DNA of 64,000 bases, from the NCBI GenBank assembly GCA_902538565.1, contig CACBFQ010000001.1, positions 200,001 to 264,000 of the forward strand, read 5' to 3'. This stretch comes from an uncultured Fidelibacterota bacterium (GTDB taxonomy: Bacteria > Fidelibacterota > Marinisomatia > Marinisomatales > Marinisomataceae). Under the pieces are notes generated by a model, which saw nothing but the letters and a program-made list of their open reading frames with translations, was not told the origin of the DNA and searched no databases. A program made the position numbers and the translations under genes. Shown here one piece after another: positions 1 through 64,000 of the stretch (positions are counted from its first letter, which is position 1; each line of letters starts with the position of its first letter).

Positions 1-1177
<1,177 letters not shown>

Positions 1178-1372
1178 ATATTTTAAGTTTGTTTGGTGCT
1201 AATGCACCAAGTTGTCTAACTGCAGGATTAAAAGACAAAGGTTCTACATAGTAAATTTTCAAATAGCTAATAATAAAATTGTCTTGCGTTTTTTTGACGC
1301 AAAAGCCTGGTAAATTATAATGGTTTTTAAGAATTACCAACTAAAAAAATAAAAAAAGAATTTTTTAATTTT

Positions 1373-2593
1373 TTAGAGTAAAAGTCCGGCAATTGTGGCG
1401 GTTAACCATGAGGCGATTGCTCCTCCAAACATTGCCTTAGTTACAAGCTTTGCTAGGTCTTTTTTTCTTTCTGGAGCCATAGCACCAATTCCACCTAATT
1501 GTATGCCAATTGATGCAAAATTAGAAAAACCACAAAGAGCATATGTCGAAATAATTGCACTTCTCTCTGAAATCATTCCATCTCTAATCAAATTTTGAAG
1601 ATCTCCATATGCAACAAGTTCTGTTAACACAATCTTTTTACCCATTAACATTCCTACAAGTTGAGCCTCATTCCATGGAACACCCATAGTCCAAGCTAAT
1701 GGTCTAAAAATAATTCCGAAGATCTCTTCCATTGATGTTCCACTAAAAGAGAGGAAATAATTTACCATTGCAACAAAAGAAATAAATGCAATTAACATTG
1801 CAGCAATATTAGCTGCTAATTTTAATCCATCCGTTGCTCCATTACTTAAAGCTTCCATCGCATTAATATTTGTTTGTTCAATATTTACATTTACATCACC
1901 CATGGTTTGAGATTCATCAGTCTCAGGATAAATTATTTTTGCAACAACTAAAGCAGCGGGAGCAGACATAACAGAAGCTGCAATTAAATGACCAGCAATT
2001 CCTTGAATATCCGTTAACCATGACACATATATTGCCAAAACTCCTCCAGAAACCGTAGCAAATCCTCCAGTCATAACTGCCATCAATTCTGACTTGGTCA
2101 TTTTGCTTACAAATGGTCTTACCATTAATGGAGACTCTGTCTGTCCTAAGAAAATATTACCTGCTACGCTTAAAGTTTCGGATCCACTGGTTCCTAAAGT
2201 TAGTTGCATTCTTCTAGCTATGAATTTGATAATTGCCTGAAGAATCCCGAAATGATAAAGTACTGCAACCAAACTTGAAAAAAATATAATAGTTGGTAAA
2301 GTAGAAAATGCAAAATTAATTAAACCTGGATGAAATCCGACTCCATCAATGTATGACTTAAACAGAAAATCTGAACCCGAAGAGGAAAAACTTATTAATA
2401 TATTAATTGATTTATCTAAAAAGGAAAAAATTGGCGCTCCAAAAGGAGTTTTTAAAATAAATAATGCAAAAATTAGTTGAAATATCAGCCCATATAATAC
2501 TGTTTTAATATTAATAGCTGACCTGTTTTCAGATAGTATTAATGCTATTGAAAGTAGAGTAAATAAACCTAGAATACCTAGAAAACTACCCAT
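1373..2593 (-). CDS. nupC: Concentrative nucleoside transporter (NupC/CNT family)
   Basis: Motif GNIFLGQTESPLMVRPF, CGFSNFASIGIQLGGIG; multi-TM. Confidence 0.92.
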   Translation of the reverse strand: MGSFLGILGLFTLLSIALILSENRSAINIKTVLYGLIFQLIFALFILKTPFGAPIFSFLDKSINILISFSSSGSDFLFKSYIDGVGFHPGLINFAFSTLPTIIFFSSLVAVLYHFGILQAIIKFIARRMQLTLGTSGSETLSVAGNIFLGQTESPLMVRPFVSKMTKSELMAVMTGGFATVSGGVLAIYVSWLTDIQGIAGHLIAASVMSAPAALVVAKIIYPETDESQTMGDVNVNIEQTNINAMEALSNGATDGLKLAANIAAMLIAFISFVAMVNYFLSFSGTSMEEIFGIIFRPLAWTMGVPWNEAQLVGMLMGKKIVLTELVAYGDLQNLIRDGMISERSAIISTYALCGFSNFASIGIQLGGIGAMAPERKKDLAKLVTKAMFGGAIASWLTATIAGLLL

Positions 2594-2599
2594 AATATA

Positions 2600-3886
2600 T
2601 TATAGATTTGGTTGAGCTTCCTGAAGTTCAGAAGTATTTTGATCTTTTTCTTTAATTTTTGAATGTTCTTTTAACATATCTATTATCTTCTGATCTAATA
2701 AATCATCTGACAATTTATTTTTATTTGATTCTTTTTTGTAGAACCTTTCAATTTCAGCTTTTTGACTTTCATTCTTTAATAATGCATCTTTTATAAAGTC
2801 TTCAACTTCATTAGGAGATACTGATAATTCTTTGTCCGAGATAATAGACTTTCTCAAAAGAAACCATCTTAGATTATTTTCTGCAAATTGCTGATATTGC
2901 TCTCTAATTTGAACTTCGTCAGCATTTTGATTATTTTGATTTTGCTTAACTTCATTTACAATGTTATTTAAATAATTTTCAAGCATAGAAGTTGGAAGAA
3001 CCGGATTAACAAGCTTAACAAATTGATCGATTAAAGATGAATGAAACATTTCGTCAGATTTTCTTTTATACTCATTATCAATACTTTCATGAACATTCTT
3101 CTTCCATTCATCAACACTCTTACAATTTGGATCCATTTGCTTAACAAATTCATCATCTAATTTAGGAGGTACTCTTCTTTGGATGGTTTCAATGGTAAAT
3201 TCATAATTTTTTTCACCCTCACCCATATCAATCGTAAGTTTAACTTTATCACCTGCATTCTTTGAAGTAAAAGATTCAGCTTTTTCTTCAATTATTGGAT
3301 CTTGACCAATTGCTATATACTTTTTCTCTTTTTTACCAATGATCGGTAAACCTGATTCATCAAGTTCTTGCTTATCAACAATTAAAAAATCGCCATTCAT
3401 AGAACCTTTTTCAATTTGTTCTGCTTTAGCCTGTGAGTTAAGTATATTTTCAACAGTTTTGTCTACTTCCTCTTGATTGGAAATGAAATTAATCTTTTCA
3501 ATGGTAACCATATTTTTTTTGAAATTTGGAAGCTTTAAAGAAGGTTCAATTTCAAATTCAGATTTGAAAGAAAGATCATTTTCATATGAAAAATCAATAT
3601 CTTTTAATTGAGCTTGATTAATCGGAGTAAGTTCTTCTTTTTCAAGAGCCATAATGTAATATTTTTCGCAAAAATCTTGAACAAAGCCCATTTCAACGGA
3701 GTTAATGTATTGCGACATTAAAATATTTTCTGGCACTTTACCTTTTCGAAAACCAGGTAACTTGATTTCTTTAGCAACTTTCTTTTTGGCTATATTAAAA
3801 TCTACTTTGATATCTTCCCATTTAGCACTGATAGCTAATTCATAGGTGAAATCATTAATTTTTTTTGACTTAACTTTAAGATTCAT
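2600..3886 (-). CDS. tig: Trigger factor (ribosome-associated chaperone)
   Basis: N-terminal ribosome-binding motif LPGFRKGKVPENIL; C-terminal helical domain; ATGA overlap with upstream gene. Confidence 0.9.
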   Translation of the reverse strand: MNLKVKSKKINDFTYELAISAKWEDIKVDFNIAKKKVAKEIKLPGFRKGKVPENILMSQYINSVEMGFVQDFCEKYYIMALEKEELTPINQAQLKDIDFSYENDLSFKSEFEIEPSLKLPNFKKNMVTIEKINFISNQEEVDKTVENILNSQAKAEQIEKGSMNGDFLIVDKQELDESGLPIIGKKEKKYIAIGQDPIIEEKAESFTSKNAGDKVKLTIDMGEGEKNYEFTIETIQRRVPPKLDDEFVKQMDPNCKSVDEWKKNVHESIDNEYKRKSDEMFHSSLIDQFVKLVNPVLPTSMLENYLNNIVNEVKQNQNNQNADEVQIREQYQQFAENNLRWFLLRKSIISDKELSVSPNEVEDFIKDALLKNESQKAEIERFYKKESNKNKLSDDLLDQKIIDMLKEHSKIKEKDQNTSELQEAQPNL

Positions 3887-4314
3887 TGTTTTAACCTATA
3901 AGTACAGCCTTCAATTGTTCGCATAAAAGTTTCTAATTGATTGTGTGTACATATCAAGTCTTCTATAGGCTCGTATGAATCTGAAGGATAAGAATCTTCA
4001 TCATATTCTCTTAAAAAATTTGATTCGAATTTGATAACCATATCATCAAGAACTTGCTTGTGAAGGTTTTTACCTCTTAAAAAATTTAATTGAAGATTAA
4101 TTTTTCCATTTGAAGATAATCTAAAAAGTGGCAGTAAGCCATGATCTGAATCACAGCGAAACGTCATCGTGCCAAAATCTTTTCCATTCCCCCAACTTAC
4201 TTCATCTGAAGTTTTTTCAGAAAAATCTACAAGCTCAATGCAGTGCATAGCAACATTACTTTCACATGATTGATTTAAGTGATCGATAAACGTTTTTTTT
4301 GACCATTTTGACAT
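3883..4314 (-). CDS. Hypothetical protein, 143 aa
   Basis: Intact ORF, 4-nt ATGA overlap with tig. Confidence 0.7.
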   Translation of the reverse strand: MSKWSKKTFIDHLNQSCESNVAMHCIELVDFSEKTSDEVSWGNGKDFGTMTFRCDSDHGLLPLFRLSSNGKINLQLNFLRGKNLHKQVLDDMVIKFESNFLREYDEDSYPSDSYEPIEDLICTHNQLETFMRTIEGCTYRLKQ

Positions 4315-4412
4315 ACTTTATACCTCCCAAAACAATTTAAAATAGTATGATTTTGACCAAGAATTTACGATTCTAAATAAAGAATTAAAAACTAAATCTT
4401 AAGTTTTCGAAA

Positions 4413-6764
4413 TTAATTTCTTAAAGGCTTACCTGTTTTTAGGAAGTGTGCTATTCTTTGCTGAGTTTTTTCTTCTCCTGCTAAAGACATAAAGGCTTCT
4501 CTTTCTATATCTAACACATATTGTTCGTCAACCTTAGACATTAGCCCTCCTTTATCTCCACCACTTAAAACAAATGCAGATTTAGAAGCTACAAGCTCAT
4601 CATGATCTGATATTTTACCTTGTGCTTTCATAGCTTTCAAACCAACAGAAGCCATTGTTCTCAATGTCATTCCAGGTAAAGATAAGTCATCTCTGTATTT
4701 AGGAGGCTCATATCCATTTTCTGACAGCTCTAAAACTCTATTTTTAGCAGTCGCAAGTAAATGCTCTGAATTCATGCATATAGTATCTGATTTTCGTAAC
4801 CAGCCTTTTTTTAATGCGTCTGTAGCACTTCTAGATACAGTTAATGGATTTACTAATCCAATAGCTTGCCTACCAATATTCATATTAAAGTTTTTTGCAT
4901 CATTATTTTCTAATAAGTTTAAAATAACTCTTAAATGTCCTCCGGCACCGGGTATCAAGCCTTGGATAGCTTCTACTAAGCCAGCATATAGTTCGCCAGC
5001 TGCAACTGTATGTGTTGAACATGCATAAAACTCAAATCCACCACCTAGCGCTAAATTAAATGGACATGAAACTACTGGATATTCGGAATGTCTGATTCTC
5101 TGAGTTACGTCTTGCATCTCTTTCACACCAGCATCCATAACTTGGAGATTACCAGAGTCAATTGCCATTTTAAAATCATTGACATTAGCTCCTGCACTCC
5201 AATTCTTACCTTGATGTCCAAGAACAAGGCCTTTGTATTTACCCGTATCAAGTAAATCTAAAGCATCCTTCACTATACCTACCATGGATCTATCAATAGG
5301 ATTAAATGCTGGGACAAATATTGAATGAAATTCAACATTCAATACACCATCACCAAGGTCATGAATGCTAGCACTCCAATCTCTTTTAAGCATAGTCTTT
5401 TCATTCTTATATAAACTTAAGTTTAATGTCTTATCATTATCTTTATGAATCAATACTTTCTGCTTAACTGGACAATAGTAGGTAAGTTTACCATCAATAA
5501 TCTCATAAAATGATTTTCTACCGGAAGCTAACATTTCTTCAACCCATGATGGAACTTTTCTATTTTCTTCCTTCATTTTGTTAACAGATTTTTCTACTCC
5601 TATGGCGTCCCATGCATCAAAAATTCCAATATCTCTTGCAAAACCCCATTTCATCGCATTATCAATTTCAATAATACTATCTGCAATTTCGGGAATTAAT
5701 TCAGCAGAATAAGTAAACATGGGTGCATTGATATCCCATAAAAACTTTGCTCCAACATCATCCAAATATGTTATTGCAGCAAGTCTTTTCTTTAAATCTT
5801 TAATTGGCTTTCCAACTCTTATAGTGTCAAAAAATCTTTTTTTAGTTGGTGAATATTCCATTGTATCAAAATCGAGAGATAAAATTTCTTTACCTTCTTT
5901 TTTATACCACCCTGCGCCAGATTTTTGACCTAATCTTCCTTCCTCAACAAGTTTAACCAAAAGCTCGGGTGCTTTAAATTTTTGTCTCTCATCTTCACTT
6001 TCTGTTGTAACCCTTTCAAACATATTATTCATTACATTTAGAGCAGTGTCTAAACCAACAACATCTTGGGTTCTGAAATATGCACTTTTTGCATTTCCAA
6101 TTAAAGTACCAGCTAGAGAATCAACATCTTCGACAGTTAAACCATAATCGATTGCTTTTTGAAAAGTTAATGGCCCACTCGCGTTAATTAATCTATTTCC
6201 TATAAAACCTGGTGTATCTTTTGCATGTACAACCCCTTTTCCTAATGTAACTTCCCCAAATTCAGAAACTGCATTGTAAACTTCATCTGAAGTTTTAGGA
6301 CCCTTAACTAATTCAAGCAATCTCAAGTATCTTGGAGGGTTGAAAAAATGTGATATTAAAAATCTAGATTGCACCTCATCAGGTAAAACTTCAACTAGAT
6401 TCGCTAATGGAATTCCAGAAGTATTGGAGGCTAAAATTGCATTTTCTTTTAAATGAGGTAATAAGTTTTTATATACTGTATGCTTGATTTCAATTTTTTC
6501 GGCAACAGCTTCAATAATTAGATCACAATCCTTTAATTTTTCTAAATCATTATCATAGGTACAAGGGGTAATTAATGTAGTATTTTTACTGGAAAAAAGT
6601 GGTGCAGGCTTAAGTTTTGTTAACCCTTCAATACCTTTTTTAGCAAGATCATTATTAACATCAAACAATAATGAAGGAATACCAGCATTAGCAATATGTC
6701 CTGCTATTTGTGCTCCCATTACTCCAGCACCTAATACAGCACATTTTTTGATTCCAATACTCAT
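4413..6764 (-). CDS. 3-hydroxyacyl-CoA dehydrogenase / enoyl-CoA hydratase fusion (FadN/FadB-like)
   Basis: N-terminal NAD-binding GAGVMGAQIAGHIANAG, HFFNPP; C-terminal crotonase region (ALGGGFEFYA, GLIPGAGG). Confidence 0.93.
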   Translation of the reverse strand: MSIGIKKCAVLGAGVMGAQIAGHIANAGIPSLLFDVNNDLAKKGIEGLTKLKPAPLFSSKNTTLITPCTYDNDLEKLKDCDLIIEAVAEKIEIKHTVYKNLLPHLKENAILASNTSGIPLANLVEVLPDEVQSRFLISHFFNPPRYLRLLELVKGPKTSDEVYNAVSEFGEVTLGKGVVHAKDTPGFIGNRLINASGPLTFQKAIDYGLTVEDVDSLAGTLIGNAKSAYFRTQDVVGLDTALNVMNNMFERVTTESEDERQKFKAPELLVKLVEEGRLGQKSGAGWYKKEGKEILSLDFDTMEYSPTKKRFFDTIRVGKPIKDLKKRLAAITYLDDVGAKFLWDINAPMFTYSAELIPEIADSIIEIDNAMKWGFARDIGIFDAWDAIGVEKSVNKMKEENRKVPSWVEEMLASGRKSFYEIIDGKLTYYCPVKQKVLIHKDNDKTLNLSLYKNEKTMLKRDWSASIHDLGDGVLNVEFHSIFVPAFNPIDRSMVGIVKDALDLLDTGKYKGLVLGHQGKNWSAGANVNDFKMAIDSGNLQVMDAGVKEMQDVTQRIRHSEYPVVSCPFNLALGGGFEFYACSTHTVAAGELYAGLVEAIQGLIPGAGGHLRVILNLLENNDAKNFNMNIGRQAIGLVNPLTVSRSATDALKKGWLRKSDTICMNSEHLLATAKNRVLELSENGYEPPKYRDDLSLPGMTLRTMASVGLKAMKAQGKISDHDELVASKSAFVLSGGDKGGLMSKVDEQYVLDIEREAFMSLAGEEKTQQRIAHFLKTGKPLRN

Positions 6765-6765
6765 T

Positions 6766-7899
6766 CTATCCCCTTTTTATAATTGTTGTAATACCTTGTC
6801 CAGTTCCAACGCACATTGTGGCAAGACCAGTATTTTTATCATTTTGTTCAAGAACATTTAAAAGTGTAGTAATTATTCTTGTACCAGAAATTCCTAGTGG
6901 GTGTCCAAGCGCAACCGCTCCGCCATTCAGATTTACTTTATCTGGATTCCAGTTTGCTTTTTTTATACAATACAAAGCTTGGGCAGCAAAAGCTTCATTT
7001 AATTCTAGTGCATCAATATCATCAATTGATAAACCAGTTTTCTCAAGAGCTTTTTTGGTAGCTGGAACAGGTCCAGAACCAAACATCTTCCAATTAACAC
7101 CAGCAACAGCTCTACCTTCAATAGATGCTCTAATTTTTAAACCATGTTTATTAGCAAAATTTTCGCTTGTAATTAACATTGCTGAAGCTCCAATTGAAAA
7201 TGGACTTGAAGTAGCAGCAGTAACAGTACCATCAGCTCTAAAAGCAGGATTCAAAGATTTTATTTTCTCTTTATCGGGAGTGCGTGGACCACTATCTTGA
7301 TTAATAGTAGTTCCATCTTCTAATGTGATAGGCACTATTTCATTATCAAATTTTCCTGTGTCTCTTGCAGCTACAGCTTTATCATGAGACGAGAATGAAA
7401 ACTCTTCTTGTTCTTCTCTAGAAATATTTAGTTCATCTGCGAGTAATTCTGCGCCTTCACCCATAGATATATAATAGTCTTGCTCTGCCAATTTAACGTT
7501 AAAGTCTGGGGCAAATCCTCCTTGAGGAATTGTAAACATATCTTCAACTCCACCAGCAATACCAACTTCAATATCACCCGCTTCAATTGCTGAACTAATC
7601 ATGTGTAGAGAAGTCATCGCTGAACCACAATATCTATTAATTACATTTGCAGCTGCAGTTTCAGGTATTCCAGCAAGAATAGATGCTCCTCGCGCAACTA
7701 ACATTCCAGTGGGACCTTCCGGGAAAGCACATCCAAGCGACACATCTTCTATTAAATTAACATCTAATTTTTCATTTCTTTCTAAAAGGCCTTTAATTAC
7801 TTGACCGGCAATTTCATCTGACCTCATACCAATCATAGGACTACCTTTTGTGCCAATTGGAGATCTCACTCCGTCAATTATTACAGCTTTATTGCTCAT
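6766..7899 (-). CDS. fadA: Acetyl-CoA acyltransferase (thiolase, FadA)
   Basis: Thiolase motifs NRYCGSAMTSLHM, NEAFAAQAL, NLNGGAVALGHPLGISGTRI, CVGTGQG. Confidence 0.95.
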   Translation of the reverse strand: MSNKAVIIDGVRSPIGTKGSPMIGMRSDEIAGQVIKGLLERNEKLDVNLIEDVSLGCAFPEGPTGMLVARGASILAGIPETAAANVINRYCGSAMTSLHMISSAIEAGDIEVGIAGGVEDMFTIPQGGFAPDFNVKLAEQDYYISMGEGAELLADELNISREEQEEFSFSSHDKAVAARDTGKFDNEIVPITLEDGTTINQDSGPRTPDKEKIKSLNPAFRADGTVTAATSSPFSIGASAMLITSENFANKHGLKIRASIEGRAVAGVNWKMFGSGPVPATKKALEKTGLSIDDIDALELNEAFAAQALYCIKKANWNPDKVNLNGGAVALGHPLGISGTRIITTLLNVLEQNDKNTGLATMCVGTGQGITTIIKRG

Positions 7900-7910
7900 A
7901 TATCCTCCTA

Positions 7911-9809
7911 TTAAAAGCTTTGAACTGGATAACCTCCAGCTTCAACAACTTTTTCACCAATTATTTTTTTTAATCCAATGGTATCTGTTGATAAACTTAA
8001 TCTTTTACTCAACTTTGCAAATTTAGATTCTAACTCTTTCGGTACTTCACCATCATAAATGCTATTTAAAATCTTATTTGCATATTCCATTACTCTAATC
8101 CCTTGTTCTGCAGTATAAACTTTAGCACAAAGTTCAGGAACAACTTGATTTTTTTGGACATATAAATCTTTGTTCTGAATCACTCTTGATAAAGTTGAAT
8201 CACCTACGTAAGCATAAATTAGAATGTTAGCAAGGTTTTCAATGATTACTTGTTCTGTACCAATATCCTGACCATGCTTACTTAAAGATTCATTGAGACA
8301 AAGTGCATAAACAGCTTTCGCAGCTTCTACGCACTCGACTTCGGTTTTAAAATCACCTTCATAACCACTATCTAATCCATTTTTACAATATGCATCTACT
8401 TTTTCTAAATATTCTTTAAAACCAATCTCACCACTTAATGCTTTGGTTATCATTGCTCTTCCACACAGCATTCGATTGATTTCGTTTGTTCCTTCCCAGA
8501 TTTTATTTATTCTATTGTCCCTGTAAGCCTGAGCCATAGGATACTCTTCAATAAAGCCGTAACCACCATATATTTGAAAACAATGATCAATCAATTCCTC
8601 TGCAGCCTCGCTTCCATAAACCTTGACAATTGAATTCTCTGCAATGTATTGTTCTGTAGTATTACCCTGTTTAACATAATATTCAGTATCATCCTTATCT
8701 AACTCATTAATTGCCTCAGTTTGTTTACCAATAACAGAATAACAAGTACTATCTAGTGTATAAGTTAAAATTGCTGATGATGCTAATTTATCCTGAATAG
8801 AACCAAAATCTGCAATCGATTGCCCAAAAGCCTTTCTACTCTTAGCATATTCTACAGCATGCTGCATTCCAAGCATCATTCCTCCAATAGCTGAAGCACC
8901 GAGTTTAAAACGACCAATGTTTAATCCACAAAAAGCTGGACCTGCACCATCTCCAACCTTACCCAGTAAATTTTCTACAGGCACTTTACAATCTGTAAAG
9001 TATAAAGGCACAGTTGAGGAACCATGCATTCCCATCTTTTTTTCCTCTTTTCCAATGTCAAATCCTGGAGTTCCTTTCTCAACAACAATTGAAGAAAATT
9101 TTCCATCTATTTTAAGTGCAACAATGAAAGTATCTGCCCATGCACCATTTGAAATGAAGATTTTTTGCCCATTTACAATATAATGTTTTCCATCATCTGA
9201 CAAGACACCAGTTGTCTTTGAGTTTGTAGCATCTGATCCTGCTTCAGGTTCTGTCAAACCAAATGCGGCAATTTTTTCACCAGAACATATTCCTGGGAGC
9301 CATTTTTTCTTTTGTTCATCATTACCATACCAAATAATTCCTAATGAACCAATTGATGTTTGAACATTCCAAACTGTACAAAATGATGGGCTCCCACAAA
9401 ATGAAATACCTTCAGCTAAAATACACATTCCAGTTTTAGTCATTTCTGATCCTCCATACTTTTCTGGAACATCAATTCCTAAAAAACCTAATTCTCCCAT
9501 TTGTTCAACAAGCTTTCTAATTAATTTTTCATCTTTATTATTAAGTTCATTCTGAGATAAAGGCAGCAATTCATTTGTAGCAAAATCTTTCATTGCTTCA
9601 TATATCATCTTTTCCTCTTCAGAAAATAATTCTTTACAAAAAACTTTTTCAGATCCGACAATATTAGTTAAAAACTTACCACCAGTTTTTATTTTACTAA
9701 AATCCATTAATGCATGGCCATTAACGCCATTGCCATTTTTTACAACTCCATTCTTTTTTGAATTACTTTGTGGTTTTCCTTTTTCTACGTTTTCGTGCTT
9801 ATTAAGCAT
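7911..9809 (-). CDS. Acyl-CoA dehydrogenase
   Basis: ACAD motifs GLTEPEAGSDA, YGGYGFIEEYPMAQAYRDNRINKIWEGTNEI. Confidence 0.94.
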   Translation of the reverse strand: MLNKHENVEKGKPQSNSKKNGVVKNGNGVNGHALMDFSKIKTGGKFLTNIVGSEKVFCKELFSEEEKMIYEAMKDFATNELLPLSQNELNNKDEKLIRKLVEQMGELGFLGIDVPEKYGGSEMTKTGMCILAEGISFCGSPSFCTVWNVQTSIGSLGIIWYGNDEQKKKWLPGICSGEKIAAFGLTEPEAGSDATNSKTTGVLSDDGKHYIVNGQKIFISNGAWADTFIVALKIDGKFSSIVVEKGTPGFDIGKEEKKMGMHGSSTVPLYFTDCKVPVENLLGKVGDGAGPAFCGLNIGRFKLGASAIGGMMLGMQHAVEYAKSRKAFGQSIADFGSIQDKLASSAILTYTLDSTCYSVIGKQTEAINELDKDDTEYYVKQGNTTEQYIAENSIVKVYGSEAAEELIDHCFQIYGGYGFIEEYPMAQAYRDNRINKIWEGTNEINRMLCGRAMITKALSGEIGFKEYLEKVDAYCKNGLDSGYEGDFKTEVECVEAAKAVYALCLNESLSKHGQDIGTEQVIIENLANILIYAYVGDSTLSRVIQNKDLYVQKNQVVPELCAKVYTAEQGIRVMEYANKILNSIYDGEVPKELESKFAKLSKRLSLSTDTIGLKKIIGEKVVEAGGYPVQSF

Positions 9810-10419
9810 TTTTCTCTCCTTTTTTCAATGTATACGCATTAAGAATATAACTTGACACTTCATCAATATATTTTTCGGCATCGACATATTTTGAATTAAA
9901 AATATTAAACCAGAATATCCCCTCAAAATTAAGTATTAAAGATAGTGCAGAGGTCTTAGAGTTTTCAGGTCTTAAATTTGAAAACTCCTTATTTTTAATA
10001 CCCTTTAAGATAATTAATTCTACTAATTTTTGAAAGCGGTTATAAACCTTTTGCATTTTTTTTTTAAAATCTTCATCATGTCTAGCAATTGCCCACAATG
10101 TTGGTAAGCAATTAAAGAAGCTTCCATCAATTTTTAACTGTTTTGCAAGCAATTTAAAAAGCTTTTTGATTGCTTTTGCGCTTGATTCTTCTTTGACTGC
10201 AGGAGCTAATAATTGCTGGGTTTGAGATTCCCACATATCAATTACAGCTAAATAGACATCTTTTTTGCTAGAAAAATAATGATATATTGCTCCTTTGCTC
10301 ATCTTTGACTGATCTACAATATCATCCATTGTACTACTGTAATAACCTTTAGAAGTCAAAACTTTTACAGCAGCCATTAAAATATTACTTCTCTTATCGT
10401 TTTGAGAATTTTTATCCAT
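9802..10419 (-). CDS. TetR/AcrR-family transcriptional regulator (FadR-like by context)
   Basis: N-terminal HTH ILMAAVKVLTSKGYYSSTMDDIVDQSKMSKGAIYHYFSSKKDVY; first gene of beta-oxidation operon. Confidence 0.92.
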   Translation of the reverse strand: MDKNSQNDKRSNILMAAVKVLTSKGYYSSTMDDIVDQSKMSKGAIYHYFSSKKDVYLAVIDMWESQTQQLLAPAVKEESSAKAIKKLFKLLAKQLKIDGSFFNCLPTLWAIARHDEDFKKKMQKVYNRFQKLVELIILKGIKNKEFSNLRPENSKTSALSLILNFEGIFWFNIFNSKYVDAEKYIDEVSSYILNAYTLKKGEKNA

Positions 10420-10421
10420 AA

Positions 10422-10435
10422 ACCGACTAGTCGGT
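10422..10435. promoter_or_regulatory. Perfect 14-bp palindrome ACCGACTAGTCGGT, candidate TetR operator
   Basis: Self-reverse-complementary sequence located 2 nt upstream of the tetR start codon. Confidence 0.75.
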
Positions 10436-10511
10436 CTAAGATATAAAAAACATTGATATATATCAACAATTCCTTTGCTATTAGAAAATTTTTTTATGTA
10501 CCTTTAATGAA

Positions 10512-11195
10512 ATGTCTAATGCAAAAAATCCGATAATTGCTCCATCATTGCTGGGTGCAGATTTTTCAAATCTCCAAAAAGAAATTAAATTTTGTAATGA
10601 TTCCAAAGCAGAGTGGCTTCATTTAGATATTATGGATCAACAGTTTGTTCCAAACCTTTCTTTTGGTCCAGGACTTGTAAAATCATTAAGGCAACATTCT
10701 AAACTATTTTTTGATGTACATTTGATGGTAAGCAATCCTTTTGATATGCTTCTACCGTTCATAGATGCAGGAGCAAATGGAATTTCCTTTCATATTGAAG
10801 CAACCGAATCACGCTTTACATTTCCGCCTAAAATTTTAATTAATACTATTAAAAAAAATGAATTGAAGTGCGGGATTGCTATAAAGCCTAACACACCATT
10901 TTCAATTTTAAAAAAGTATTTAGAATTTATTGATTATGTAGTTGTTATGTCTGTCGAGCCTGGTTTTGGTGGTCAAAGCTTCATCCCTTCAACAATTCAA
11001 AAAATTTCTGAAATCAATGAATATCTTAAAGAGCAAAAAATTAGAGATAAAATTATGATTCAGGTTGATGGAGGGATAAAACTAGAAAATTATAAAGATG
11101 TATTAGCTGCCGGAGGAGATATTCTTGTAGCAGGATCACAAGTTTTTCAATCTGAAGATCCTATTGAAACAATTAAAATAATGCACTCAAAATGA
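10512..11195 (+). CDS. rpe: Ribulose-phosphate 3-epimerase
   Basis: IIAPSLLGADFSNL, LHLDIMD, VMSVEPGFGGQSF. Confidence 0.96.
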   Translation: MSNAKNPIIAPSLLGADFSNLQKEIKFCNDSKAEWLHLDIMDQQFVPNLSFGPGLVKSLRQHSKLFFDVHLMVSNPFDMLLPFIDAGANGISFHIEATESRFTFPPKILINTIKKNELKCGIAIKPNTPFSILKKYLEFIDYVVVMSVEPGFGGQSFIPSTIQKISEINEYLKEQKIRDKIMIQVDGGIKLENYKDVLAAGGDILVAGSQVFQSEDPIETIKIMHSK

Positions 11196-13141
11196 CCAAT
11201 CATCAAATTACAGATTTTAAAGATTTAAATGATAATCAAAAGGATTTAATAACAGTAAATATTATTAAAGGGCTCGTAATAGATGGAGTCAGAAATGCTA
11301 ACTCCGGACACCCAGGTGGTCCTATGTCTTTAGCAGACTTTACCTATATTTTGTATTCTGAATTTCTAACAATTGATCCAAAAAATCCTGATTGGGAAAA
11401 TAGAGATCGAGTGGTATTATCAGTCGGTCATACATGCATGCTCATTTATTCTATATTGTATTTATGTGGCTATTTAAAAATGGATGATCTGAAAAATTTT
11501 AGAAAATTAGGGAGCTTAACTCCAGGTCATCCAGAAATAGAGACTCCAGGCGTTGATGCAAGTACTGGTCCGCTTGGACAAGGAGTAGGAATGGGAATTG
11601 GAATGGCACTAGCAGAAAAAGCTTCATCTAATTCACCATTGAAAAGATTTACATACATATTAGCAGGTGATGGCGACTTACAAGAACCAATAGCTCTTGG
11701 AGCTAGCACTCTTGCAGGTCATTGGAAATTATCAAATCTAGTAATGTTTTATGATAAAAATGATATTCAGATTGCAGGAAATACTTCAAGAGTTGATTCA
11801 ACAGATTATGCCAAACTTTATGATGCCATGGGATGGCATGTTCAAGAAATTGATGGTCATAATCACGATGAAATAAGATTATCTTTAAAGAATGCGCAGT
11901 CGAGTGATAAGCCAAGCATAATAATTGGAAAAACTATTATTGCAAAAGGAAGTTATAGCTTAGAACATAGCCCTAAATCTCATGGTTCTCCATTCAGTGA
12001 AGATGAAATTAAGCTCACAAAAGAGAAACTTGAAATTCCTCAGGATTCATTTTTCTGCAATGAAGATATTATTGGTCATTTTCAAAGAAATTTTGATTCT
12101 TTGAATGACAAAATAGCTTTAATTGATAATGAATTTGAAAAAAATAATCAAAATTTAAGTCAAATGTTCGAATCATTGTCAGTTCCAGATTTTGGAGACA
12201 ATCCAATGGCTACAAGGCAAGCATTTGGACTATCTTTAGATGAATTTGCTGAAAAATTTCAGCATATTATGGGGGGTTCAGCTGATTTAGACGGATCAAA
12301 CTGTACAACTAACTTTGCTAGCTCATATGATGACTTTTCATCATCTAATCCAAAAGGAAGGAATATAGCATTTGGAGTTAGAGAATTTCCTATGGGAGCT
12401 ATTATGAATGGAATTGCTCTTTATGGAAATCACTTTCCATTCGGTGGTACATTTTTGGTTTTTAGTGATTATGTAAGATCAGCAATTAGATTATCTGCAA
12501 TTCAAAAACTTCATGTAATGTATGAATTTACTCATGATTCAATTTTTGTTGGTGAAGATGGTCCTACCCATCAGCCAGTTGAACATACAATGTCTCTAAG
12601 GAATATTCCTAACCTTCTTGTATTTAGACCTGCAGATGCGTTAGAAACTTTTTATTGTTTTAAAACAATTATGAAAAATCAAAAAAATCCTAGTGCAATT
12701 CTGCTTACTAGACAAAAATTACCAAAACTCAATATTAGTTTAGATAAAATTGAAGAAGGTGTAAATAAAGGAGCATATATTTTACATGAAGAAGATAATC
12801 CAGATGCAATTCTATTTGCTACTGGATCTGAAGCCCATTTAGCAGTTGAAATATGCAGCGGAATCAATAAAAAAATTCAAATAATTAATTTGCCATGCTG
12901 GGAACTATTTGAAAAACAAGATAAACAATACGTCTCTTCTATAATGAGTAGCAATTGCAGAAAAAGAATATCTTTAGAAGCAGGTATAACTACTGGATGG
13001 CAAAAATTTACGGGTATTGATGGTCTAAATATTGGTATCAATGAATTTGGTGCATCTGCTCCTGGAAAAGATGTAGCAAAACATTTAGGATTTGTTAAAG
13101 AAAAAATCGCCTCTCTAATTGAGAATTATATAAATGAATAA
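11192..13141 (+). CDS. tkt: Transketolase
   Basis: NSGHPGGPMSLADFTYILY, GPLGQGVGMGIGMA, THDSIFVGEDGPTHQPVEH. Confidence 0.96.
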   Translation: MTNHQITDFKDLNDNQKDLITVNIIKGLVIDGVRNANSGHPGGPMSLADFTYILYSEFLTIDPKNPDWENRDRVVLSVGHTCMLIYSILYLCGYLKMDDLKNFRKLGSLTPGHPEIETPGVDASTGPLGQGVGMGIGMALAEKASSNSPLKRFTYILAGDGDLQEPIALGASTLAGHWKLSNLVMFYDKNDIQIAGNTSRVDSTDYAKLYDAMGWHVQEIDGHNHDEIRLSLKNAQSSDKPSIIIGKTIIAKGSYSLEHSPKSHGSPFSEDEIKLTKEKLEIPQDSFFCNEDIIGHFQRNFDSLNDKIALIDNEFEKNNQNLSQMFESLSVPDFGDNPMATRQAFGLSLDEFAEKFQHIMGGSADLDGSNCTTNFASSYDDFSSSNPKGRNIAFGVREFPMGAIMNGIALYGNHFPFGGTFLVFSDYVRSAIRLSAIQKLHVMYEFTHDSIFVGEDGPTHQPVEHTMSLRNIPNLLVFRPADALETFYCFKTIMKNQKNPSAILLTRQKLPKLNISLDKIEEGVNKGAYILHEEDNPDAILFATGSEAHLAVEICSGINKKIQIINLPCWELFEKQDKQYVSSIMSSNCRKRISLEAGITTGWQKFTGIDGLNIGINEFGASAPGKDVAKHLGFVKEKIASLIENYINE

Positions 13142-13574
13142 AACAATTGTACTTGCTACAGATCATGCTGGATTTGAATTAAAAGAACATGTAAAAAAAA
13201 TTCTCATAAAAAAAGGTTATGATATAAAAGATTTTGGAGCATTAGAATATGATAAACTTGATGATTATCCTGACTTTATTTTGCCTGCTGCAAAATATAT
13301 ATCCGAACATAAATTGATAGGAATAATTTTTGGTGGATCTGGACAAGGAGAAGCCATGGCTGCAAACAGAATTAAAGGAATTAGAGCAGCAGTATTTTAT
13401 AATGGCCCAAATGAAATTGTTGAATTATCTCGCTTACATAATAATGCAAATATTTTATCTATTGGTGCAAGGTTTGTAAGCAATCAAGAAGTTGAAAAAG
13501 TAATTGAGCTTTGGTTATCAACTGATTTTGAAGAAGGTAGACACGAAAAAAGAATCAACAAATTAGACTCTTAA
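13134..13574 (+). CDS. rpiB: Ribose-5-phosphate isomerase B
   Basis: LATDHAGFELKEHVK, GGSGQGEAMAANRIKGIRAA. Confidence 0.93.
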   Translation: MNKTIVLATDHAGFELKEHVKKILIKKGYDIKDFGALEYDKLDDYPDFILPAAKYISEHKLIGIIFGGSGQGEAMAANRIKGIRAAVFYNGPNEIVELSRLHNNANILSIGARFVSNQEVEKVIELWLSTDFEEGRHEKRINKLDS

Positions 13575-14414
13575 ATCTGCAACAATAAGAAATAGAAGTA
13601 GTGGAAAATAGTAGATAGAGGTCTTAAAAATTAATCGAGCATTATCTTTATTTTGCTCAAGAATAAATGGCAAACAAAAAAGCATATAAATGTTACTTAA
13701 AATATATGCACCAACAAAATATACTCTTCCTGAAACTCCCAAAAAAAATGGTAATGTGGAAATTGGAATTAAAATTAATGCATGCAAGAAAATATGAAGT
13801 ACAGTCCTTTTAATTCCATTATCAATAACAGGCAACATTTGCAAACCGGCATTTTTATAATCTTCTTTATACATATATGCGATGGAATAAAAATGTGGGT
13901 GTTGCCAGAAAAATAAAATTAAAAATACTGCAATTCCACCCCACTCAAGAGAATTTGTGGCAGCTGTCCAGCCTCCCAGTGGTGGAATAGCCCCAGGTAT
14001 GGCACCAACTGATGTATTTAGCCAAGATTCTCTTTTTAAGGGAGTATATAAGAATAAATATAAAATAATTGTTAGAAAAGATAACATGCATGTCAAAAAA
14101 TTTACTTTAAAGTAAAGAATTAAAAGACCTATTATAATAAAAGAAATGCCTAAAAATTTTGCAAAATTCAATGATATTTTTTTCGTTGGAAGTACTCTGT
14201 TCTTTGTTCTATCCATTAACTTGTCTAATTCAGACTCAATTACATTATTCATCACAGAAGAACCTGTAGAAGAGAGTAATGTTCCAATTACTGTAAATAA
14301 AAGCAACATATTATCAATTTTACCTTGAGCACCAAGATAAAATCCGATTATTGTTGTTGTGAGTACAAGAAAACCAATCCTAACCTTGGTAAGTTCGATA
14401 AGATTCTTGAACAT
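13563..14414 (-). CDS. ctaB: Protoheme IX farnesyltransferase (heme O synthase)
   Basis: UbiA-type motif NNVIESELDKLMDRTKNRVLPT; HPHFYSIAYMYKEDYKNAGLQMLP. Confidence 0.95.
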   Translation of the reverse strand: MFKNLIELTKVRIGFLVLTTTIIGFYLGAQGKIDNMLLLFTVIGTLLSSTGSSVMNNVIESELDKLMDRTKNRVLPTKKISLNFAKFLGISFIIIGLLILYFKVNFLTCMLSFLTIILYLFLYTPLKRESWLNTSVGAIPGAIPPLGGWTAATNSLEWGGIAVFLILFFWQHPHFYSIAYMYKEDYKNAGLQMLPVIDNGIKRTVLHIFLHALILIPISTLPFFLGVSGRVYFVGAYILSNIYMLFCLPFILEQNKDNARLIFKTSIYYFPLLLFLIVADLRV

Positions 14415-14415
14415 A

Positions 14416-15009
14416 CTATCCTTGATTTAGCAAGGTTACAATATCGCTTTGTAATTCGAAAATATTAGATTCAACAGTACCTTCGTAATATTTTCTAATA
14501 TTTAATTCTTTATCAACTAATACCAATCGCGTAGAGTGACCTGCAGGTAATAGTGCTGCTGAAAGAAAAAATCCTTTTTCTGATAACTCGATTACATCAA
14601 GTATATCCCCTCTCAAGAAAAACCAATTATTTTTATTACTGTAGTTTGAAGAATATTCATTCAATATGTCTAATGTATCATAATCTGGATCTGTTGTAAT
14701 AGACAAAAATTGGATATCGCCAGAAGAAGCAAATCTTTCTTGAAGAGTAGACATGTTTTCAGACATTATTGGACATGCACCTTCGCATTGAGTGAAAATA
14801 AAACTTATGATAGATATCTTATCATTTAACTGTTTTTCAGTTACAACTGTTCCATCAAAATTTGTCAATGAAAATGACGGAACTTTTCCGATGATTCCAA
14901 TATTATCGATTCTGGATTTAGTTGCTTTATCAATGATATAGAATCCAAAAGATCCTAGCATAAAAATAAATAAAAATGCTAAAATAAGTTTTTTATTAAG
15001 ACTGCTCAT
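14416..15009 (-). CDS. SCO1/SenC-family copper chaperone (paralog 1)
   Basis: CxxxC (FTQCEGACPIMS), AGHSTRLVLVD. Confidence 0.9.
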   Translation of the reverse strand: MSSLNKKLILAFLFIFMLGSFGFYIIDKATKSRIDNIGIIGKVPSFSLTNFDGTVVTEKQLNDKISIISFIFTQCEGACPIMSENMSTLQERFASSGDIQFLSITTDPDYDTLDILNEYSSNYSNKNNWFFLRGDILDVIELSEKGFFLSAALLPAGHSTRLVLVDKELNIRKYYEGTVESNIFELQSDIVTLLNQG

Positions 15010-15919
15010 ATTGCAGAGTATTATACAATATAATTATTATTCCTACAAGCCAAGATGAGCCCCATGTATGAAAAAGTCTTGTTAACTGTGGAAGCTCAAA
15101 AAAAATCATTAATTCTCCTAGAAAAATTTGAAACAATATCATTCCAAAAATAAAATATATAAGCTGTTTCGATAGACCTAAGAAATCATCTCTAAATAAA
15201 TAACATAAATATATACTTAAAAATAAAAGTGAAAATCCCAGTACTGAATGTAAATACTTATAAGAATTTAAAGCATCCAAAAGCTGTCCCTTTGAATACA
15301 GAGGGTTATCGATGGCAATTAATTCGATATTAGTCCTTATTCCTGTTCCAAGAAGAATTTCTATAACAATAAGTCCCCAAAGTGCAATCAAGGATATGGA
15401 TATTTTTTTTGACAATAAAATATTTGAGAACTTGTTGAAATTAATAAGCTTATAAGACTCAATAGTTCCATAGCTTAATACAGAAACTAAAAATAGCGCT
15501 AATATCATATGTAAACTAACTATAAAGGGATTTAATACTGATGAGACTACAATTGCTCCTAACCCTCCATTAGCTCCAACCAGAAATAATGACCATAAAG
15601 CAGAATATAAAATTTTAGAATTATTTCTAAAGTATAACACTGCAATAACTGTCATAATAATAATTGAAAAGCCAACAATTACGCCCAACATTCGATTACC
15701 ATATTCAATCCATGCAAGTACAATATTAAAAGCGGTAGGGTCGATATGTGCAGGAATTTGCTCTATACTAGTTGGAGGAACCCATCTTCCAAAACACTTA
15801 GGCCAATCTGGACAGCCTAGGCCAGAACCAGATACACGAACAAGTCCTCCAACAAAAATTAAAAGGTAGGATAGAATGGTTGAAATAAGTGCAGATCTAA
15901 AAAAAATCTTATTTGCCAT
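14996..15919 (-). CDS. ctaA: Heme A synthase (CtaA/COX15)
   Basis: GGLVRVSGSGLGCPDWPKCFG, multi-TM, in cox operon. Confidence 0.94.
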   Translation of the reverse strand: MANKIFFRSALISTILSYLLIFVGGLVRVSGSGLGCPDWPKCFGRWVPPTSIEQIPAHIDPTAFNIVLAWIEYGNRMLGVIVGFSIIIMTVIAVLYFRNNSKILYSALWSLFLVGANGGLGAIVVSSVLNPFIVSLHMILALFLVSVLSYGTIESYKLINFNKFSNILLSKKISISLIALWGLIVIEILLGTGIRTNIELIAIDNPLYSKGQLLDALNSYKYLHSVLGFSLLFLSIYLCYLFRDDFLGLSKQLIYFIFGMILFQIFLGELMIFFELPQLTRLFHTWGSSWLVGIIIILYNTLQYEQS

Positions 15920-16327
15920 TTAGTGATGATCCTTATCCTCGTGATGTTCATCGACTGGGTGGCCGTGTGTATCTGTCAGAGGTAAAGTATCATAAAATGC
16001 TGCTCTTTTATTTATTGGGTCTTTTGTTTCTGGATTTAAGCCAAGGTCACCTCTGAATCCAGTATCTAACATGGTGATAGTAACAAAGATTCCAAAAAAC
16101 ATTAAAGACATTAAAAACATGGTAAGATTTTTTTTATCATCCCACAATAAGTGCATAAAAAAGAAAGCTACTAAACTTGCTTTTACGGTTGCAACAAACA
16201 TAGCAAGAACTATATTAAATGACCCTAAATCAATATAAGAAACCCAAACAGTTACTCCAGATAAAAATAGTAATGAAGCAGCTATAATTAAGTAGGTTTT
16301 TAGTGGTGTTATATGATGTTCTGACAT
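15920..16327 (-). CDS. Cytochrome c oxidase subunit IV (prokaryotic type)
   Basis: Three TM helices, FMHLLWDDKKNLT, His-rich C-terminus; cox operon position. Confidence 0.85.
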   Translation of the reverse strand: MSEHHITPLKTYLIIAASLLFLSGVTVWVSYIDLGSFNIVLAMFVATVKASLVAFFFMHLLWDDKKNLTMFLMSLMFFGIFVTITMLDTGFRGDLGLNPETKDPINKRAAFYDTLPLTDTHGHPVDEHHEDKDHH

Positions 16328-16333
16328 GTCGTA

Positions 16334-16993
16334 TTATCCAATCAAATAAAAAAGTGGGAATAAGTAAATCCAAATTAAATCGACTAAATGCCAAAATATT
16401 CCTATCATTTCCATTGGCGTATAGTATTCTGAGGTCAAATTTCCTTTCTGAGTACTGTAGATTAACCATGCAATCAAACCCATTCCAATTGCAACGTGCA
16501 AACCATGCAAACCAGTCATAATGAAATAAATGCTGAAGAAAATGTGAGGGTTGTTCAAATGCGCCGCATCAGGACCCATATAAGAATAAAATTCTCCAGG
16601 CAACTGTCCTACTTCAAACTTATGAGTATATTCTAAGTATTTAATGCCCAAAAAAACCAGTGCAAAAATAAAAGTTGCCACTAACATTACTACCGAAAGC
16701 TTTTTATTATTTTTTTGAATAGCCCATATTGCTAAAGCCATAGTAAGAGAACTTGTGATTAACACAATTGTATTCATAAGTCCCTTATTAACATCTAATA
16801 ATTTATGTGCATCAACGAACATATCTGGGTACCAAGATCTATAAACTATATATGCAACAAAAAGTCCTGCGAATGTCAAAACTTCTGTTAAAATAAATGC
16901 CCACATGGCAAATTTAGATGTCTCATACTGCTGATTTACATCATGAAAATAATGCTTTAAATGGGTTGGTGAATCTGGATTATGATGTCCCAT
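16334..16993 (-). CDS. ctaE: Cytochrome c oxidase subunit III
   Basis: FYSYMGPDAAHLNNPHIFFSIYFIMTGLHGLHVAIG; YYTPMEMIGIFWHLVDLIWIYLFPLFYL. Confidence 0.95.
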   Translation of the reverse strand: MGHHNPDSPTHLKHYFHDVNQQYETSKFAMWAFILTEVLTFAGLFVAYIVYRSWYPDMFVDAHKLLDVNKGLMNTIVLITSSLTMALAIWAIQKNNKKLSVVMLVATFIFALVFLGIKYLEYTHKFEVGQLPGEFYSYMGPDAAHLNNPHIFFSIYFIMTGLHGLHVAIGMGLIAWLIYSTQKGNLTSEYYTPMEMIGIFWHLVDLIWIYLFPLFYLIG

Positions 16994-18615
16994 TATTTCT
17001 TATATGTTTTCTCAACAATTACCTGATCATAATCATATGGACCATGCTGCAATACCGGCTCTTCTTCAAAATTATGAGGATGAGGTGGTGATGAAGTATG
17101 TGTCCATTCTAGTGTCATACCTCCCCATGGATTTGAACCTGGATCAACTTTATTCTTTTTAATAAATGACCAAAATAAATTCATTACAGCTATAAAAATT
17201 GAAATACCAAGTATGCCTGACCAAAATGTTGAATAACTATGCAATTCAACAAACTGTTCATCATAAGTTGCATATCTTCTAGGCATTCCTCTTAAACCAA
17301 GTAAAAATTGTGGAAAAAATGTTCCATTAAATCCTATAAACACACCTAAAGCAGCAATATTTGCTATAGTTTGATTGTACATTACTCCAAAAGATTTTGG
17401 CCACCAATGATGTAGTCCTCCTAGGAAAGCAACAATGGTTCCACCCTGCATTACATAATGGAAGTGAGCAACAACAAAATAAGTGTCATGTAAATGAATA
17501 TCTAATGCAACTGCTCCTAAAAATATTCCAGTTAATCCACCGATTGTAAACAAGAATAAGAATGCTAATGCATAAAACATTGGAGGAGTAAAGGAAACCT
17601 GTCCTTTATACATTGTCAAAATCCAACTAAAGATTTTTACCCCAGTTGGTATTCCGACAAAATATGTAATGAAAGAAAAAACAATCTGTGAAAAGACGGA
17701 TTGTCCTGAAGTGAACATATGGTGACCCCAAACTAAAAATCCAATAAATGCAATTGATAGAGTTGAATAAGCAATGAATTTATATCCCCAAATTTTCTTT
17801 CTTGAATGCACTGGAATGATTTCACTTATAATACCAAAAGCAGGAAGAATCATAATGTAAACTGCTGGATGAGAATAAAACCAAAAGAAATGTTGGTATA
17901 AAACTGGATCACCACCTAAAGCAGGATCAAAAATACCTATACCTAAAAATCTTTCAAGCATTAACAAAACCATGGTAATTGCCAGAACAGGTGTGGCAGT
18001 AATTTGTACTAAGGATGTTCCATATAAAGCCCAAACAAACAGAGGCAACTTATACCAAGTAAGGCCAGGTATTCTCATTTTATGAACAGTGGCAATAAAA
18101 TTTAAACCAGTCAAAATAGATGAGAATCCTATAATAAAGATTCCCAAAGTCATTGGAACTACATTTGATGTACTTTGCGTGGAATATGGTGTGTAAAAAG
18201 TCCAACCAGTATCAACACCGCCATTAATGATTGTATACATTGCAAACAATGCCCCAAAAGAATAAATATAAAAACTGGCTAAATTTAATCTAGGAAAAGC
18301 AACGTCTTTTGCCCCAACCATAAGTGGAAGTAAAATATTTCCTAATGCTCCAGGAATTGCAGGAATAATAAATAGAAATATCATTATTGCTCCATGCAAA
18401 GTATAAGCATTGTTATAAACTTCATTTGAAATTATATCGTTTCCAGGAGCTGCAAGCTCAAATCTCATTACCAGAGCAAGCAATCCTCCTAAAAAGAAGA
18501 ATAAAATTCCACTAAATAAGTACATTAAACCAATTCGCTTATGATCCAATGTAAGCAACCAGGACATTATTCCTTTTGGATGGTTTAAATAATTCTGCTT
18601 TGTATTTTCACTCAT
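16993..18615 (-). CDS. ctaD: Cytochrome c oxidase subunit I
   Basis: [39 protein letters not shown]. Confidence 0.98.
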
Positions 18616-18635
18616 AAATTCCTCTTAATTTACAA

Positions 18636-19610
18636 TTAAATTTGAGAATCCTCATTCAATGTTTTCAAAAAGGCAATCAATGCATCAAGCTCTCTATCAC
18701 TTAGTAATCCTTGATAGGTTGGCATAACTCCTTGATAGCCAGCTACAATTTGTGTCATTGGTTCTAGTATAGAACTTCTGATATAATTGTCATCTATAAC
18801 TGTGGAAGTTCCATCATCAAAAACTCTTTCTTGTCCCCACATTTGACTGGTTTGCAGGTAAGAGGGTCCAACTAAAGCAGAGCCATCAAGAGTGTGACAA
18901 GTATTACATGCTTTCTTTGTATAAAGCTTTGCACCTAACTCGTCTAATGGAAGATCGTCATCTTCAGAACCAAGTTCACTTGCCCATTCTTCATATTGTG
19001 CTGGCTGCATAACTATAACTTTTGCTCCCATTTGAGAGTGACCAGTTCCACAATATTCAGTACAAAATATATCGTAAACACCTTCCTTAGTAGCATCAAA
19101 CCACATCACATTATATCTATTTGGCAAACAATCCATTTTACTTCTCATTACAGGAATGAAGAAACTGTGTAAAACATCTTTGGATGATAAAACTAATTTA
19201 ACTGGCTTATTTGATGGAACAACTAACTCATTAAGGGTTGTACCTCCATCTGGATAATCAAAAGTCCAAAACCAACTTTGTCCAGTAACTTTAATCTCAA
19301 TAGCATCATCTGGAACAATCACCATTTTTAGATAAGAACGTATACCCCAAACAAAGGTAATGGATACTAAAATTAAAGGTATAATAAAAAACATAGACTC
19401 AAGTAGAGTACTATGATCTTTGCTGCTCGTCAACTTCAGTTCTTCACCTTTACGATGACGGTATTTAATTGATAAATAAACCATACCAAAAACAACTATC
19501 ACGAAGAGTGCTACTGATGAATAAAAAATGAAAAAATATAGGTTATCAATATCACTCGCAAAAGTTGATACTTGCTTGGGAAAGAAAAACTCTGTCAATC
19601 TATCTAACAT
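18636..19610 (-). CDS. ctaC: Cytochrome c oxidase subunit II with fused cytochrome c domain (caa3 type)
   Basis: CuA site CTEYCGTGHSQM; C-terminal heme motif CNTCH. Confidence 0.96.
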   Translation of the reverse strand: MLDRLTEFFFPKQVSTFASDIDNLYFFIFYSSVALFVIVVFGMVYLSIKYRHRKGEELKLTSSKDHSTLLESMFFIIPLILVSITFVWGIRSYLKMVIVPDDAIEIKVTGQSWFWTFDYPDGGTTLNELVVPSNKPVKLVLSSKDVLHSFFIPVMRSKMDCLPNRYNVMWFDATKEGVYDIFCTEYCGTGHSQMGAKVIVMQPAQYEEWASELGSEDDDLPLDELGAKLYTKKACNTCHTLDGSALVGPSYLQTSQMWGQERVFDDGTSTVIDDNYIRSSILEPMTQIVAGYQGVMPTYQGLLSDRELDALIAFLKTLNEDSQI

Positions 19611-20424
19611 TCAAACTGTCCTTATCAAATAAGTTTTTATCTTTTTTCCAATAACTTACTAGCATAATGCATAGAAAAAGGATAGTAAATATACCTCCTA
19701 AACGCATAATATTGGTAGCAAAAATTGTATAAGTATTTTTGTATGGATCATAATGATAACAATACAAAATAATCTTATCTAAAGTACTACCAATTTTCCC
19801 CTCTGATGCTTCTAAAATTCCCAATTTTAAATTCTTAACTGGATATTCAATTCCATATAGATATCGGGAAATTTTTCCTTCAGAACTTAGTAATGTTATG
19901 GCAGCTGGATGCATATATTCATCTCTCTGTGCATCATAATAATATATATAACCAATACTATCTGCAACTTTTTTTATATTTTCTTCTGTTCCAGTAAGAA
20001 AATGCCAGTCATCTTTAATATTTTCTAATCCAAATCCCTTGATGTAATTTTTCTTTTTTTGATTTGCAAATAAGGTTTTTTCATTTGGATTAATATCAAT
20101 AGTTATAACCTGAAATTCATCTCCAGCATTCAAAGTTAAATTTTTTAATGATTCAGCAAGACCATTAAGAACGAGAGTGCATAACATTGGACATTCAAAA
20201 TAATTTAATGTTAAGACTGTTGGGATCTCCTTATTAAAAAAAGTTGATAGCTCTACCTCGCTACCGCTCTCATCGATAAACACTGTATCAAGCGGAATAT
20301 AATCGCCTAAATTTTCAATAACATCTATTTGCTGTTCACTTGGAAATTCTTTTTTTAAAGTTTGGGCATGCGCAAGACTTGTTAGTAAAAGAAAAATAGA
20401 AAGAAAAATACTATTTCTTTTCAT
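19600..20424 (-). CDS. SCO1/SenC-family protein with C-terminal TM (paralog 2)
   Basis: CxxxC YFECPMLCTLVLNGL, HPAAITLLSSEGKISRYLYG. Confidence 0.88.
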   Translation of the reverse strand: MKRNSIFLSIFLLLTSLAHAQTLKKEFPSEQQIDVIENLGDYIPLDTVFIDESGSEVELSTFFNKEIPTVLTLNYFECPMLCTLVLNGLAESLKNLTLNAGDEFQVITIDINPNEKTLFANQKKKNYIKGFGLENIKDDWHFLTGTEENIKKVADSIGYIYYYDAQRDEYMHPAAITLLSSEGKISRYLYGIEYPVKNLKLGILEASEGKIGSTLDKIILYCYHYDPYKNTYTIFATNIMRLGGIFTILFLCIMLVSYWKKDKNLFDKDSLNVR

Positions 20425-20710
20425 TCAGAAGGATTTCCTTTGATCTTTCAATAGGAATTTGGTAACTGTTTTCTTCACCATCTTTAGCTTTATAGCTATT
20501 AAGATTTTCTTGCTCAAATTTATTCAGCTCTTCTAAGTTAGTTGAACGCTTACTTAATTTAAATTCATAAGTAGTGCTATCAAGAACTCGAATATAGTAT
20601 TCATAAAGCATGTAAATGGTACCTAGAACAGTTAGAATAAATATAACTCCCCCTATTAGCACTGGTCTTACTGGAATATCTTTTTTTTCGTACCCTGAAT
20701 TATAATCCAT
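20411..20710 (-). CDS. Small single-TM protein in ACIII/caa3 operon, 99 aa
   Basis: ORF packed between actF and SCO gene with overlap. Confidence 0.75.
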   Translation of the reverse strand: MDYNSGYEKKDIPVRPVLIGGVIFILTVLGTIYMLYEYYIRVLDSTTYEFKLSKRSTNLEELNKFEQENLNSYKAKDGEENSYQIPIERSKEILLNEKK

Positions 20711-20712
20711 GA

Positions 20713-21918
20713 TTAATGATTCCTGTGATTAATTGAATGTACAAGCTCTGTGTCATTTAATGGTACAAGATTTGATCTTGAGGTTATGTATTTAAAACCC
20801 CCAATGAAAATTAATGCAAAACTTAACATTGTAATCAAATCGTAAATACCAAAATAAAAATCTTGTTTATGTACAGTAGGCATTATGATAAAATTAATAT
20901 CTATATAATGCATAAATAAAACCCAAATGGTCATAACTTGTAATAACCTAATATTTCTTTTCGAACCTCTAAAAATTAAAATGAAAAATGGAATGAAAAA
21001 TTTCCCTACAATTAATAATACACTTATAACTTTCCAAGAGCCAACCCATCTGTGGAGATACCATATGGTTTCCTCTGGAATATTGCTGTACCAAATGAAA
21101 TAAAATTGTGCGCCAGCTATGTAGCAATAGAATACAGTAAAAGCAAATAAGTACTTTCCTAAATCATGAAAGTGTTCAATAGATACTATATCTTTTAAAT
21201 ATCCCTGATCTTGTAATCTAATTATGGTAAATGTTAAGAAAGCTAAGAATGCTAAGAAAGCTCCTGCAAATGTGTAAACACCATACATAGTTGAATACCA
21301 GTGCGGATCAAGACTCATTTGCCAATCCAATCCTGCAAATGTAAGACTAATAAAGAAAAAGACGCCAATTGGACTCATACAAAAATATCTTAGTCTCTCC
21401 AAAATTTTTATGTCACCGCTTTTATCATGTTTCGTAGAATTAAAGTATATAAATAGTGCTATAATATTCCATAAAGCAAAATATAGGAATGCTCTGAAAA
21501 TAAATGAGTCTTCATTTAAATATGCTAATTTGTGTTGAATTAAATAATCAGCCTCAAAATCATGAGTTTTCCAATAGTAGTGATTAGGAAGCCATTTAAA
21601 TAACTTTTCCATGCCAAAAATAATTGGAATAAATGGTAGAGTGAATAACGGTATTAACATAATTGTATTTTCCATGATTCTTCTTATAGACACACTCCAA
21701 GTTGCTGAAAAAGCATAATGCACCATAATAAAGAACATTCCACCTAAAATGATACTCAACCAATAAAAATATGAAGTTAAGTATGAGAAGTAAAATACCT
21801 TATCTGATGAGCCAAAAAACCAAGTTAAAAGTATTGCAATGTAACCAACTGCAATTAGAATCAAATTATTTGATTTTTTTGAAACATAAGAATAGGTCTT
21901 TGGATCAAGATTCATCAT
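20713..21918 (-). CDS. actF: Alternative complex III subunit ActF (quinol:cytochrome c oxidoreductase membrane subunit)
   Basis: Multi-TM; LTFAGLDWQMSLDPHWYSTMYGVYTFAGAFL; operon context. Confidence 0.9.
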   Translation of the reverse strand: MMNLDPKTYSYVSKKSNNLILIAVGYIAILLTWFFGSSDKVFYFSYLTSYFYWLSIILGGMFFIMVHYAFSATWSVSIRRIMENTIMLIPLFTLPFIPIIFGMEKLFKWLPNHYYWKTHDFEADYLIQHKLAYLNEDSFIFRAFLYFALWNIIALFIYFNSTKHDKSGDIKILERLRYFCMSPIGVFFFISLTFAGLDWQMSLDPHWYSTMYGVYTFAGAFLAFLAFLTFTIIRLQDQGYLKDIVSIEHFHDLGKYLFAFTVFYCYIAGAQFYFIWYSNIPEETIWYLHRWVGSWKVISVLLIVGKFFIPFFILIFRGSKRNIRLLQVMTIWVLFMHYIDINFIIMPTVHKQDFYFGIYDLITMLSFALIFIGGFKYITSRSNLVPLNDTELVHSINHRNH

Positions 21919-22523
21919 GAATTGTCACCTAACTTATTTTGCTCTTCTTGTGGCAAATCTTCAAAAGTAGCATTTTGACTTCTTTGAAGTGCTCTTACAT
22001 AATGGACGATCGACCAAACATCTTCAGTATCTATCTGATAACCGTAAGCAGGCATACTTCGCAGACCATAAACTATAGTATTATACATCTCTCCATCGGC
22101 TTGCTCTCTGATGCGTTGATCATGTAAATTTGCTGGAATTACTGGATAATCATATTGAGTTACAATACCTTTTCCGTTACCAACCTGTGAGTGGCAAACA
22201 CTACAATAAATGTTATACCTTTCCTGCCCTCTATCAAGAACTTCAGCAGACAATTCAAGTGGGTTAGAAATTATAAATGTGCCGTCATCATTTTTACCAC
22301 TAATAAATGAATGATTCTCAGCAATCATTCCTCTTGCTACAGTTCCTTCAATAGGCTTTCTCATGGTTGATCCATCAGTAAAAAAATTACTTTCTTCCAA
22401 AGAACGATATTTCTGTTGATTATCCATATTTGGATTTAAATGTATTGGAGTACTTTCAAACTTTGAACCTCTGAAACATCCGGTCAGAAATAGTAAACAA
22501 AATAAAATAATATTAATTCTCAT
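21915..22523 (-). CDS. actE: Alternative complex III subunit ActE, monoheme cytochrome c lipoprotein
   Basis: Lipobox LTGC; heme motif CSVCH; NPLELSAEVLDRGQERYNIYC. Confidence 0.9.
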   Translation of the reverse strand: MRINIILFCLLFLTGCFRGSKFESTPIHLNPNMDNQQKYRSLEESNFFTDGSTMRKPIEGTVARGMIAENHSFISGKNDDGTFIISNPLELSAEVLDRGQERYNIYCSVCHSQVGNGKGIVTQYDYPVIPANLHDQRIREQADGEMYNTIVYGLRSMPAYGYQIDTEDVWSIVHYVRALQRSQNATFEDLPQEEQNKLGDNS

Positions 22524-23058
22524 CTGTCAATACCTCTATTTCAGTTCCACCAATATTTTTTAAAAAATCGATTACACCACTTTCATCATACTTAGGATCA
22601 TCAATTTCAATGCTTACATAAAATGCATCACTACTGACATCAGAAAATTTTTCAGAATAAAAAACAGGGTGATGGAATCTTGGAATACGATTAAAGAACA
22701 TCATTCCAAATACTGCACCAAAAGCACTAAATAAAACCATTAACTCAAAAGTAATAATAGCATACGCAGGATATGCAAAATATGGCTTACCGCTAATGTT
22801 CATTGGATATTCAATAGAGTGAATCCAAGTTTGTAGCCCAAAACCAAACAATGCTCCAGTTAAACCCATTACTCCAATAACATAACCAAGCTTTGAACGT
22901 TTTAAACCCATGGCATCATCCATACCATGAATTGGAAATGGTGAATGACAATCAAATTTAGTAAAACCTTCATCACTTACTTTTTCTGCAGCATGCACCA
23001 ATGATTGAGGATTGTCAAACTTTGCTATTACACCATATTTACTCATGACTATCTCCAT
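22513..23058 (-). CDS. actD: Alternative complex III subunit ActD (DUF3341)
   Basis: [21 protein letters not shown]; two TMs. Confidence 0.92.
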
Positions 23059-24418
23059 GATGTGGATCCGACTCAGGTAAAACTAATTTTGCTTCTGCAA
23101 TTGAAACCATTGGTAAAAATCTTAGGAATAATAAAAATCCTGTAAAAAACAATCCGAACGTTCCCAAGTAAATAGCAACATCCCACATTGTTGGATTATA
23201 CATTGCCCATGCTCCAGGCATAAAATCTCTATGGAGTGTGATAACAACAATAACAAATCTTTCGAACCACATTCCAATATTCACAAGAATAGAGGTAATA
23301 AATAAAAATGGAATGTGTCTTCTGTATTTTTCAAACCAAAAGAATTGAGGTACTACAACATTACAAAATATCATTGCCCAATAACCCCACCAATATGGAC
23401 CTAAAGCTCTATTAACAAATGCAAAGGATTCGTATGGATTTCCACTATACCAAGCAACAAAGAACTCCATGGAATAGGCATACCCAACCATACAGCCTGT
23501 TAATAACATAATCTGAGCCATCTTGTCTAAGTGCTCAACAGTGATAATATGTCCTAAGTTATAGACTTTTCTTGCAATGATTGAAAGGGTCATAACCATC
23601 CCAAAGCCAGAATAAATTGCTCCAGCTACAAAATAAGGTGGAAAAATTGTTGTGTGCCAACCAGGAATTACACTTGTTGCAAAGTCAGAGCTAACAACAC
23701 TGTGCACAGATAAAACTAGAGGAGTTGAAATACCAGCAAGTACTAAATAGGCAAGCTCATAGTGTTGCCATTGACGATTTCCACCTCTCCATCCAAGAGC
23801 AAAAAATCCATAAACTTTCTTTTTTAAACCTTTTGCTCTGTCTCTTAATGTTGCTAAATCAGGTATTAAGCCTGTGTACCAAAAAAGTAAAGAAACAGTA
23901 AAATATGTAAAGACAGCAAAGAAGTCCCAAATCAATGGACTGCGCATGTTAGGCCACATTCCCATTTGGTTTGGAAGTGGTAAGAACCAATATGCAACCC
24001 ATATTCTACCAACGTGAATTCCAGGAAAAACTAGTGCACAAATAACAGCAAACAAAGTCATGGTTTCTGCAAACCTGTTAATTGCATTTCTCCAGTTCTG
24101 TCTGAACAAATGTAAGATTGCGGATATCAATGTACCAGCATGACCTATACCAACCCACCAAACAAAATTGATGATAGCCCAACCCCAAAAAACAGGATTA
24201 TTAATACCCCATATTCCAGTACCTTCCCAAATTAGAAATCCAACGCTTCCAACAAAAATAGATAAAAGCGAAAGTGAAAATCCAAATAATAACCACCATT
24301 GAATTGGTGTTTTTTTCTGTTCAGGTACACCAGCAATATCCTCAGTAATAGATGTAAAATCCTGGTTTCCAGGAAGAAGTTTTTCTGCTCTAATCAAAGC
24401 TTTTGATTTGATTGACAT
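23039..24418 (-). CDS. actC: Alternative complex III subunit ActC (NrfD/PsrC-like)
   Basis: [40 protein letters not shown]. Confidence 0.95.
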
Positions 24419-27400
24419 CTATTGATAACTCCCATTTTGAGATTTTGAAACAAGCATTGGGTTCTGATTTCTAATTTTTGCCAAATAAGTTGTTCGTGGA
24501 GCAGTACCTAAATGAGCTAGTAATGCATAATCGCGATTTCTTCTTTTTGCTTTGCTAACTTCACTGTTAGGATCATTTATATCTCCGAATTTAATTGCAT
24601 CAGCGGGACATGATTGTTGACAAGCAACCTGGAAGTCTCCATCTTTAATTTCTCTTCCTTCATTTTCCGCAGTAATTCTAGCTGAGCTAATTCTTTGATA
24701 ACAGTATGTACATTTTTCCATTACACCTCTAAACCTGATGGAAACATCCGGATTCATTGCCATCTGTACCACTTCAGGCAAATCTCTTGTGTAATTGTAA
24801 AAATTAAATTTTCTTACCTTGTAAGGACAATTATTTGCACAATATCTGGTTCCAAGGCATCTATTATAAGTCATTTGATTTACACCATCGGAAGAGTGTG
24901 TCGTAGCAGCTACTGGACAGACAGATTCACAAGGTGCAAGCTCACAATGAACACAAGCTACAGATTGAGTCGACACTTCAGGATTATCAGGATCTCCAGC
25001 AAAATAATTATCTATTCTTATCCAATGCATTTCTCTACCATTCATAACCTGCTGCTTACCTACAACTGGAATATTATTTTCACTTTGGCAAGCAATGGAA
25101 CAAGCATTACAAGAAGTACAACTCGTTAGATCGATTGACATTCCCCATTGTGGTCCTTTTGAATAATCCCAATCAGGATTATACATTGAATGATCAGCCC
25201 AACTTCTATTCTTATCTGGTTTATGTTGTTCAACCTTTTTTTGAACCCAATCAGGATTATCTTTATAGTAATCTAGTGTTGACTGTTTAACTAATTCTGG
25301 TATTCTTGATTGTGTCTCTTTATTGGCAAGGTCATCAAAACCTGGTGCAGCATACTTATCATCCTCTAATCCGTGATGATCTTGAGTTGAAGCTAGTGGA
25401 TATGTTTCGCTTAAAACTTTTATAGATCCATTTAATATAAATGATGGACTATCAGAACTTCTTAATGGATAAACATTAAATCCAACTTCATTTCCAATTC
25501 TTCCATTGAATTTTCTTCCATAACCCAATTCAAGGGTTATTGATTTTTGATTTTGTCCTGGTGTTATAAAAGCAGGAATATTTATAGATTTATCTCCAAC
25601 TGAGATTTCTAACATTTGACCATTTTTGATATTTAGTTTCTTTGCAACCTTTATACTAATTAGTGCAGCATTATCCCAAGTTAGGCTTGTTATTGGCTTA
25701 GGAATTTCTTGCAACCAACCGTTGTTTGCATACCTCCCATCGTAAACAGAAGAGGAAGGACAAAAAACAATTTCAAATTTATCATTATTTAAACTATAAT
25801 TATTTAATACAGCTGTAGATATTTTTGAAGCAGGCCTGACATTGACCTTTTTAAAAATTGGTTTTTTATATAACCCATCATGTAAAACTTTATCCCATTC
25901 TCTTTCAAAATTTCCACTTTTAATAATGTTTGATTTCCAAACATTTTTAACAGTATCATACGCACTTTGCTCTTTTGAGTGAATGATTGGAGAAAGTACT
26001 TGGATGATACTTTTAGAATCAAATAATGGCATAATTTGAGGTTGAACAATACTTACATGTCCATCGTAAGTCATTGCATCTCCCCAACATTCAAAATAAT
26101 GGTTCATAGCAATATTCCATGAACATAGCTTTGAGGTTTCATCAATTATATTAGTTAGATGAACTGAATTTTTAACTTTTTTCAATGATTCTGCAAAATC
26201 AAAATCAACAGGAGAATCATAAACTGGATTGGCGCCAAGAATGATTAAATTATTAATCTTGCCATTTTTCATGTCATTGCAAAGTGACTCAAAATTCTTT
26301 ATCGATGAAACCTGAGACATATTTAAAGGATAATAATCAACAGGAGCTTTTAAATTATAATTAATTAGAGCAATCAATTGGTGGAACTCTTTAGATAAAG
26401 ATGAACCTCCAATTATAATTGATTCACCTCTTCCATCAAATAAGTCTTTTGCGGCAGCTTTAACCCATAAATTATTTGAACTCTTAACTTTTTTGGCTTC
26501 AATTCTTAATCCAAGCTGTTTGAGTTCATAAGCTAATTCAGCTAATAAATTTTCCATCTCATATTGAGGGACATTTAGCCTGTGATCAGCACTTGTTCCG
26601 GTAGATGATATAGAGCTTTCAGCAACATACAATCTATTCATGGTGCTATTTTCGTCAACAATGTTTCTATTCTGAGCAAACTTTCTTGTATGGTATATAT
26701 TATTATCATCGACTCCCAAAAAGTCTGAACCCAATGAAACTATAATCTGAGCTTTTTCTAATCTATAAAGCGGTTGCAATCTTTTTGAAAACGCTAGTTC
26801 GATTCCGTCATATAAATTTTCGTTATTAACTGATTCATATACAACCCAATCTGCATTTGGTAAATTCTTTTTAAAGTCTTCCTGAATAGACTTAATAGTT
26901 GGGGAAGATGACTCTTGCATGAGCACTGCCAAACCTTTACCATTTCCATCATTGATACTTTTAGCAAACTTTAAATATTCATTCCAATCAACTTTATTAC
27001 CTTTAAACTTTACACCTCTTGCTCTATCAGGATCATACATTTCTAATGTGCTAGCCTGTGCAAAGGAATTTGATTTACCTAAAGAAGTTGGATGTTTTTC
27101 ATTACCCTCAACTTTCACAGGTCTTTCATCATGATTTTCAATAACAACACCTAAAGCATTATTTTTAAAAGGTAAAGTACTTGCATAATATTTAGGAATA
27201 CCAGGAATTGTACCAATTTCAGCTTCAACATAAGGGATGATTTTTTGAACAGGCTTTTTACAACCCTCTAATCCAGCAAGCGCAACTGATGCAGCAATCA
27301 ATGATAAAAAATTTCTTCTTGAAAGACCGTTATCAACATTATGCTCAGACTGTTTTAAAAAACGATTATAATCATCTTCTGATGAAATATCTTTAAGACT

Positions 27401-27502
27401 TTTCCAGTACCCAAATTCTTGATTAGTAGTATCCTCAAGAACGTGAGAATTAGTCTTAACAAATTCTTGATTCTTCTTTTCTATCTGTGACATTTTTGAC
27501 AA
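24419..27502 (-). CDS. actB: Alternative complex III subunit ActB (Mo-oxidoreductase-like + ferredoxin domain)
   Basis: Tat motif SRRNFL with lipobox LEGC; 4Fe-4S clusters CTSCNACSIACQ, CVHCELAPCESVCP, CTYCYQRI. Confidence 0.95.
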   Translation of the reverse strand: MSKMSQIEKKNQEFVKTNSHVLEDTTNQEFGYWKSLKDISSEDDYNRFLKQSEHNVDNGLSRRNFLSLIAASVALAGLEGCKKPVQKIIPYVEAEIGTIPGIPKYYASTLPFKNNALGVVIENHDERPVKVEGNEKHPTSLGKSNSFAQASTLEMYDPDRARGVKFKGNKVDWNEYLKFAKSINDGNGKGLAVLMQESSSPTIKSIQEDFKKNLPNADWVVYESVNNENLYDGIELAFSKRLQPLYRLEKAQIIVSLGSDFLGVDDNNIYHTRKFAQNRNIVDENSTMNRLYVAESSISSTGTSADHRLNVPQYEMENLLAELAYELKQLGLRIEAKKVKSSNNLWVKAAAKDLFDGRGESIIIGGSSLSKEFHQLIALINYNLKAPVDYYPLNMSQVSSIKNFESLCNDMKNGKINNLIILGANPVYDSPVDFDFAESLKKVKNSVHLTNIIDETSKLCSWNIAMNHYFECWGDAMTYDGHVSIVQPQIMPLFDSKSIIQVLSPIIHSKEQSAYDTVKNVWKSNIIKSGNFEREWDKVLHDGLYKKPIFKKVNVRPASKISTAVLNNYSLNNDKFEIVFCPSSSVYDGRYANNGWLQEIPKPITSLTWDNAALISIKVAKKLNIKNGQMLEISVGDKSINIPAFITPGQNQKSITLELGYGRKFNGRIGNEVGFNVYPLRSSDSPSFILNGSIKVLSETYPLASTQDHHGLEDDKYAAPGFDDLANKETQSRIPELVKQSTLDYYKDNPDWVQKKVEQHKPDKNRSWADHSMYNPDWDYSKGPQWGMSIDLTSCTSCNACSIACQSENNIPVVGKQQVMNGREMHWIRIDNYFAGDPDNPEVSTQSVACVHCELAPCESVCPVAATTHSSDGVNQMTYNRCLGTRYCANNCPYKVRKFNFYNYTRDLPEVVQMAMNPDVSIRFRGVMEKCTYCYQRISSARITAENEGREIKDGDFQVACQQSCPADAIKFGDINDPNSEVSKAKRRNRDYALLAHLGTAPRTTYLAKIRNQNPMLVSKSQNGSYQ

Positions 27503-28128
27503 TCCTCAACAGGTCTTTCTTCACCATGTTCTGCTACCCACGATGAAACAAATTGATCATAATCTGCAGGTGGAGTCCAATACATATTGGTTACTTCACT
27601 TACAGGTCTTACTTCAGGTGCATCAGATCTATGACAATCTAAACACCAATCCATACTTAAAGGTTGGACTTGATAAACAACTTCCATTTCTGCAATATTT
27701 CCATGACAAGATATACAAGCTACTCCAGAATTAACATGAACGCTGTGATTAAAATAAGCGTATTCTGGAAGCATGTGAACTTTTATCCATTCAATTGGTT
27801 TTCCAGTTTCCCAACTTTCTCTTACTAATTTCAATTTTTCGCTGTCAGTTTTTACATAAGTATGACAGCCCATACATGTTTCAGTTGGAGGTATTACTGC
27901 TGAATAGCCTTGCTCAACACCAACATGACAATAGCGGCAATCTATACCCATATCACCAGCGTGTAATTTATGACTATATGGAACTGGTTGAGTTGGCGCA
28001 TAACCAACATCTGTATAGTAAGGAGAGCCATAATACCAAATAAAAGAAGATAACGAAAAGATTAGCAGAAAAACTGCTATCAGGAAAATTCCTGGAAAAT
28101 TATTTGTCCATCTTGGGAATATTTGCAT
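27481..28128 (-). CDS. actA: Alternative complex III subunit ActA, pentaheme cytochrome c
   Basis: Five CxxCH motifs: CRYCH, CMGCH, CISCH, CLDCH, CQKCH. Confidence 0.94.
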   Translation of the reverse strand: MQIFPRWTNNFPGIFLIAVFLLIFSLSSFIWYYGSPYYTDVGYAPTQPVPYSHKLHAGDMGIDCRYCHVGVEQGYSAVIPPTETCMGCHTYVKTDSEKLKLVRESWETGKPIEWIKVHMLPEYAYFNHSVHVNSGVACISCHGNIAEMEVVYQVQPLSMDWCLDCHRSDAPEVRPVSEVTNMYWTPPADYDQFVSSWVAEHGEERPVEDCQKCHR

Positions 28129-28232
28129 TTTAACTCTTATAAAAAACCTTAATAATTTTCATAAAATTATGTGTAAACATTACGTCTATAATGGTCTTCA
28201 GTCAAGAGATAAAACTTAAGTATTAACTTTTT

Positions 28233-29669
28233 TTGATTAAATATGATAAATTCAAATTCATGAACGAATCATATAAAGTTATTTCTTCATCAATTCTATT
28301 CTGGTTTTCTCAAAAAAAATGGTTTGTTTACAGTGTACTCATTTCAATATTTCTTTTAAATTTATCTACGCCAGTTGGACTTACAGTTCCAGCCTATCAC
28401 AGCTTAATTATACTTCTGCTCGTTTTTATGCTTGTAACATTTGAACCTATACCATTTCCAGCTATCGCATTACTTACATTAGTTTTACAAGTTGTTCTTG
28501 GAGTTGCACCTCCAGATGTTGTAGCCTCTTCTTTTATGAATGATGCAGTATTATTTGTGATGGGCTCATTAATGTTCGCTATTGCAATTGTACATCAAGG
28601 ACTTGATATACGATTAGCAAAATTGATTATTAAAATTTTTGGGAAAAGTAAAAGAATGTTTTTAGCAGGACTTATGACTATCTCTGCTATTCTATCTTCT
28701 TTCCTGGGGGAGCATACAGTTATTGCAATTATGCTACCGATTGGCTTATCTGTAATAAAAAATATTGACACCCAACAAGCAGATGGAAAAAATGCTGTAC
28801 TGCTCACTTTATTTTCTATCGCTTATGGTACAATTATTGGATCAATTGGAACGCCATCTGGTGGAGCTAGAAATGTAATAATGATTAACTATCTTCAAGA
28901 ATTTAGTAATGTCAGTATTGATTATTGGAAATGGATGAAGCACGCATATCCGATTTTAATGATACAGTTAGTTGTGGCTTATTTTGTGCTTCAATTTACT
29001 TTTCCATCTTCATTGAACAATATTAAAATGCGAGGATTCAAAAAAAATGTTGGTAAAACAGATGTGAAAAAAAATATAAACCATCTTTTTTCATGTTTAA
29101 TCATCATTGGTATTGTTTCAAGCTGGTTTGCATTTAATGATATTTATGGGTTAGGAATAATTGCACTTGCCGGAGCGTTAACGTTTATGATTTTTGGAAT
29201 GATTTCATGGGAAGAAATAAATAAAAATACAAACTGGGGAGTCATTCTTCTTTTTGCAGCAACAATTTCATTGGGGTTTCAAATTAATGAAACAGGCGCT
29301 TCCTCATGGCTTGTTTTAAAATTCAATGAATTGTTAGCAACTTTGCCTTCAAATTCAATGAATGTAAGTTGGTCAATAATGGCGGTTTTATCGGGACTTA
29401 CTGCTAACTTTTTTACTAGCTCAGCTACTGTATCTTTAATTGGACCAATGGCGATTGAGCTTCATCCAACAGATATTTCCTTTGCTCTTTCTTCAGCAAT
29501 AGCCTCAGGGTTTTCATTCTTAACTGTAATTTCATCTCCAACAGCAATGATTATATACTCTACTGGGCTGGTTTCGACTAAAATGTTTTTTAGAGTTGGA
29601 ACATTGATGTTTAGTATTTCGATTATTATTTTGTATTTAATGTCACAATTTTATTGGGTAAAGCTATGA
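28233..29669 (+). CDS. SLC13/DASS-family anion permease
   Basis: Multi-TM; FLGEHTVIAIMLPIGLSV, GTIIGSIGTPSGGARNVIMI; start may be the internal ATG at 28260. Confidence 0.82.
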   Translation: MIKYDKFKFMNESYKVISSSILFWFSQKKWFVYSVLISIFLLNLSTPVGLTVPAYHSLIILLLVFMLVTFEPIPFPAIALLTLVLQVVLGVAPPDVVASSFMNDAVLFVMGSLMFAIAIVHQGLDIRLAKLIIKIFGKSKRMFLAGLMTISAILSSFLGEHTVIAIMLPIGLSVIKNIDTQQADGKNAVLLTLFSIAYGTIIGSIGTPSGGARNVIMINYLQEFSNVSIDYWKWMKHAYPILMIQLVVAYFVLQFTFPSSLNNIKMRGFKKNVGKTDVKKNINHLFSCLIIIGIVSSWFAFNDIYGLGIIALAGALTFMIFGMISWEEINKNTNWGVILLFAATISLGFQINETGASSWLVLKFNELLATLPSNSMNVSWSIMAVLSGLTANFFTSSATVSLIGPMAIELHPTDISFALSSAIASGFSFLTVISSPTAMIIYSTGLVSTKMFFRVGTLMFSISIIILYLMSQFYWVKL

Positions 29670-30547
29670 AAATTTTAATTGCTATTGGTGGAAGAGAATT
29701 CTCGAAACCTACTTTAGATCTTGGAATGAAAATTGCAAATTCATTTAAGTGTTCGACAACAATTGCATATGTTGGTAAAAAAATAAGTCAATTTTCAGAA
29801 AAAGATGTAAGTGTAGTGCATCAAAATTTGGATGATAGAGAACTTTATAGGCCTGGAATTAGAACGCTTGAGTGGGCATACGATTTCTTAATATCAAAAA
29901 AATATATTGAAGAAAAAGACTCCAATAAATTTGATGATTACTTATTAGTTGATGAAGAAAATTCGAGAATGAAAGTATTACTAAAAGGACAACAGTCAGA
30001 TAAAATTGATTTAATCATGCGCACGGGTGAAATAATTGAACAACTAAAAGATGAAGTAGAAACAAATAAGCATGATATAACCATAATTGGTGGTGGTGGA
30101 AATAAAGGGATTCATCAAAAACTGGTTCAATTTATTGATAGTTCAGTTTTTGTTGTCAAAAATTATTCAGTTAATAAAAAGTATAAAATACTCCTGCCGG
30201 TAAATGACTCCATGGGTTCAGATATGGCTATAGAAACTGCTATAAATTTTGCAAAATCTTATAAACTTAATGTTGAAATAGTTTCTGTTCCGGAAGGGAA
30301 AAAATCGATTGAAGAAGTAGAAAAAATACTGAAGAAAACAAAAGAAAAGTTTTCAAAAAATAGAATTAAAACTACAACAAAATTAATTGATGGCTCTGCA
30401 GTAGATTCAATTGTCAATTATGCAAAAGATGATAGCATTGTAATTCTTGGAGTGTCTCCAAAAAATCCAATCATGAAATACTTTTTTGGCAGTAAGCCTT
30501 TAAGTATTGCGCAAAAATGTAATTGTCCCGTTCTAATTACTAAGTAA
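29654..30547 (+). CDS. Universal stress protein (tandem UspA domains)
   Basis: C-terminal DDSIVILGVSP...KYFFGSKPLSIAQKCNCPVLITK; ~297 aa; overlaps upstream permease gene. Confidence 0.8.
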   Translation: MGKAMKILIAIGGREFSKPTLDLGMKIANSFKCSTTIAYVGKKISQFSEKDVSVVHQNLDDRELYRPGIRTLEWAYDFLISKKYIEEKDSNKFDDYLLVDEENSRMKVLLKGQQSDKIDLIMRTGEIIEQLKDEVETNKHDITIIGGGGNKGIHQKLVQFIDSSVFVVKNYSVNKKYKILLPVNDSMGSDMAIETAINFAKSYKLNVEIVSVPEGKKSIEEVEKILKKTKEKFSKNRIKTTTKLIDGSAVDSIVNYAKDDSIVILGVSPKNPIMKYFFGSKPLSIAQKCNCPVLITK

Positions 30548-31040
30548 GTAATTCAACTACTTTATCATAGTCAGGCTCCTGCCCTGTCTGCTCAACAAGC
30601 TGCGTATGAATAATCTCATGATTAGAATCTGTAACAATTACCGATCTAGCAAGTAGCCCTTGAAATTTTCCGTTTGTATGAAGAATTCCAAAATTATTAG
30701 CAAAATCTTCATTTCTCATATCTGATAAAAAGACTATATCATTTAGATTATGATTAATACAAAATTGTTTAAGTCCAAAAGCCAAATCTCTTGATATGCA
30801 TAGAACTACTATATTATCAAAATTACTTGCTAAGTTATTGAATTGTACAACTGATGCAGAACATACCGGAGTGTTCATGCTTGGGAAAATATTTAGTACT
30901 AATCTTTTTCCTTTAAATTGCTCTAAATCAACATTATTTAAATCACCATCTGCTAATAAAAAGTTTGGTAATGAACTACCTACCTCTGGCAATTCACCAT
31001 TTAATGTTACTTCAAAGTCACCTAATTTTACTTTTGCCAT
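30540..31040 (-). CDS. tpx: Thiol peroxidase
   Basis: Atypical 2-Cys Prx motif NIFPSMNTPVCSASVVQFN. Confidence 0.93.
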   Translation of the reverse strand: MAKVKLGDFEVTLNGELPEVGSSLPNFLLADGDLNNVDLEQFKGKRLVLNIFPSMNTPVCSASVVQFNNLASNFDNIVVLCISRDLAFGLKQFCINHNLNDIVFLSDMRNEDFANNFGILHTNGKFQGLLARSVIVTDSNHEIIHTQLVEQTGQEPDYDKVVELLT

Positions 31041-31123
31041 ATTTTTCCCTACTTATGTTTATTATATATAAACTAAATTAGAATTAAATTTATGAATTAA
31101 AAATTGATTAAAAGGAGTTTTTT

Positions 31124-31726
31124 ATGAATGACACAAGAAAATTTAATCTTCCTCCATTACCTTTTGGAGAAAATGACTTATCTCCAATCATATCATCTGA
31201 CACCATTCAGTTACATTATGGTAAACATCATCAAGCATACTTCAATATGTTGAATACCTTAGCTGAAGGAACCAAATATAATGATATGAGCCTTGAAGAT
31301 GTAGTGGTTGAAAGCTTTAAGGATAAAGAGCAGAAGATTTTTAATAATGCTGGACAAGCATGGAACCATATCCTTTACTGGGATCAAATGAAACCAGGAG
31401 GCGAAACTGCTCCTAGTGGTAAGCTTCATACAATGATTGAAAGTTCATTTGGAGATTTTGATTCTTTCAAAGATCAATTCGTTCAACAATCAGTTGGAGT
31501 TTTTGGAAGTGGTTGGTGCTGGTTAGTTCAAAATGATTCATCTTTGGAAATCATGGGAACACCAAATGGTGAGAATCCTCTAGCCCATGGAAAACATGCT
31601 CTTATGGGAATTGATGTTTGGGAACATGCGTACTATTTAGATTATAAAAATATTCGCCCAGATTATGTTAAAGCAATTCTAGACAATTCGATAAATTGGA
31701 GTTTTGTTTCAGATAAATTAAAGTAA
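31124..31726 (+). CDS. sodB: Superoxide dismutase (Fe/Mn family)
   Basis: LHYGKHHQAYFNMLN, FGSGWCWLV, GIDVWEHAYYLDYKN. Confidence 0.95.
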   Translation: MNDTRKFNLPPLPFGENDLSPIISSDTIQLHYGKHHQAYFNMLNTLAEGTKYNDMSLEDVVVESFKDKEQKIFNNAGQAWNHILYWDQMKPGGETAPSGKLHTMIESSFGDFDSFKDQFVQQSVGVFGSGWCWLVQNDSSLEIMGTPNGENPLAHGKHALMGIDVWEHAYYLDYKNIRPDYVKAILDNSINWSFVSDKLK

Positions 31727-31758
31727 AAAAAAGGCGAATTAAATATTCGCCTTTTTTT
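31726..31758. terminator. Bidirectional rho-independent terminator
   Basis: AAAAAAAGGCGAAT-TAAAT-ATTCGCCTTTTTTT between convergent sodB and the lipoprotein gene. Confidence 0.9.
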
Positions 31759-31770
31759 AATTTCAATTCG

Positions 31771-32256
31771 TTATCCTGGAGGACAATCAGGTGTTACAGT
31801 ATTAGCTACTGCACCTACTACTAGACTTAATGCAGAGTTTTCTGCACTAAAAGTAAAAGGTACTGCGTCGGCATAAAAAGCTTGAATGCTGCCACTGTGT
31901 GTTCCCCATACTGCTTGATTGCAAGCAGGATTAGGGTTATTCGGATCTAACCATGATACAGATAATAATTTATAAGTATCAAAGTCTAAATCTTCAAACA
32001 CTAAAGAAATTTGTCCATTTTGCACCTGTGCACTCTGTAAAACAACAGATTTATATGGTGCTCCAGATGGAGGCCACGTCTTATCTAAAGAACAAAATAC
32101 TGTTCCCTCAGCAGGCCATGAATCAGGATTTGTAACATTAATTGTAATATTCAATGTTCCTGAGGTTGCTGGATCATTTGAATCATCCTCGCAAGAAACC
32201 AAAAACAACATTGAAAAAGCAAATGTAAATAATGATAGTTTTTTTATGATATTCAT
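31771..32256 (-). CDS. Hypothetical lipoprotein
   Basis: Signal peptide with lipobox LVSC; no recognised domain. Confidence 0.7.
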   Translation of the reverse strand: MNIIKKLSLFTFAFSMLFLVSCEDDSNDPATSGTLNITINVTNPDSWPAEGTVFCSLDKTWPPSGAPYKSVVLQSAQVQNGQISLVFEDLDFDTYKLLSVSWLDPNNPNPACNQAVWGTHSGSIQAFYADAVPFTFSAENSALSLVVGAVANTVTPDCPPG

Positions 32257-32340
32257 TTTTTCCCCTTTATAAGTTAGAAGGATTATAATAATGAAAAGAA
32301 TTTAGGTCAAGCAAATTGATTGAGATTATATCTCAAAAGA

Positions 32341-34491
32341 CTAAAATGTTTTATCATACATCAAACTAATCGTTCTACCCGGCATCGGAAAATCTTGAAT
32401 TAATTCATATTGCTTATCAAACAAGTTGGATATTTTTAAAGATATCTTATCTCCATTATTCAACTCATAGCTACCTATGTAGTTAAATAAAATTAGCGAA
32501 TCAAGTTGTTCAATTGGGAATTTTATTTCACTACCCTCATACTCCCTTTCATCGCTTAAGAAATCTTGATAATCTTGATCAGACTGATATCTCATAGAAA
32601 TGATATGTCTTATATTATTTGACTTATACTTTATACTTGATATAAGCTTGTGATTTGGTCTATAAAGAATAGGATCAATATCATTTATATCATTCACTCT
32701 AAGATATGTATAACCCAAATCTAGATTAAAATTTGTATTTAGTTTATACGATATATTAGATTCCAAGCCGCATGAACTTATATCAGATCTATTAAGTGCT
32801 AATACAGGCAAACCATAGACAAAATCAATCATGTCTTCATATTTATAATAAAATGTACTTACGGAATAGGTAAGATTAGATTTATTTGAACGATCATAGG
32901 ATATATCTAGTCCATAAAGTTGCTCAGGTTCAAGATTTGGATTTCCTTGTGTATTTAATCCATAATCAGATTCATATTGTAAAAATAGTTCAGATAAAGA
33001 AGGAGATCTAAAGCCCTTACTTAATGCAAAATTCCATGTTGAAAAATTATCTCTTTTAAAGGTTAAATTAATTTTTGGTGAAACATCGCTAAAAGACTTG
33101 TAGCTAAATTCATTCCCCCTATCAACATTTCTATAATCAAATCTTAATCCTAATCCCAAAAGCAATCTTTCGTTTAATTGAATTCTATTTTGTGCAAAAA
33201 ATCCACCTGTAACTTGTTTTAAGTCGTCATAAATATTTTTATAAATTGAGATATCAGATTGTTCCAAAATAAGATCAGAGCCAAAGATCAAATACGATTT
33301 ATTATTAATTAATTTTTGGTATTCTACTCTTAGATTTAAGCTTGTATCATTGTAAAATGTTTGTTCTTGAATTTCTTCTATAGGTGTATCGTCTCTATCA
33401 AAATAATTTGTGTAGAAATGATTCATGCTAAGTGAATAAACAATATTATTGTTAACATCCAACGTTTGTTTTTTGAACAATTGTAAATAAACTGAATCCC
33501 TATTGGAAATCCTATAAGAAGTCAAACTAGGTCTGTTTTCAATGTAAAAACCAGGTTGACCATTTACAGATTTATTTGCTATTAATGATAACGATAAATC
33601 CTGTTTCTTATTAAATATTTTTGTATAAAAATTGTTTTGTTCATACTGAGCATTAAATCTATGACCATTTCCTTTTTTATGTTGCAGCAGTGCTGTGTAA
33701 GAAATATTATCAGTTATATTGCTCATGGTAAGGTTTACATCTTTAGAATCAAAGCTTCCAACAGTAGCTTTGACATTGTAAAATTCATCAGAATAGTTTT
33801 TAGTAACTAAATTAATTATTCCACCCATTGAATTTTGACCATAAAGCGAAGAAACCGGACCTTTAACTACTTCAACACGTTCTAAAAAATCAAGCGGCAT
33901 TGCATTCCAATCAATTGAACCAGAGTAAGGCATACTTATTTGAAATCCATCAAGAAGAACTAAAACTCTATTATTATATCCTCCTGGCTTATAATCAGAT
34001 GATCCACGAATGGAAAAATTTGCATTTCTTCCATTATCATGTGCAGTTTGAACATCCACTCCTCCAATATTTCTAAAGAGTTCAGACATAGTTTGATAAT
34101 TATAGTCCGAAATTTTTTCATTAGATATATTTTGGGTAAAATAAGGAAGATGTTTTGAGGGGAATCTTCCAACAACATTAAGGGCACTTGATAGTATTGG
34201 TTCAGGAATTAATTCAAAAACATAGCTATCCTGATTAATCAAATTTACTGAAGCTATGATGTCTTTGTATCCAATTGCAGATATTAAAATTTCAAATTCT
34301 TGCTTTTGAAGATTTGTAACAGAAAAATTTCCATTTAAATCAGATACAGAACCAAAATCACTTTCTATGAAAACTATATTAGCATCAATAATAGGTTCGT
34401 TTGTTTCGGTATCTAAAATCGTTCCAAAAAATTTGATATCTTGAGAAAAAGAAATACTGAGTAATAAAATTAATAAATAAAATTTTTTCAT
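32341..34491 (-). CDS. TonB-dependent receptor with N-terminal carboxypeptidase-regulatory-like domain
   Basis: Signal peptide; GTILDTETNEPIIDANIVF; plug KGPVSSLYGQNSMGGIINLVTK; C-terminal beta-barrel ending in F. Confidence 0.93.
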   Translation of the reverse strand: MKKFYLLILLLSISFSQDIKFFGTILDTETNEPIIDANIVFIESDFGSVSDLNGNFSVTNLQKQEFEILISAIGYKDIIASVNLINQDSYVFELIPEPILSSALNVVGRFPSKHLPYFTQNISNEKISDYNYQTMSELFRNIGGVDVQTAHDNGRNANFSIRGSSDYKPGGYNNRVLVLLDGFQISMPYSGSIDWNAMPLDFLERVEVVKGPVSSLYGQNSMGGIINLVTKNYSDEFYNVKATVGSFDSKDVNLTMSNITDNISYTALLQHKKGNGHRFNAQYEQNNFYTKIFNKKQDLSLSLIANKSVNGQPGFYIENRPSLTSYRISNRDSVYLQLFKKQTLDVNNNIVYSLSMNHFYTNYFDRDDTPIEEIQEQTFYNDTSLNLRVEYQKLINNKSYLIFGSDLILEQSDISIYKNIYDDLKQVTGGFFAQNRIQLNERLLLGLGLRFDYRNVDRGNEFSYKSFSDVSPKINLTFKRDNFSTWNFALSKGFRSPSLSELFLQYESDYGLNTQGNPNLEPEQLYGLDISYDRSNKSNLTYSVSTFYYKYEDMIDFVYGLPVLALNRSDISSCGLESNISYKLNTNFNLDLGYTYLRVNDINDIDPILYRPNHKLISSIKYKSNNIRHIISMRYQSDQDYQDFLSDEREYEGSEIKFPIEQLDSLILFNYIGSYELNNGDKISLKISNLFDKQYELIQDFPMPGRTISLMYDKTF

Positions 34492-34552
34492 TTTTAGTTG
34501 TCAATAATATTAATCAAGGACAATATTTACAATTCTTTTCGTAAACTTTCAT

Positions 34553-35170
34553 ATGAATGTGAAAAAAAATATATCAGTGATTTTGAATGGTCAAATGCCC
34601 ACTGATGATACTATAATTAATCAAATAACTAATTCTGATTTTATCATCGCTGTGGATGGTTCAGCAAATAAGCTTTTTGATTTAAAAATCATCCCAGATG
34701 TAATTATTGGAGACCTGGATTCGTTACAAAATATTGAAAATAAGGATATAGAGTTAATTGAAGCTCCAGATCAAAATAAAACTGATTTTCGCAAAACCTT
34801 AGAATGGTGTATTGAAAAAAATATTTTAAATATTTCTATTTTTGGAATATCTGGTGAGAGCGAGGATCATTTTCTTGGAAACTATTATACATTAAGTGAT
34901 TTTGGTGAAAAAATTTCTTGGAAAGCTTTTACAGATTTTTCAATGATTAGCCCTTGTGTTGGTAACAAAAAATTTGAATCATTTAAGGGTCAAAAAGTGA
35001 GCCTTTTCTGTATGAGGGGAAGCTCAACTGTAAATTCAGAAAATTTGGAATATCCTTTACAGTCATATCATTTAAAACCTTCAGATGATGCAATTAGAAA
35101 TTTATCACTTGAAGATCATTTTACAATTGAGTCAACAACTACTATTCTTGTCTTTCAAAGTAGAGTATAA
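34553..35170 (+). CDS. Thiamine pyrophosphokinase
   Basis: IIAVDGSANKL, PDVIIGDLDSL, DQNKTDFRKTLEW, GISGESEDHFLGN. Confidence 0.9.
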   Translation: MNVKKNISVILNGQMPTDDTIINQITNSDFIIAVDGSANKLFDLKIIPDVIIGDLDSLQNIENKDIELIEAPDQNKTDFRKTLEWCIEKNILNISIFGISGESEDHFLGNYYTLSDFGEKISWKAFTDFSMISPCVGNKKFESFKGQKVSLFCMRGSSTVNSENLEYPLQSYHLKPSDDAIRNLSLEDHFTIESTTTILVFQSRV

Positions 35171-35171
35171 A

Positions 35172-36155
35172 TTACAATCCTGCAACTGTAGCTAGGCTGT
35201 TGGCTTTGACCTTTCCAATAAATACTTCTTGAGCATCTGTAACATTTTCTTCTTTACCTGACCAAGCTTTTAATGCTGACTGCTGGAGAGCTCTCCCATA
35301 AGAAAAGGTTAAATTCCAATCTGTTTCATACTTGTTCATTTCATTTAAATGAAATGTTGCATGATCATCGGACTGACCACCTGATAGAAAAGCTATTCCA
35401 GGAACGTCTGGAGGCACATTTCTAAGTAAACAATTAACAGTTTTTTCAGCAACCTCTCTAATAGTTGCTTGATAAGAACAATTATAACCAGATAAAACCA
35501 TATTTGGCTTTAGAACTATCCCTTCCAAACTAACATTATATTCATCAAGCTGATTAAAAACCATATTTAGTGTTCGTGAAGTAATATCAAAAGACTCATC
35601 TATAGTATGAGAACCATCCATGAGTACTTCGGGCTCAACAATAGGAACAAGATTTGCTTGTTGACATTTCCTAGCATACTTAGCAAGATTTTTTGCATTT
35701 GCTAATATACAATCATCCGTTGGTATACTATCTCCAGGAGTTATTACAGCCCTCCATTTAGCAAATCGCGCTCCTAGTGCATAGTATTTCTCGAGCCTTT
35801 CAGACAAACCGTCTAAGCCTTTTGTCAGCTTCTCATAAGGACTAAAATCTTCCAAGCCTTGATCTACTTTAATACCAGGTAATATATCTTTGGATGTTAA
35901 ATATTCAGGGAATTTCATTCCTGATGATAATTCTGATTGATGAAAAGTTTCGTCAAACAAAATGACACCGCTGATGTATTTTTCAATATCTTCAGTTGTA
36001 AACAGCATATTTCTGTAAAAATTTCTGCTTTCTGCCGATGAATCTGTATTAATGCTTGCAAAGCGTTTAGTACAGGTTGGTGTGCTTTCATCAGCAGCTA
36101 AAATTCCTTTACCTTTTTTAACCATTTTATGTGCAACAGCGTGCAATTCTGACAT
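35172..36155 (-). CDS. Fructose-bisphosphate aldolase class I
   Basis: KGILAADESTPTCTKRF, VPIVEPEVLMDG, LEGIVLKPNMV, FLSGGQSDDHAT, FSYGRALQQSALKAW. Confidence 0.96.
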   Translation of the reverse strand: MSELHAVAHKMVKKGKGILAADESTPTCTKRFASINTDSSAESRNFYRNMLFTTEDIEKYISGVILFDETFHQSELSSGMKFPEYLTSKDILPGIKVDQGLEDFSPYEKLTKGLDGLSERLEKYYALGARFAKWRAVITPGDSIPTDDCILANAKNLAKYARKCQQANLVPIVEPEVLMDGSHTIDESFDITSRTLNMVFNQLDEYNVSLEGIVLKPNMVLSGYNCSYQATIREVAEKTVNCLLRNVPPDVPGIAFLSGGQSDDHATFHLNEMNKYETDWNLTFSYGRALQQSALKAWSGKEENVTDAQEVFIGKVKANSLATVAGL

Positions 36156-36156
36156 T

Positions 36157-37101
36157 TTATTCTCCTAAAATATATTCGTTTGTTATTATTTGTGTTTTAC
36201 TTGAATCGCCAAAAATAATTTTTGAGGTTACTTCAGCCTTATTGCCATCAAATTTAACACCAGGGATCCATCCTGAGCAAACTCCACTTGCAATAAAAAA
36301 AGAATCACTGGATCTACAAAGATCATCAGCTGACCATAAATTATTTATATCGCTACCTAACATTTCCAAAGCCCTTTCTTTGAATGAGTTATCCATAAAA
36401 TGAAGTCTTCCTTCGAAAAAACCACCCATAGCTTTTACCGCAGTAGCAGTAATTACTCCTTCCGGGGCTGCACCAATTCCATACAATAAATCAGCTGACC
36501 CTTCAGCTGCTTTTAATCCTCCTGAAACATCACCATCTCCAATCAGGATTGGTTGAACACCTAAGTCTTTTAAGGTAGATATTAAATCAATATGTCTATC
36601 TCTATCCATGACTATAATTTTTAATTCAGAAATATTTTTTTGTAATGCTTTTGCTGCTAGAGATAAATTGTCTTCAACTGAATTATCAAGAGCAATATGA
36701 CCTATTAATTTTGATGAGCCACATAACTTATTCATATAAGTATCAGGGGCATTTAAAAGAGCTCCTCTTGGTGCAGCAGCTAAGACAGATAATGCATCAG
36801 GTAAATCTTTAGCACAATGATTGGTACATTCTAGAGGATCAACTGCAATATCAATTTTTAAATCACTTTCAGGATTACCCATCTCTTCACCAATATAAAG
36901 CATTGGCGCATCATCTCTTTCTCCTTCACCAATTACGACTCTTGTATGAACTTCTGAGCTTTGAAGAACTTTTCTCATAGCTTCAGTTGCAACCTTATCT
37001 GCAGCTTTTCCATCACCATTCCCCCTGAGTTTTGCAGCAGCTATGGCAGCAGATTCTGTTGCCTTTAAGTAAAGCTCAAAATTTTTAGTTACCTTACTCA
37101 T
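36157..37101 (-). CDS. glpX: Fructose-1,6-bisphosphatase class II (GlpX)
   Basis: GNGDGKAADKVATEAMR, VVIGEGERDDAPMLYIGEE, DIAVDPLECTNHCA; start set to internal ATG (MSKVTK). Confidence 0.95.
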   Translation of the reverse strand: MSKVTKNFELYLKATESAAIAAAKLRGNGDGKAADKVATEAMRKVLQSSEVHTRVVIGEGERDDAPMLYIGEEMGNPESDLKIDIAVDPLECTNHCAKDLPDALSVLAAAPRGALLNAPDTYMNKLCGSSKLIGHIALDNSVEDNLSLAAKALQKNISELKIIVMDRDRHIDLISTLKDLGVQPILIGDGDVSGGLKAAEGSADLLYGIGAAPEGVITATAVKAMGGFFEGRLHFMDNSFKERALEMLGSDINNLWSADDLCRSSDSFFIASGVCSGWIPGVKFDGNKAEVTSKIIFGDSSKTQIITNEYILGE

Positions 37102-37666
37102 TAAGCGAGTCAATTAGTTTAAACATTTCTTCTAAACTCTCTTTAGTAGCAAAGCCATTAAAACGATTTTTTATGATTCCATCTTTATCAAGAACATACA
37201 TGTAACAATCCCCTTTTGATGATATTTCCAATGATTTATAGTAAGATCGTAAAGGACCATAATAAGTTACGGTATAATCGTGCAAAGGTTTGGGAACTCC
37301 GCCGCGCATTCCACCATCAATCCAATTTCTTGCCATAGTCCATTGGCCTCCTAACATTGGAATTTCATAATAATGCACATCTTTATTAATACCAAATTTT
37401 GGAAAGAATTCATCTGCCCAAGAGTTAATACATAATTGAGCTTTTTGTTTAAAAGCAATTGCCAAAACAGATGGTTTACCAATCAAAACATCTGGAAACT
37501 TGACATCATTACCTGAAAGAGATATTCCTTCGATAGTTGGAAATTTTTTTTCTAAAAAATTATCGCTTGCATTCAAAACATTAAAACACAATGAAAAAAC
37601 TAATATTGCTTTAATCATTATTCTTCTCCTTGAATTTGTATGGTAAATACAAAAGGTAGAAAACAA
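37094..37666 (-). CDS. Exported protein, possibly thioredoxin-fold/ATP10-like
   Basis: Signal peptide; LAIAFKQKAQLCINSW, YEIPMLGGQWTMARNWIDGGMRGGVP; assignment by loose resemblance. Confidence 0.45.
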   Translation of the reverse strand: MFSTFCIYHTNSRRRIMIKAILVFSLCFNVLNASDNFLEKKFPTIEGISLSGNDVKFPDVLIGKPSVLAIAFKQKAQLCINSWADEFFPKFGINKDVHYYEIPMLGGQWTMARNWIDGGMRGGVPKPLHDYTVTYYGPLRSYYKSLEISSKGDCYMYVLDKDGIIKNRFNGFATKESLEEMFKLIDSLNE

Positions 37667-38330
37667 ACATTACGATTGGAAAAAGTGGTATAACATGTAA
37701 TGGTGGACTTGGGAAAAAGCTCATTAAAGATTCCCCGGTAGGCGCTTTCATCAAATACCATAAATTAGCTTCAAAGCCAGGTTCGCCTCCAACCAATACA
37801 TTTATTATGTATACTACTGGAAGTATATAAAGAGAAAATTTTATAGCATTTTTATAAGATTCAAATGTGATATTCTGCTTAATTCCAATTGCAATGTATA
37901 GTAGTGCAAAAAATAATAAACCATGTCCAGAAAATAATGTAATAAAATCTAAGTCAGGAAAAGTGAACTCAATATCTGGAGTAAAAAGAGCCATTGTTCC
38001 TCCTCCTAGACCCCAGAAATATGCAAAATCGAAAAACTTTTGATTTCGCGTTAATAAAAAGAGTCCTGTAGCATAAGATGAAAAATGGCACGCATGTAAG
38101 GGAATAGTGTTTGTCCAATTATAATCTTCTGGACCAAAATAATTCAAATAAAATGGTTTCAACAATTCATTAAAAATTAAAAGGTAAGCCAAAATCTTTT
38201 CAAACATAGCATATCTAATTTCATCATAATCATTTTTAACATAAAAAGAGAAAGCAAATGAAGCTCCAAAAATTATTAATAGAGTTAACAAATGAGTTGA
38301 ACCAAATAATATGAATTCGTTTGATGTCAT
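37611..38330 (-). CDS. YwaF/TIGR02206-like integral membrane protein
   Basis: ~7 TMs; FGSTHLLTLLIIFG, IPLHACHFSSYATGLFLLTRNQKFFDFAYFWGLGG. Confidence 0.75.
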   Translation of the reverse strand: MTSNEFILFGSTHLLTLLIIFGASFAFSFYVKNDYDEIRYAMFEKILAYLLIFNELLKPFYLNYFGPEDYNWTNTIPLHACHFSSYATGLFLLTRNQKFFDFAYFWGLGGGTMALFTPDIEFTFPDLDFITLFSGHGLLFFALLYIAIGIKQNITFESYKNAIKFSLYILPVVYIINVLVGGEPGFEANLWYLMKAPTGESLMSFFPSPPLHVIPLFPIVMFVFYLLYLPYKFKEKNND

Positions 38331-38368
38331 GAAGTAAATCTAAATAAAATAATTAAATTTTCATGCAA

Positions 38369-38809
38369 TTAAATCAAATCCATTGCAAATGCTAGAAACA
38401 AAATCATCAAAATTGATCTTGATGTCCATAATATGGTTCTAATCCAGTTTGTACAAATTAACTTAGATAATTTTTCTGTATTTTTATCTTTAGATAATGC
38501 ATTATGTAAAGGCACTTGAATTAAAAATGTAGACAACCAAATCAATACAACTATAATTAAGTTTATAAGAAATACAGTTTGAATAGCGTTGTTGAAATTT
38601 TGATACCAAAGCATTATCGAAGTGACAAGCTCAGCAAACATTAATGGCATTGCCAAAATAGAAATTCTCATAGAATGAAAATTATGATATACTGGAAACT
38701 TATCTTTGGAAATGTACCTCATTGATGGATAGTGCACCAACTGTATAGTCCAAATTAAACCTACAGCAACAAATGATAATGCAAGATTAAATAGAAAAAT
38801 AAATGACAT
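38369..38809 (-). CDS. Conserved 4-TM membrane protein
   Basis: Four hydrophobic helices; WTIQLVHYPSMRYI. Confidence 0.65.
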   Translation of the reverse strand: MSFIFLFNLALSFVAVGLIWTIQLVHYPSMRYISKDKFPVYHNFHSMRISILAMPLMFAELVTSIMLWYQNFNNAIQTVFLINLIIVVLIWLSTFLIQVPLHNALSKDKNTEKLSKLICTNWIRTILWTSRSILMILFLAFAMDLI

Positions 38810-39553
38810 CTAAACAAAAGTATAGTTAGTTAACATTGATATAGCCATTGCGATCATAATAATATTCTCAATGAATGTGGCTTCAGTCATAGGTAGTTTT
38901 AAAGCTGTACCTAAACACGCACATCTTATTGATTTCTTGTTTAATAATGTTTTTGTTACCCCAATCGTTGTGATTCCTAAAATAATTAGAGTAGTAATTA
39001 AAGCAATTTTAATCTCGAATCTCATCAACAACATTAACCCCAATCCTGTCTCAATAAATGGATAAATCCATCCATATATTGGCAATCTTTTTGCCAATGG
39101 ATCATACATTCTGAAAGATTCAGGAAAGCCTTTAAGATCTAACATTTTAAAAAAACTAAAAACTATATAAAACAATCCCATGAAATCCAACATTGCTTCA
39201 GAAGAATTCCAATTTTTAAGATTCATTAATATGCTTGCAACAGATATATAAATAAGTATTATAAAGAGGGGTTTAAGTTGTTGTAACTTAGATTTTTCTA
39301 TATCACTTTTGATGTTTGGCTCATTGATAAGTACATCGGAATCATCAACTACCTTTTCTTCAATATGGAATTTTGATGGTAAAGCGTTTTGAAGTTTTGA
39401 TATTTCAACATTGCTTTTCATAAAAATGATTGCTTCAGCTTTTTCGAGATTTACTTCAACAGATTCAATTTCCGGTATTTCATTTAAATTTTGATGAATA
39501 GTTGATTTACAACTACTACATGTCATTCCAGATATTGTATAAGTTTTTTTCAT
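38810..39553 (-). CDS. HMA (heavy-metal-associated) domain fused to MauE/DoxX-like redox membrane domain
   Basis: N-terminal GMTCSSC; C-terminal 4-TM region with CACLG motif. Confidence 0.8.
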   Translation of the reverse strand: MKKTYTISGMTCSSCKSTIHQNLNEIPEIESVEVNLEKAEAIIFMKSNVEISKLQNALPSKFHIEEKVVDDSDVLINEPNIKSDIEKSKLQQLKPLFIILIYISVASILMNLKNWNSSEAMLDFMGLFYIVFSFFKMLDLKGFPESFRMYDPLAKRLPIYGWIYPFIETGLGLMLLMRFEIKIALITTLIILGITTIGVTKTLLNKKSIRCACLGTALKLPMTEATFIENIIMIAMAISMLTNYTFV

Positions 39554-39587
39554 TTTGAATTATTATCCATTAATTTAAATACTATAA

Positions 39588-40220
39588 ATGAAAAACAAAT
39601 TAATTCTATTTGTGCTAGCCGCTACTCTTTTTATTTGGTATCAATTAACCAAGGTTGAGGATGAATTTGAACTACCCGTTTTTACTCCTGCAGATTTGAG
39701 ACCAACGCTCGTCCATCCTAGCCTTATTGGAAAAACAACTCATGAAATACCAAATTTTTCATTTACAAACCAATTTGGCGATGAAGTCAGTAATAGAGAT
39801 GTTGAAAATAAATTATATGTAGCAAACTTTTTTTTTACTTCCTGTCCATCAATATGTATCGATTTAACTAATAATTTAAAAATAGTTCAAAATGCTTTTG
39901 ATGATGAAATCATAATATTATCACATTCTGTAGATCCTGAGATAGATACTGTTGAGCGATTAATGAAATACCAAGAAATCAATGAAATAGATGGAAATAA
40001 TTGGTTTTTATTAAGGGGCGACATAGATGAAATCATTAAAATGGCACAATTGGGTTATTTCGCCATAGCATCCGTTGATAACCATGTTGAAAATAGTTTA
40101 ATTCATACTGAAAATATTGTCCTGGTTGATAATCAACAAAGAATAAGAGGAGTTTATAATGGTACCTCTGAACTCGAAATGAGTTATTTAATTGATGATA
40201 TTAATAGGTTGCTTAATTAA
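39588..40220 (+). CDS. SCO1/SenC-family protein (paralog 3)
   Basis: CxxxC FTSCPSICIDLT; LIHTENIVLVD. Confidence 0.88.
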   Translation: MKNKLILFVLAATLFIWYQLTKVEDEFELPVFTPADLRPTLVHPSLIGKTTHEIPNFSFTNQFGDEVSNRDVENKLYVANFFFTSCPSICIDLTNNLKIVQNAFDDEIIILSHSVDPEIDTVERLMKYQEINEIDGNNWFLLRGDIDEIIKMAQLGYFAIASVDNHVENSLIHTENIVLVDNQQRIRGVYNGTSELEMSYLIDDINRLLN

Positions 40221-40453
40221 ATCTTAAAACTATTTGATATCATATTCCCCATGCTTAAAGCAAATACAAACATAGCAATGAGGTGATAAACTGCTATATT
40301 CATTTTGTCAATATGTAGAAAAAATAATGTGATGCTAGCAACAAAAAAAATGAATTGAAGACAAAAGAGTATTTGATTTTTTCTCGATAACTCTGGAAAA
40401 AAAAATTTCAAAAAAATTAACCACTTAATAAACTTGTTTTTTAAAAACTTCAT
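40217..40453 (-). CDS. Small two-TM protein
   Basis: 78-aa ORF with two hydrophobic helices, coupled to SDR gene. Confidence 0.55.
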   Translation of the reverse strand: MKFLKNKFIKWLIFLKFFFPELSRKNQILFCLQFIFFVASITLFFLHIDKMNIAVYHLIAMFVFALSMGNMISNSFKI

Positions 40454-41211
40454 GGAACCAACTTTCTCACTGCTTCAATCCAAGCATCGTAATCAAATGC
40501 TTTACCCTGAATGTATTTTGCTACTTCTTTATGGGGCAAGATTAAGAACTTCTCTTTGTAAATGCCCTGAATAGCTTCTTCCGCGACTACATCAACTGAT
40601 AATAACCCGTCTTTTAATAATGGATGACTTTCTGGTAGTTTTCCAAATGATCTGACCATATCAGTATCAACTAACTGAGGACATAAAGCAGATACTTTAA
40701 TACCATCGTCTCCATACATAATGGAAAGATTTTCAGCTAGACCCATTGCAGCATGCTTTGTTGTCGCATAAGCTATAGCACCAGGCATATTTAATAAACC
40801 AGCAGCGGATACAGTTAACATAATATATCCTGAACCTTGTTTTTGCATGTGAGGAATCAGTACCTTAGCCGCATAAATGTGAGACATAACATTAACATCC
40901 CAATTTTTCTGCCAGTCACTTGTTGAAGTTTCTAATGTTCCAAATTGCTGTATGCCAGCATTTGAACAGAATAAATCAATCGAATTATTTTTATCAATAA
41001 TACTATTTAAAACAGATTGAAAATCATTTTCATTTGAAACATCAACGATATAACTGTCTGCGTTAATGGAGCTGGCAACCTCATTCAATGAACTACTAAT
41101 ATCAATCAATGATATTGATTTTGGAGATTCTTGAATTATTCGCTTAGCAAGCGCATAACCGATTCCATTTGCTGCGCCAGTAATAACGATATTTTTATTA
41201 TGAATGTTCAT
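40450..41211 (-). CDS. Short-chain dehydrogenase/reductase (SDR)
   Basis: TGAANGIGYALAKR, NAGIQQFG, YATTKHAAMG. Confidence 0.9.
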   Translation of the reverse strand: MNIHNKNIVITGAANGIGYALAKRIIQESPKSISLIDISSSLNEVASSINADSYIVDVSNENDFQSVLNSIIDKNNSIDLFCSNAGIQQFGTLETSTSDWQKNWDVNVMSHIYAAKVLIPHMQKQGSGYIMLTVSAAGLLNMPGAIAYATTKHAAMGLAENLSIMYGDDGIKVSALCPQLVDTDMVRSFGKLPESHPLLKDGLLSVDVVAEEAIQGIYKEKFLILPHKEVAKYIQGKAFDYDAWIEAVRKLVP

Positions 41212-41221
41212 ATGATTTTTG

Positions 41222-41293
41222 TACCCCAGGAAGGACTCGAACCTACAACCAATGGCTTAAGAGGCCACTGCTCTACCATTGAGCTACTGAGGC
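41222..41293 (-). tRNA. tRNA-Lys(CTT)
   Basis: Reverse complement GCCTCAGTAGCTCAATGGTAGAGCAGTGGCCTCTTAAGCCATTGGTTGTAGGTTCGAGTCCTTCCTGGGGTA folds as a cloverleaf; anticodon loop CTCTTAA; CCA not encoded. Confidence 0.92.
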
Positions 41294-41342
41294 ATTATCT
41301 CTAAAGCTAAAATAATAAATATGATATGAAATTACTAACTAA

Positions 41343-41555
41343 CTATGCTGCTGATACATTGACTGCTTTGTCCCCTCTATCATCAGATTCAATCTCAAAC
41401 TCAACCGCTTGGTCTTGTTTAAGAGTTTTGAAGTCATTTTCAGACACGATGCTAGAGAAATGTACAAAAACGTCCGTTCCATCTTCTTTAGTGATGAATC
41501 CGTAACCTTTTTTGTCATTAAAGAACTTTACAGTACCTTTTTCTTTGTCACTCAT
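41343..41555 (-). CDS. Cold-shock domain protein
   Basis: [28 protein letters not shown]; start set to the internal ATG MSDKEKG. Confidence 0.95.
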
Positions 41556-41635
41556 TTTTTTCTCTTTGTTAGTTAATAAAAATTTATGGAGCAATATAAT
41601 TAGTTATTTAAGTAATACCAATGAAATAAAATCTT

Positions 41636-42196
41636 TTAAGTTTTGCTTTGTGATGTTAAAAAATTTGGAGTTTTAGAAAATACAAGCTGATAAGCGCCAA
41701 ATAGTAATGCAGAATAAACTAAGTCACCAATTATTGAGGTACTGTAAAAAGGTAGCGCCAAAGAGTAGCATTGAACTAGTCCTATCAAAGTCTTTGCATA
41801 CATTGGACTAAATGCCCATACTCCAAAGTTTGAAATAAGATAAAAAATTGTAGATCCAGATAAGCTTGCAAGAACAATTTTTCCTGCAGAGATTTTATTT
41901 AAAAATGAACTACCCATGAGAGCAACCAATACAATTGCACCGTATGTCCATATCATTCCAGAATTAAATATTGTGAAATCTGCAAAGTATCCTGCATATA
42001 TATAGTTATTTATAAATAAATCACTTAGCCAAAATCCAACAAGAGGTATCATAATAGCTAGAAACTTATTTGATAAAGAATAGCTAGAAAGTAATGTTAC
42101 TGCAATTAATGGAGTAAAATTGTACGGATGAGGTAAAATTCTACCAAGAAGTATAATTGCTATAAATAAAACTATTAGTAATAAATTTTTCTTCAA
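41636..42196 (-). CDS. DUF6580-like integral membrane protein (ECF S-component-like)
   Basis: HPYNFTPLIAVTLLSSYSLSNKFLAIMIPLVGFWLSDLFI; TTG start overlapping NiSOD stop (TTGA). Confidence 0.7.
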   Translation of the reverse strand: MKKNLLLIVLFIAIILLGRILPHPYNFTPLIAVTLLSSYSLSNKFLAIMIPLVGFWLSDLFINNYIYAGYFADFTIFNSGMIWTYGAIVLVALMGSSFLNKISAGKIVLASLSGSTIFYLISNFGVWAFSPMYAKTLIGLVQCYSLALPFYSTSIIGDLVYSALLFGAYQLVFSKTPNFLTSQSKT

Positions 42197-42669
42197 TTGA
42201 GTTCTCTTAAATGTTTTTTACCATGATCATCAAAATATAAGTTAACAAATTTGTTCAAATTATCTAACAGTGATGTGGTATTATTTGTATTTAAAGTTTG
42301 CTTACATTTCATTGCATCTAATAAAATATTGTGCAAAGCAGTTAATTGCGCATGATACAAGTCTTTACTTTCCTTTGAATCGTCTTTCAGCTTTATTCTT
42401 TGGGTTAAAAAATATTCACTAACTATATTTTGAATTTCTTGCGCATGCTCTTCTTTATTAATAATCCATCTAGTCACTTGATTTTGCTGTTCAAGATCGT
42501 TTTGATTCGATGCTATATAATTCATCGATTTCAAGATTGTTAAAGTATGCTCTTCAATCATCTTTACTCTCATTGTGTCATCGTAAACTCCACATGGAAT
42601 TTGACAATGAGCATTAAGTTGTGTTAAAGACAACAATAAAGCTGTGAAAATAAAACTTAAGAATTTCAT
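42193..42669 (-). CDS. sodN: Nickel superoxide dismutase with Sec-like leader
   Basis: Nickel-hook motif HCQIPCGVYDD; C-terminal four-helix region similar to NiSOD; 20-aa hydrophobic leader ending LNA. Confidence 0.92.
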   Translation of the reverse strand: MKFLSFIFTALLLSLTQLNAHCQIPCGVYDDTMRVKMIEEHTLTILKSMNYIASNQNDLEQQNQVTRWIINKEEHAQEIQNIVSEYFLTQRIKLKDDSKESKDLYHAQLTALHNILLDAMKCKQTLNTNNTTSLLDNLNKFVNLYFDDHGKKHLRELN

Positions 42670-42678
42670 GAAAGAAAA

Positions 42679-43782
42679 TTATACAAAGTATTCTTGATAT
42701 ACAAAATCAAAATCGTTTAAAATTTGTTTTTTGGTTAAACCATAATCTTCAATGGTCTTATTTTGATGTTTTTTAATGTATTTCTTTGATGCATAATCTG
42801 AAACTTGTTTTTGAAATTTCTGTGTCATTTTTTTACCAGTAAATTTGTAAAATGACTTAATGCTGTTTTCTAAATCGTTTGTAATTTGAGCGTAAGTCAA
42901 TGTTATAAATTGTTTTTTATAAAGTTTTGATTTTACTTTTTCAGTTTCTTTATACCATTCAACTATTTCAGCATAAGTTTCTTTCCTTAATAACTTTATT
43001 TCTTTATCAGAAAGAAGATTTCCAAATTTTACATTTTCCTGAAGCGAAAAATAGGAGGGTATAGTCTCTAATGGATCTCGAACTAAAAAAACAAATTTTG
43101 CATCTGGAAAAACTCTTAGAATTGAATCAATTTTAAATATAAAAGGATTAGATTTTGATAAGTGTGGTTTATTTTTATGTAAAAATGCCTGTCTTTGAAA
43201 AAAATCTTTACAAAACAACATGGATTTAATATTTCTATTTTCATTTTTAGAGCTATCTCTATAAACATGCTTCATAAAATCTTTCGTTTTTGAATCAAAT
43301 TTTAACCATGGAATAAAATGATTAGACACCCACAATGAATCTAGCTTATGAATGAAAAGAAGCATTTCATCTTCTTCAATATTGTCAAGCTTAACCTGAT
43401 GACCTTTATTTTTCTTCTCAATTTGATCAATTTTAAAATATGTTAACGCATATGATAAGATTGAAAGAAATTTTCTTAAGGATATAGATGGTATAATCAA
43501 ATCCCAAGTTTTAGAAGTTGAAAACTGCTTTGAACTTGCTAAAAGCTTATGAAAAAATGTTGTACCGCTCCTGTTTACTCCCATAATAAACACAGGTTCT
43601 TTAACTTTAGCTTTTTCAAATTCTGGGACTAAAATATAGTCTAAGAATAGAAAAATTCTATTAATGATAAGTAATACTGGATAAAGAACAAGGAATAAGA
43701 TGAAGAATAAATATTTTTTATGACGAAATAATACTGTTAGTGATGTACTATAAATTCCAAAAGTAGAATTTGATTGAAACAT
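42679..43782 (-). CDS. Sulfotransferase-family protein
   Basis: 5'-PSB motif VFIMGVNRSGTTFFHKLL; 3'-PB-like FVFLVRDPLETIPSYFS. Confidence 0.85.
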   Translation of the reverse strand: MFQSNSTFGIYSTSLTVLFRHKKYLFFILFLVLYPVLLIINRIFLFLDYILVPEFEKAKVKEPVFIMGVNRSGTTFFHKLLASSKQFSTSKTWDLIIPSISLRKFLSILSYALTYFKIDQIEKKNKGHQVKLDNIEEDEMLLFIHKLDSLWVSNHFIPWLKFDSKTKDFMKHVYRDSSKNENRNIKSMLFCKDFFQRQAFLHKNKPHLSKSNPFIFKIDSILRVFPDAKFVFLVRDPLETIPSYFSLQENVKFGNLLSDKEIKLLRKETYAEIVEWYKETEKVKSKLYKKQFITLTYAQITNDLENSIKSFYKFTGKKMTQKFQKQVSDYASKKYIKKHQNKTIEDYGLTKKQILNDFDFVYQEYFV

Positions 43783-43796
43783 TCAGGAATAACTTC

Positions 43797-44009
43797 TTAT
43801 TCTTTATCTTTCTTTGTTGTAGCTTTTTTCTTTGGTGCTGCTTTTTTAGGTGCAGTTTTCTTTTTTGGATCCGCTTTCTTTTTCGGTGCAGCTTTTTTAG
43901 GCTTTGTTTCTACAACTTTTTTATTTTTAAGTAGTTCAGCTCTTTTTGCTTTTAAACTTAAACGTCTTTTCTTCTGTTTGCGCTTTGCAATTTTTTGTTT
44001 TTTATTCAC
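43797..44009 (-). CDS. Lysine-rich low-complexity protein with AAPKKK-type repeats (histone H1 tail-like)
   Basis: MNKKQKIAKRKQKKRRLSLKAKRAELL...KKAAPKKKADPKKKTAPKKAAPKKKATTKK; GTG start overlaps upstream stop (GTGA). Confidence 0.7.
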   Translation of the reverse strand: MNKKQKIAKRKQKKRRLSLKAKRAELLKNKKVVETKPKKAAPKKKADPKKKTAPKKAAPKKKATTKKDKE

Positions 44010-44116
44010 TTTGATTTATCTCCCTTGAAAATCATAATATAGAGGGCAATATGTGCAGCTACAAATACTACAAAAAAGTATAATGGAAATAATAAATCAT
44101 GCCAAAAGTTACTCAT
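44006..44116 (-). CDS. 36-aa single-TM microprotein (not in ORF track)
   Basis: Own translation: MSNFWHDLLFPLYFFVVFVAAHIALYIMIFKGDKSK*; stop overlaps GTG start of next gene. Confidence 0.6.
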   Translation of the reverse strand: MSNFWHDLLFPLYFFVVFVAAHIALYIMIFKGDKSK

Positions 44117-44128
44117 AAAAATCCTTTC

Positions 44129-44641
44129 TTATTTTAAGTCTCTTTTTAAAAATTGAACTTCTACAGAATAGTCATAACTCTCCAAAGTTCCGCCTTCTGT
44201 AAATTGCGAACCACATTCTTCAAAATCAAACCTTTTATGAAATCTAATTGAACCTGGGTTGGGTGGCATTATATTTACTTCACATAAAATAGAATCATAT
44301 CCCTCCAACGCTGAAAAATAAATTAAATCAGTATAAAGAGCAGATCCAATCTTCTCATTTTGAAATTTTGGAAGCACTGAAATACGATCAATATATACAA
44401 AATTTGAATATCTTTTAGATACCCATTGATAATTTGGGCTATCATATTCTTTATCTTCAGGAAGGCAAAGCAAAAATCCCGCAAATTCATTTTTGAATTT
44501 GGCAACTTTACAATAATTGGCTTGATTTAAGAGCAATTCAAGTCTTTCGTTTTTCAAAAAACCTACCTGTGGTCTATTAATATTATTTGACTCAAGAATG
44601 AAATCAAATATATCCTCAGAAAAATCAATCAATGTGATCAT
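44129..44641 (-). CDS. GNAT-family acetyltransferase
   Basis: IDRISVLPKFQNEKIGSALYTDLI; MPPNPGSIRFHKRFDFEECG. Confidence 0.85.
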   Translation of the reverse strand: MITLIDFSEDIFDFILESNNINRPQVGFLKNERLELLLNQANYCKVAKFKNEFAGFLLCLPEDKEYDSPNYQWVSKRYSNFVYIDRISVLPKFQNEKIGSALYTDLIYFSALEGYDSILCEVNIMPPNPGSIRFHKRFDFEECGSQFTEGGTLESYDYSVEVQFLKRDLK

Positions 44642-45161
44642 TATTTTCTGCTAAATCCTTTCCGCCATTACATACTACAGAGCCTTGAATACCATACTTC
44701 CTGCCCTTATTATATATATACTTATACATGAGATCGCCATTCACATCCCAAGCTTTTTGCTCACCATCTTCAAGACCATTTTCATACTGTTTATGAGTAA
44801 ATAAACTACCATTTTGATGCCACTGAAAATGTTCTCCAACACTCATATCTTTTTGAAATTGAAAGCTATATTTTTTGTTACCATTTGGCCACCATCCTTC
44901 ATGTCGACCATTTTTTAGTCCATTTTTATATTTTTTTTTGGATTTGATTGTTACATCGTCAATATACATTATTGTGATGGTTCCAGAAAATTCATTAATG
45001 CGTACGTAACGAGGTATTTCTAATCCATCTATAAGTTCATACTCTGTTACTACAATCTTATTTTGACAGGAAAATAATAGTAAAGAAGAAATAAGTATTA
45101 CAAACTTAGTTGGTATAGTATCCGCCACCATTAAGCGATCCATATTTACCTCTAAACCCAC
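44625..45161 (-). CDS. MORN-repeat lipoprotein
   Basis: Lipobox LLFSC; repeats NGLKNGRHEGWWPNGNKKY / HFQWHQNGSLFTHKQYENGLEDGEQKAW; true start probably internal. Confidence 0.75.
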   Translation of the reverse strand: MGLEVNMDRLMVADTIPTKFVILISSLLLFSCQNKIVVTEYELIDGLEIPRYVRINEFSGTITIMYIDDVTIKSKKKYKNGLKNGRHEGWWPNGNKKYSFQFQKDMSVGEHFQWHQNGSLFTHKQYENGLEDGEQKAWDVNGDLMYKYIYNKGRKYGIQGSVVCNGGKDLAENNDHID

Positions 45162-45900
45162 CTAACAAGTATGGTGAAGTAGAGGTAGCATGATAATGAT
45201 ATATACCTTCCTGATACTCATCGGTTGCATGAAAATGCCCATTTAGTTCATCAAGATTTGATGGATATTGGTCGTTTGATTGTTCTGTTGGGCCATAAAT
45301 TGGAAAACCATCTAGAGAATATCCAATCAACATTGAAGAACTATTATTTGAAGTAAGATATTTTGGCTCCCAATGATAATGATATTGACCAGTTTGCTGA
45401 GGATGACCAAAATAAAAATCAAAGGAAGGTATTTCATTATCTAGCGGTTGATTATTTGGCCCTGCATATTGATTAAAAAATGGTACTCCACTAATTGAAA
45501 CGCCAATGGGTCCTAAAGGCGTACTTGAAACTGATCCTGAAATTGCAGGATTTAATGGAATATAAAATTTAAAATTTTGCTCAGAAATTTTATTTGGATT
45601 TACAGTCATTCCAGAGTGAGGACTAGAATAGTTTACATGTCCAGCGCCCCAATAAGGAGAAGAATGATTTGGAACTCCAGTAGATTCAACAATCACATAA
45701 TCTCCTGAAACATAAACATCGGTATACTCAGAAATAAATTTAGTAAATCCAGCTGGTAATTCTGTATTATCAGAACCACCGCCCATATTATTATCTCCAT
45801 TATCTATATTATAAGATGATGTTGAAGAAGAATCGCAATTGTAAAGAAACAGAGCAGTAAAGATATTCAATAAATAATTTTTGTAAAATTTTATTTTCAT
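45106..45900 (-). CDS. YHYH-domain exported protein
   Basis: Two YHYH motifs (TGQYHYHWEP, EGIYHYHAT); SLDGFPIYGP. Confidence 0.85.
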   Translation of the reverse strand: MKIKFYKNYLLNIFTALFLYNCDSSSTSSYNIDNGDNNMGGGSDNTELPAGFTKFISEYTDVYVSGDYVIVESTGVPNHSSPYWGAGHVNYSSPHSGMTVNPNKISEQNFKFYIPLNPAISGSVSSTPLGPIGVSISGVPFFNQYAGPNNQPLDNEIPSFDFYFGHPQQTGQYHYHWEPKYLTSNNSSSMLIGYSLDGFPIYGPTEQSNDQYPSNLDELNGHFHATDEYQEGIYHYHATSTSPYLLGGFRGKYGSLNGGGYYTN

Positions 45901-45937
45901 AATATTGATTATATAACGTTTATTTTAAAAGTGCAAT

Positions 45938-46504
45938 TTATGTTTCCATCAAGGGAGCAGTAGGTGCAACTGCATTTTCAGCAACTCCAACGAAAAATGC
46001 TGTAAACCCAATAAACAAGGTTAATGCAACAATCATTAAGATAAATGCCACAATACATACTCCAACAGCTCTTACTGTACTATTAAAGTCAAGAGCTTGT
46101 CTTACAGCAATAGTCATTGCAGCAAGCTGTAAAATGGTTACAACAGGGTCAACAAAAGTACTTATGATTGGAACAATTTTTAAAACTACAAGCAACCCTG
46201 GAGCATAGGCAAATCCAAGAGTCCTTATTAATTCTCCAGTGTTAGATTCAGTTTCTGGTTCTGGTAAAATTCTTGTTCCAACAAAGGCAATAAAAAACGC
46301 CCATATGACAAACCTAATGAGACTACCTAAAATACCTTGGACTAAGGCAATGGGAGCAAATCCAGCAATCATGAGACCTTGAACAATTGAAACTAACGCA
46401 ACTGTCATCATCGCTTGATCGGTAAACTTTTTATCTTTTTCAACCTCTTCATAAAAATTAACATCTAAAAATATAGCTTTTTGTAGTCTTTGAAAGTAAT
46501 TCAT
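45938..46504 (-). CDS. Yip1-like membrane protein
   Basis: Multi-TM with N-terminal YFQRLQKAIFLDVNFYEEVEKD; resemblance to Yip1/YIF1 bacterial families. Confidence 0.6.
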   Translation of the reverse strand: MNYFQRLQKAIFLDVNFYEEVEKDKKFTDQAMMTVALVSIVQGLMIAGFAPIALVQGILGSLIRFVIWAFFIAFVGTRILPEPETESNTGELIRTLGFAYAPGLLVVLKIVPIISTFVDPVVTILQLAAMTIAVRQALDFNSTVRAVGVCIVAFILMIVALTLFIGFTAFFVGVAENAVAPTAPLMET

Positions 46505-46505
46505 A

Positions 46506-46934
46506 TCACAGCTCCCCTTCTATGCATGTAGTATCAAAACCGCCTCTAATATTATAAATAGTAGTTATTTTTAACCTAGATGTATTTAATAATGATTTTA
46601 AATCATCATAAATTCTTTTAGTTGCTGCTTCTTGATATATTCCAACATTTCTAAAGCTGACAAAATAATATTTTAATGATTTAAGCTCAACGCACTTTCC
46701 ACCTTCAGGATAATATTCGATTATTACATCTGCTAAATCAGGAAGACCGCTAAACGGACATACGGCACTAAATTCTCTTGTAGTAGTTTCAATGTACTGA
46801 TTCTTACTATTAAAATTAAAAGTTTCAAGGTATGATGAATCAATATGTTCTTCGCTTAAAAAGCTAAATTCTTTTCCATCTGCTTTAGGCATTTTTATCT
46901 CCATAGTATTTACATCCATAGCTATTGCCTTCAC
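46506..46934 (-). CDS. queF: NADPH-dependent 7-cyano-7-deazaguanine reductase
   Basis: [38 protein letters not shown]; que operon. Confidence 0.93.
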
Positions 46935-47256
46935 TCACTGATACTGATGACAAACCTGAAAGATCATTCTCTAACTTATTCCAAATCCACATTGCTACAT
47001 GTTCAGTTGTTGGGTTTGATAACCCTTCAATATCATTAAGATATTTATGATCAAGAGTTTTATGAACTTTTTCCTTAAACAAGTTATCTATATCATAGAA
47101 ATCTATAATCCACCCTTCATCAGTAAGTTGATTTCCCGAAACCTTAATAGTAACAGTGAATGTGTGACCGTGTAGCTCTCCGCACGGATGATTATCACGC
47201 AAAGCAGTTAATTTTCTTGCAGCATGGAATTCATATTTTCTTTTTAGTCTAAACAT
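46885..47256 (-). CDS. queD: 6-carboxy-5,6,7,8-tetrahydropterin synthase
   Basis: [34 protein letters not shown]. Confidence 0.94.
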
Positions 47257-47257
47257 A

Positions 47258-47890
47258 TCAATCTATACCCATTATTTTATGTGTTTGTAAGCTTAAACGC
47301 CATAGCGGATTTTCGATACAGTAAGATACACTTTGCAAGATATTTCTTTGTAAATTTTTTCCATCCATGGGTTGTAGAAAAAAATGATCAAAATCATAAT
47401 TTTTAAACTGTTCAGGATTTAGGCCTTCTTGAGGATAAACCAATTTTAGTTCATTTCCATAATCAAGATTAAATTCAGCTCCTTTTTTTGGACTAACACA
47501 TATCCAATCTATATTGTTAGGAGGAATTATTGTTCCGTTGGTTTCAACAGCAATTTTAAAATTTTTATTATGCAGAATATCAATCAATTCTTTATTTAAC
47601 TGCAACAAAGGCTCCCCACCTGTAAATACAACAAATTTTTCCTGAGAATCTTTCTGCCATAATTCATCAATTTTACTAGCTAATTGTTCTGCGCTTGTAT
47701 ATTTCGCACCATTTATTCCATCTGTTCCAACAAAATCTGTGTCGCAAAAATTACATTTAGCTTTTTCTCGATCTTTTTCAAGCCCTGTCCAAAGATTGCA
47801 ACCAGAAAATCTACAGAATACAGCATGTTTTCCTGTATGAAAGCCCTCACCCTGGAGTGTTAAATAAATTTCTTTTACAGAATAACTCAT
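47258..47890 (-). CDS. queE: 7-carboxy-7-deazaguanine synthase
   Basis: EIYLTLQGEGFHTGKHAVFCRFSGCNLWTG; CNFCDTDFVGTDG; VFTGGEPLLQ. Confidence 0.95.
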   Translation of the reverse strand: MSYSVKEIYLTLQGEGFHTGKHAVFCRFSGCNLWTGLEKDREKAKCNFCDTDFVGTDGINGAKYTSAEQLASKIDELWQKDSQEKFVVFTGGEPLLQLNKELIDILHNKNFKIAVETNGTIIPPNNIDWICVSPKKGAEFNLDYGNELKLVYPQEGLNPEQFKNYDFDHFFLQPMDGKNLQRNILQSVSYCIENPLWRLSLQTHKIMGID

Positions 47891-48567
47891 ATATAATTTG
47901 TTGGATCGTTTATACCTGCAGAAGCAAAACCCTCTTTTCTAAGAATGCAAGCATCACACTCTCCACAAGATAACCCATCTATTGAAGGATCATAACATGA
48001 GTGAGTCAGCTTGTAATCAACATTCAATTTGGTCCCTGCTAAAATTATTTCCGCTTTTGTTAAATTAATTAATGGAGTATGAATTTTTATTTTCTTATTT
48101 CCTTGTGCAAATTTAGTTCCCTCATTTGCCATCTTTTCAAAAGCTTCAATAAACTCAGGCCTGCAATCTGGATAGCCACTGTAATCCAATGCATTTACAC
48201 CAATAAATATATCAAAAATATTATTTACTTCGGCGTAAGCAAGCGCATAAGAAAGAAATATTGTATTCCTAACTGGAACATATGTTATTGGAATTGCTTT
48301 TCCAATGTCTTGATTCTTAGGCACTTCGATATTATCGGTAAGAGCAGAATTTCCAAATTGCCCTAAATCTATTGAAATTAATTTAATTGAGATATCTGCT
48401 AATTCGGCAATTTTCTTTGCTGCTGAAATTTCAAACTTATGCCTTTGTCCATAATCAAATATAAGCGCTGTCACATCATAATTTTCTAAAGCAATGTTTA
48501 AAACAGTAGCAGAATCAAGACCACCGCTAAGCAACACAATACATTGTTTTTTAATCTTTTCACTCAT
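47887..48567 (-). CDS. queC: 7-cyano-7-deazaguanine synthase
   Basis: VLLSGGLDSATVL, DYGQRHKFE, zinc Cys cluster CYDPSIDGLSCGECDAC. Confidence 0.95.
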   Translation of the reverse strand: MSEKIKKQCIVLLSGGLDSATVLNIALENYDVTALIFDYGQRHKFEISAAKKIAELADISIKLISIDLGQFGNSALTDNIEVPKNQDIGKAIPITYVPVRNTIFLSYALAYAEVNNIFDIFIGVNALDYSGYPDCRPEFIEAFEKMANEGTKFAQGNKKIKIHTPLINLTKAEIILAGTKLNVDYKLTHSCYDPSIDGLSCGECDACILRKEGFASAGINDPTNYI

Positions 48568-48620
48568 GAGGATTTAATTTAAAAAAAAATGGCTTATAAG
48601 ATTGCCTCTAAATAATTTAT

Positions 48621-49433
48621 TTGATGCCATCAATATCTGTTATCATATCAACATATAATAAGCCTCATTTTTTAGAAAAAGTGCTTACTGGATACTGTTT
48701 TCAAACTTTTAAAGATTTTGAAATCATTATTGCAGATGATGGGTCTTCAAATGAAACTAAAGAAATGATTGCAAAATTTGAGCAATTAATTCCCCAAAAA
48801 ATTTATCATGTTTGGCATGAAGATAATGGGTTTAGAAAATGTAAAATATTAAATGCTGCAATAGTGAAATCATCAAATGATTATTTAGTTTTTTCAGATG
48901 GTGATTGTATTCCTGATTCTCACTTTTTAGAAACACACTCTAGATTGGCTCAAAAAGATTATTTTCTTTCTGGTGGTCATTTTCCTATTACAGAAACAGT
49001 ATCTAATTTATTAACAATAGAAGATATCAAATCTCAAATCTGCTTTACCAAAAAGTATCTTTTAAAACAAGGTCAACCAATCGGAAAAAACTATTTTAAG
49101 CTAATTAAAAATCAATTTTTAGCAGATGTTTTAGATCGATTGACTCCAACTAGAGCAACTTTTAATGGCAATAATTCATCTGCTTGGAAATCTGATATTA
49201 TCAAAGCAAATGGATTTGATGAACGAATGGAATATGGAGGTCTTGATTGTGAGCTTGGGTATAGATTAAATAATAATGGCATCAAATCTCTTCAAGTAAG
49301 AAATAGAACTACTGTACTTCATCTTTATCATATAAGACCTTATAAAAATAAAGATGCAATTAAAAAAAATAGACTAATAAGAAAATCAACAATAGAAACT
49401 AAGATTACTAAAACTGATTTTGGAATTAATTAA
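48621..49433 (+). CDS. Glycosyltransferase family 2
   Basis: ISVIISTYNKPHFLEKVL, IIADDGSSNETKEMI, FSDGDCIP, YGGLDCELGYRL. Confidence 0.9.
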   Translation: MMPSISVIISTYNKPHFLEKVLTGYCFQTFKDFEIIIADDGSSNETKEMIAKFEQLIPQKIYHVWHEDNGFRKCKILNAAIVKSSNDYLVFSDGDCIPDSHFLETHSRLAQKDYFLSGGHFPITETVSNLLTIEDIKSQICFTKKYLLKQGQPIGKNYFKLIKNQFLADVLDRLTPTRATFNGNNSSAWKSDIIKANGFDERMEYGGLDCELGYRLNNNGIKSLQVRNRTTVLHLYHIRPYKNKDAIKKNRLIRKSTIETKITKTDFGIN

Positions 49434-50425
49434 TGCAAAATCTTAAAAGTTCAAACGCTAAAAGACAAAAACTTTTATATTATCTCTACTATACTCCTTT
49501 GGTATATTTTTTTCCGAGCATTATTTCCAGACTTAGGCAAAAAAATATATTAAATAATAGCTTTCAAGGAGAATATATTCAATCTAGAGTAAGATATTAT
49601 TTTAAAAAAACCTCAAACTTTAGAGTTTCAAATAAAGGAAAAAAATTATCTGAACTATTTTGGAATCAATTTTTTAAAAATAAACAGCATTCACATTTTA
49701 TAGATTTTTACTTGTTGTTACAGTTTTTTAATAAGAATAATAAAGTCGACTTTATCTATTCAACAAAAGATTATATTGATAGTGCCATTGCTAAGAAACA
49801 TCATCGATATCCAACATTTGTTAAATCAAGACCTATTGGTTCTGATAACCAAAATTCTATTTTACTAAAGTTAAATCAAGTAAAACTTTTTCATTTTATC
49901 AAAGATCCTAAAAAATTTGTAAATAAGAAAAATCTAGCTGTATGGAGAGGAGATATTAGAAATAATGCTATTCGGAAATATTTTGTTAAAAATTTTTATA
50001 AGTCTCCCTTATTAGATATAGGACAAACTAAACCTAATGAAAATGTACCATGGATGAAAAGTTTTATGTCGATAAAAGATCAACTTGACTACAAATTTAT
50101 TTTCTGTCTTGAAGGAAAATGTATTTCAACAAATCTTTTTTGGGCGATGAGCTCAAACTCAGTTTGTGTTATGCCTGAACCAAAATATGAGAGCTGGTTT
50201 ATGGAGGGAAAGCTGAAAGATGGAGTACATTATATAAAAGTTAAAGATGATTTTTCGGATGCAGAGGAAAAAATCAAATTTTATATAAATGAAAATGATA
50301 AGTGTCTTGAAATCATCGATAATGCACAAAAATTTGTTAGACAATTTAAAAACGCAAAACAAGAGAGATTAATTCAGCTTTTGATATTAAAGCAGTATTT
50401 TCAATCCACGGGACAATATGAATAA
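49433..50425 (+). CDS. GT90/CAP10-like glycosyltransferase (copy 1)
   Basis: AVWRGDIRNNAIRKYF, QLDYKFIFCLEG, MSSNSVCVMPEPKYESWFMEG. Confidence 0.78.
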   Translation: MQNLKSSNAKRQKLLYYLYYTPLVYFFPSIISRLRQKNILNNSFQGEYIQSRVRYYFKKTSNFRVSNKGKKLSELFWNQFFKNKQHSHFIDFYLLLQFFNKNNKVDFIYSTKDYIDSAIAKKHHRYPTFVKSRPIGSDNQNSILLKLNQVKLFHFIKDPKKFVNKKNLAVWRGDIRNNAIRKYFVKNFYKSPLLDIGQTKPNENVPWMKSFMSIKDQLDYKFIFCLEGKCISTNLFWAMSSNSVCVMPEPKYESWFMEGKLKDGVHYIKVKDDFSDAEEKIKFYINENDKCLEIIDNAQKFVRQFKNAKQERLIQLLILKQYFQSTGQYE

Positions 50426-51428
50426 GAAGCTAAAGATATTGAAATATAAAAATATTAAATTTTTTTATTACCTAAGACATGTTATAGCAGCACTAGTACC
50501 TAAAATATTTTATCGTTTACGGTTGAAATCAGAGCTAAAAAAGATAAAATACTATGATAAAGAGTATATTTTTTCGCGATTGAATTACTATCATAAAAGA
50601 GACGATGAATTTAAAGTTTCAGAAAATTCCATGACAAATAAAAACTTGCTCCATCGACAGATAAGCAAAATTAATGAAAATATAATTAAAAAAAATAAGG
50701 AGGTTGTAAAGCATACTACTTATTTTTTTGATTTGTATAAACTGTTCTCTTACTTCGATAATAAAAAAAAGTTAGATTTTTTTTTTGGTGACATTACAAA
50801 AGCGCAAACAATCCCAACCATTGTAAAAAGTAGGCCAATTATAGATAGTGACGATTCTATAATATTAAACTTAAATAAAATTCGACATTTTAATTTTATC
50901 AATGATGATAAAAAATTTATTGATAAAAAAAATAAGGCAGTATGGCGAGGCGACGGAGAAAACTCTAAAGCTAGACAATACTTTTTAAAAAATTATCACC
51001 ACATATCAATATTTAACATCGGTCAAACAGTTCCAATATTAGATGCACCTTGGGTTAAAAAGTTTATGCCTATTTCCGAACAACTGCATTATAAATTTAT
51101 ATTTTGTATTGAGGGAATTGATACAGCAACAAGCATAAAATGGGTAATGTCTTCAAATTCTGTATGTGTCATGCCAAAACCAAAATATGAAACATGGTTT
51201 ATGGAAGGCACTCTTAAGCCTGATGTGCATTACATTGAAATAAATGATGACTTCTCTAACGCTGAACAAAAAATTAAATACTTTATCGAGCATCCAAATA
51301 AAGTATTAAAGATTATTGAAAATGCAAAGGCACATGTAGAGCAATTCAAAAATGTTAAAAGAGAAAAATTAATTTCATTGATGGTATTAGATAAATATTT
51401 CTTTTTATCCGGGCAAAAGAATGAATGA
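50418..51428 (+). CDS. GT90/CAP10-like glycosyltransferase (copy 2)
   Basis: AVWRGDGENSKARQYF, QLHYKFIFCIEG, MSSNSVCVMPKPKYETWFMEG. Confidence 0.78.
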   Translation: MNKKLKILKYKNIKFFYYLRHVIAALVPKIFYRLRLKSELKKIKYYDKEYIFSRLNYYHKRDDEFKVSENSMTNKNLLHRQISKINENIIKKNKEVVKHTTYFFDLYKLFSYFDNKKKLDFFFGDITKAQTIPTIVKSRPIIDSDDSIILNLNKIRHFNFINDDKKFIDKKNKAVWRGDGENSKARQYFLKNYHHISIFNIGQTVPILDAPWVKKFMPISEQLHYKFIFCIEGIDTATSIKWVMSSNSVCVMPKPKYETWFMEGTLKPDVHYIEINDDFSNAEQKIKYFIEHPNKVLKIIENAKAHVEQFKNVKREKLISLMVLDKYFFLSGQKNE

Positions 51429-52503
51429 TAAAAATATATGTATTCTTTTTGACGTACAAGAACTTTACTATTTACCACAATATCTTCCTGTATATCATGA
51501 ATTTTTAAATCGTAATAAAGGTAATGCTCTTTTTGTATTTTATTATGGCAAATTTGATACAATAATAAAGAGTATTATAAAATCAGAGAAATTGAATCAT
51601 GTCTGGGTTGAAAATAAATCTGAGGCAAATAATTATTATAAAAAAGAAAAAGCTGATTGGATATTTTTTGGAAATAAATTTCCATATCTTGATGAAGTTC
51701 ACAAAGTAAGTAAAACAATTCAGCTTGGGCATGGTGTTGGCCCAAAATCAAGTTATTATACGAAGTCTGATACTCCAACTACGGTGAGATTTGTTGAAGG
51801 AGAATATAGAACAAATCGCCTAAAAAGCATGTATCCTGATAATAATTTTGTTGATGTTGGATTTGCTAAACTTGACCCTATTTTTAATGGAAATGCACCT
51901 AAATTTGATTTAGAAAGCCTTGGGTTAGATTCGTTTAAGAAGACTCTACTCTATGCCCCCACTTTTTATCCCAGCAGCATTGAAAGATTTCCAAAAAAAT
52001 TTCCTGAAGACTTTAAGGATTTCAATATAATGATTAAACCTCATTATTTTTCATTAAGCCAAGAGAAATACAAAAAACAACGTCAGCTTCTTGAATATTG
52101 GTCAGAATATGATAATGTTTATTTAGCAAAAGTTACAGACTATTCAATCGTTCCTTTTTTAGCAACAGCTGATCTACTTATGAGCGATGCTTCATCAGCA
52201 ATTATTGAATTTGCTGCTTTAGATAAACCGGTTATATGGTGTAATTTTCTACAACTACGCTGGAATTACAAAGGAATTTTTGCTTATCGTTTCAAGAATC
52301 GTATGGATAAAGATTATGATGAATATTCTAAAATAGCTGTTCAATCTGATTCATATAAAGAATTAAAACATAATATCAAAGAACAGATATTAAATCCTAC
52401 CTCTCTTTCTGAAATACGACTACAGTACGCAAATAAATTAGCTGGATTGTTGGATGGAAAATCAAGTCAAAGAATAATAGATTATTTATTAAAAAATTAC
52501 TAG
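51421..52503 (+). CDS. CDP-glycerol glycerophosphotransferase-like protein (TagB/TagF-like)
   Basis: LGHGVGPKSSYY, LLYAPTFYPSS, TADLLMSDASSAIIEFAALDKPVIW. Confidence 0.78.
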   Translation: MNDKNICILFDVQELYYLPQYLPVYHEFLNRNKGNALFVFYYGKFDTIIKSIIKSEKLNHVWVENKSEANNYYKKEKADWIFFGNKFPYLDEVHKVSKTIQLGHGVGPKSSYYTKSDTPTTVRFVEGEYRTNRLKSMYPDNNFVDVGFAKLDPIFNGNAPKFDLESLGLDSFKKTLLYAPTFYPSSIERFPKKFPEDFKDFNIMIKPHYFSLSQEKYKKQRQLLEYWSEYDNVYLAKVTDYSIVPFLATADLLMSDASSAIIEFAALDKPVIWCNFLQLRWNYKGIFAYRFKNRMDKDYDEYSKIAVQSDSYKELKHNIKEQILNPTSLSEIRLQYANKLAGLLDGKSSQRIIDYLLKNY

Positions 52504-52544
52504 TATATCTTTGGTAAGTATTTTAAGTAGCACAATAGGAGAAA

Positions 52545-52958
52545 ATGAAAAAAATTGGGTATACTTCAGGAGTATATGACCTATTTCATATTGGTCATCT
52601 AAATATTCTTAAAAGGGCAAAATTAGAGTGTGATCATCTAATAGTAGGTGTAAGTACTGATGAACTATGTGAATCAGCTAAGAATCAAAAACCTTTCATA
52701 CCATTTCAAGAACGAATGGATTTAGTTGGGTCGGTAAAATATGTTGATGAAGTAGTTCCTCAAACTAACTATGATAAAATGGAAGCTTGGAATAATTTAA
52801 AATTTGATAAAATGTTTGTTGGAGATGATTGGAAAGGCACTGATCAATGGAATCAAATTGAAAAAGAATTTTTTCAATATGGAGTTGAAATAATCTATTT
52901 TCCTTACACCACTCATACCTCAAGCACTGTTCTTAGAAAAATACTTTCGAAAAGCTAA
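52545..52958 (+). CDS. Glycerol-3-phosphate cytidylyltransferase-like protein (TagD family)
   Basis: GYTSGVYDLFHIGHLNILKRAK; FVGDDWKGT; THTSSTVLRKIL. Confidence 0.85.
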   Translation: MKKIGYTSGVYDLFHIGHLNILKRAKLECDHLIVGVSTDELCESAKNQKPFIPFQERMDLVGSVKYVDEVVPQTNYDKMEAWNNLKFDKMFVGDDWKGTDQWNQIEKEFFQYGVEIIYFPYTTHTSSTVLRKILSKS

Positions 52959-53002
52959 TTACTTTCAAACATTTTCATAACAATACTAAATTAAAATGTT
53001 AA

Positions 53003-54037
53003 ATGAATATTTTATATGGTATCTCAGCTACTGGTAATGGTCATATTTCTAGATCAAGAATTCTCATATCTGCGTTAAAAAAAAGAGGACATAATATTAC
53101 AGTACTTTTTAGTGGTAGAGATATAAAAGATCTATTTGATACAAAAGAATTTGAACCTTTCATTGCCAGAGAAGGATTTACTTTCAAAATCAAAAATGGA
53201 AAGGTTCAATATTTTAGTACTTTATTAAATACAAATATATATAATTTTTTTTACGATATTTTTAAAATAAACAATGATTATGATGTTGTAGTAACTGATT
53301 TTGAACCTATATCAGCTTTTGCGGCTAAAAAATTCAATATTCCATGTATTGGCGTTGGTCACCAGTACTCTTTCAATACTAATATACCCATGACGATAAA
53401 AATGAAATTTTTTAGTTTATTTTTTCCAAAATTTTTTACCCCAGTTGATAAATCAATTGCATCACATTTCTATCATTTTAACCAACCAATCTTACCACCG
53501 TTTATTGATGAAAAATTGCAGAACAGCAATAATGCTAAACAGAAAAAGGATGTTATTTTGGTTTACTTGCCTTGGGAAAGGCAAGATAAAATGCTAGATA
53601 TTTGTTCAAAAATTAAAAGTAAAAAATTTATTTACTATACAAACATCGATGAAGAACTTGAAGTCAATAATGTTTTACTAAAACCCTTTTCAAACGTCAA
53701 TTTTAAAAAGGATTTAATTGAATCAGAAGGTGTCATAACCAATGCAGGATTTCAGTTACCTTCAGAATGTATTTTTTTAGGGAAAAAATTATTATGTAAA
53801 CCACTTCTAGGGCAACCAGAGCAGGAGCATAATGCTAAAATTCTGTCAGATTTAAAATTAGCTACCACATGTAATAACTTAACTACTTCAACAATTAATG
53901 ATTGGATTAAAAATAGTTCTAGTAGAAGAATTCAATATAAAAATCCTGTTGATTTAATGATTAAAATTATTGAAAACCCTGAGATTGATTTTTCAAATGA
54001 AATTATTGATATTTGGGGTACAAATGATAATTTATAA
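53003..54037 (+). CDS. Glycosyltransferase of the MJ1255/TIGR00661 (MurG-like) type
   Basis: YGISATGNGHISRSRILISALKKRGHNITVLFSGRD; GVITNAGFQLPSECIFLGKKLLCKP. Confidence 0.8.
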   Translation: MNILYGISATGNGHISRSRILISALKKRGHNITVLFSGRDIKDLFDTKEFEPFIAREGFTFKIKNGKVQYFSTLLNTNIYNFFYDIFKINNDYDVVVTDFEPISAFAAKKFNIPCIGVGHQYSFNTNIPMTIKMKFFSLFFPKFFTPVDKSIASHFYHFNQPILPPFIDEKLQNSNNAKQKKDVILVYLPWERQDKMLDICSKIKSKKFIYYTNIDEELEVNNVLLKPFSNVNFKKDLIESEGVITNAGFQLPSECIFLGKKLLCKPLLGQPEQEHNAKILSDLKLATTCNNLTTSTINDWIKNSSSRRIQYKNPVDLMIKIIENPEIDFSNEIIDIWGTNDNL

Positions 54038-54857
54038 TACCTTTCCCCACGCTGAACTAGATCATGAAAAATATGAAATAGAAAAAAGACGTCTTCAAGT
54101 TGAATTATTAAAACTTCAAGAATGGGTTATAAATAAAAATAAAAAAATAGCAATTATTTTTGAAGGTAGGGACGCTGCTGGTAAGGGCTCTACTATAAAA
54201 CGATTCATTGAACATTTGATTCCTAAAAATGCCAAGGTAATTGAGCTTGGTATTCCAACAGAAAAACAAAATAAACGGTGGTTTAAGACTTATGAAAAAC
54301 TTTTACCTAAAAAAGGAAAAATTCATTTCTTTGATAGATCATGGTATTCAAGAGCTTTAATACAACCAGCGATGGGTTATTGCAATGAAAAGCAATACAA
54401 ATACTTTATGAAAAAAGTAAATGAATGGGAAGAAAAACAAGTCCAAAATGGATTAATTTTAATAAAATTTTATCTTTCAATTTCTAAAGACAGTCAAAGT
54501 TTAAGATTTAAAATAAGGCAATCTCATAAACTAAAATATTGGAAGTTTTCAAATAACGACCTCATTGCTATGAGTAAATGGGATATTTTTTCACAATTTA
54601 AAAATCAAATGTTTCATCATACTTCTACAGCAGCCAATCCATGGGTAGTAATCAATGCTAACAATAAAATGATTGGCAGGCTTAATGCAATGAGATATGT
54701 TTTATCTTCAATTCATTATGATAATAAAAAGGAGCTTAAACCTAAAAAATGGTCTAAGGATTCTTACAAAAATAGTATTACATTTCATGGTGTCACATTC
54801 AAAAATCTTACAAAAGAACAATATGACTTATTATACAGAATCCAATCCAACACCTAA
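54024..54857 (+). CDS. ppk2: Polyphosphate kinase 2 (PPK2 family)
   Basis: Walker A FEGRDAAGKGSTIKRF; FFDRSWYSRALIQPAMGY; RFKIRQ; start set to ATG overlapping upstream stop. Confidence 0.9.
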   Translation: MIIYNTFPHAELDHEKYEIEKRRLQVELLKLQEWVINKNKKIAIIFEGRDAAGKGSTIKRFIEHLIPKNAKVIELGIPTEKQNKRWFKTYEKLLPKKGKIHFFDRSWYSRALIQPAMGYCNEKQYKYFMKKVNEWEEKQVQNGLILIKFYLSISKDSQSLRFKIRQSHKLKYWKFSNNDLIAMSKWDIFSQFKNQMFHHTSTAANPWVVINANNKMIGRLNAMRYVLSSIHYDNKKELKPKKWSKDSYKNSITFHGVTFKNLTKEQYDLLYRIQSNT

Positions 54858-55305
54858 GTTTGATACTGCTGGAGGCATTGTTCTTTGCAATAAAAAATTG
54901 TTGTTTATCTATAAAAGAGGAATATGGGACTTACCAAAAGGCAAAATTGAATTAAATCATACCACAGAATCAACAGCTGTTCGAGAAATTTCAGAAGAAA
55001 CTGGTCTTAAAGAAACTGATTTAACTGTCATAAATAAACTTCCAAAAACAAAATACTATAAAAAGGTTAACGGTGAAGCTTTTTTAAAAAAAAATTATTG
55101 GTTTATCATCAATTATACTGGAGACCCTTTAACGACTTTAGTTCCTGACCAGAGCGAGGGTATAACAGAATGTAAGTGGGTAGAGCTTAATAATTTGGAT
55201 TCTATCATTACAAATACTCATGCAAGAATAAGTTATTTAATTGACTATTTTTTAAATGATCCAGATTTTGAGAACTATTTGAACGGCTCAGTATTAAACA
55301 ACTGA
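54823..55305 (+). CDS. Nudix hydrolase
   Basis: WDLPKGKIELNHTTESTAVREISEETGL (Nudix box); start set to internal ATG MTYYTESN. Confidence 0.85.
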   Translation: MTYYTESNPTPKFDTAGGIVLCNKKLLFIYKRGIWDLPKGKIELNHTTESTAVREISEETGLKETDLTVINKLPKTKYYKKVNGEAFLKKNYWFIINYTGDPLTTLVPDQSEGITECKWVELNNLDSIITNTHARISYLIDYFLNDPDFENYLNGSVLNN

Positions 55306-55541
55306 ACAAGATCTTCAAATCCGCCAATAGGTAAATCATTAATTAAAATTTGAGGTACTGTTGGCCCCTTAGTAATCGAAGCCATCTGTTCGCGTGACAT
55401 ATCGTTCTCTTCAATGTCAATCTCAGTGAAACTATAACCTTTTTCAGATAATAGTCTTTTTGCCATTTTACAAGGCCCACACCAGGACGTGGTATAAATT
55501 TTAATTGAAGTGTTTTTTGGAGTCCTTTTTTCCATGCGCAA
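55275..55541 (-). CDS. Glutaredoxin
   Basis: IKIYTTSWCGPCKMAKRLL; TVPQILINDLPIGGFEDL. Confidence 0.88.
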   Translation of the reverse strand: MRMEKRTPKNTSIKIYTTSWCGPCKMAKRLLSEKGYSFTEIDIEENDMSREQMASITKGPTVPQILINDLPIGGFEDLVQLFNTEPFK

Positions 55542-55596
55542 ATATAGTATTTTTTTCTAAAAACAAACAAGTTTCTAACATAATACTAATTTTTAA

Positions 55597-56379
55597 GTGC
55601 TTAATTTTATGATGTCAAAATATAAATCTATTTTTATTTCAGACATTCATTTAGGTTCACGGGGTTCAAAAGCAAAACTATTATATAAATTTTTAGATTA
55701 TATAGAAGATGATGTAGGTACTGATAATTTATTTATTGTTGGAGACTTAATTGATATTTGGGCATTAAAAAGAAAATGGAAATTTCCGAAGTCTCATTCT
55801 AATATTGTTAGGAAGTTACTGGGAATGGCCAAACGAGGCATTCATGTCACTTACTTACCTGGAAATCATGATGAAACATTTAAAGAGTTCTCTGGCAATA
55901 AATTTGGGAAAATAAAAATTAAAAACTTCTGCACCTATAAATCTGTAAATAAAAAAAGATATTATGTATGTCATGGTGATGAATTTGATATCTTTATGAC
56001 TCCAAAATTTAGCTGGATATCTCATTTAGGCGGAGGTGTATATGAAAGAATTTTATGGATGAATCAAATCCTTAATTGGTGGAGGAAAAAAACTGGTGGT
56101 AAATATTGGTCGCTATCAAAATATGTCAAAAGAAAAGCTAAAATAGCATCAAATGTCATTTCAAAATATGAAAATGCTTTAATTAATTCTGGAGAAAAAA
56201 AAGGATATGATGGAGTAATTTGTGGACATATTCATCATGCTGAGGATAAAATAATTAATGACTTTCATTACTTAAATTGTGGAGACTGGGTTGATAGCTG
56301 CACTGCATTAGGAGAGGATTTTGATGGAAACTGGCATATTATTGATTGGGGTCACAAAATTTTTAAAAATAAACTTTAA
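55597..56379 (+). CDS. LpxH-like UDP-2,3-diacylglucosamine diphosphatase / metallophosphoesterase
   Basis: FISDIHLGSRGSKAK, IVGDLIDIWALKR, LPGNHDE, CGHIHHAE. Confidence 0.85.
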   Translation: MLNFMMSKYKSIFISDIHLGSRGSKAKLLYKFLDYIEDDVGTDNLFIVGDLIDIWALKRKWKFPKSHSNIVRKLLGMAKRGIHVTYLPGNHDETFKEFSGNKFGKIKIKNFCTYKSVNKKRYYVCHGDEFDIFMTPKFSWISHLGGGVYERILWMNQILNWWRKKTGGKYWSLSKYVKRKAKIASNVISKYENALINSGEKKGYDGVICGHIHHAEDKIINDFHYLNCGDWVDSCTALGEDFDGNWHIIDWGHKIFKNKL

Positions 56380-56416
56380 TACTTTTCAACTCAGATAATA
56401 ATATTTAATATTCAAC

Positions 56417-56500
56417 ATGGAATTTGGATTATACTATTGGGGAATTTTTGGCGGAGTGATATTATTTGTTTTTTTAGTCTCTCTTCTATTCAACCCGTGA
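56417..56500 (+). CDS. 27-aa single-TM microprotein (not in ORF track)
   Basis: Own translation: MEFGLYYWGIFGGVILFVFLVSLLFNP*; immediately upstream of DUF5652-like gene. Confidence 0.45.
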   Translation: MEFGLYYWGIFGGVILFVFLVSLLFNP

Positions 56501-56510
56501 GGAAGGTATT

Positions 56511-56741
56511 ATGGAAATTATAACTAACTTTGCAGAAGCTCTTCAAGCAAATCCAGCGTTGCTCGTTGGTATATCACTTTGGGAAGCTCTATTTACTTTA
56601 TTGGCTTTGTGGTTTGCTGCAAGAAACGATCATAAGGGTTGGTTCCTATTATGTGGTCTTGTCCAACTATTTGGATTAGTAGAAATATTCTATCTTGCGA
56701 CAAAAACAAACTTTTTTAAAGACTTCAAATTAAATGGGTAA
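56511..56741 (+). CDS. DUF5652-like small membrane protein
   Basis: ALLVGISLWEALFTLLALWFAARNDHKGWFLLCGLVQLFGLVEIFYL; SD-like gaggaagg upstream. Confidence 0.75.
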   Translation: MEIITNFAEALQANPALLVGISLWEALFTLLALWFAARNDHKGWFLLCGLVQLFGLVEIFYLATKTNFFKDFKLNG

Positions 56742-56937
56742 ACATTTTCCAACAATCATTGCTTCAATAATGCTTATTGCCATGCTTGGATTAATGAGCA
56801 ATTGTCAAGTAAATACAGATGTTCCACTTGAGTATCAAAGCCCAATGGAAACAAGTGAACATCTTGATGAAAATGGCGAAGAAATGAAAAAAAGAATCGT
56901 CAATTGGGAATTCCAAAGAGATAAACAAGATCCTTGA
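56734..56937 (+). CDS. Small lipoprotein
   Basis: Signal peptide with MSNC lipobox-like cysteine; overlaps both neighbours. Confidence 0.6.
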   Translation: MGKHFPTIIASIMLIAMLGLMSNCQVNTDVPLEYQSPMETSEHLDENGEEMKKRIVNWEFQRDKQDP

Positions 56938-57851
56938 AAAAAATTTTATCTTTCTGCATAGCTACGCTATGTCTCTACTTTGCATTTAATCAAGTAAATA
57001 TAGAAGATATTTATCGTGCTTTATCTAATGCAAATTTGATTTATATCTTTGTTGCATTTATTACAACTTTTGTAACATTCATTCTCAGATCGTTAAGATG
57101 GAAGATTTTATTAGATTCACCAAAAGATCTTGAATTACAGAAATATATTTCAACAACTCATATTGGATATTTTTTAAATAACATACTTCCATTTAGAGCT
57201 GGGGATTTGGCTAGAGCAAAACTATTATCTAGCAACACAACTAATATAAGGTTTAGCTTTCTTGTTGGAAGCTTGGTAGCCGAAAAAATTATTGACTTAT
57301 GGATTGTTGGATTATTTAGCATTTTCTTAATTCTTTTTGGATTTAATAATGTCCTAGTATTAGAATTCTCCATTGGAATTTTACTATTATACATAATTAC
57401 CTCATTCATCATTTTTGGTAATAACTCCCTCGCTAATAAAATGCAAAAACAATTTTCGATTACTAAAAATTTTATTGATGGATATTTATTAGTGTCCAAA
57501 AATAAAATTAAACTTGGCGGTATTTCCATTCTGCTATGGTGCTCATTTGTGGCTTATATGTATACATTATTGAGGTCTGTTAATATTGATTTATCTTTTC
57601 AACAATATATTGGAATTACGGTTATTACTAGCATTGTAACCTCATTACCAATAGCTCCTGCTGCAATTGGAACATATCATTTAGCTGTTATTTACTTTCT
57701 TAATCTATATGGAATAGAAATTGATCAGTCGCAGACAGCTGCAATCCTATTACATTCTGTATTTCTATTGTATACTATTATTTTAGGATATATTTATTTA
57801 TCTTTTGAAAAAATTGAATTGAAATCACTTATCAATGACGATAAAAACTAA
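56934..57851 (+). CDS. Lysylphosphatidylglycerol synthase TM / flippase-like (UPF0104)
   Basis: FILRSLRWKILLDSP, HIGYFLNNILPFRAGDLARAKLL; TTG start overlapping upstream TGA. Confidence 0.82.
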   Translation: MKKILSFCIATLCLYFAFNQVNIEDIYRALSNANLIYIFVAFITTFVTFILRSLRWKILLDSPKDLELQKYISTTHIGYFLNNILPFRAGDLARAKLLSSNTTNIRFSFLVGSLVAEKIIDLWIVGLFSIFLILFGFNNVLVLEFSIGILLLYIITSFIIFGNNSLANKMQKQFSITKNFIDGYLLVSKNKIKLGGISILLWCSFVAYMYTLLRSVNIDLSFQQYIGITVITSIVTSLPIAPAAIGTYHLAVIYFLNLYGIEIDQSQTAAILLHSVFLLYTIILGYIYLSFEKIELKSLINDDKN

Positions 57852-58713
57852 AGGTCTTTTAACGGTTCTAACTGCATATGTTATTGCAGTAATTCTAGGT
57901 TTTATATCTTTAAAATTTTCTTCCAATTTGTCATCAATGATGCAAATTCTAATAGCTGATATTGTTGCAACATTTGTTATTTACTCATTTAGTGTATACC
58001 ATAAAAATTCATCTTTTTATGATCCATACTGGTCTGTCATTCCTCCATTCATTGCATTCTTTTGGTTTGCTAAAAATAATTATATGATTAATACTCCCTC
58101 TTTAATTCTTATGGTAGCTGTTCTCTTTTGGTCGCTGAGGCTGACTTACAACTGGATGAAAACTTGGGATGGATTACACCATGAAGATTGGAGATATATT
58201 GACATGAGAAATAATCTCGGAAATTCATTTGAGATCATAGGCAATCTTGGCGGAATTCATTTCTTTCCTACTTTCATTGTTTTCTTCTGCTGCATGCCTA
58301 TGGCCCAAAATTTTTCACAAAGCTATAATTGGACAATTTTTCTAGGTTTTGGATTATGTATAATTGGCGTACTACTAGAAATCATAAGTGATAAACAGCT
58401 GCATTCTTTTCGAAAAATTCATCCTAGTGGAACTGGTATTATTGAAACAGGGCTATGGAACTATTCTAGACATCCTAACTACTACGGTGAAATTATGTTT
58501 TGGTGGGGAATCTTTGTTTTTGGATATTCTTTTACAGGCCTGAACTATTTGTTGTTAGCCCCAATAGCTATGACAGCAATGTTTTGGTATGCTAGTATTC
58601 CATGGATTGAAATTAAAATATTAAGAACTAGACCTCAGTATAAAGATTATCAAAAAAGAGTTCATATTTTATTCCCAGAAATCACTATATTTAAGCGCTT
58701 ATTTAAAGGATAA
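57835..58713 (+). CDS. DUF1295 / steroid 5-alpha-reductase-like membrane protein
   Basis: DPYWSVIP, LRLTYNWMKTWDGLHHEDWRY, GLWNYSRHPNYYGEIMFWWGIF. Confidence 0.9.
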   Translation: MTIKTKGLLTVLTAYVIAVILGFISLKFSSNLSSMMQILIADIVATFVIYSFSVYHKNSSFYDPYWSVIPPFIAFFWFAKNNYMINTPSLILMVAVLFWSLRLTYNWMKTWDGLHHEDWRYIDMRNNLGNSFEIIGNLGGIHFFPTFIVFFCCMPMAQNFSQSYNWTIFLGFGLCIIGVLLEIISDKQLHSFRKIHPSGTGIIETGLWNYSRHPNYYGEIMFWWGIFVFGYSFTGLNYLLLAPIAMTAMFWYASIPWIEIKILRTRPQYKDYQKRVHILFPEITIFKRLFKG

Positions 58714-58714
58714 T

Positions 58715-58828
58715 ATGGATAAAAACACAGTAAAACTGCTAGCAATATTCGGTATCATTATATCTCTTCATATGATTTTTTTCTTGCTTGTTATGGTACC
58801 AAATAAAACATTTTATCTTTTTGGCTAG
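58715..58828 (+). CDS. 37-aa single-TM microprotein (not in ORF track)
   Basis: Own translation: MDKNTVKLLAIFGIIISLHMIFFLLVMVPNKTFYLFG*; starts 2 nt after DUF1295 gene. Confidence 0.5.
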   Translation: MDKNTVKLLAIFGIIISLHMIFFLLVMVPNKTFYLFG

Positions 58829-58841
58829 CTAACTAACAAAG

Positions 58842-59381
58842 TTATTTCTGATTTTCTATAGATCCCACTAAGTAGACCTTTATATCCACTTGATTTCGAA
58901 TTTTAATAGTTAATAATGCAGGTCTTTTAATTTTGAAATCAGTAAGCATAATTGAAAAATCTGATGTAACTATAATATTTTCATTGTCTTCATTTAGCTC
59001 TACTGGAATAGTAAATTCTTTTGTTATTCCATGAAAACTAAGATTACCTACTACATCAAATCCGCTTTCTGATTTGTTTATTTTGGAAGAAGTGAATCTG
59101 ACAAATGGATAGTAGTACTCTTCAACAACATCCAGCATATTTGAGTCTCGATTAGCATTTTTACTATCAAAGCTAAATACTGGAACAAATAAGTCTACTT
59201 TTGATTGTGTTAAATCTTGTTTATTTATCTCAAAAGTTCCTTGAATATCTTTCGATATACCAGTCCAATTATGAGCAGGATGTTTACCATCATAAGAGAT
59301 AAAACTTTTGGTTAAGTCAAACTCAACAAATGATTGAGCAAACAGAAATTGGAAAAATAATATGGAAATAAATTTCTTCAC
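58842..59381 (-). CDS. YceI-family periplasmic protein
   Basis: DLTKSFISYDGKHPAHNWTGISKDIQGTFEI; NLSFHGITKEFTIPVEL; GTG start overlaps upstream TGA. Confidence 0.88.
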   Translation of the reverse strand: MKKFISILFFQFLFAQSFVEFDLTKSFISYDGKHPAHNWTGISKDIQGTFEINKQDLTQSKVDLFVPVFSFDSKNANRDSNMLDVVEEYYYPFVRFTSSKINKSESGFDVVGNLSFHGITKEFTIPVELNEDNENIIVTSDFSIMLTDFKIKRPALLTIKIRNQVDIKVYLVGSIENQK

Positions 59382-60040
59382 TTAAAAAATGTAATTCCTA
59401 ACGCATCCAAGCTTAGAGCAAAAAATGCTACTGTTCCTGCTTTCAAATGAGCATCCATTAGCTCATTATACCGCTTGCCACTTTCTACCGCTTTTTTTGC
59501 TAAGAACGGTTGAGCCATCATTGCAGTAAAATGTAAAGCAGCCATTCTTCTATGAAATTTTATTGAACTCATATTGTTGTCATACTTTCGAGCAGGAGGA
59601 GAAAAAAATGACATTGAAGCAGTTGACATGTAGGTCATATATGTAAAATACCCCATAGCTTTGTGTTTATCATAATGTGATTCCCAATAATCGCTATCAT
59701 CACCATCATAAAGTTTTTTCCCTACGTCATATTGATAAGCTAAACCAGCTAAAGTTATAATTCCTAACCACTGATGAGCTTGGAGCATTTTTCTGCGCAA
59801 CTTTAGTTCTTCAATTCTGGTTTCAGGACCAATATTTAATTTTCTAAATGCACCCTCTTTTCCCCAAATTAAAGATTTGACATAAGGCATATTTTCTGGT
59901 AACCCGATCTCAGGAGGAGTAAACCTTGAATCATAAGATTCTTGTGTTACTATTGATTGAGAAAATAATAACGAACAAAATAAACTAATCATTATGATTT
60001 TTTTAAAATTCAGATTTTTTAAGTGATTCATGACCTCCAA
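59378..60040 (-). CDS. Exported four-helix membrane protein, putative cytochrome b561-like
   Basis: Signal peptide LLFSQ; four hydrophobic helices each with an N-terminal His (AHQWLG, KHKAMGYF, FHRRMAALH, AHLKAGTV); operon with YceI. Confidence 0.45.
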   Translation of the reverse strand: MEVMNHLKNLNFKKIIMISLFCSLLFSQSIVTQESYDSRFTPPEIGLPENMPYVKSLIWGKEGAFRKLNIGPETRIEELKLRRKMLQAHQWLGIITLAGLAYQYDVGKKLYDGDDSDYWESHYDKHKAMGYFTYMTYMSTASMSFFSPPARKYDNNMSSIKFHRRMAALHFTAMMAQPFLAKKAVESGKRYNELMDAHLKAGTVAFFALSLDALGITFFK

Positions 60041-60099
60041 TATTAAAAATTTTTAGTATCAAATTTTAATATTAATTTTTTTTTATTATATTTCAGTCC

Positions 60100-60750
60100 A
60101 TGAAAGATAAAATAAAAAAAACATGTGACTGTGATTGCTTAGATAAGCAAGCCACAGACCCTTCTCGAAGAGATTTTATCAGAAAAGCATCAACCTTAAC
60201 CCTAATTGGTGGATCTGCATTCATTCTTGAAGCTTGCGGTGGTGGAGGTTCTCCAACATCTTCAGGTGGAGATACTTATGGAGGTGGAGATACTGGTGGT
60301 GGTAATACTGGTGGTGGTAATACTGGCGGTGGCGGTAATTCTGGCGGCGGTAATTCTGGCGGCGGTAATAATGGTGGCGGTTCTGGAGATACAGGATACA
60401 ACTATGATGTATCAACAGGAGTAATTACCATTAACATTACTATGATCTATGAAACATTACAAACCATTGGAAATGGAATTGCTCTTAGTGGAAGTGATAC
60501 ATTCGATAATAGGGGTATCATTGTCTTAAGGACAAGTAATTCTGGTATTCGAGCTTTGTCAAGAAATTGTACTCACGCTGGTTTTACAGTGAATATTAAT
60601 AATGCTGCAAATAACTTAATTTGTCCAAGTCATAACTCTGTTTTTGACTTGAATGGAAATGTTATATCTGGTCCAGCCTCAGGATCTTTAACTAGATACC
60701 AGGCTTCATTAAATGCAGACAGTACAATAATTACAATTACTCAGGGCTAG
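60100..60750 (+). CDS. Tat-exported Rieske [2Fe-2S] lipoprotein with Gly/Asn/Thr-rich linker
   Basis: Tat motif SRRDFIRKA; lipobox LEAC; Rieske ligands CTHAG...CPSH. Confidence 0.88.
   Translation: MKDKIKKTCDCDCLDKQATDPSRRDFIRKASTLTLIGGSAFILEACGGGGSPTSSGGDTYGGGDTGGGNTGGGNTGGGGNSGGGNSGGGNNGGGSGDTGYNYDVSTGVITINITMIYETLQTIGNGIALSGSDTFDNRGIIVLRTSNSGIRALSRNCTHAGFTVNINNAANNLICPSHNSVFDLNGNVISGPASGSLTRYQASLNADSTIITITQG
60237..60389 (+). repeat. In-frame Gly-rich microsatellite-like repeat (GGTGGTAATACTGGTGGTGG / GGCGGCGGTAATTCT units)
   Basis: Tandem GGGNTGGGNTGGGGNSGGGNSGGGNNGGGSG coding repeats. Confidence 0.85.
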
Positions 60751-61474
60751 TAATTTTTTCTAGTTCTTTTACTTCCTTTGTAATCTTGGTTTCGAGTTCT
60801 TTAGTCAATTTTGAAAGAGCCTTATTATAAGCTGTTTTAGTAAGCTTTTCGGTTCTAGGGGGATCAACTTTTGGTAAGATTTTGACCGTAATTGGTACAG
60901 ACTGCATCCATTTTTCACCTTTTGGCCATGCTTTTTCTGCACCAATAATTGCGGCTGGCAAGATAGGTACATCCAATCCCATGGAAAATTTCACTGCACC
61001 CTTTCTAAACCTTTGCATTTTTCCAGGCTCTCCTCTGGAACCTTCAGGAAAGATAATAATATTATTTCCAAGGCTCATAAATGCTTTCGAAAGTGTCATA
61101 GTATCTTCCAAGTCTAAAGATTCAGGATTTTGTTTACGACTAATTGGGATAAGGTTAATTAAATTTTTAAAAAATCTTCTTCTAAAATTATTGTCAAACC
61201 AATAATCTTTTGCAGCCAAAAAGCCAAATTTTTCATAACCCATTCTTGTAGCATATGCTAAAATTGCAATGTCCATGTGACTATTATGATTACTCACAAA
61301 AATAAATGGTTGATCCTTAGGTATATTCTCCCTTCCAATCACTTTAACAGGAGTATAGAATGTCAAAACCGTATTAGCATATAGATCAAAAATAAAGGAA
61401 AAGATTTGAAATAATATTGATTTTGGCTCAGCAATATGTTTATAACGAGTGTCTTCTAGTATACTATATTTCAT
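60737..61474 (-). CDS. 1-acyl-sn-glycerol-3-phosphate acyltransferase (PlsC-like)
   Basis: VSNHNSHMDIAIL, FPEGSRGEPGKMQRFRKGAV. Confidence 0.92.
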   Translation of the reverse strand: MKYSILEDTRYKHIAEPKSILFQIFSFIFDLYANTVLTFYTPVKVIGRENIPKDQPFIFVSNHNSHMDIAILAYATRMGYEKFGFLAAKDYWFDNNFRRRFFKNLINLIPISRKQNPESLDLEDTMTLSKAFMSLGNNIIIFPEGSRGEPGKMQRFRKGAVKFSMGLDVPILPAAIIGAEKAWPKGEKWMQSVPITVKILPKVDPPRTEKLTKTAYNKALSKLTKELETKITKEVKELEKITSPE

Positions 61475-61480
61475 AAAAAA

Positions 61481-62278
61481 TTATGCTTCTATTCTTCTAG
61501 CTAAAAAAAAATATAAAGAAGGAGAAAATTTTCTTATATAAACAGCTAACCATGCAATATCATTCCACTTTGCAATTACAGCTTCTCTTTTTTTGCTTTT
61601 AATCGCATTGAGAATTCTCTTGGCTGCCTCAAGAGATGTTAAACCTTTTCGATGACCTCTGTCATCCCTACCATAAGGTTCACCACTAGCAGTTAATGCA
61701 TTTTTACCTACATCAGTTGCTACTCTACCTGGAGCAATTAACGTAACATGAACATTATGATGTATTATTTCCGATCTTATGCTATCAAAAAAACCGTGTA
61801 ATGCAAATTTAGCTGAAGAATAAAATGATCTATTTCTTGATCCAACTAGGCCTGCAACACTGGTATTTGTTACAATTTGACCAGATTTTTTATCTACCAT
61901 GTGAGGTAAAATTGATTTCGTAAATTGGACAACAGAAAAGAAGTCTAGCTCCATGATTTTATCTAAAACTGATAAATCACTTTCCTCGAAATATCCAAAC
62001 TGACTAACACCAGCATTATTAAACAAAATATCAATTGGGCCTACCTTTTCTATTAACATTTTTACAAAAGAATCAATGTCATCTAAATTAGTTAGATCAA
62101 ATGGATAGATTGAGTAAGAATTCTGATTAAAATCTTTAAATGAATCATACATTTTAGACTCACTTCTAGCTACTAAAATTACTTTAGCGCCTTGCAATAA
62201 GAACTCTTTTGCTGTTGCTTCTCCAATTCCTGAAGAAGCACCAGTTACTATGACTGTTTTTCCTTTAAAATAAGACAT
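61481..62278 (-). CDS. Short-chain dehydrogenase/reductase (SDR)
   Basis: VTGASSGIGEATAKEF, NNAGVSQFG, YSSAKFALHGF. Confidence 0.92.
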   Translation of the reverse strand: MSYFKGKTVIVTGASSGIGEATAKEFLLQGAKVILVARSESKMYDSFKDFNQNSYSIYPFDLTNLDDIDSFVKMLIEKVGPIDILFNNAGVSQFGYFEESDLSVLDKIMELDFFSVVQFTKSILPHMVDKKSGQIVTNTSVAGLVGSRNRSFYSSAKFALHGFFDSIRSEIIHHNVHVTLIAPGRVATDVGKNALTASGEPYGRDDRGHRKGLTSLEAAKRILNAIKSKKREAVIAKWNDIAWLAVYIRKFSPSLYFFLARRIEA

Positions 62279-62297
62279 TCAAGAAATATAATATATT

Positions 62298-64000
62298 TTA
62301 TCCTTTTACATTCATATTAAATAGTTTCTTTGTCAAAGAAACCATTACAAAAGATGCTAAAATTAATGACAATCCCAGAAATAATAATTCATTTGAATAA
62401 GATGACACTGCACCGAAATCAGAAGCAGCAAATCTATCATAAAATCTCATAAATAATGTATAAAATGGGATCATTGCATAATTGTTCTTAATTATAAATT
62501 TAAAAATTGCAAAAATTAAGGCTCCATAAAGCAGTGCGATCATTATAGAGCTTCTTATATCATATTGAAACCCTACATCACTCGTAAATACTGCAACAAC
62601 TAGCATATAAGCAATCAGGTTACCTTTTATATCGTTACTCCACCCTTTTGTGATATCATGCAACATTGCTGCAAGAAAAATATTAAAAGCAATAGGTCCA
62701 AAAAACGTATATGCATTTAATGTATCATAAAGAGGGTAATATGAAGTAAGATTAAAAATTGCAAAATTTGGATTTAAGTTTAACTGAAAAGAGCCAGCTA
62801 ATACTAATGAAGCAATCATGGTTAATGCAACAATTACTCCTCCAAGAATTGCGTCTTTCATTTTGATATTATTTATTGATGGTTGAACAAGCTTATTTAG
62901 CGTTCCAAACAATAATATATTAATCAATCCAAGAGCAATCAGTGCCCCACCTATAGAAGATATGTAGTATGTAGTCATCAAATTTTCAATAGGTTGATTT
63001 GTTGGCATATTATTAAGGAATGATGAATCATTAAAGACACTAAGAATTCCAAAGATAGCAAATGAACCAAAAATTAGACCTTTTCTGACATTTATCTTTC
63101 GATCCATTAATAACTTAAATGATCTCATTAATAATAATCCTATTACAAAGATTGCACCAGGAACGGTAAATAGAGTGCCTATAATACCTGATAAACCTTC
63201 ACGATCTCGTTTCATTCTTATCCACTCTTCAGGAACAAAAACAAACTTTGTGAATCCAGATATCTGATCACCTGATATGGAAATAATATTTTGAAGCTTT
63301 GCACCTTCATACTCTAGCTCATTATTATCTGTAAAAGTAAATGTCCAATCTAACCTATTAGGCTTTTGAGATTCTTGAGCACTAGTAAGAGTGACTGCGG
63401 ATATATTCATACCCAAGTATTCAACTAACGCATTTTCAGCAAGGACCTGTGCTTCCTCTCTGCTTAGCTGCTTACCCGCTTCTTCTTCTGGAAACCTATT
63501 ATTAAATCTCAATATATTTCCATCGAAATCCATGGATACCATCACTTCTCTTGCACGAGACTCTACTGGACCATCAAATTTTGCAAACCTTACTTTCCAC
63601 CTAGGTCCTAACACGTAAGATCCAAGTAACGATGAATATGTCTCTTGCCCAAGCTCTTCCCAAATGAATGAAGATGCAGGATATGAACTATCATCAAATG
63701 CATAGGCATTATATCCGTCTGGTAATTTGATATTATTATTTGATAAGAATTGATTCGCTATTGAAATTGCCTCTTCTTTGTCAATTGATGGAGAGTTAAT
63801 GGGAACTTCTACATTAGACAGCTTAAGGGTACTGAAAATTCCAATAACAAATAGCAAAGCTATCCCAACAATTTTTGGGTTTAAAACATTAGAAGCAGTT
63901 GGAACTGTACTAATGATTTCTTGTTCTTCCGAAGTTTTTTTCTTTGGTGGAGTAGGTACAAAACCTTCATTTAATGATGTAGAATCAACGTCAGACCATT
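62298..64000 (-). CDS. Large membrane protein with PepSY-like N-terminal extracytoplasmic segments, partial (5' end beyond window)
   Basis: Frame stays open upstream of the called TTG start to the window edge (..WSDVDSTSLNEGFVPTPPKKKTSEEQEIISTVPTASNVLNPKIVGIALLFVIGIF..); ~8 TMs after SREEAQVLAENALVEYLG. Confidence 0.7.
   Translation of the reverse strand, partial: WSDVDSTSLNEGFVPTPPKKKTSEEQEIISTVPTASNVLNPKIVGIALLFVIGIFSTLKLSNVEVPINSPSIDKEEAISIANQFLSNNNIKLPDGYNAYAFDDSSYPASSFIWEELGQETYSSLLGSYVLGPRWKVRFAKFDGPVESRAREVMVSMDFDGNILRFNNRFPEEEAGKQLSREEAQVLAENALVEYLGMNISAVTLTSAQESQKPNRLDWTFTFTDNNELEYEGAKLQNIISISGDQISGFTKFVFVPEEWIRMKRDREGLSGIIGTLFTVPGAIFVIGLLLMRSFKLLMDRKINVRKGLIFGSFAIFGILSVFNDSSFLNNMPTNQPIENLMTTYYISSIGGALIALGLINILLFGTLNKLVQPSINNIKMKDAILGGVIVALTMIASLVLAGSFQLNLNPNFAIFNLTSYYPLYDTLNAYTFFGPIAFNIFLAAMLHDITKGWSNDIKGNLIAYMLVVAVFTSDVGFQYDIRSSIMIALLYGALIFAIFKFIIKNNYAMIPFYTLFMRFYDRFAASDFGAVSSYSNELLFLGLSLILASFVMVSLTKKLFNMNVKG

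What the first reader, a model, noticed from the sequence alone, without database searches (positions are those of the whole stretch)
58842..60750. YceI + four-His membrane protein + divergent Rieske lipoprotein: candidate periplasmic redox module
The 220-aa protein at 59378-60040 has four hydrophobic helices, each beginning with a histidine (AHQWLG; KHKAMGY; FHRRMAALH; AHLKAG). With alternating topology, His in helices 1/3 and 2/4 would lie on opposite membrane faces, as in diheme cytochrome b561. It is coupled by a GTGA overlap to a YceI-family gene; E. coli has an analogous yceJ (b561)-yceI pair. Across a ~60-bp divergent gap sits a Tat/lipobox Rieske protein with no cytochrome b nearby, and this genome uses ACIII rather than a visible bc1. 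Heme binding and functional linkage are inferred.
Basis: partly seen in the sequence, partly recalled or inferred. Interest (0 to 1): 0.6.

Follow-up and report, generated by a model that had tools for sequence, protein, structure and literature searches.

The report
Unannotated diheme b561–YceI–Rieske redox module
A small membrane protein that almost certainly holds two hemes is paired across several bacterial phyla with a lipid- or quinone-carrying YceI protein and, alternatively, a Rieske iron-sulfur lipoprotein or a small c-type cytochrome, forming what looks like a previously undescribed version of a bacterial system that protects membrane lipids from oxidation.

Summary
The 220-aa protein (59378-60040, -) overlaps a YceI gene by GTGA and lies 59 bp from a divergent Tat-lipoprotein Rieske gene. 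Homologues come from its own phylum (Marinimicrobia), a Bacteroidota plasmid and a third, unnamed phylum. They are spaced 37/37/35, against 36/34/39 for the four heme ligands of human Dcytb. Pfam sees eukaryotic-type cytochrome b561 weakly (below cut-off) in 21 of 29 homologues. YceI adjoins in 41 of 45 informative loci. A Rieske gene lies beside the pair in 22 of 46 loci, a CxxCH lipoprotein in 9, and never both. The genome has no cytochrome b and carries ACIII. Best reading: a diheme b561-type core exchanges electrons between the quinone pool and the periplasm, where a Rieske or cyt c carrier and the YceI lipocalin act, like the LcoA-BcnA lipid-peroxyl detoxification pair. Diheme binding is strongly supported by sequence; direction and substrate are inferred. 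AlphaFold2 gave a low-confidence model (pLDDT 52-56), so heme geometry is untested. New variant of a known kind.

The parts
59378..60040 (-). Diheme b561-type four-helix membrane protein, 220 aa (217 aa if it starts at ATG 60031); N-terminal signal peptide, conserved periplasmic stretch, four helices
   Evidence: ORF; PF03188 E 0.001, sub-threshold; 21/29 homologues hit PF03188; hydropathy; invariant residues R82 L86 H89 Q90 G107 H126 P148 H163 H198
59774..59776 (-). H89 codon, predicted heme ligand (helix 1, periplasmic side)
   Evidence: 39/39 conserved; in the weak hmmsearch alignment to 4O6Y it pairs with a His 39 residues before a second one, the spacing of the Dcytb ligands H120/H159
59663..59665 (-). 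H126 codon, predicted heme ligand (helix 2, cytoplasmic side)
   Evidence: 39/39 conserved; aligned with the second of those His in 4O6Y; resembles the E. coli YceJ helix HKSIG...SPPP
59552..59554 (-). H163 codon, predicted heme ligand (helix 3, pairs with H89)
   Evidence: 39/39 conserved; aligned with the FHW His of E. coli YceJ (weak)
59447..59449 (-). H198 codon, predicted heme ligand (helix 4, pairs with H126)
   Evidence: 39/39 conserved; aligned with the ELHKSIG His of E. coli YceJ (weak)
58842..59381 (-). YceI-family periplasmic lipocalin-like protein, 179 aa, translationally coupled to the b561 gene (GTGA)
   Evidence: PF04264 77.8 bits; PDB relatives 1y0g YceI (E 3.7e-12) and polyisoprenoid-binding proteins 5w2x etc.
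60100..60750 (+). Tat-exported Rieske [2Fe-2S] lipoprotein, 216 aa, with a Gly/Asn linker; ligands C157, H159, C175, H178
   Evidence: PF00355 39.6 bits; nearest solved relatives are b6f/Rieske ferredoxin-like chains; ligand motif conserved in the genus; no disulfide Cys pair (CTHAGF...CPSHNS)
60163..60237 (+). Tat motif SRRDFI and lipobox LEAC of the Rieske protein
   Evidence: sequence; conserved in genus homologues
60041..60099 (.). 59-bp divergent intergenic gap (shared promoter region)
   Evidence: sequence; the divergent layout was seen only in this genus, other lineages are co-directional

Best explanation
The 220-aa protein is an unannotated diheme cytochrome of b561 type. Helices 1 and 3 (H89, H163) hold a heme near the periplasmic face; helices 2 and 4 (H126, H198) hold a heme near the cytoplasmic face. 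It is the membrane core of a conserved module whose second part is a YceI lipocalin that binds an isoprenoid lipid or quinone, and whose third part is a lipid-anchored periplasmic one-electron carrier: a Rieske protein here, a c-type cytochrome in other lineages. It most likely passes electrons from the quinol pool across the membrane to the periplasm to keep the YceI-bound quinone or lipid reduced, quenching lipid radicals, as proposed for LcoA-BcnA. Shown: the gene order, the invariant His, the conserved linkage and the Rieske/cyt c alternation. Inferred: heme content, His pairing, topology, electron direction, substrate and antioxidant role.
For: Four His invariant in 39 sequences from three or more phyla while the other three His are lost. 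Spacing 37/37/35, against 36/34/39 in Dcytb, whose ligands pair on alternate helices, H50-H120 and H86-H159. PF03188 hits in 21/29 members, with PF01292, PF10067 and PF01794 also sub-threshold. A PDB profile search up to E 10 returned only designed diheme bundles (m4D2/4D2) and AtCytb561 4O6Y, with His aligned to His. YceI coupled in 36/36 Marinimicrobia loci with both genes and in most second-phylum loci. Rieske in 22/46 loci, cyt c in 9/46, both in 0 (Fisher p = 0.0016); several independent changes on the tree; PSCyt1 above cut-off for two of the cyt c genes. LcoA-BcnA knock-outs raise lipid peroxidation and a BcnA homologue binds ubiquinone-8 (PMC9113575). The Fibrella module lies beside Dps-type and catalase genes; one Marinimicrobia module has AhpC next to YceI (L052).
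Against: No curated family is met: PF03188 19.8 bits against 23, and hhalign to E. coli YceJ is weak. AlphaFold2 models are low confidence, so His geometry is untested. Basic residues cluster on the face assigned to the periplasm, against the positive-inside rule. The Fisher test ignores relatedness. Fifteen of 46 loci have neither partner nearby, and some Rieske homologues lie unlinked elsewhere. Seven of 24 genus genomes lack the gene, two of them at least 93% complete. The Rieske lacks the disulfide of high-potential Rieske proteins in this lineage but has it in the second phylum, so its potential and partner may differ.
Confidence: 0.6

Rival explanations
1. Electrons run inwards: the periplasmic heme takes electrons from superoxide or reduced periplasmic carriers (Rieske or cyt c) and the cytoplasmic-side heme reduces quinone, like the superoxide:ubiquinone oxidoreductase CybB.
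For: CybB of E. coli, a b561, is reported to work this way (cited in PMC9113575); oxidative-stress neighbours (AhpC in L052; catalase and Dps in Fibrella).
Against: It gives YceI no clear role; the near-constant association with YceI points to a lipid or quinone client. Sequence cannot tell direction.
Confidence: 0.17
2. A minimal, independently evolved Rieske/cytochrome b quinol oxidase: quinol oxidised at the periplasmic face gives one electron to the Rieske (or cyt c) and one to the diheme core, with YceI delivering the quinone; a b561-based analogue of bc1/b6f.
For: A diheme b core, a Rieske and a quinone-binding lipocalin in one module; Rieske replaced by cyt c; no bc1 cytochrome b in the genome; second-phylum Rieske proteins carry the disulfide cysteines typical of bc-type Rieske.
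Against: Respiration already has ACIII beside a CoxB-like gene; one His per helix is the b561 and not the bc1 arrangement; the Rieske here lacks the disulfide; 15 of 46 loci have no linked carrier.
Confidence: 0.1
3. A biosynthetic redox enzyme: the diheme core and the Rieske/cyt c supply electrons for modifying a polyisoprenoid (for example a quinone tail or carotenoid-like lipid) that YceI carries.
For: YceI relatives bind polyisoprenoids (PDB names); the Rieske/cyt c exchange suggests the need is simply for an electron carrier.
Against: No catalytic oxygenase or reductase is linked across lineages; the clustering found no other recurrent enzyme.
Confidence: 0.08
4. The linkage is incidental and the four His are not heme ligands (for example structural or metal-binding).
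For: No heme assay, no confident structure, no family above cut-off.
Against: Invariance of exactly one His per helix over three phyla, b561-like spacing, repeated YceI plus Rieske/cyt c linkage.
Confidence: 0.05

Closest known systems
LcoA-BcnA (cytochrome b561 + YceI lipocalin; E. coli yceJ-yceI), PMC9113575
   Same: b561-type membrane gene directly upstream of a YceI gene, usually as an operon; same YceI fold and predicted periplasmic location.
   Different: The membrane protein is not PF01292 and has a signal peptide plus four helices; a Rieske lipoprotein or c-type cytochrome is added; no paper in the library joins b561, YceI and Rieske (text searches). No fusion was seen here, unlike in alpha-proteobacteria.
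Eukaryotic-type cytochrome b561 (Dcytb, AtCytb561; PF03188)
   Same: Four ligand-type His, one per helix, similar spacing, alternate-helix pairing expected; LHSWLG-like start and the Q-x3-G motif of helix 1.
   Different: Only the four-helix core, no flanking helices; Pfam score below cut-off; a bacterial operon with YceI; no ascorbate-site evidence.
Rieske/cytochrome b complexes (bc1, b6f)
   Same: A periplasmic Rieske protein next to a diheme b-type membrane protein.
   Different: No bc-type cytochrome b; one His per helix; the Rieske is a Tat lipoprotein with a Gly-rich linker and, in this lineage, no disulfide Cys.
Designed diheme four-helix bundles (4D2, m4D2)
   Same: His-bearing helix sequences recovered by the family profile.
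   Different: Artificial proteins; the similarity reflects the shared diheme design and is not evidence of kinship.

Membership tests
Cytochrome b561, eukaryotic type (PF03188) | Profile score at or above the curated cut-off (23 bits) | tested here: not met
   19.8 bits, E 0.001; 21 of 29 homologues hit, best E 2e-4
Cytochrome b561, eukaryotic type (PF03188) | Four invariant His, one in each core helix | tested here: met
   H89, H126, H163, H198 in 39/39 sequences
Cytochrome b561, eukaryotic type (PF03188) | His on helices i and i+2 facing each other as bis-His heme ligands | tested here: inconclusive
   AlphaFold2 models pLDDT 52-56; spacing agrees with Dcytb
Cytochrome b561, eukaryotic type (PF03188) | Six transmembrane helices | tested here: not met
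   Four hydrophobic segments plus a signal peptide
Cytochrome b561, prokaryotic type (PF01292; CybB, YceJ, LcoA) | Profile score at or above the curated cut-off | tested here: not met
   No PF01292 match in the whole genome at E 0.001; two homologues weakly hit; hhalign to YceJ weak
LcoA-BcnA system | YceI/BcnA lipocalin encoded next to a b561-type gene | tested here: met
   PF04264 77.8 bits; adjacency in 36/36 Marinimicrobia loci with both genes
LcoA-BcnA system | Loss raises membrane lipid peroxidation | not testable with these tools
   needs mutants
LcoA-BcnA system | PsrA aldehyde reductase in the genome | not tested
   not searched
YceI family (PF04264) | Profile score above cut-off | tested here: met
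   77.8 against 23.7 bits; YceI structures found
Rieske proteins (PF00355) | Two Cys and two His cluster ligands (CxH...CxxH) | tested here: met
   CTH...CPSH, conserved in the genus; 39.6 bits
bc1/b6f complex | bc-type cytochrome b in the genome | tested here: not met
   No PF00033 match in the genome; 8 of 14 control genomes ring

The most novel reading that the evidence does not exclude
A b561-based analogue of the bc complexes: a minimal diheme core plus a Rieske (or cytochrome c) lipoprotein that oxidises quinol delivered by a YceI lipocalin at the periplasmic face, evolved independently of cytochrome b and spread over several phyla.
Probability: 0.1. Interest if true: 0.85.

Novelty: new variant of a known kind. 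Interest (0 to 1): 0.58.

Why it matters
How bacteria stop lipid peroxidation in the envelope is largely open, and the paper that found LcoA-BcnA calls for the missing components. This family names a membrane protein still annotated 'hypothetical', adds a third component (Rieske or cytochrome c, apparently interchangeable), and spreads the principle to Marinimicrobia, a Bacteroidota plasmid and a third phylum with larger genomes, where it could be tested. It also gives the Rieske lipoprotein of this lineage, which has no cytochrome b, a plausible partner.

Tried and rejected
AlphaFold2 with the only alignments allowed (11-13 close relatives) gave pLDDT 52-56; the Foldseek search with the better model had no match at E 0.001 and is not used. 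The profile of close homologues found nothing relevant in the PDB, nor did the Marinimicrobia-Bacteroidota profile. A viral-contig scan found no relative. A second tblastn against plasmids added nothing. hhalign against E. coli YceJ gave one suggestive and one weak alignment in different registers, so it is not counted as proof. 'Chance adjacency' was rejected by the cross-phylum survey. A regex that seemed to show Rieske proteins without ligands was traced to variable spacing (CxxxH, CSQQGGSH), a degenerate second copy and one permuted protein.

Full report
What is there. The b561-like ORF ends ...AAG TGA, and the YceI GTG start overlaps that stop by four bases. The b561-like ORF can start at TTG 60040 or ATG 60031; several genus homologues support the ATG. 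YceI (PF04264, 77.8 bits) and Rieske (PF00355, 39.6 bits) are certain; the 220-aa protein gives only a sub-threshold Cytochrom_B561 match (19.8 bits, cut-off 23) and nothing relevant in NCBIfam. The genome (969 kb, 96% complete) holds a second YceI, one other Rieske, which is a ring-hydroxylating oxygenase alpha subunit, no cytochrome b, no PF01292 b561, and an NrfD in an ACIII operon in the window.

The family. Twelve close relatives (82-97% identity) were found in Marinimicrobia genomes. A profile search over 245 genomes of the phylum found the protein in 38, including 21 from other families at about 31-44% identity. One relative lies on a plasmid of Fibrella (Bacteroidota), annotated 'hypothetical'. 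A relatives search then reached two further phyla. One of these, searched whole, has it in 83 of 195 genomes.

The histidines. In 37 Marinimicrobia sequences H89, H126, H163, H198 and also H170 are invariant. In 39 sequences including Fibrella and 15 from the second phylum the invariant residues are R82, L86, H89, Q90, G107, H126, P148, H163 and H198. H170 is 0 of 15 in the second phylum, and H122 and H6 are not conserved. Dcytb uses H50-H120 and H86-H159 (PMC6123691), spacing 36/34/39, against 37/37/35 here. The broad profile searched against the PDB returned, up to E 10, only designed diheme bundles and AtCytb561 (4O6Y, E 0.55), in which H89 and H126 align to His 39 residues apart, the spacing of H120 and H159 in Dcytb. 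Each hit alone is weak; together with PF03188 matches in 21 of 29 members they point one way.

Topology. A signal peptide and four hydrophobic segments are seen; in the second phylum a long Pro-rich linker follows the signal, which fits an N-terminus outside. Then H89/H163 face the periplasm and H126/H198 the cytoplasm. Against this, net positive charge sits on the putative periplasmic side (+2.1, +1.7 against -0.2, +0.3). This is unexplained; the basic residues may serve partner docking or heme propionates.

The neighbourhood. In all 36 Marinimicrobia loci where both genes were found, YceI follows directly on the same strand, with gaps of -47 to +6 bases, mostly -4 to +1; the 37th locus ends at a contig end. 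In the window's genus Rieske is divergent; in other Marinimicrobia families it follows YceI co-directionally (L049, L054, L058, L060, L061; one gene between in L047). In the second phylum b561-YceI-Rieske is the commonest order. Fibrella has Rieske-b561-YceI, near Dps-type and catalase genes. Over 46 loci, scripted counts gave YceI 40; L087 was missed only because its ORF is over-long, so 41, or 41 of 45 leaving out the contig-end locus L067. Rieske 22, CxxCH lipoprotein 9, both 0, neither 15 (Fisher p 0.0016, not corrected for relatedness). On the tree the partner label changes several times: starred branches force at least three changes each for Rieske and cyt c, and both partners occur in both main clades. 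Two of the cyt c genes pass the PSCyt1 cut-off; for the double-CxxCH lipoproteins of the second phylum the call rests on the motifs, as Pfam matches are sub-threshold. So the near-constant pair is b561 + YceI; the third part is an exchangeable periplasmic one-electron carrier.

What it does. The closest studied system is LcoA-BcnA, where mutants accumulate lipid peroxides, a BcnA homologue binds ubiquinone-8, and the authors propose that the b561 re-reduces the bound quinone (PMC9113575). The present module has the same logic, with a different b561-type protein and an added carrier. Outward electron flow is my choice because YceI is near-constant and the carrier optional; the reverse cannot be excluded from sequence. 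Rieske proteins of the window's lineage lack the disulfide cysteines, those of the second phylum have them, so redox potentials probably differ (inference from established knowledge of Rieske proteins), which argues for a general carrier role rather than a bc-type cycle.

Limits. No confident structure, no heme assay, many genomes are assembled from metagenomes or single cells, and phyla other than those named were not searched systematically. Absence of earlier description rests on full-text searches of an open-access library and on missing curated families.

Noticed in passing
L049:5934-6422 (-), genome G170 C34: The Rieske next to this module looks circularly permuted: the CPCH half comes before the CTH half, after a normal Tat-type lipoprotein signal; Pfam matches it in two stretches, with the C-terminal half of the profile near the N-terminus. 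A related genome (G075) has the usual order. One genome assembly only.
   Followed up: partly
L013:4608-5183 (-) and L014:4634-5209 (-): A second, tandem Rieske copy in which both cluster His are lost (CTN...CPSC), beside an intact copy.
   Followed up: partly
window 60290-60381: Gly/Asn/Thr-rich linker of the Rieske gene is a 15-bp tandem repeat (5.9 copies); its length varies between genus members (195-240 aa proteins).
   Followed up: no
L135:4888-7398 (-): A second-phylum relative without YceI, Rieske or cyt c sits beside a membrane polyferredoxin and a DUF362 protein, perhaps another electron partner for the same diheme core.
   Followed up: no
L047:5828-6463 (-), L050:1811-2443 (-): An unnamed ~210-aa protein without a Pfam match (L050 copy scanned) follows YceI in two Marinimicrobia genomes, with a flavin-reductase-like gene nearby.
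   Followed up: no
window 20713-28128 (-): Complete-looking alternative complex III operon beside a CoxB-like gene (18636-19610) and a SCO-like gene (19600-20424).
   Followed up: partly
genomes G039 and G041 (same genus): Two genus members of 93-95% completeness lack the b561 gene, although G041 keeps Rieske relatives: the module can be lost.
   Followed up: no
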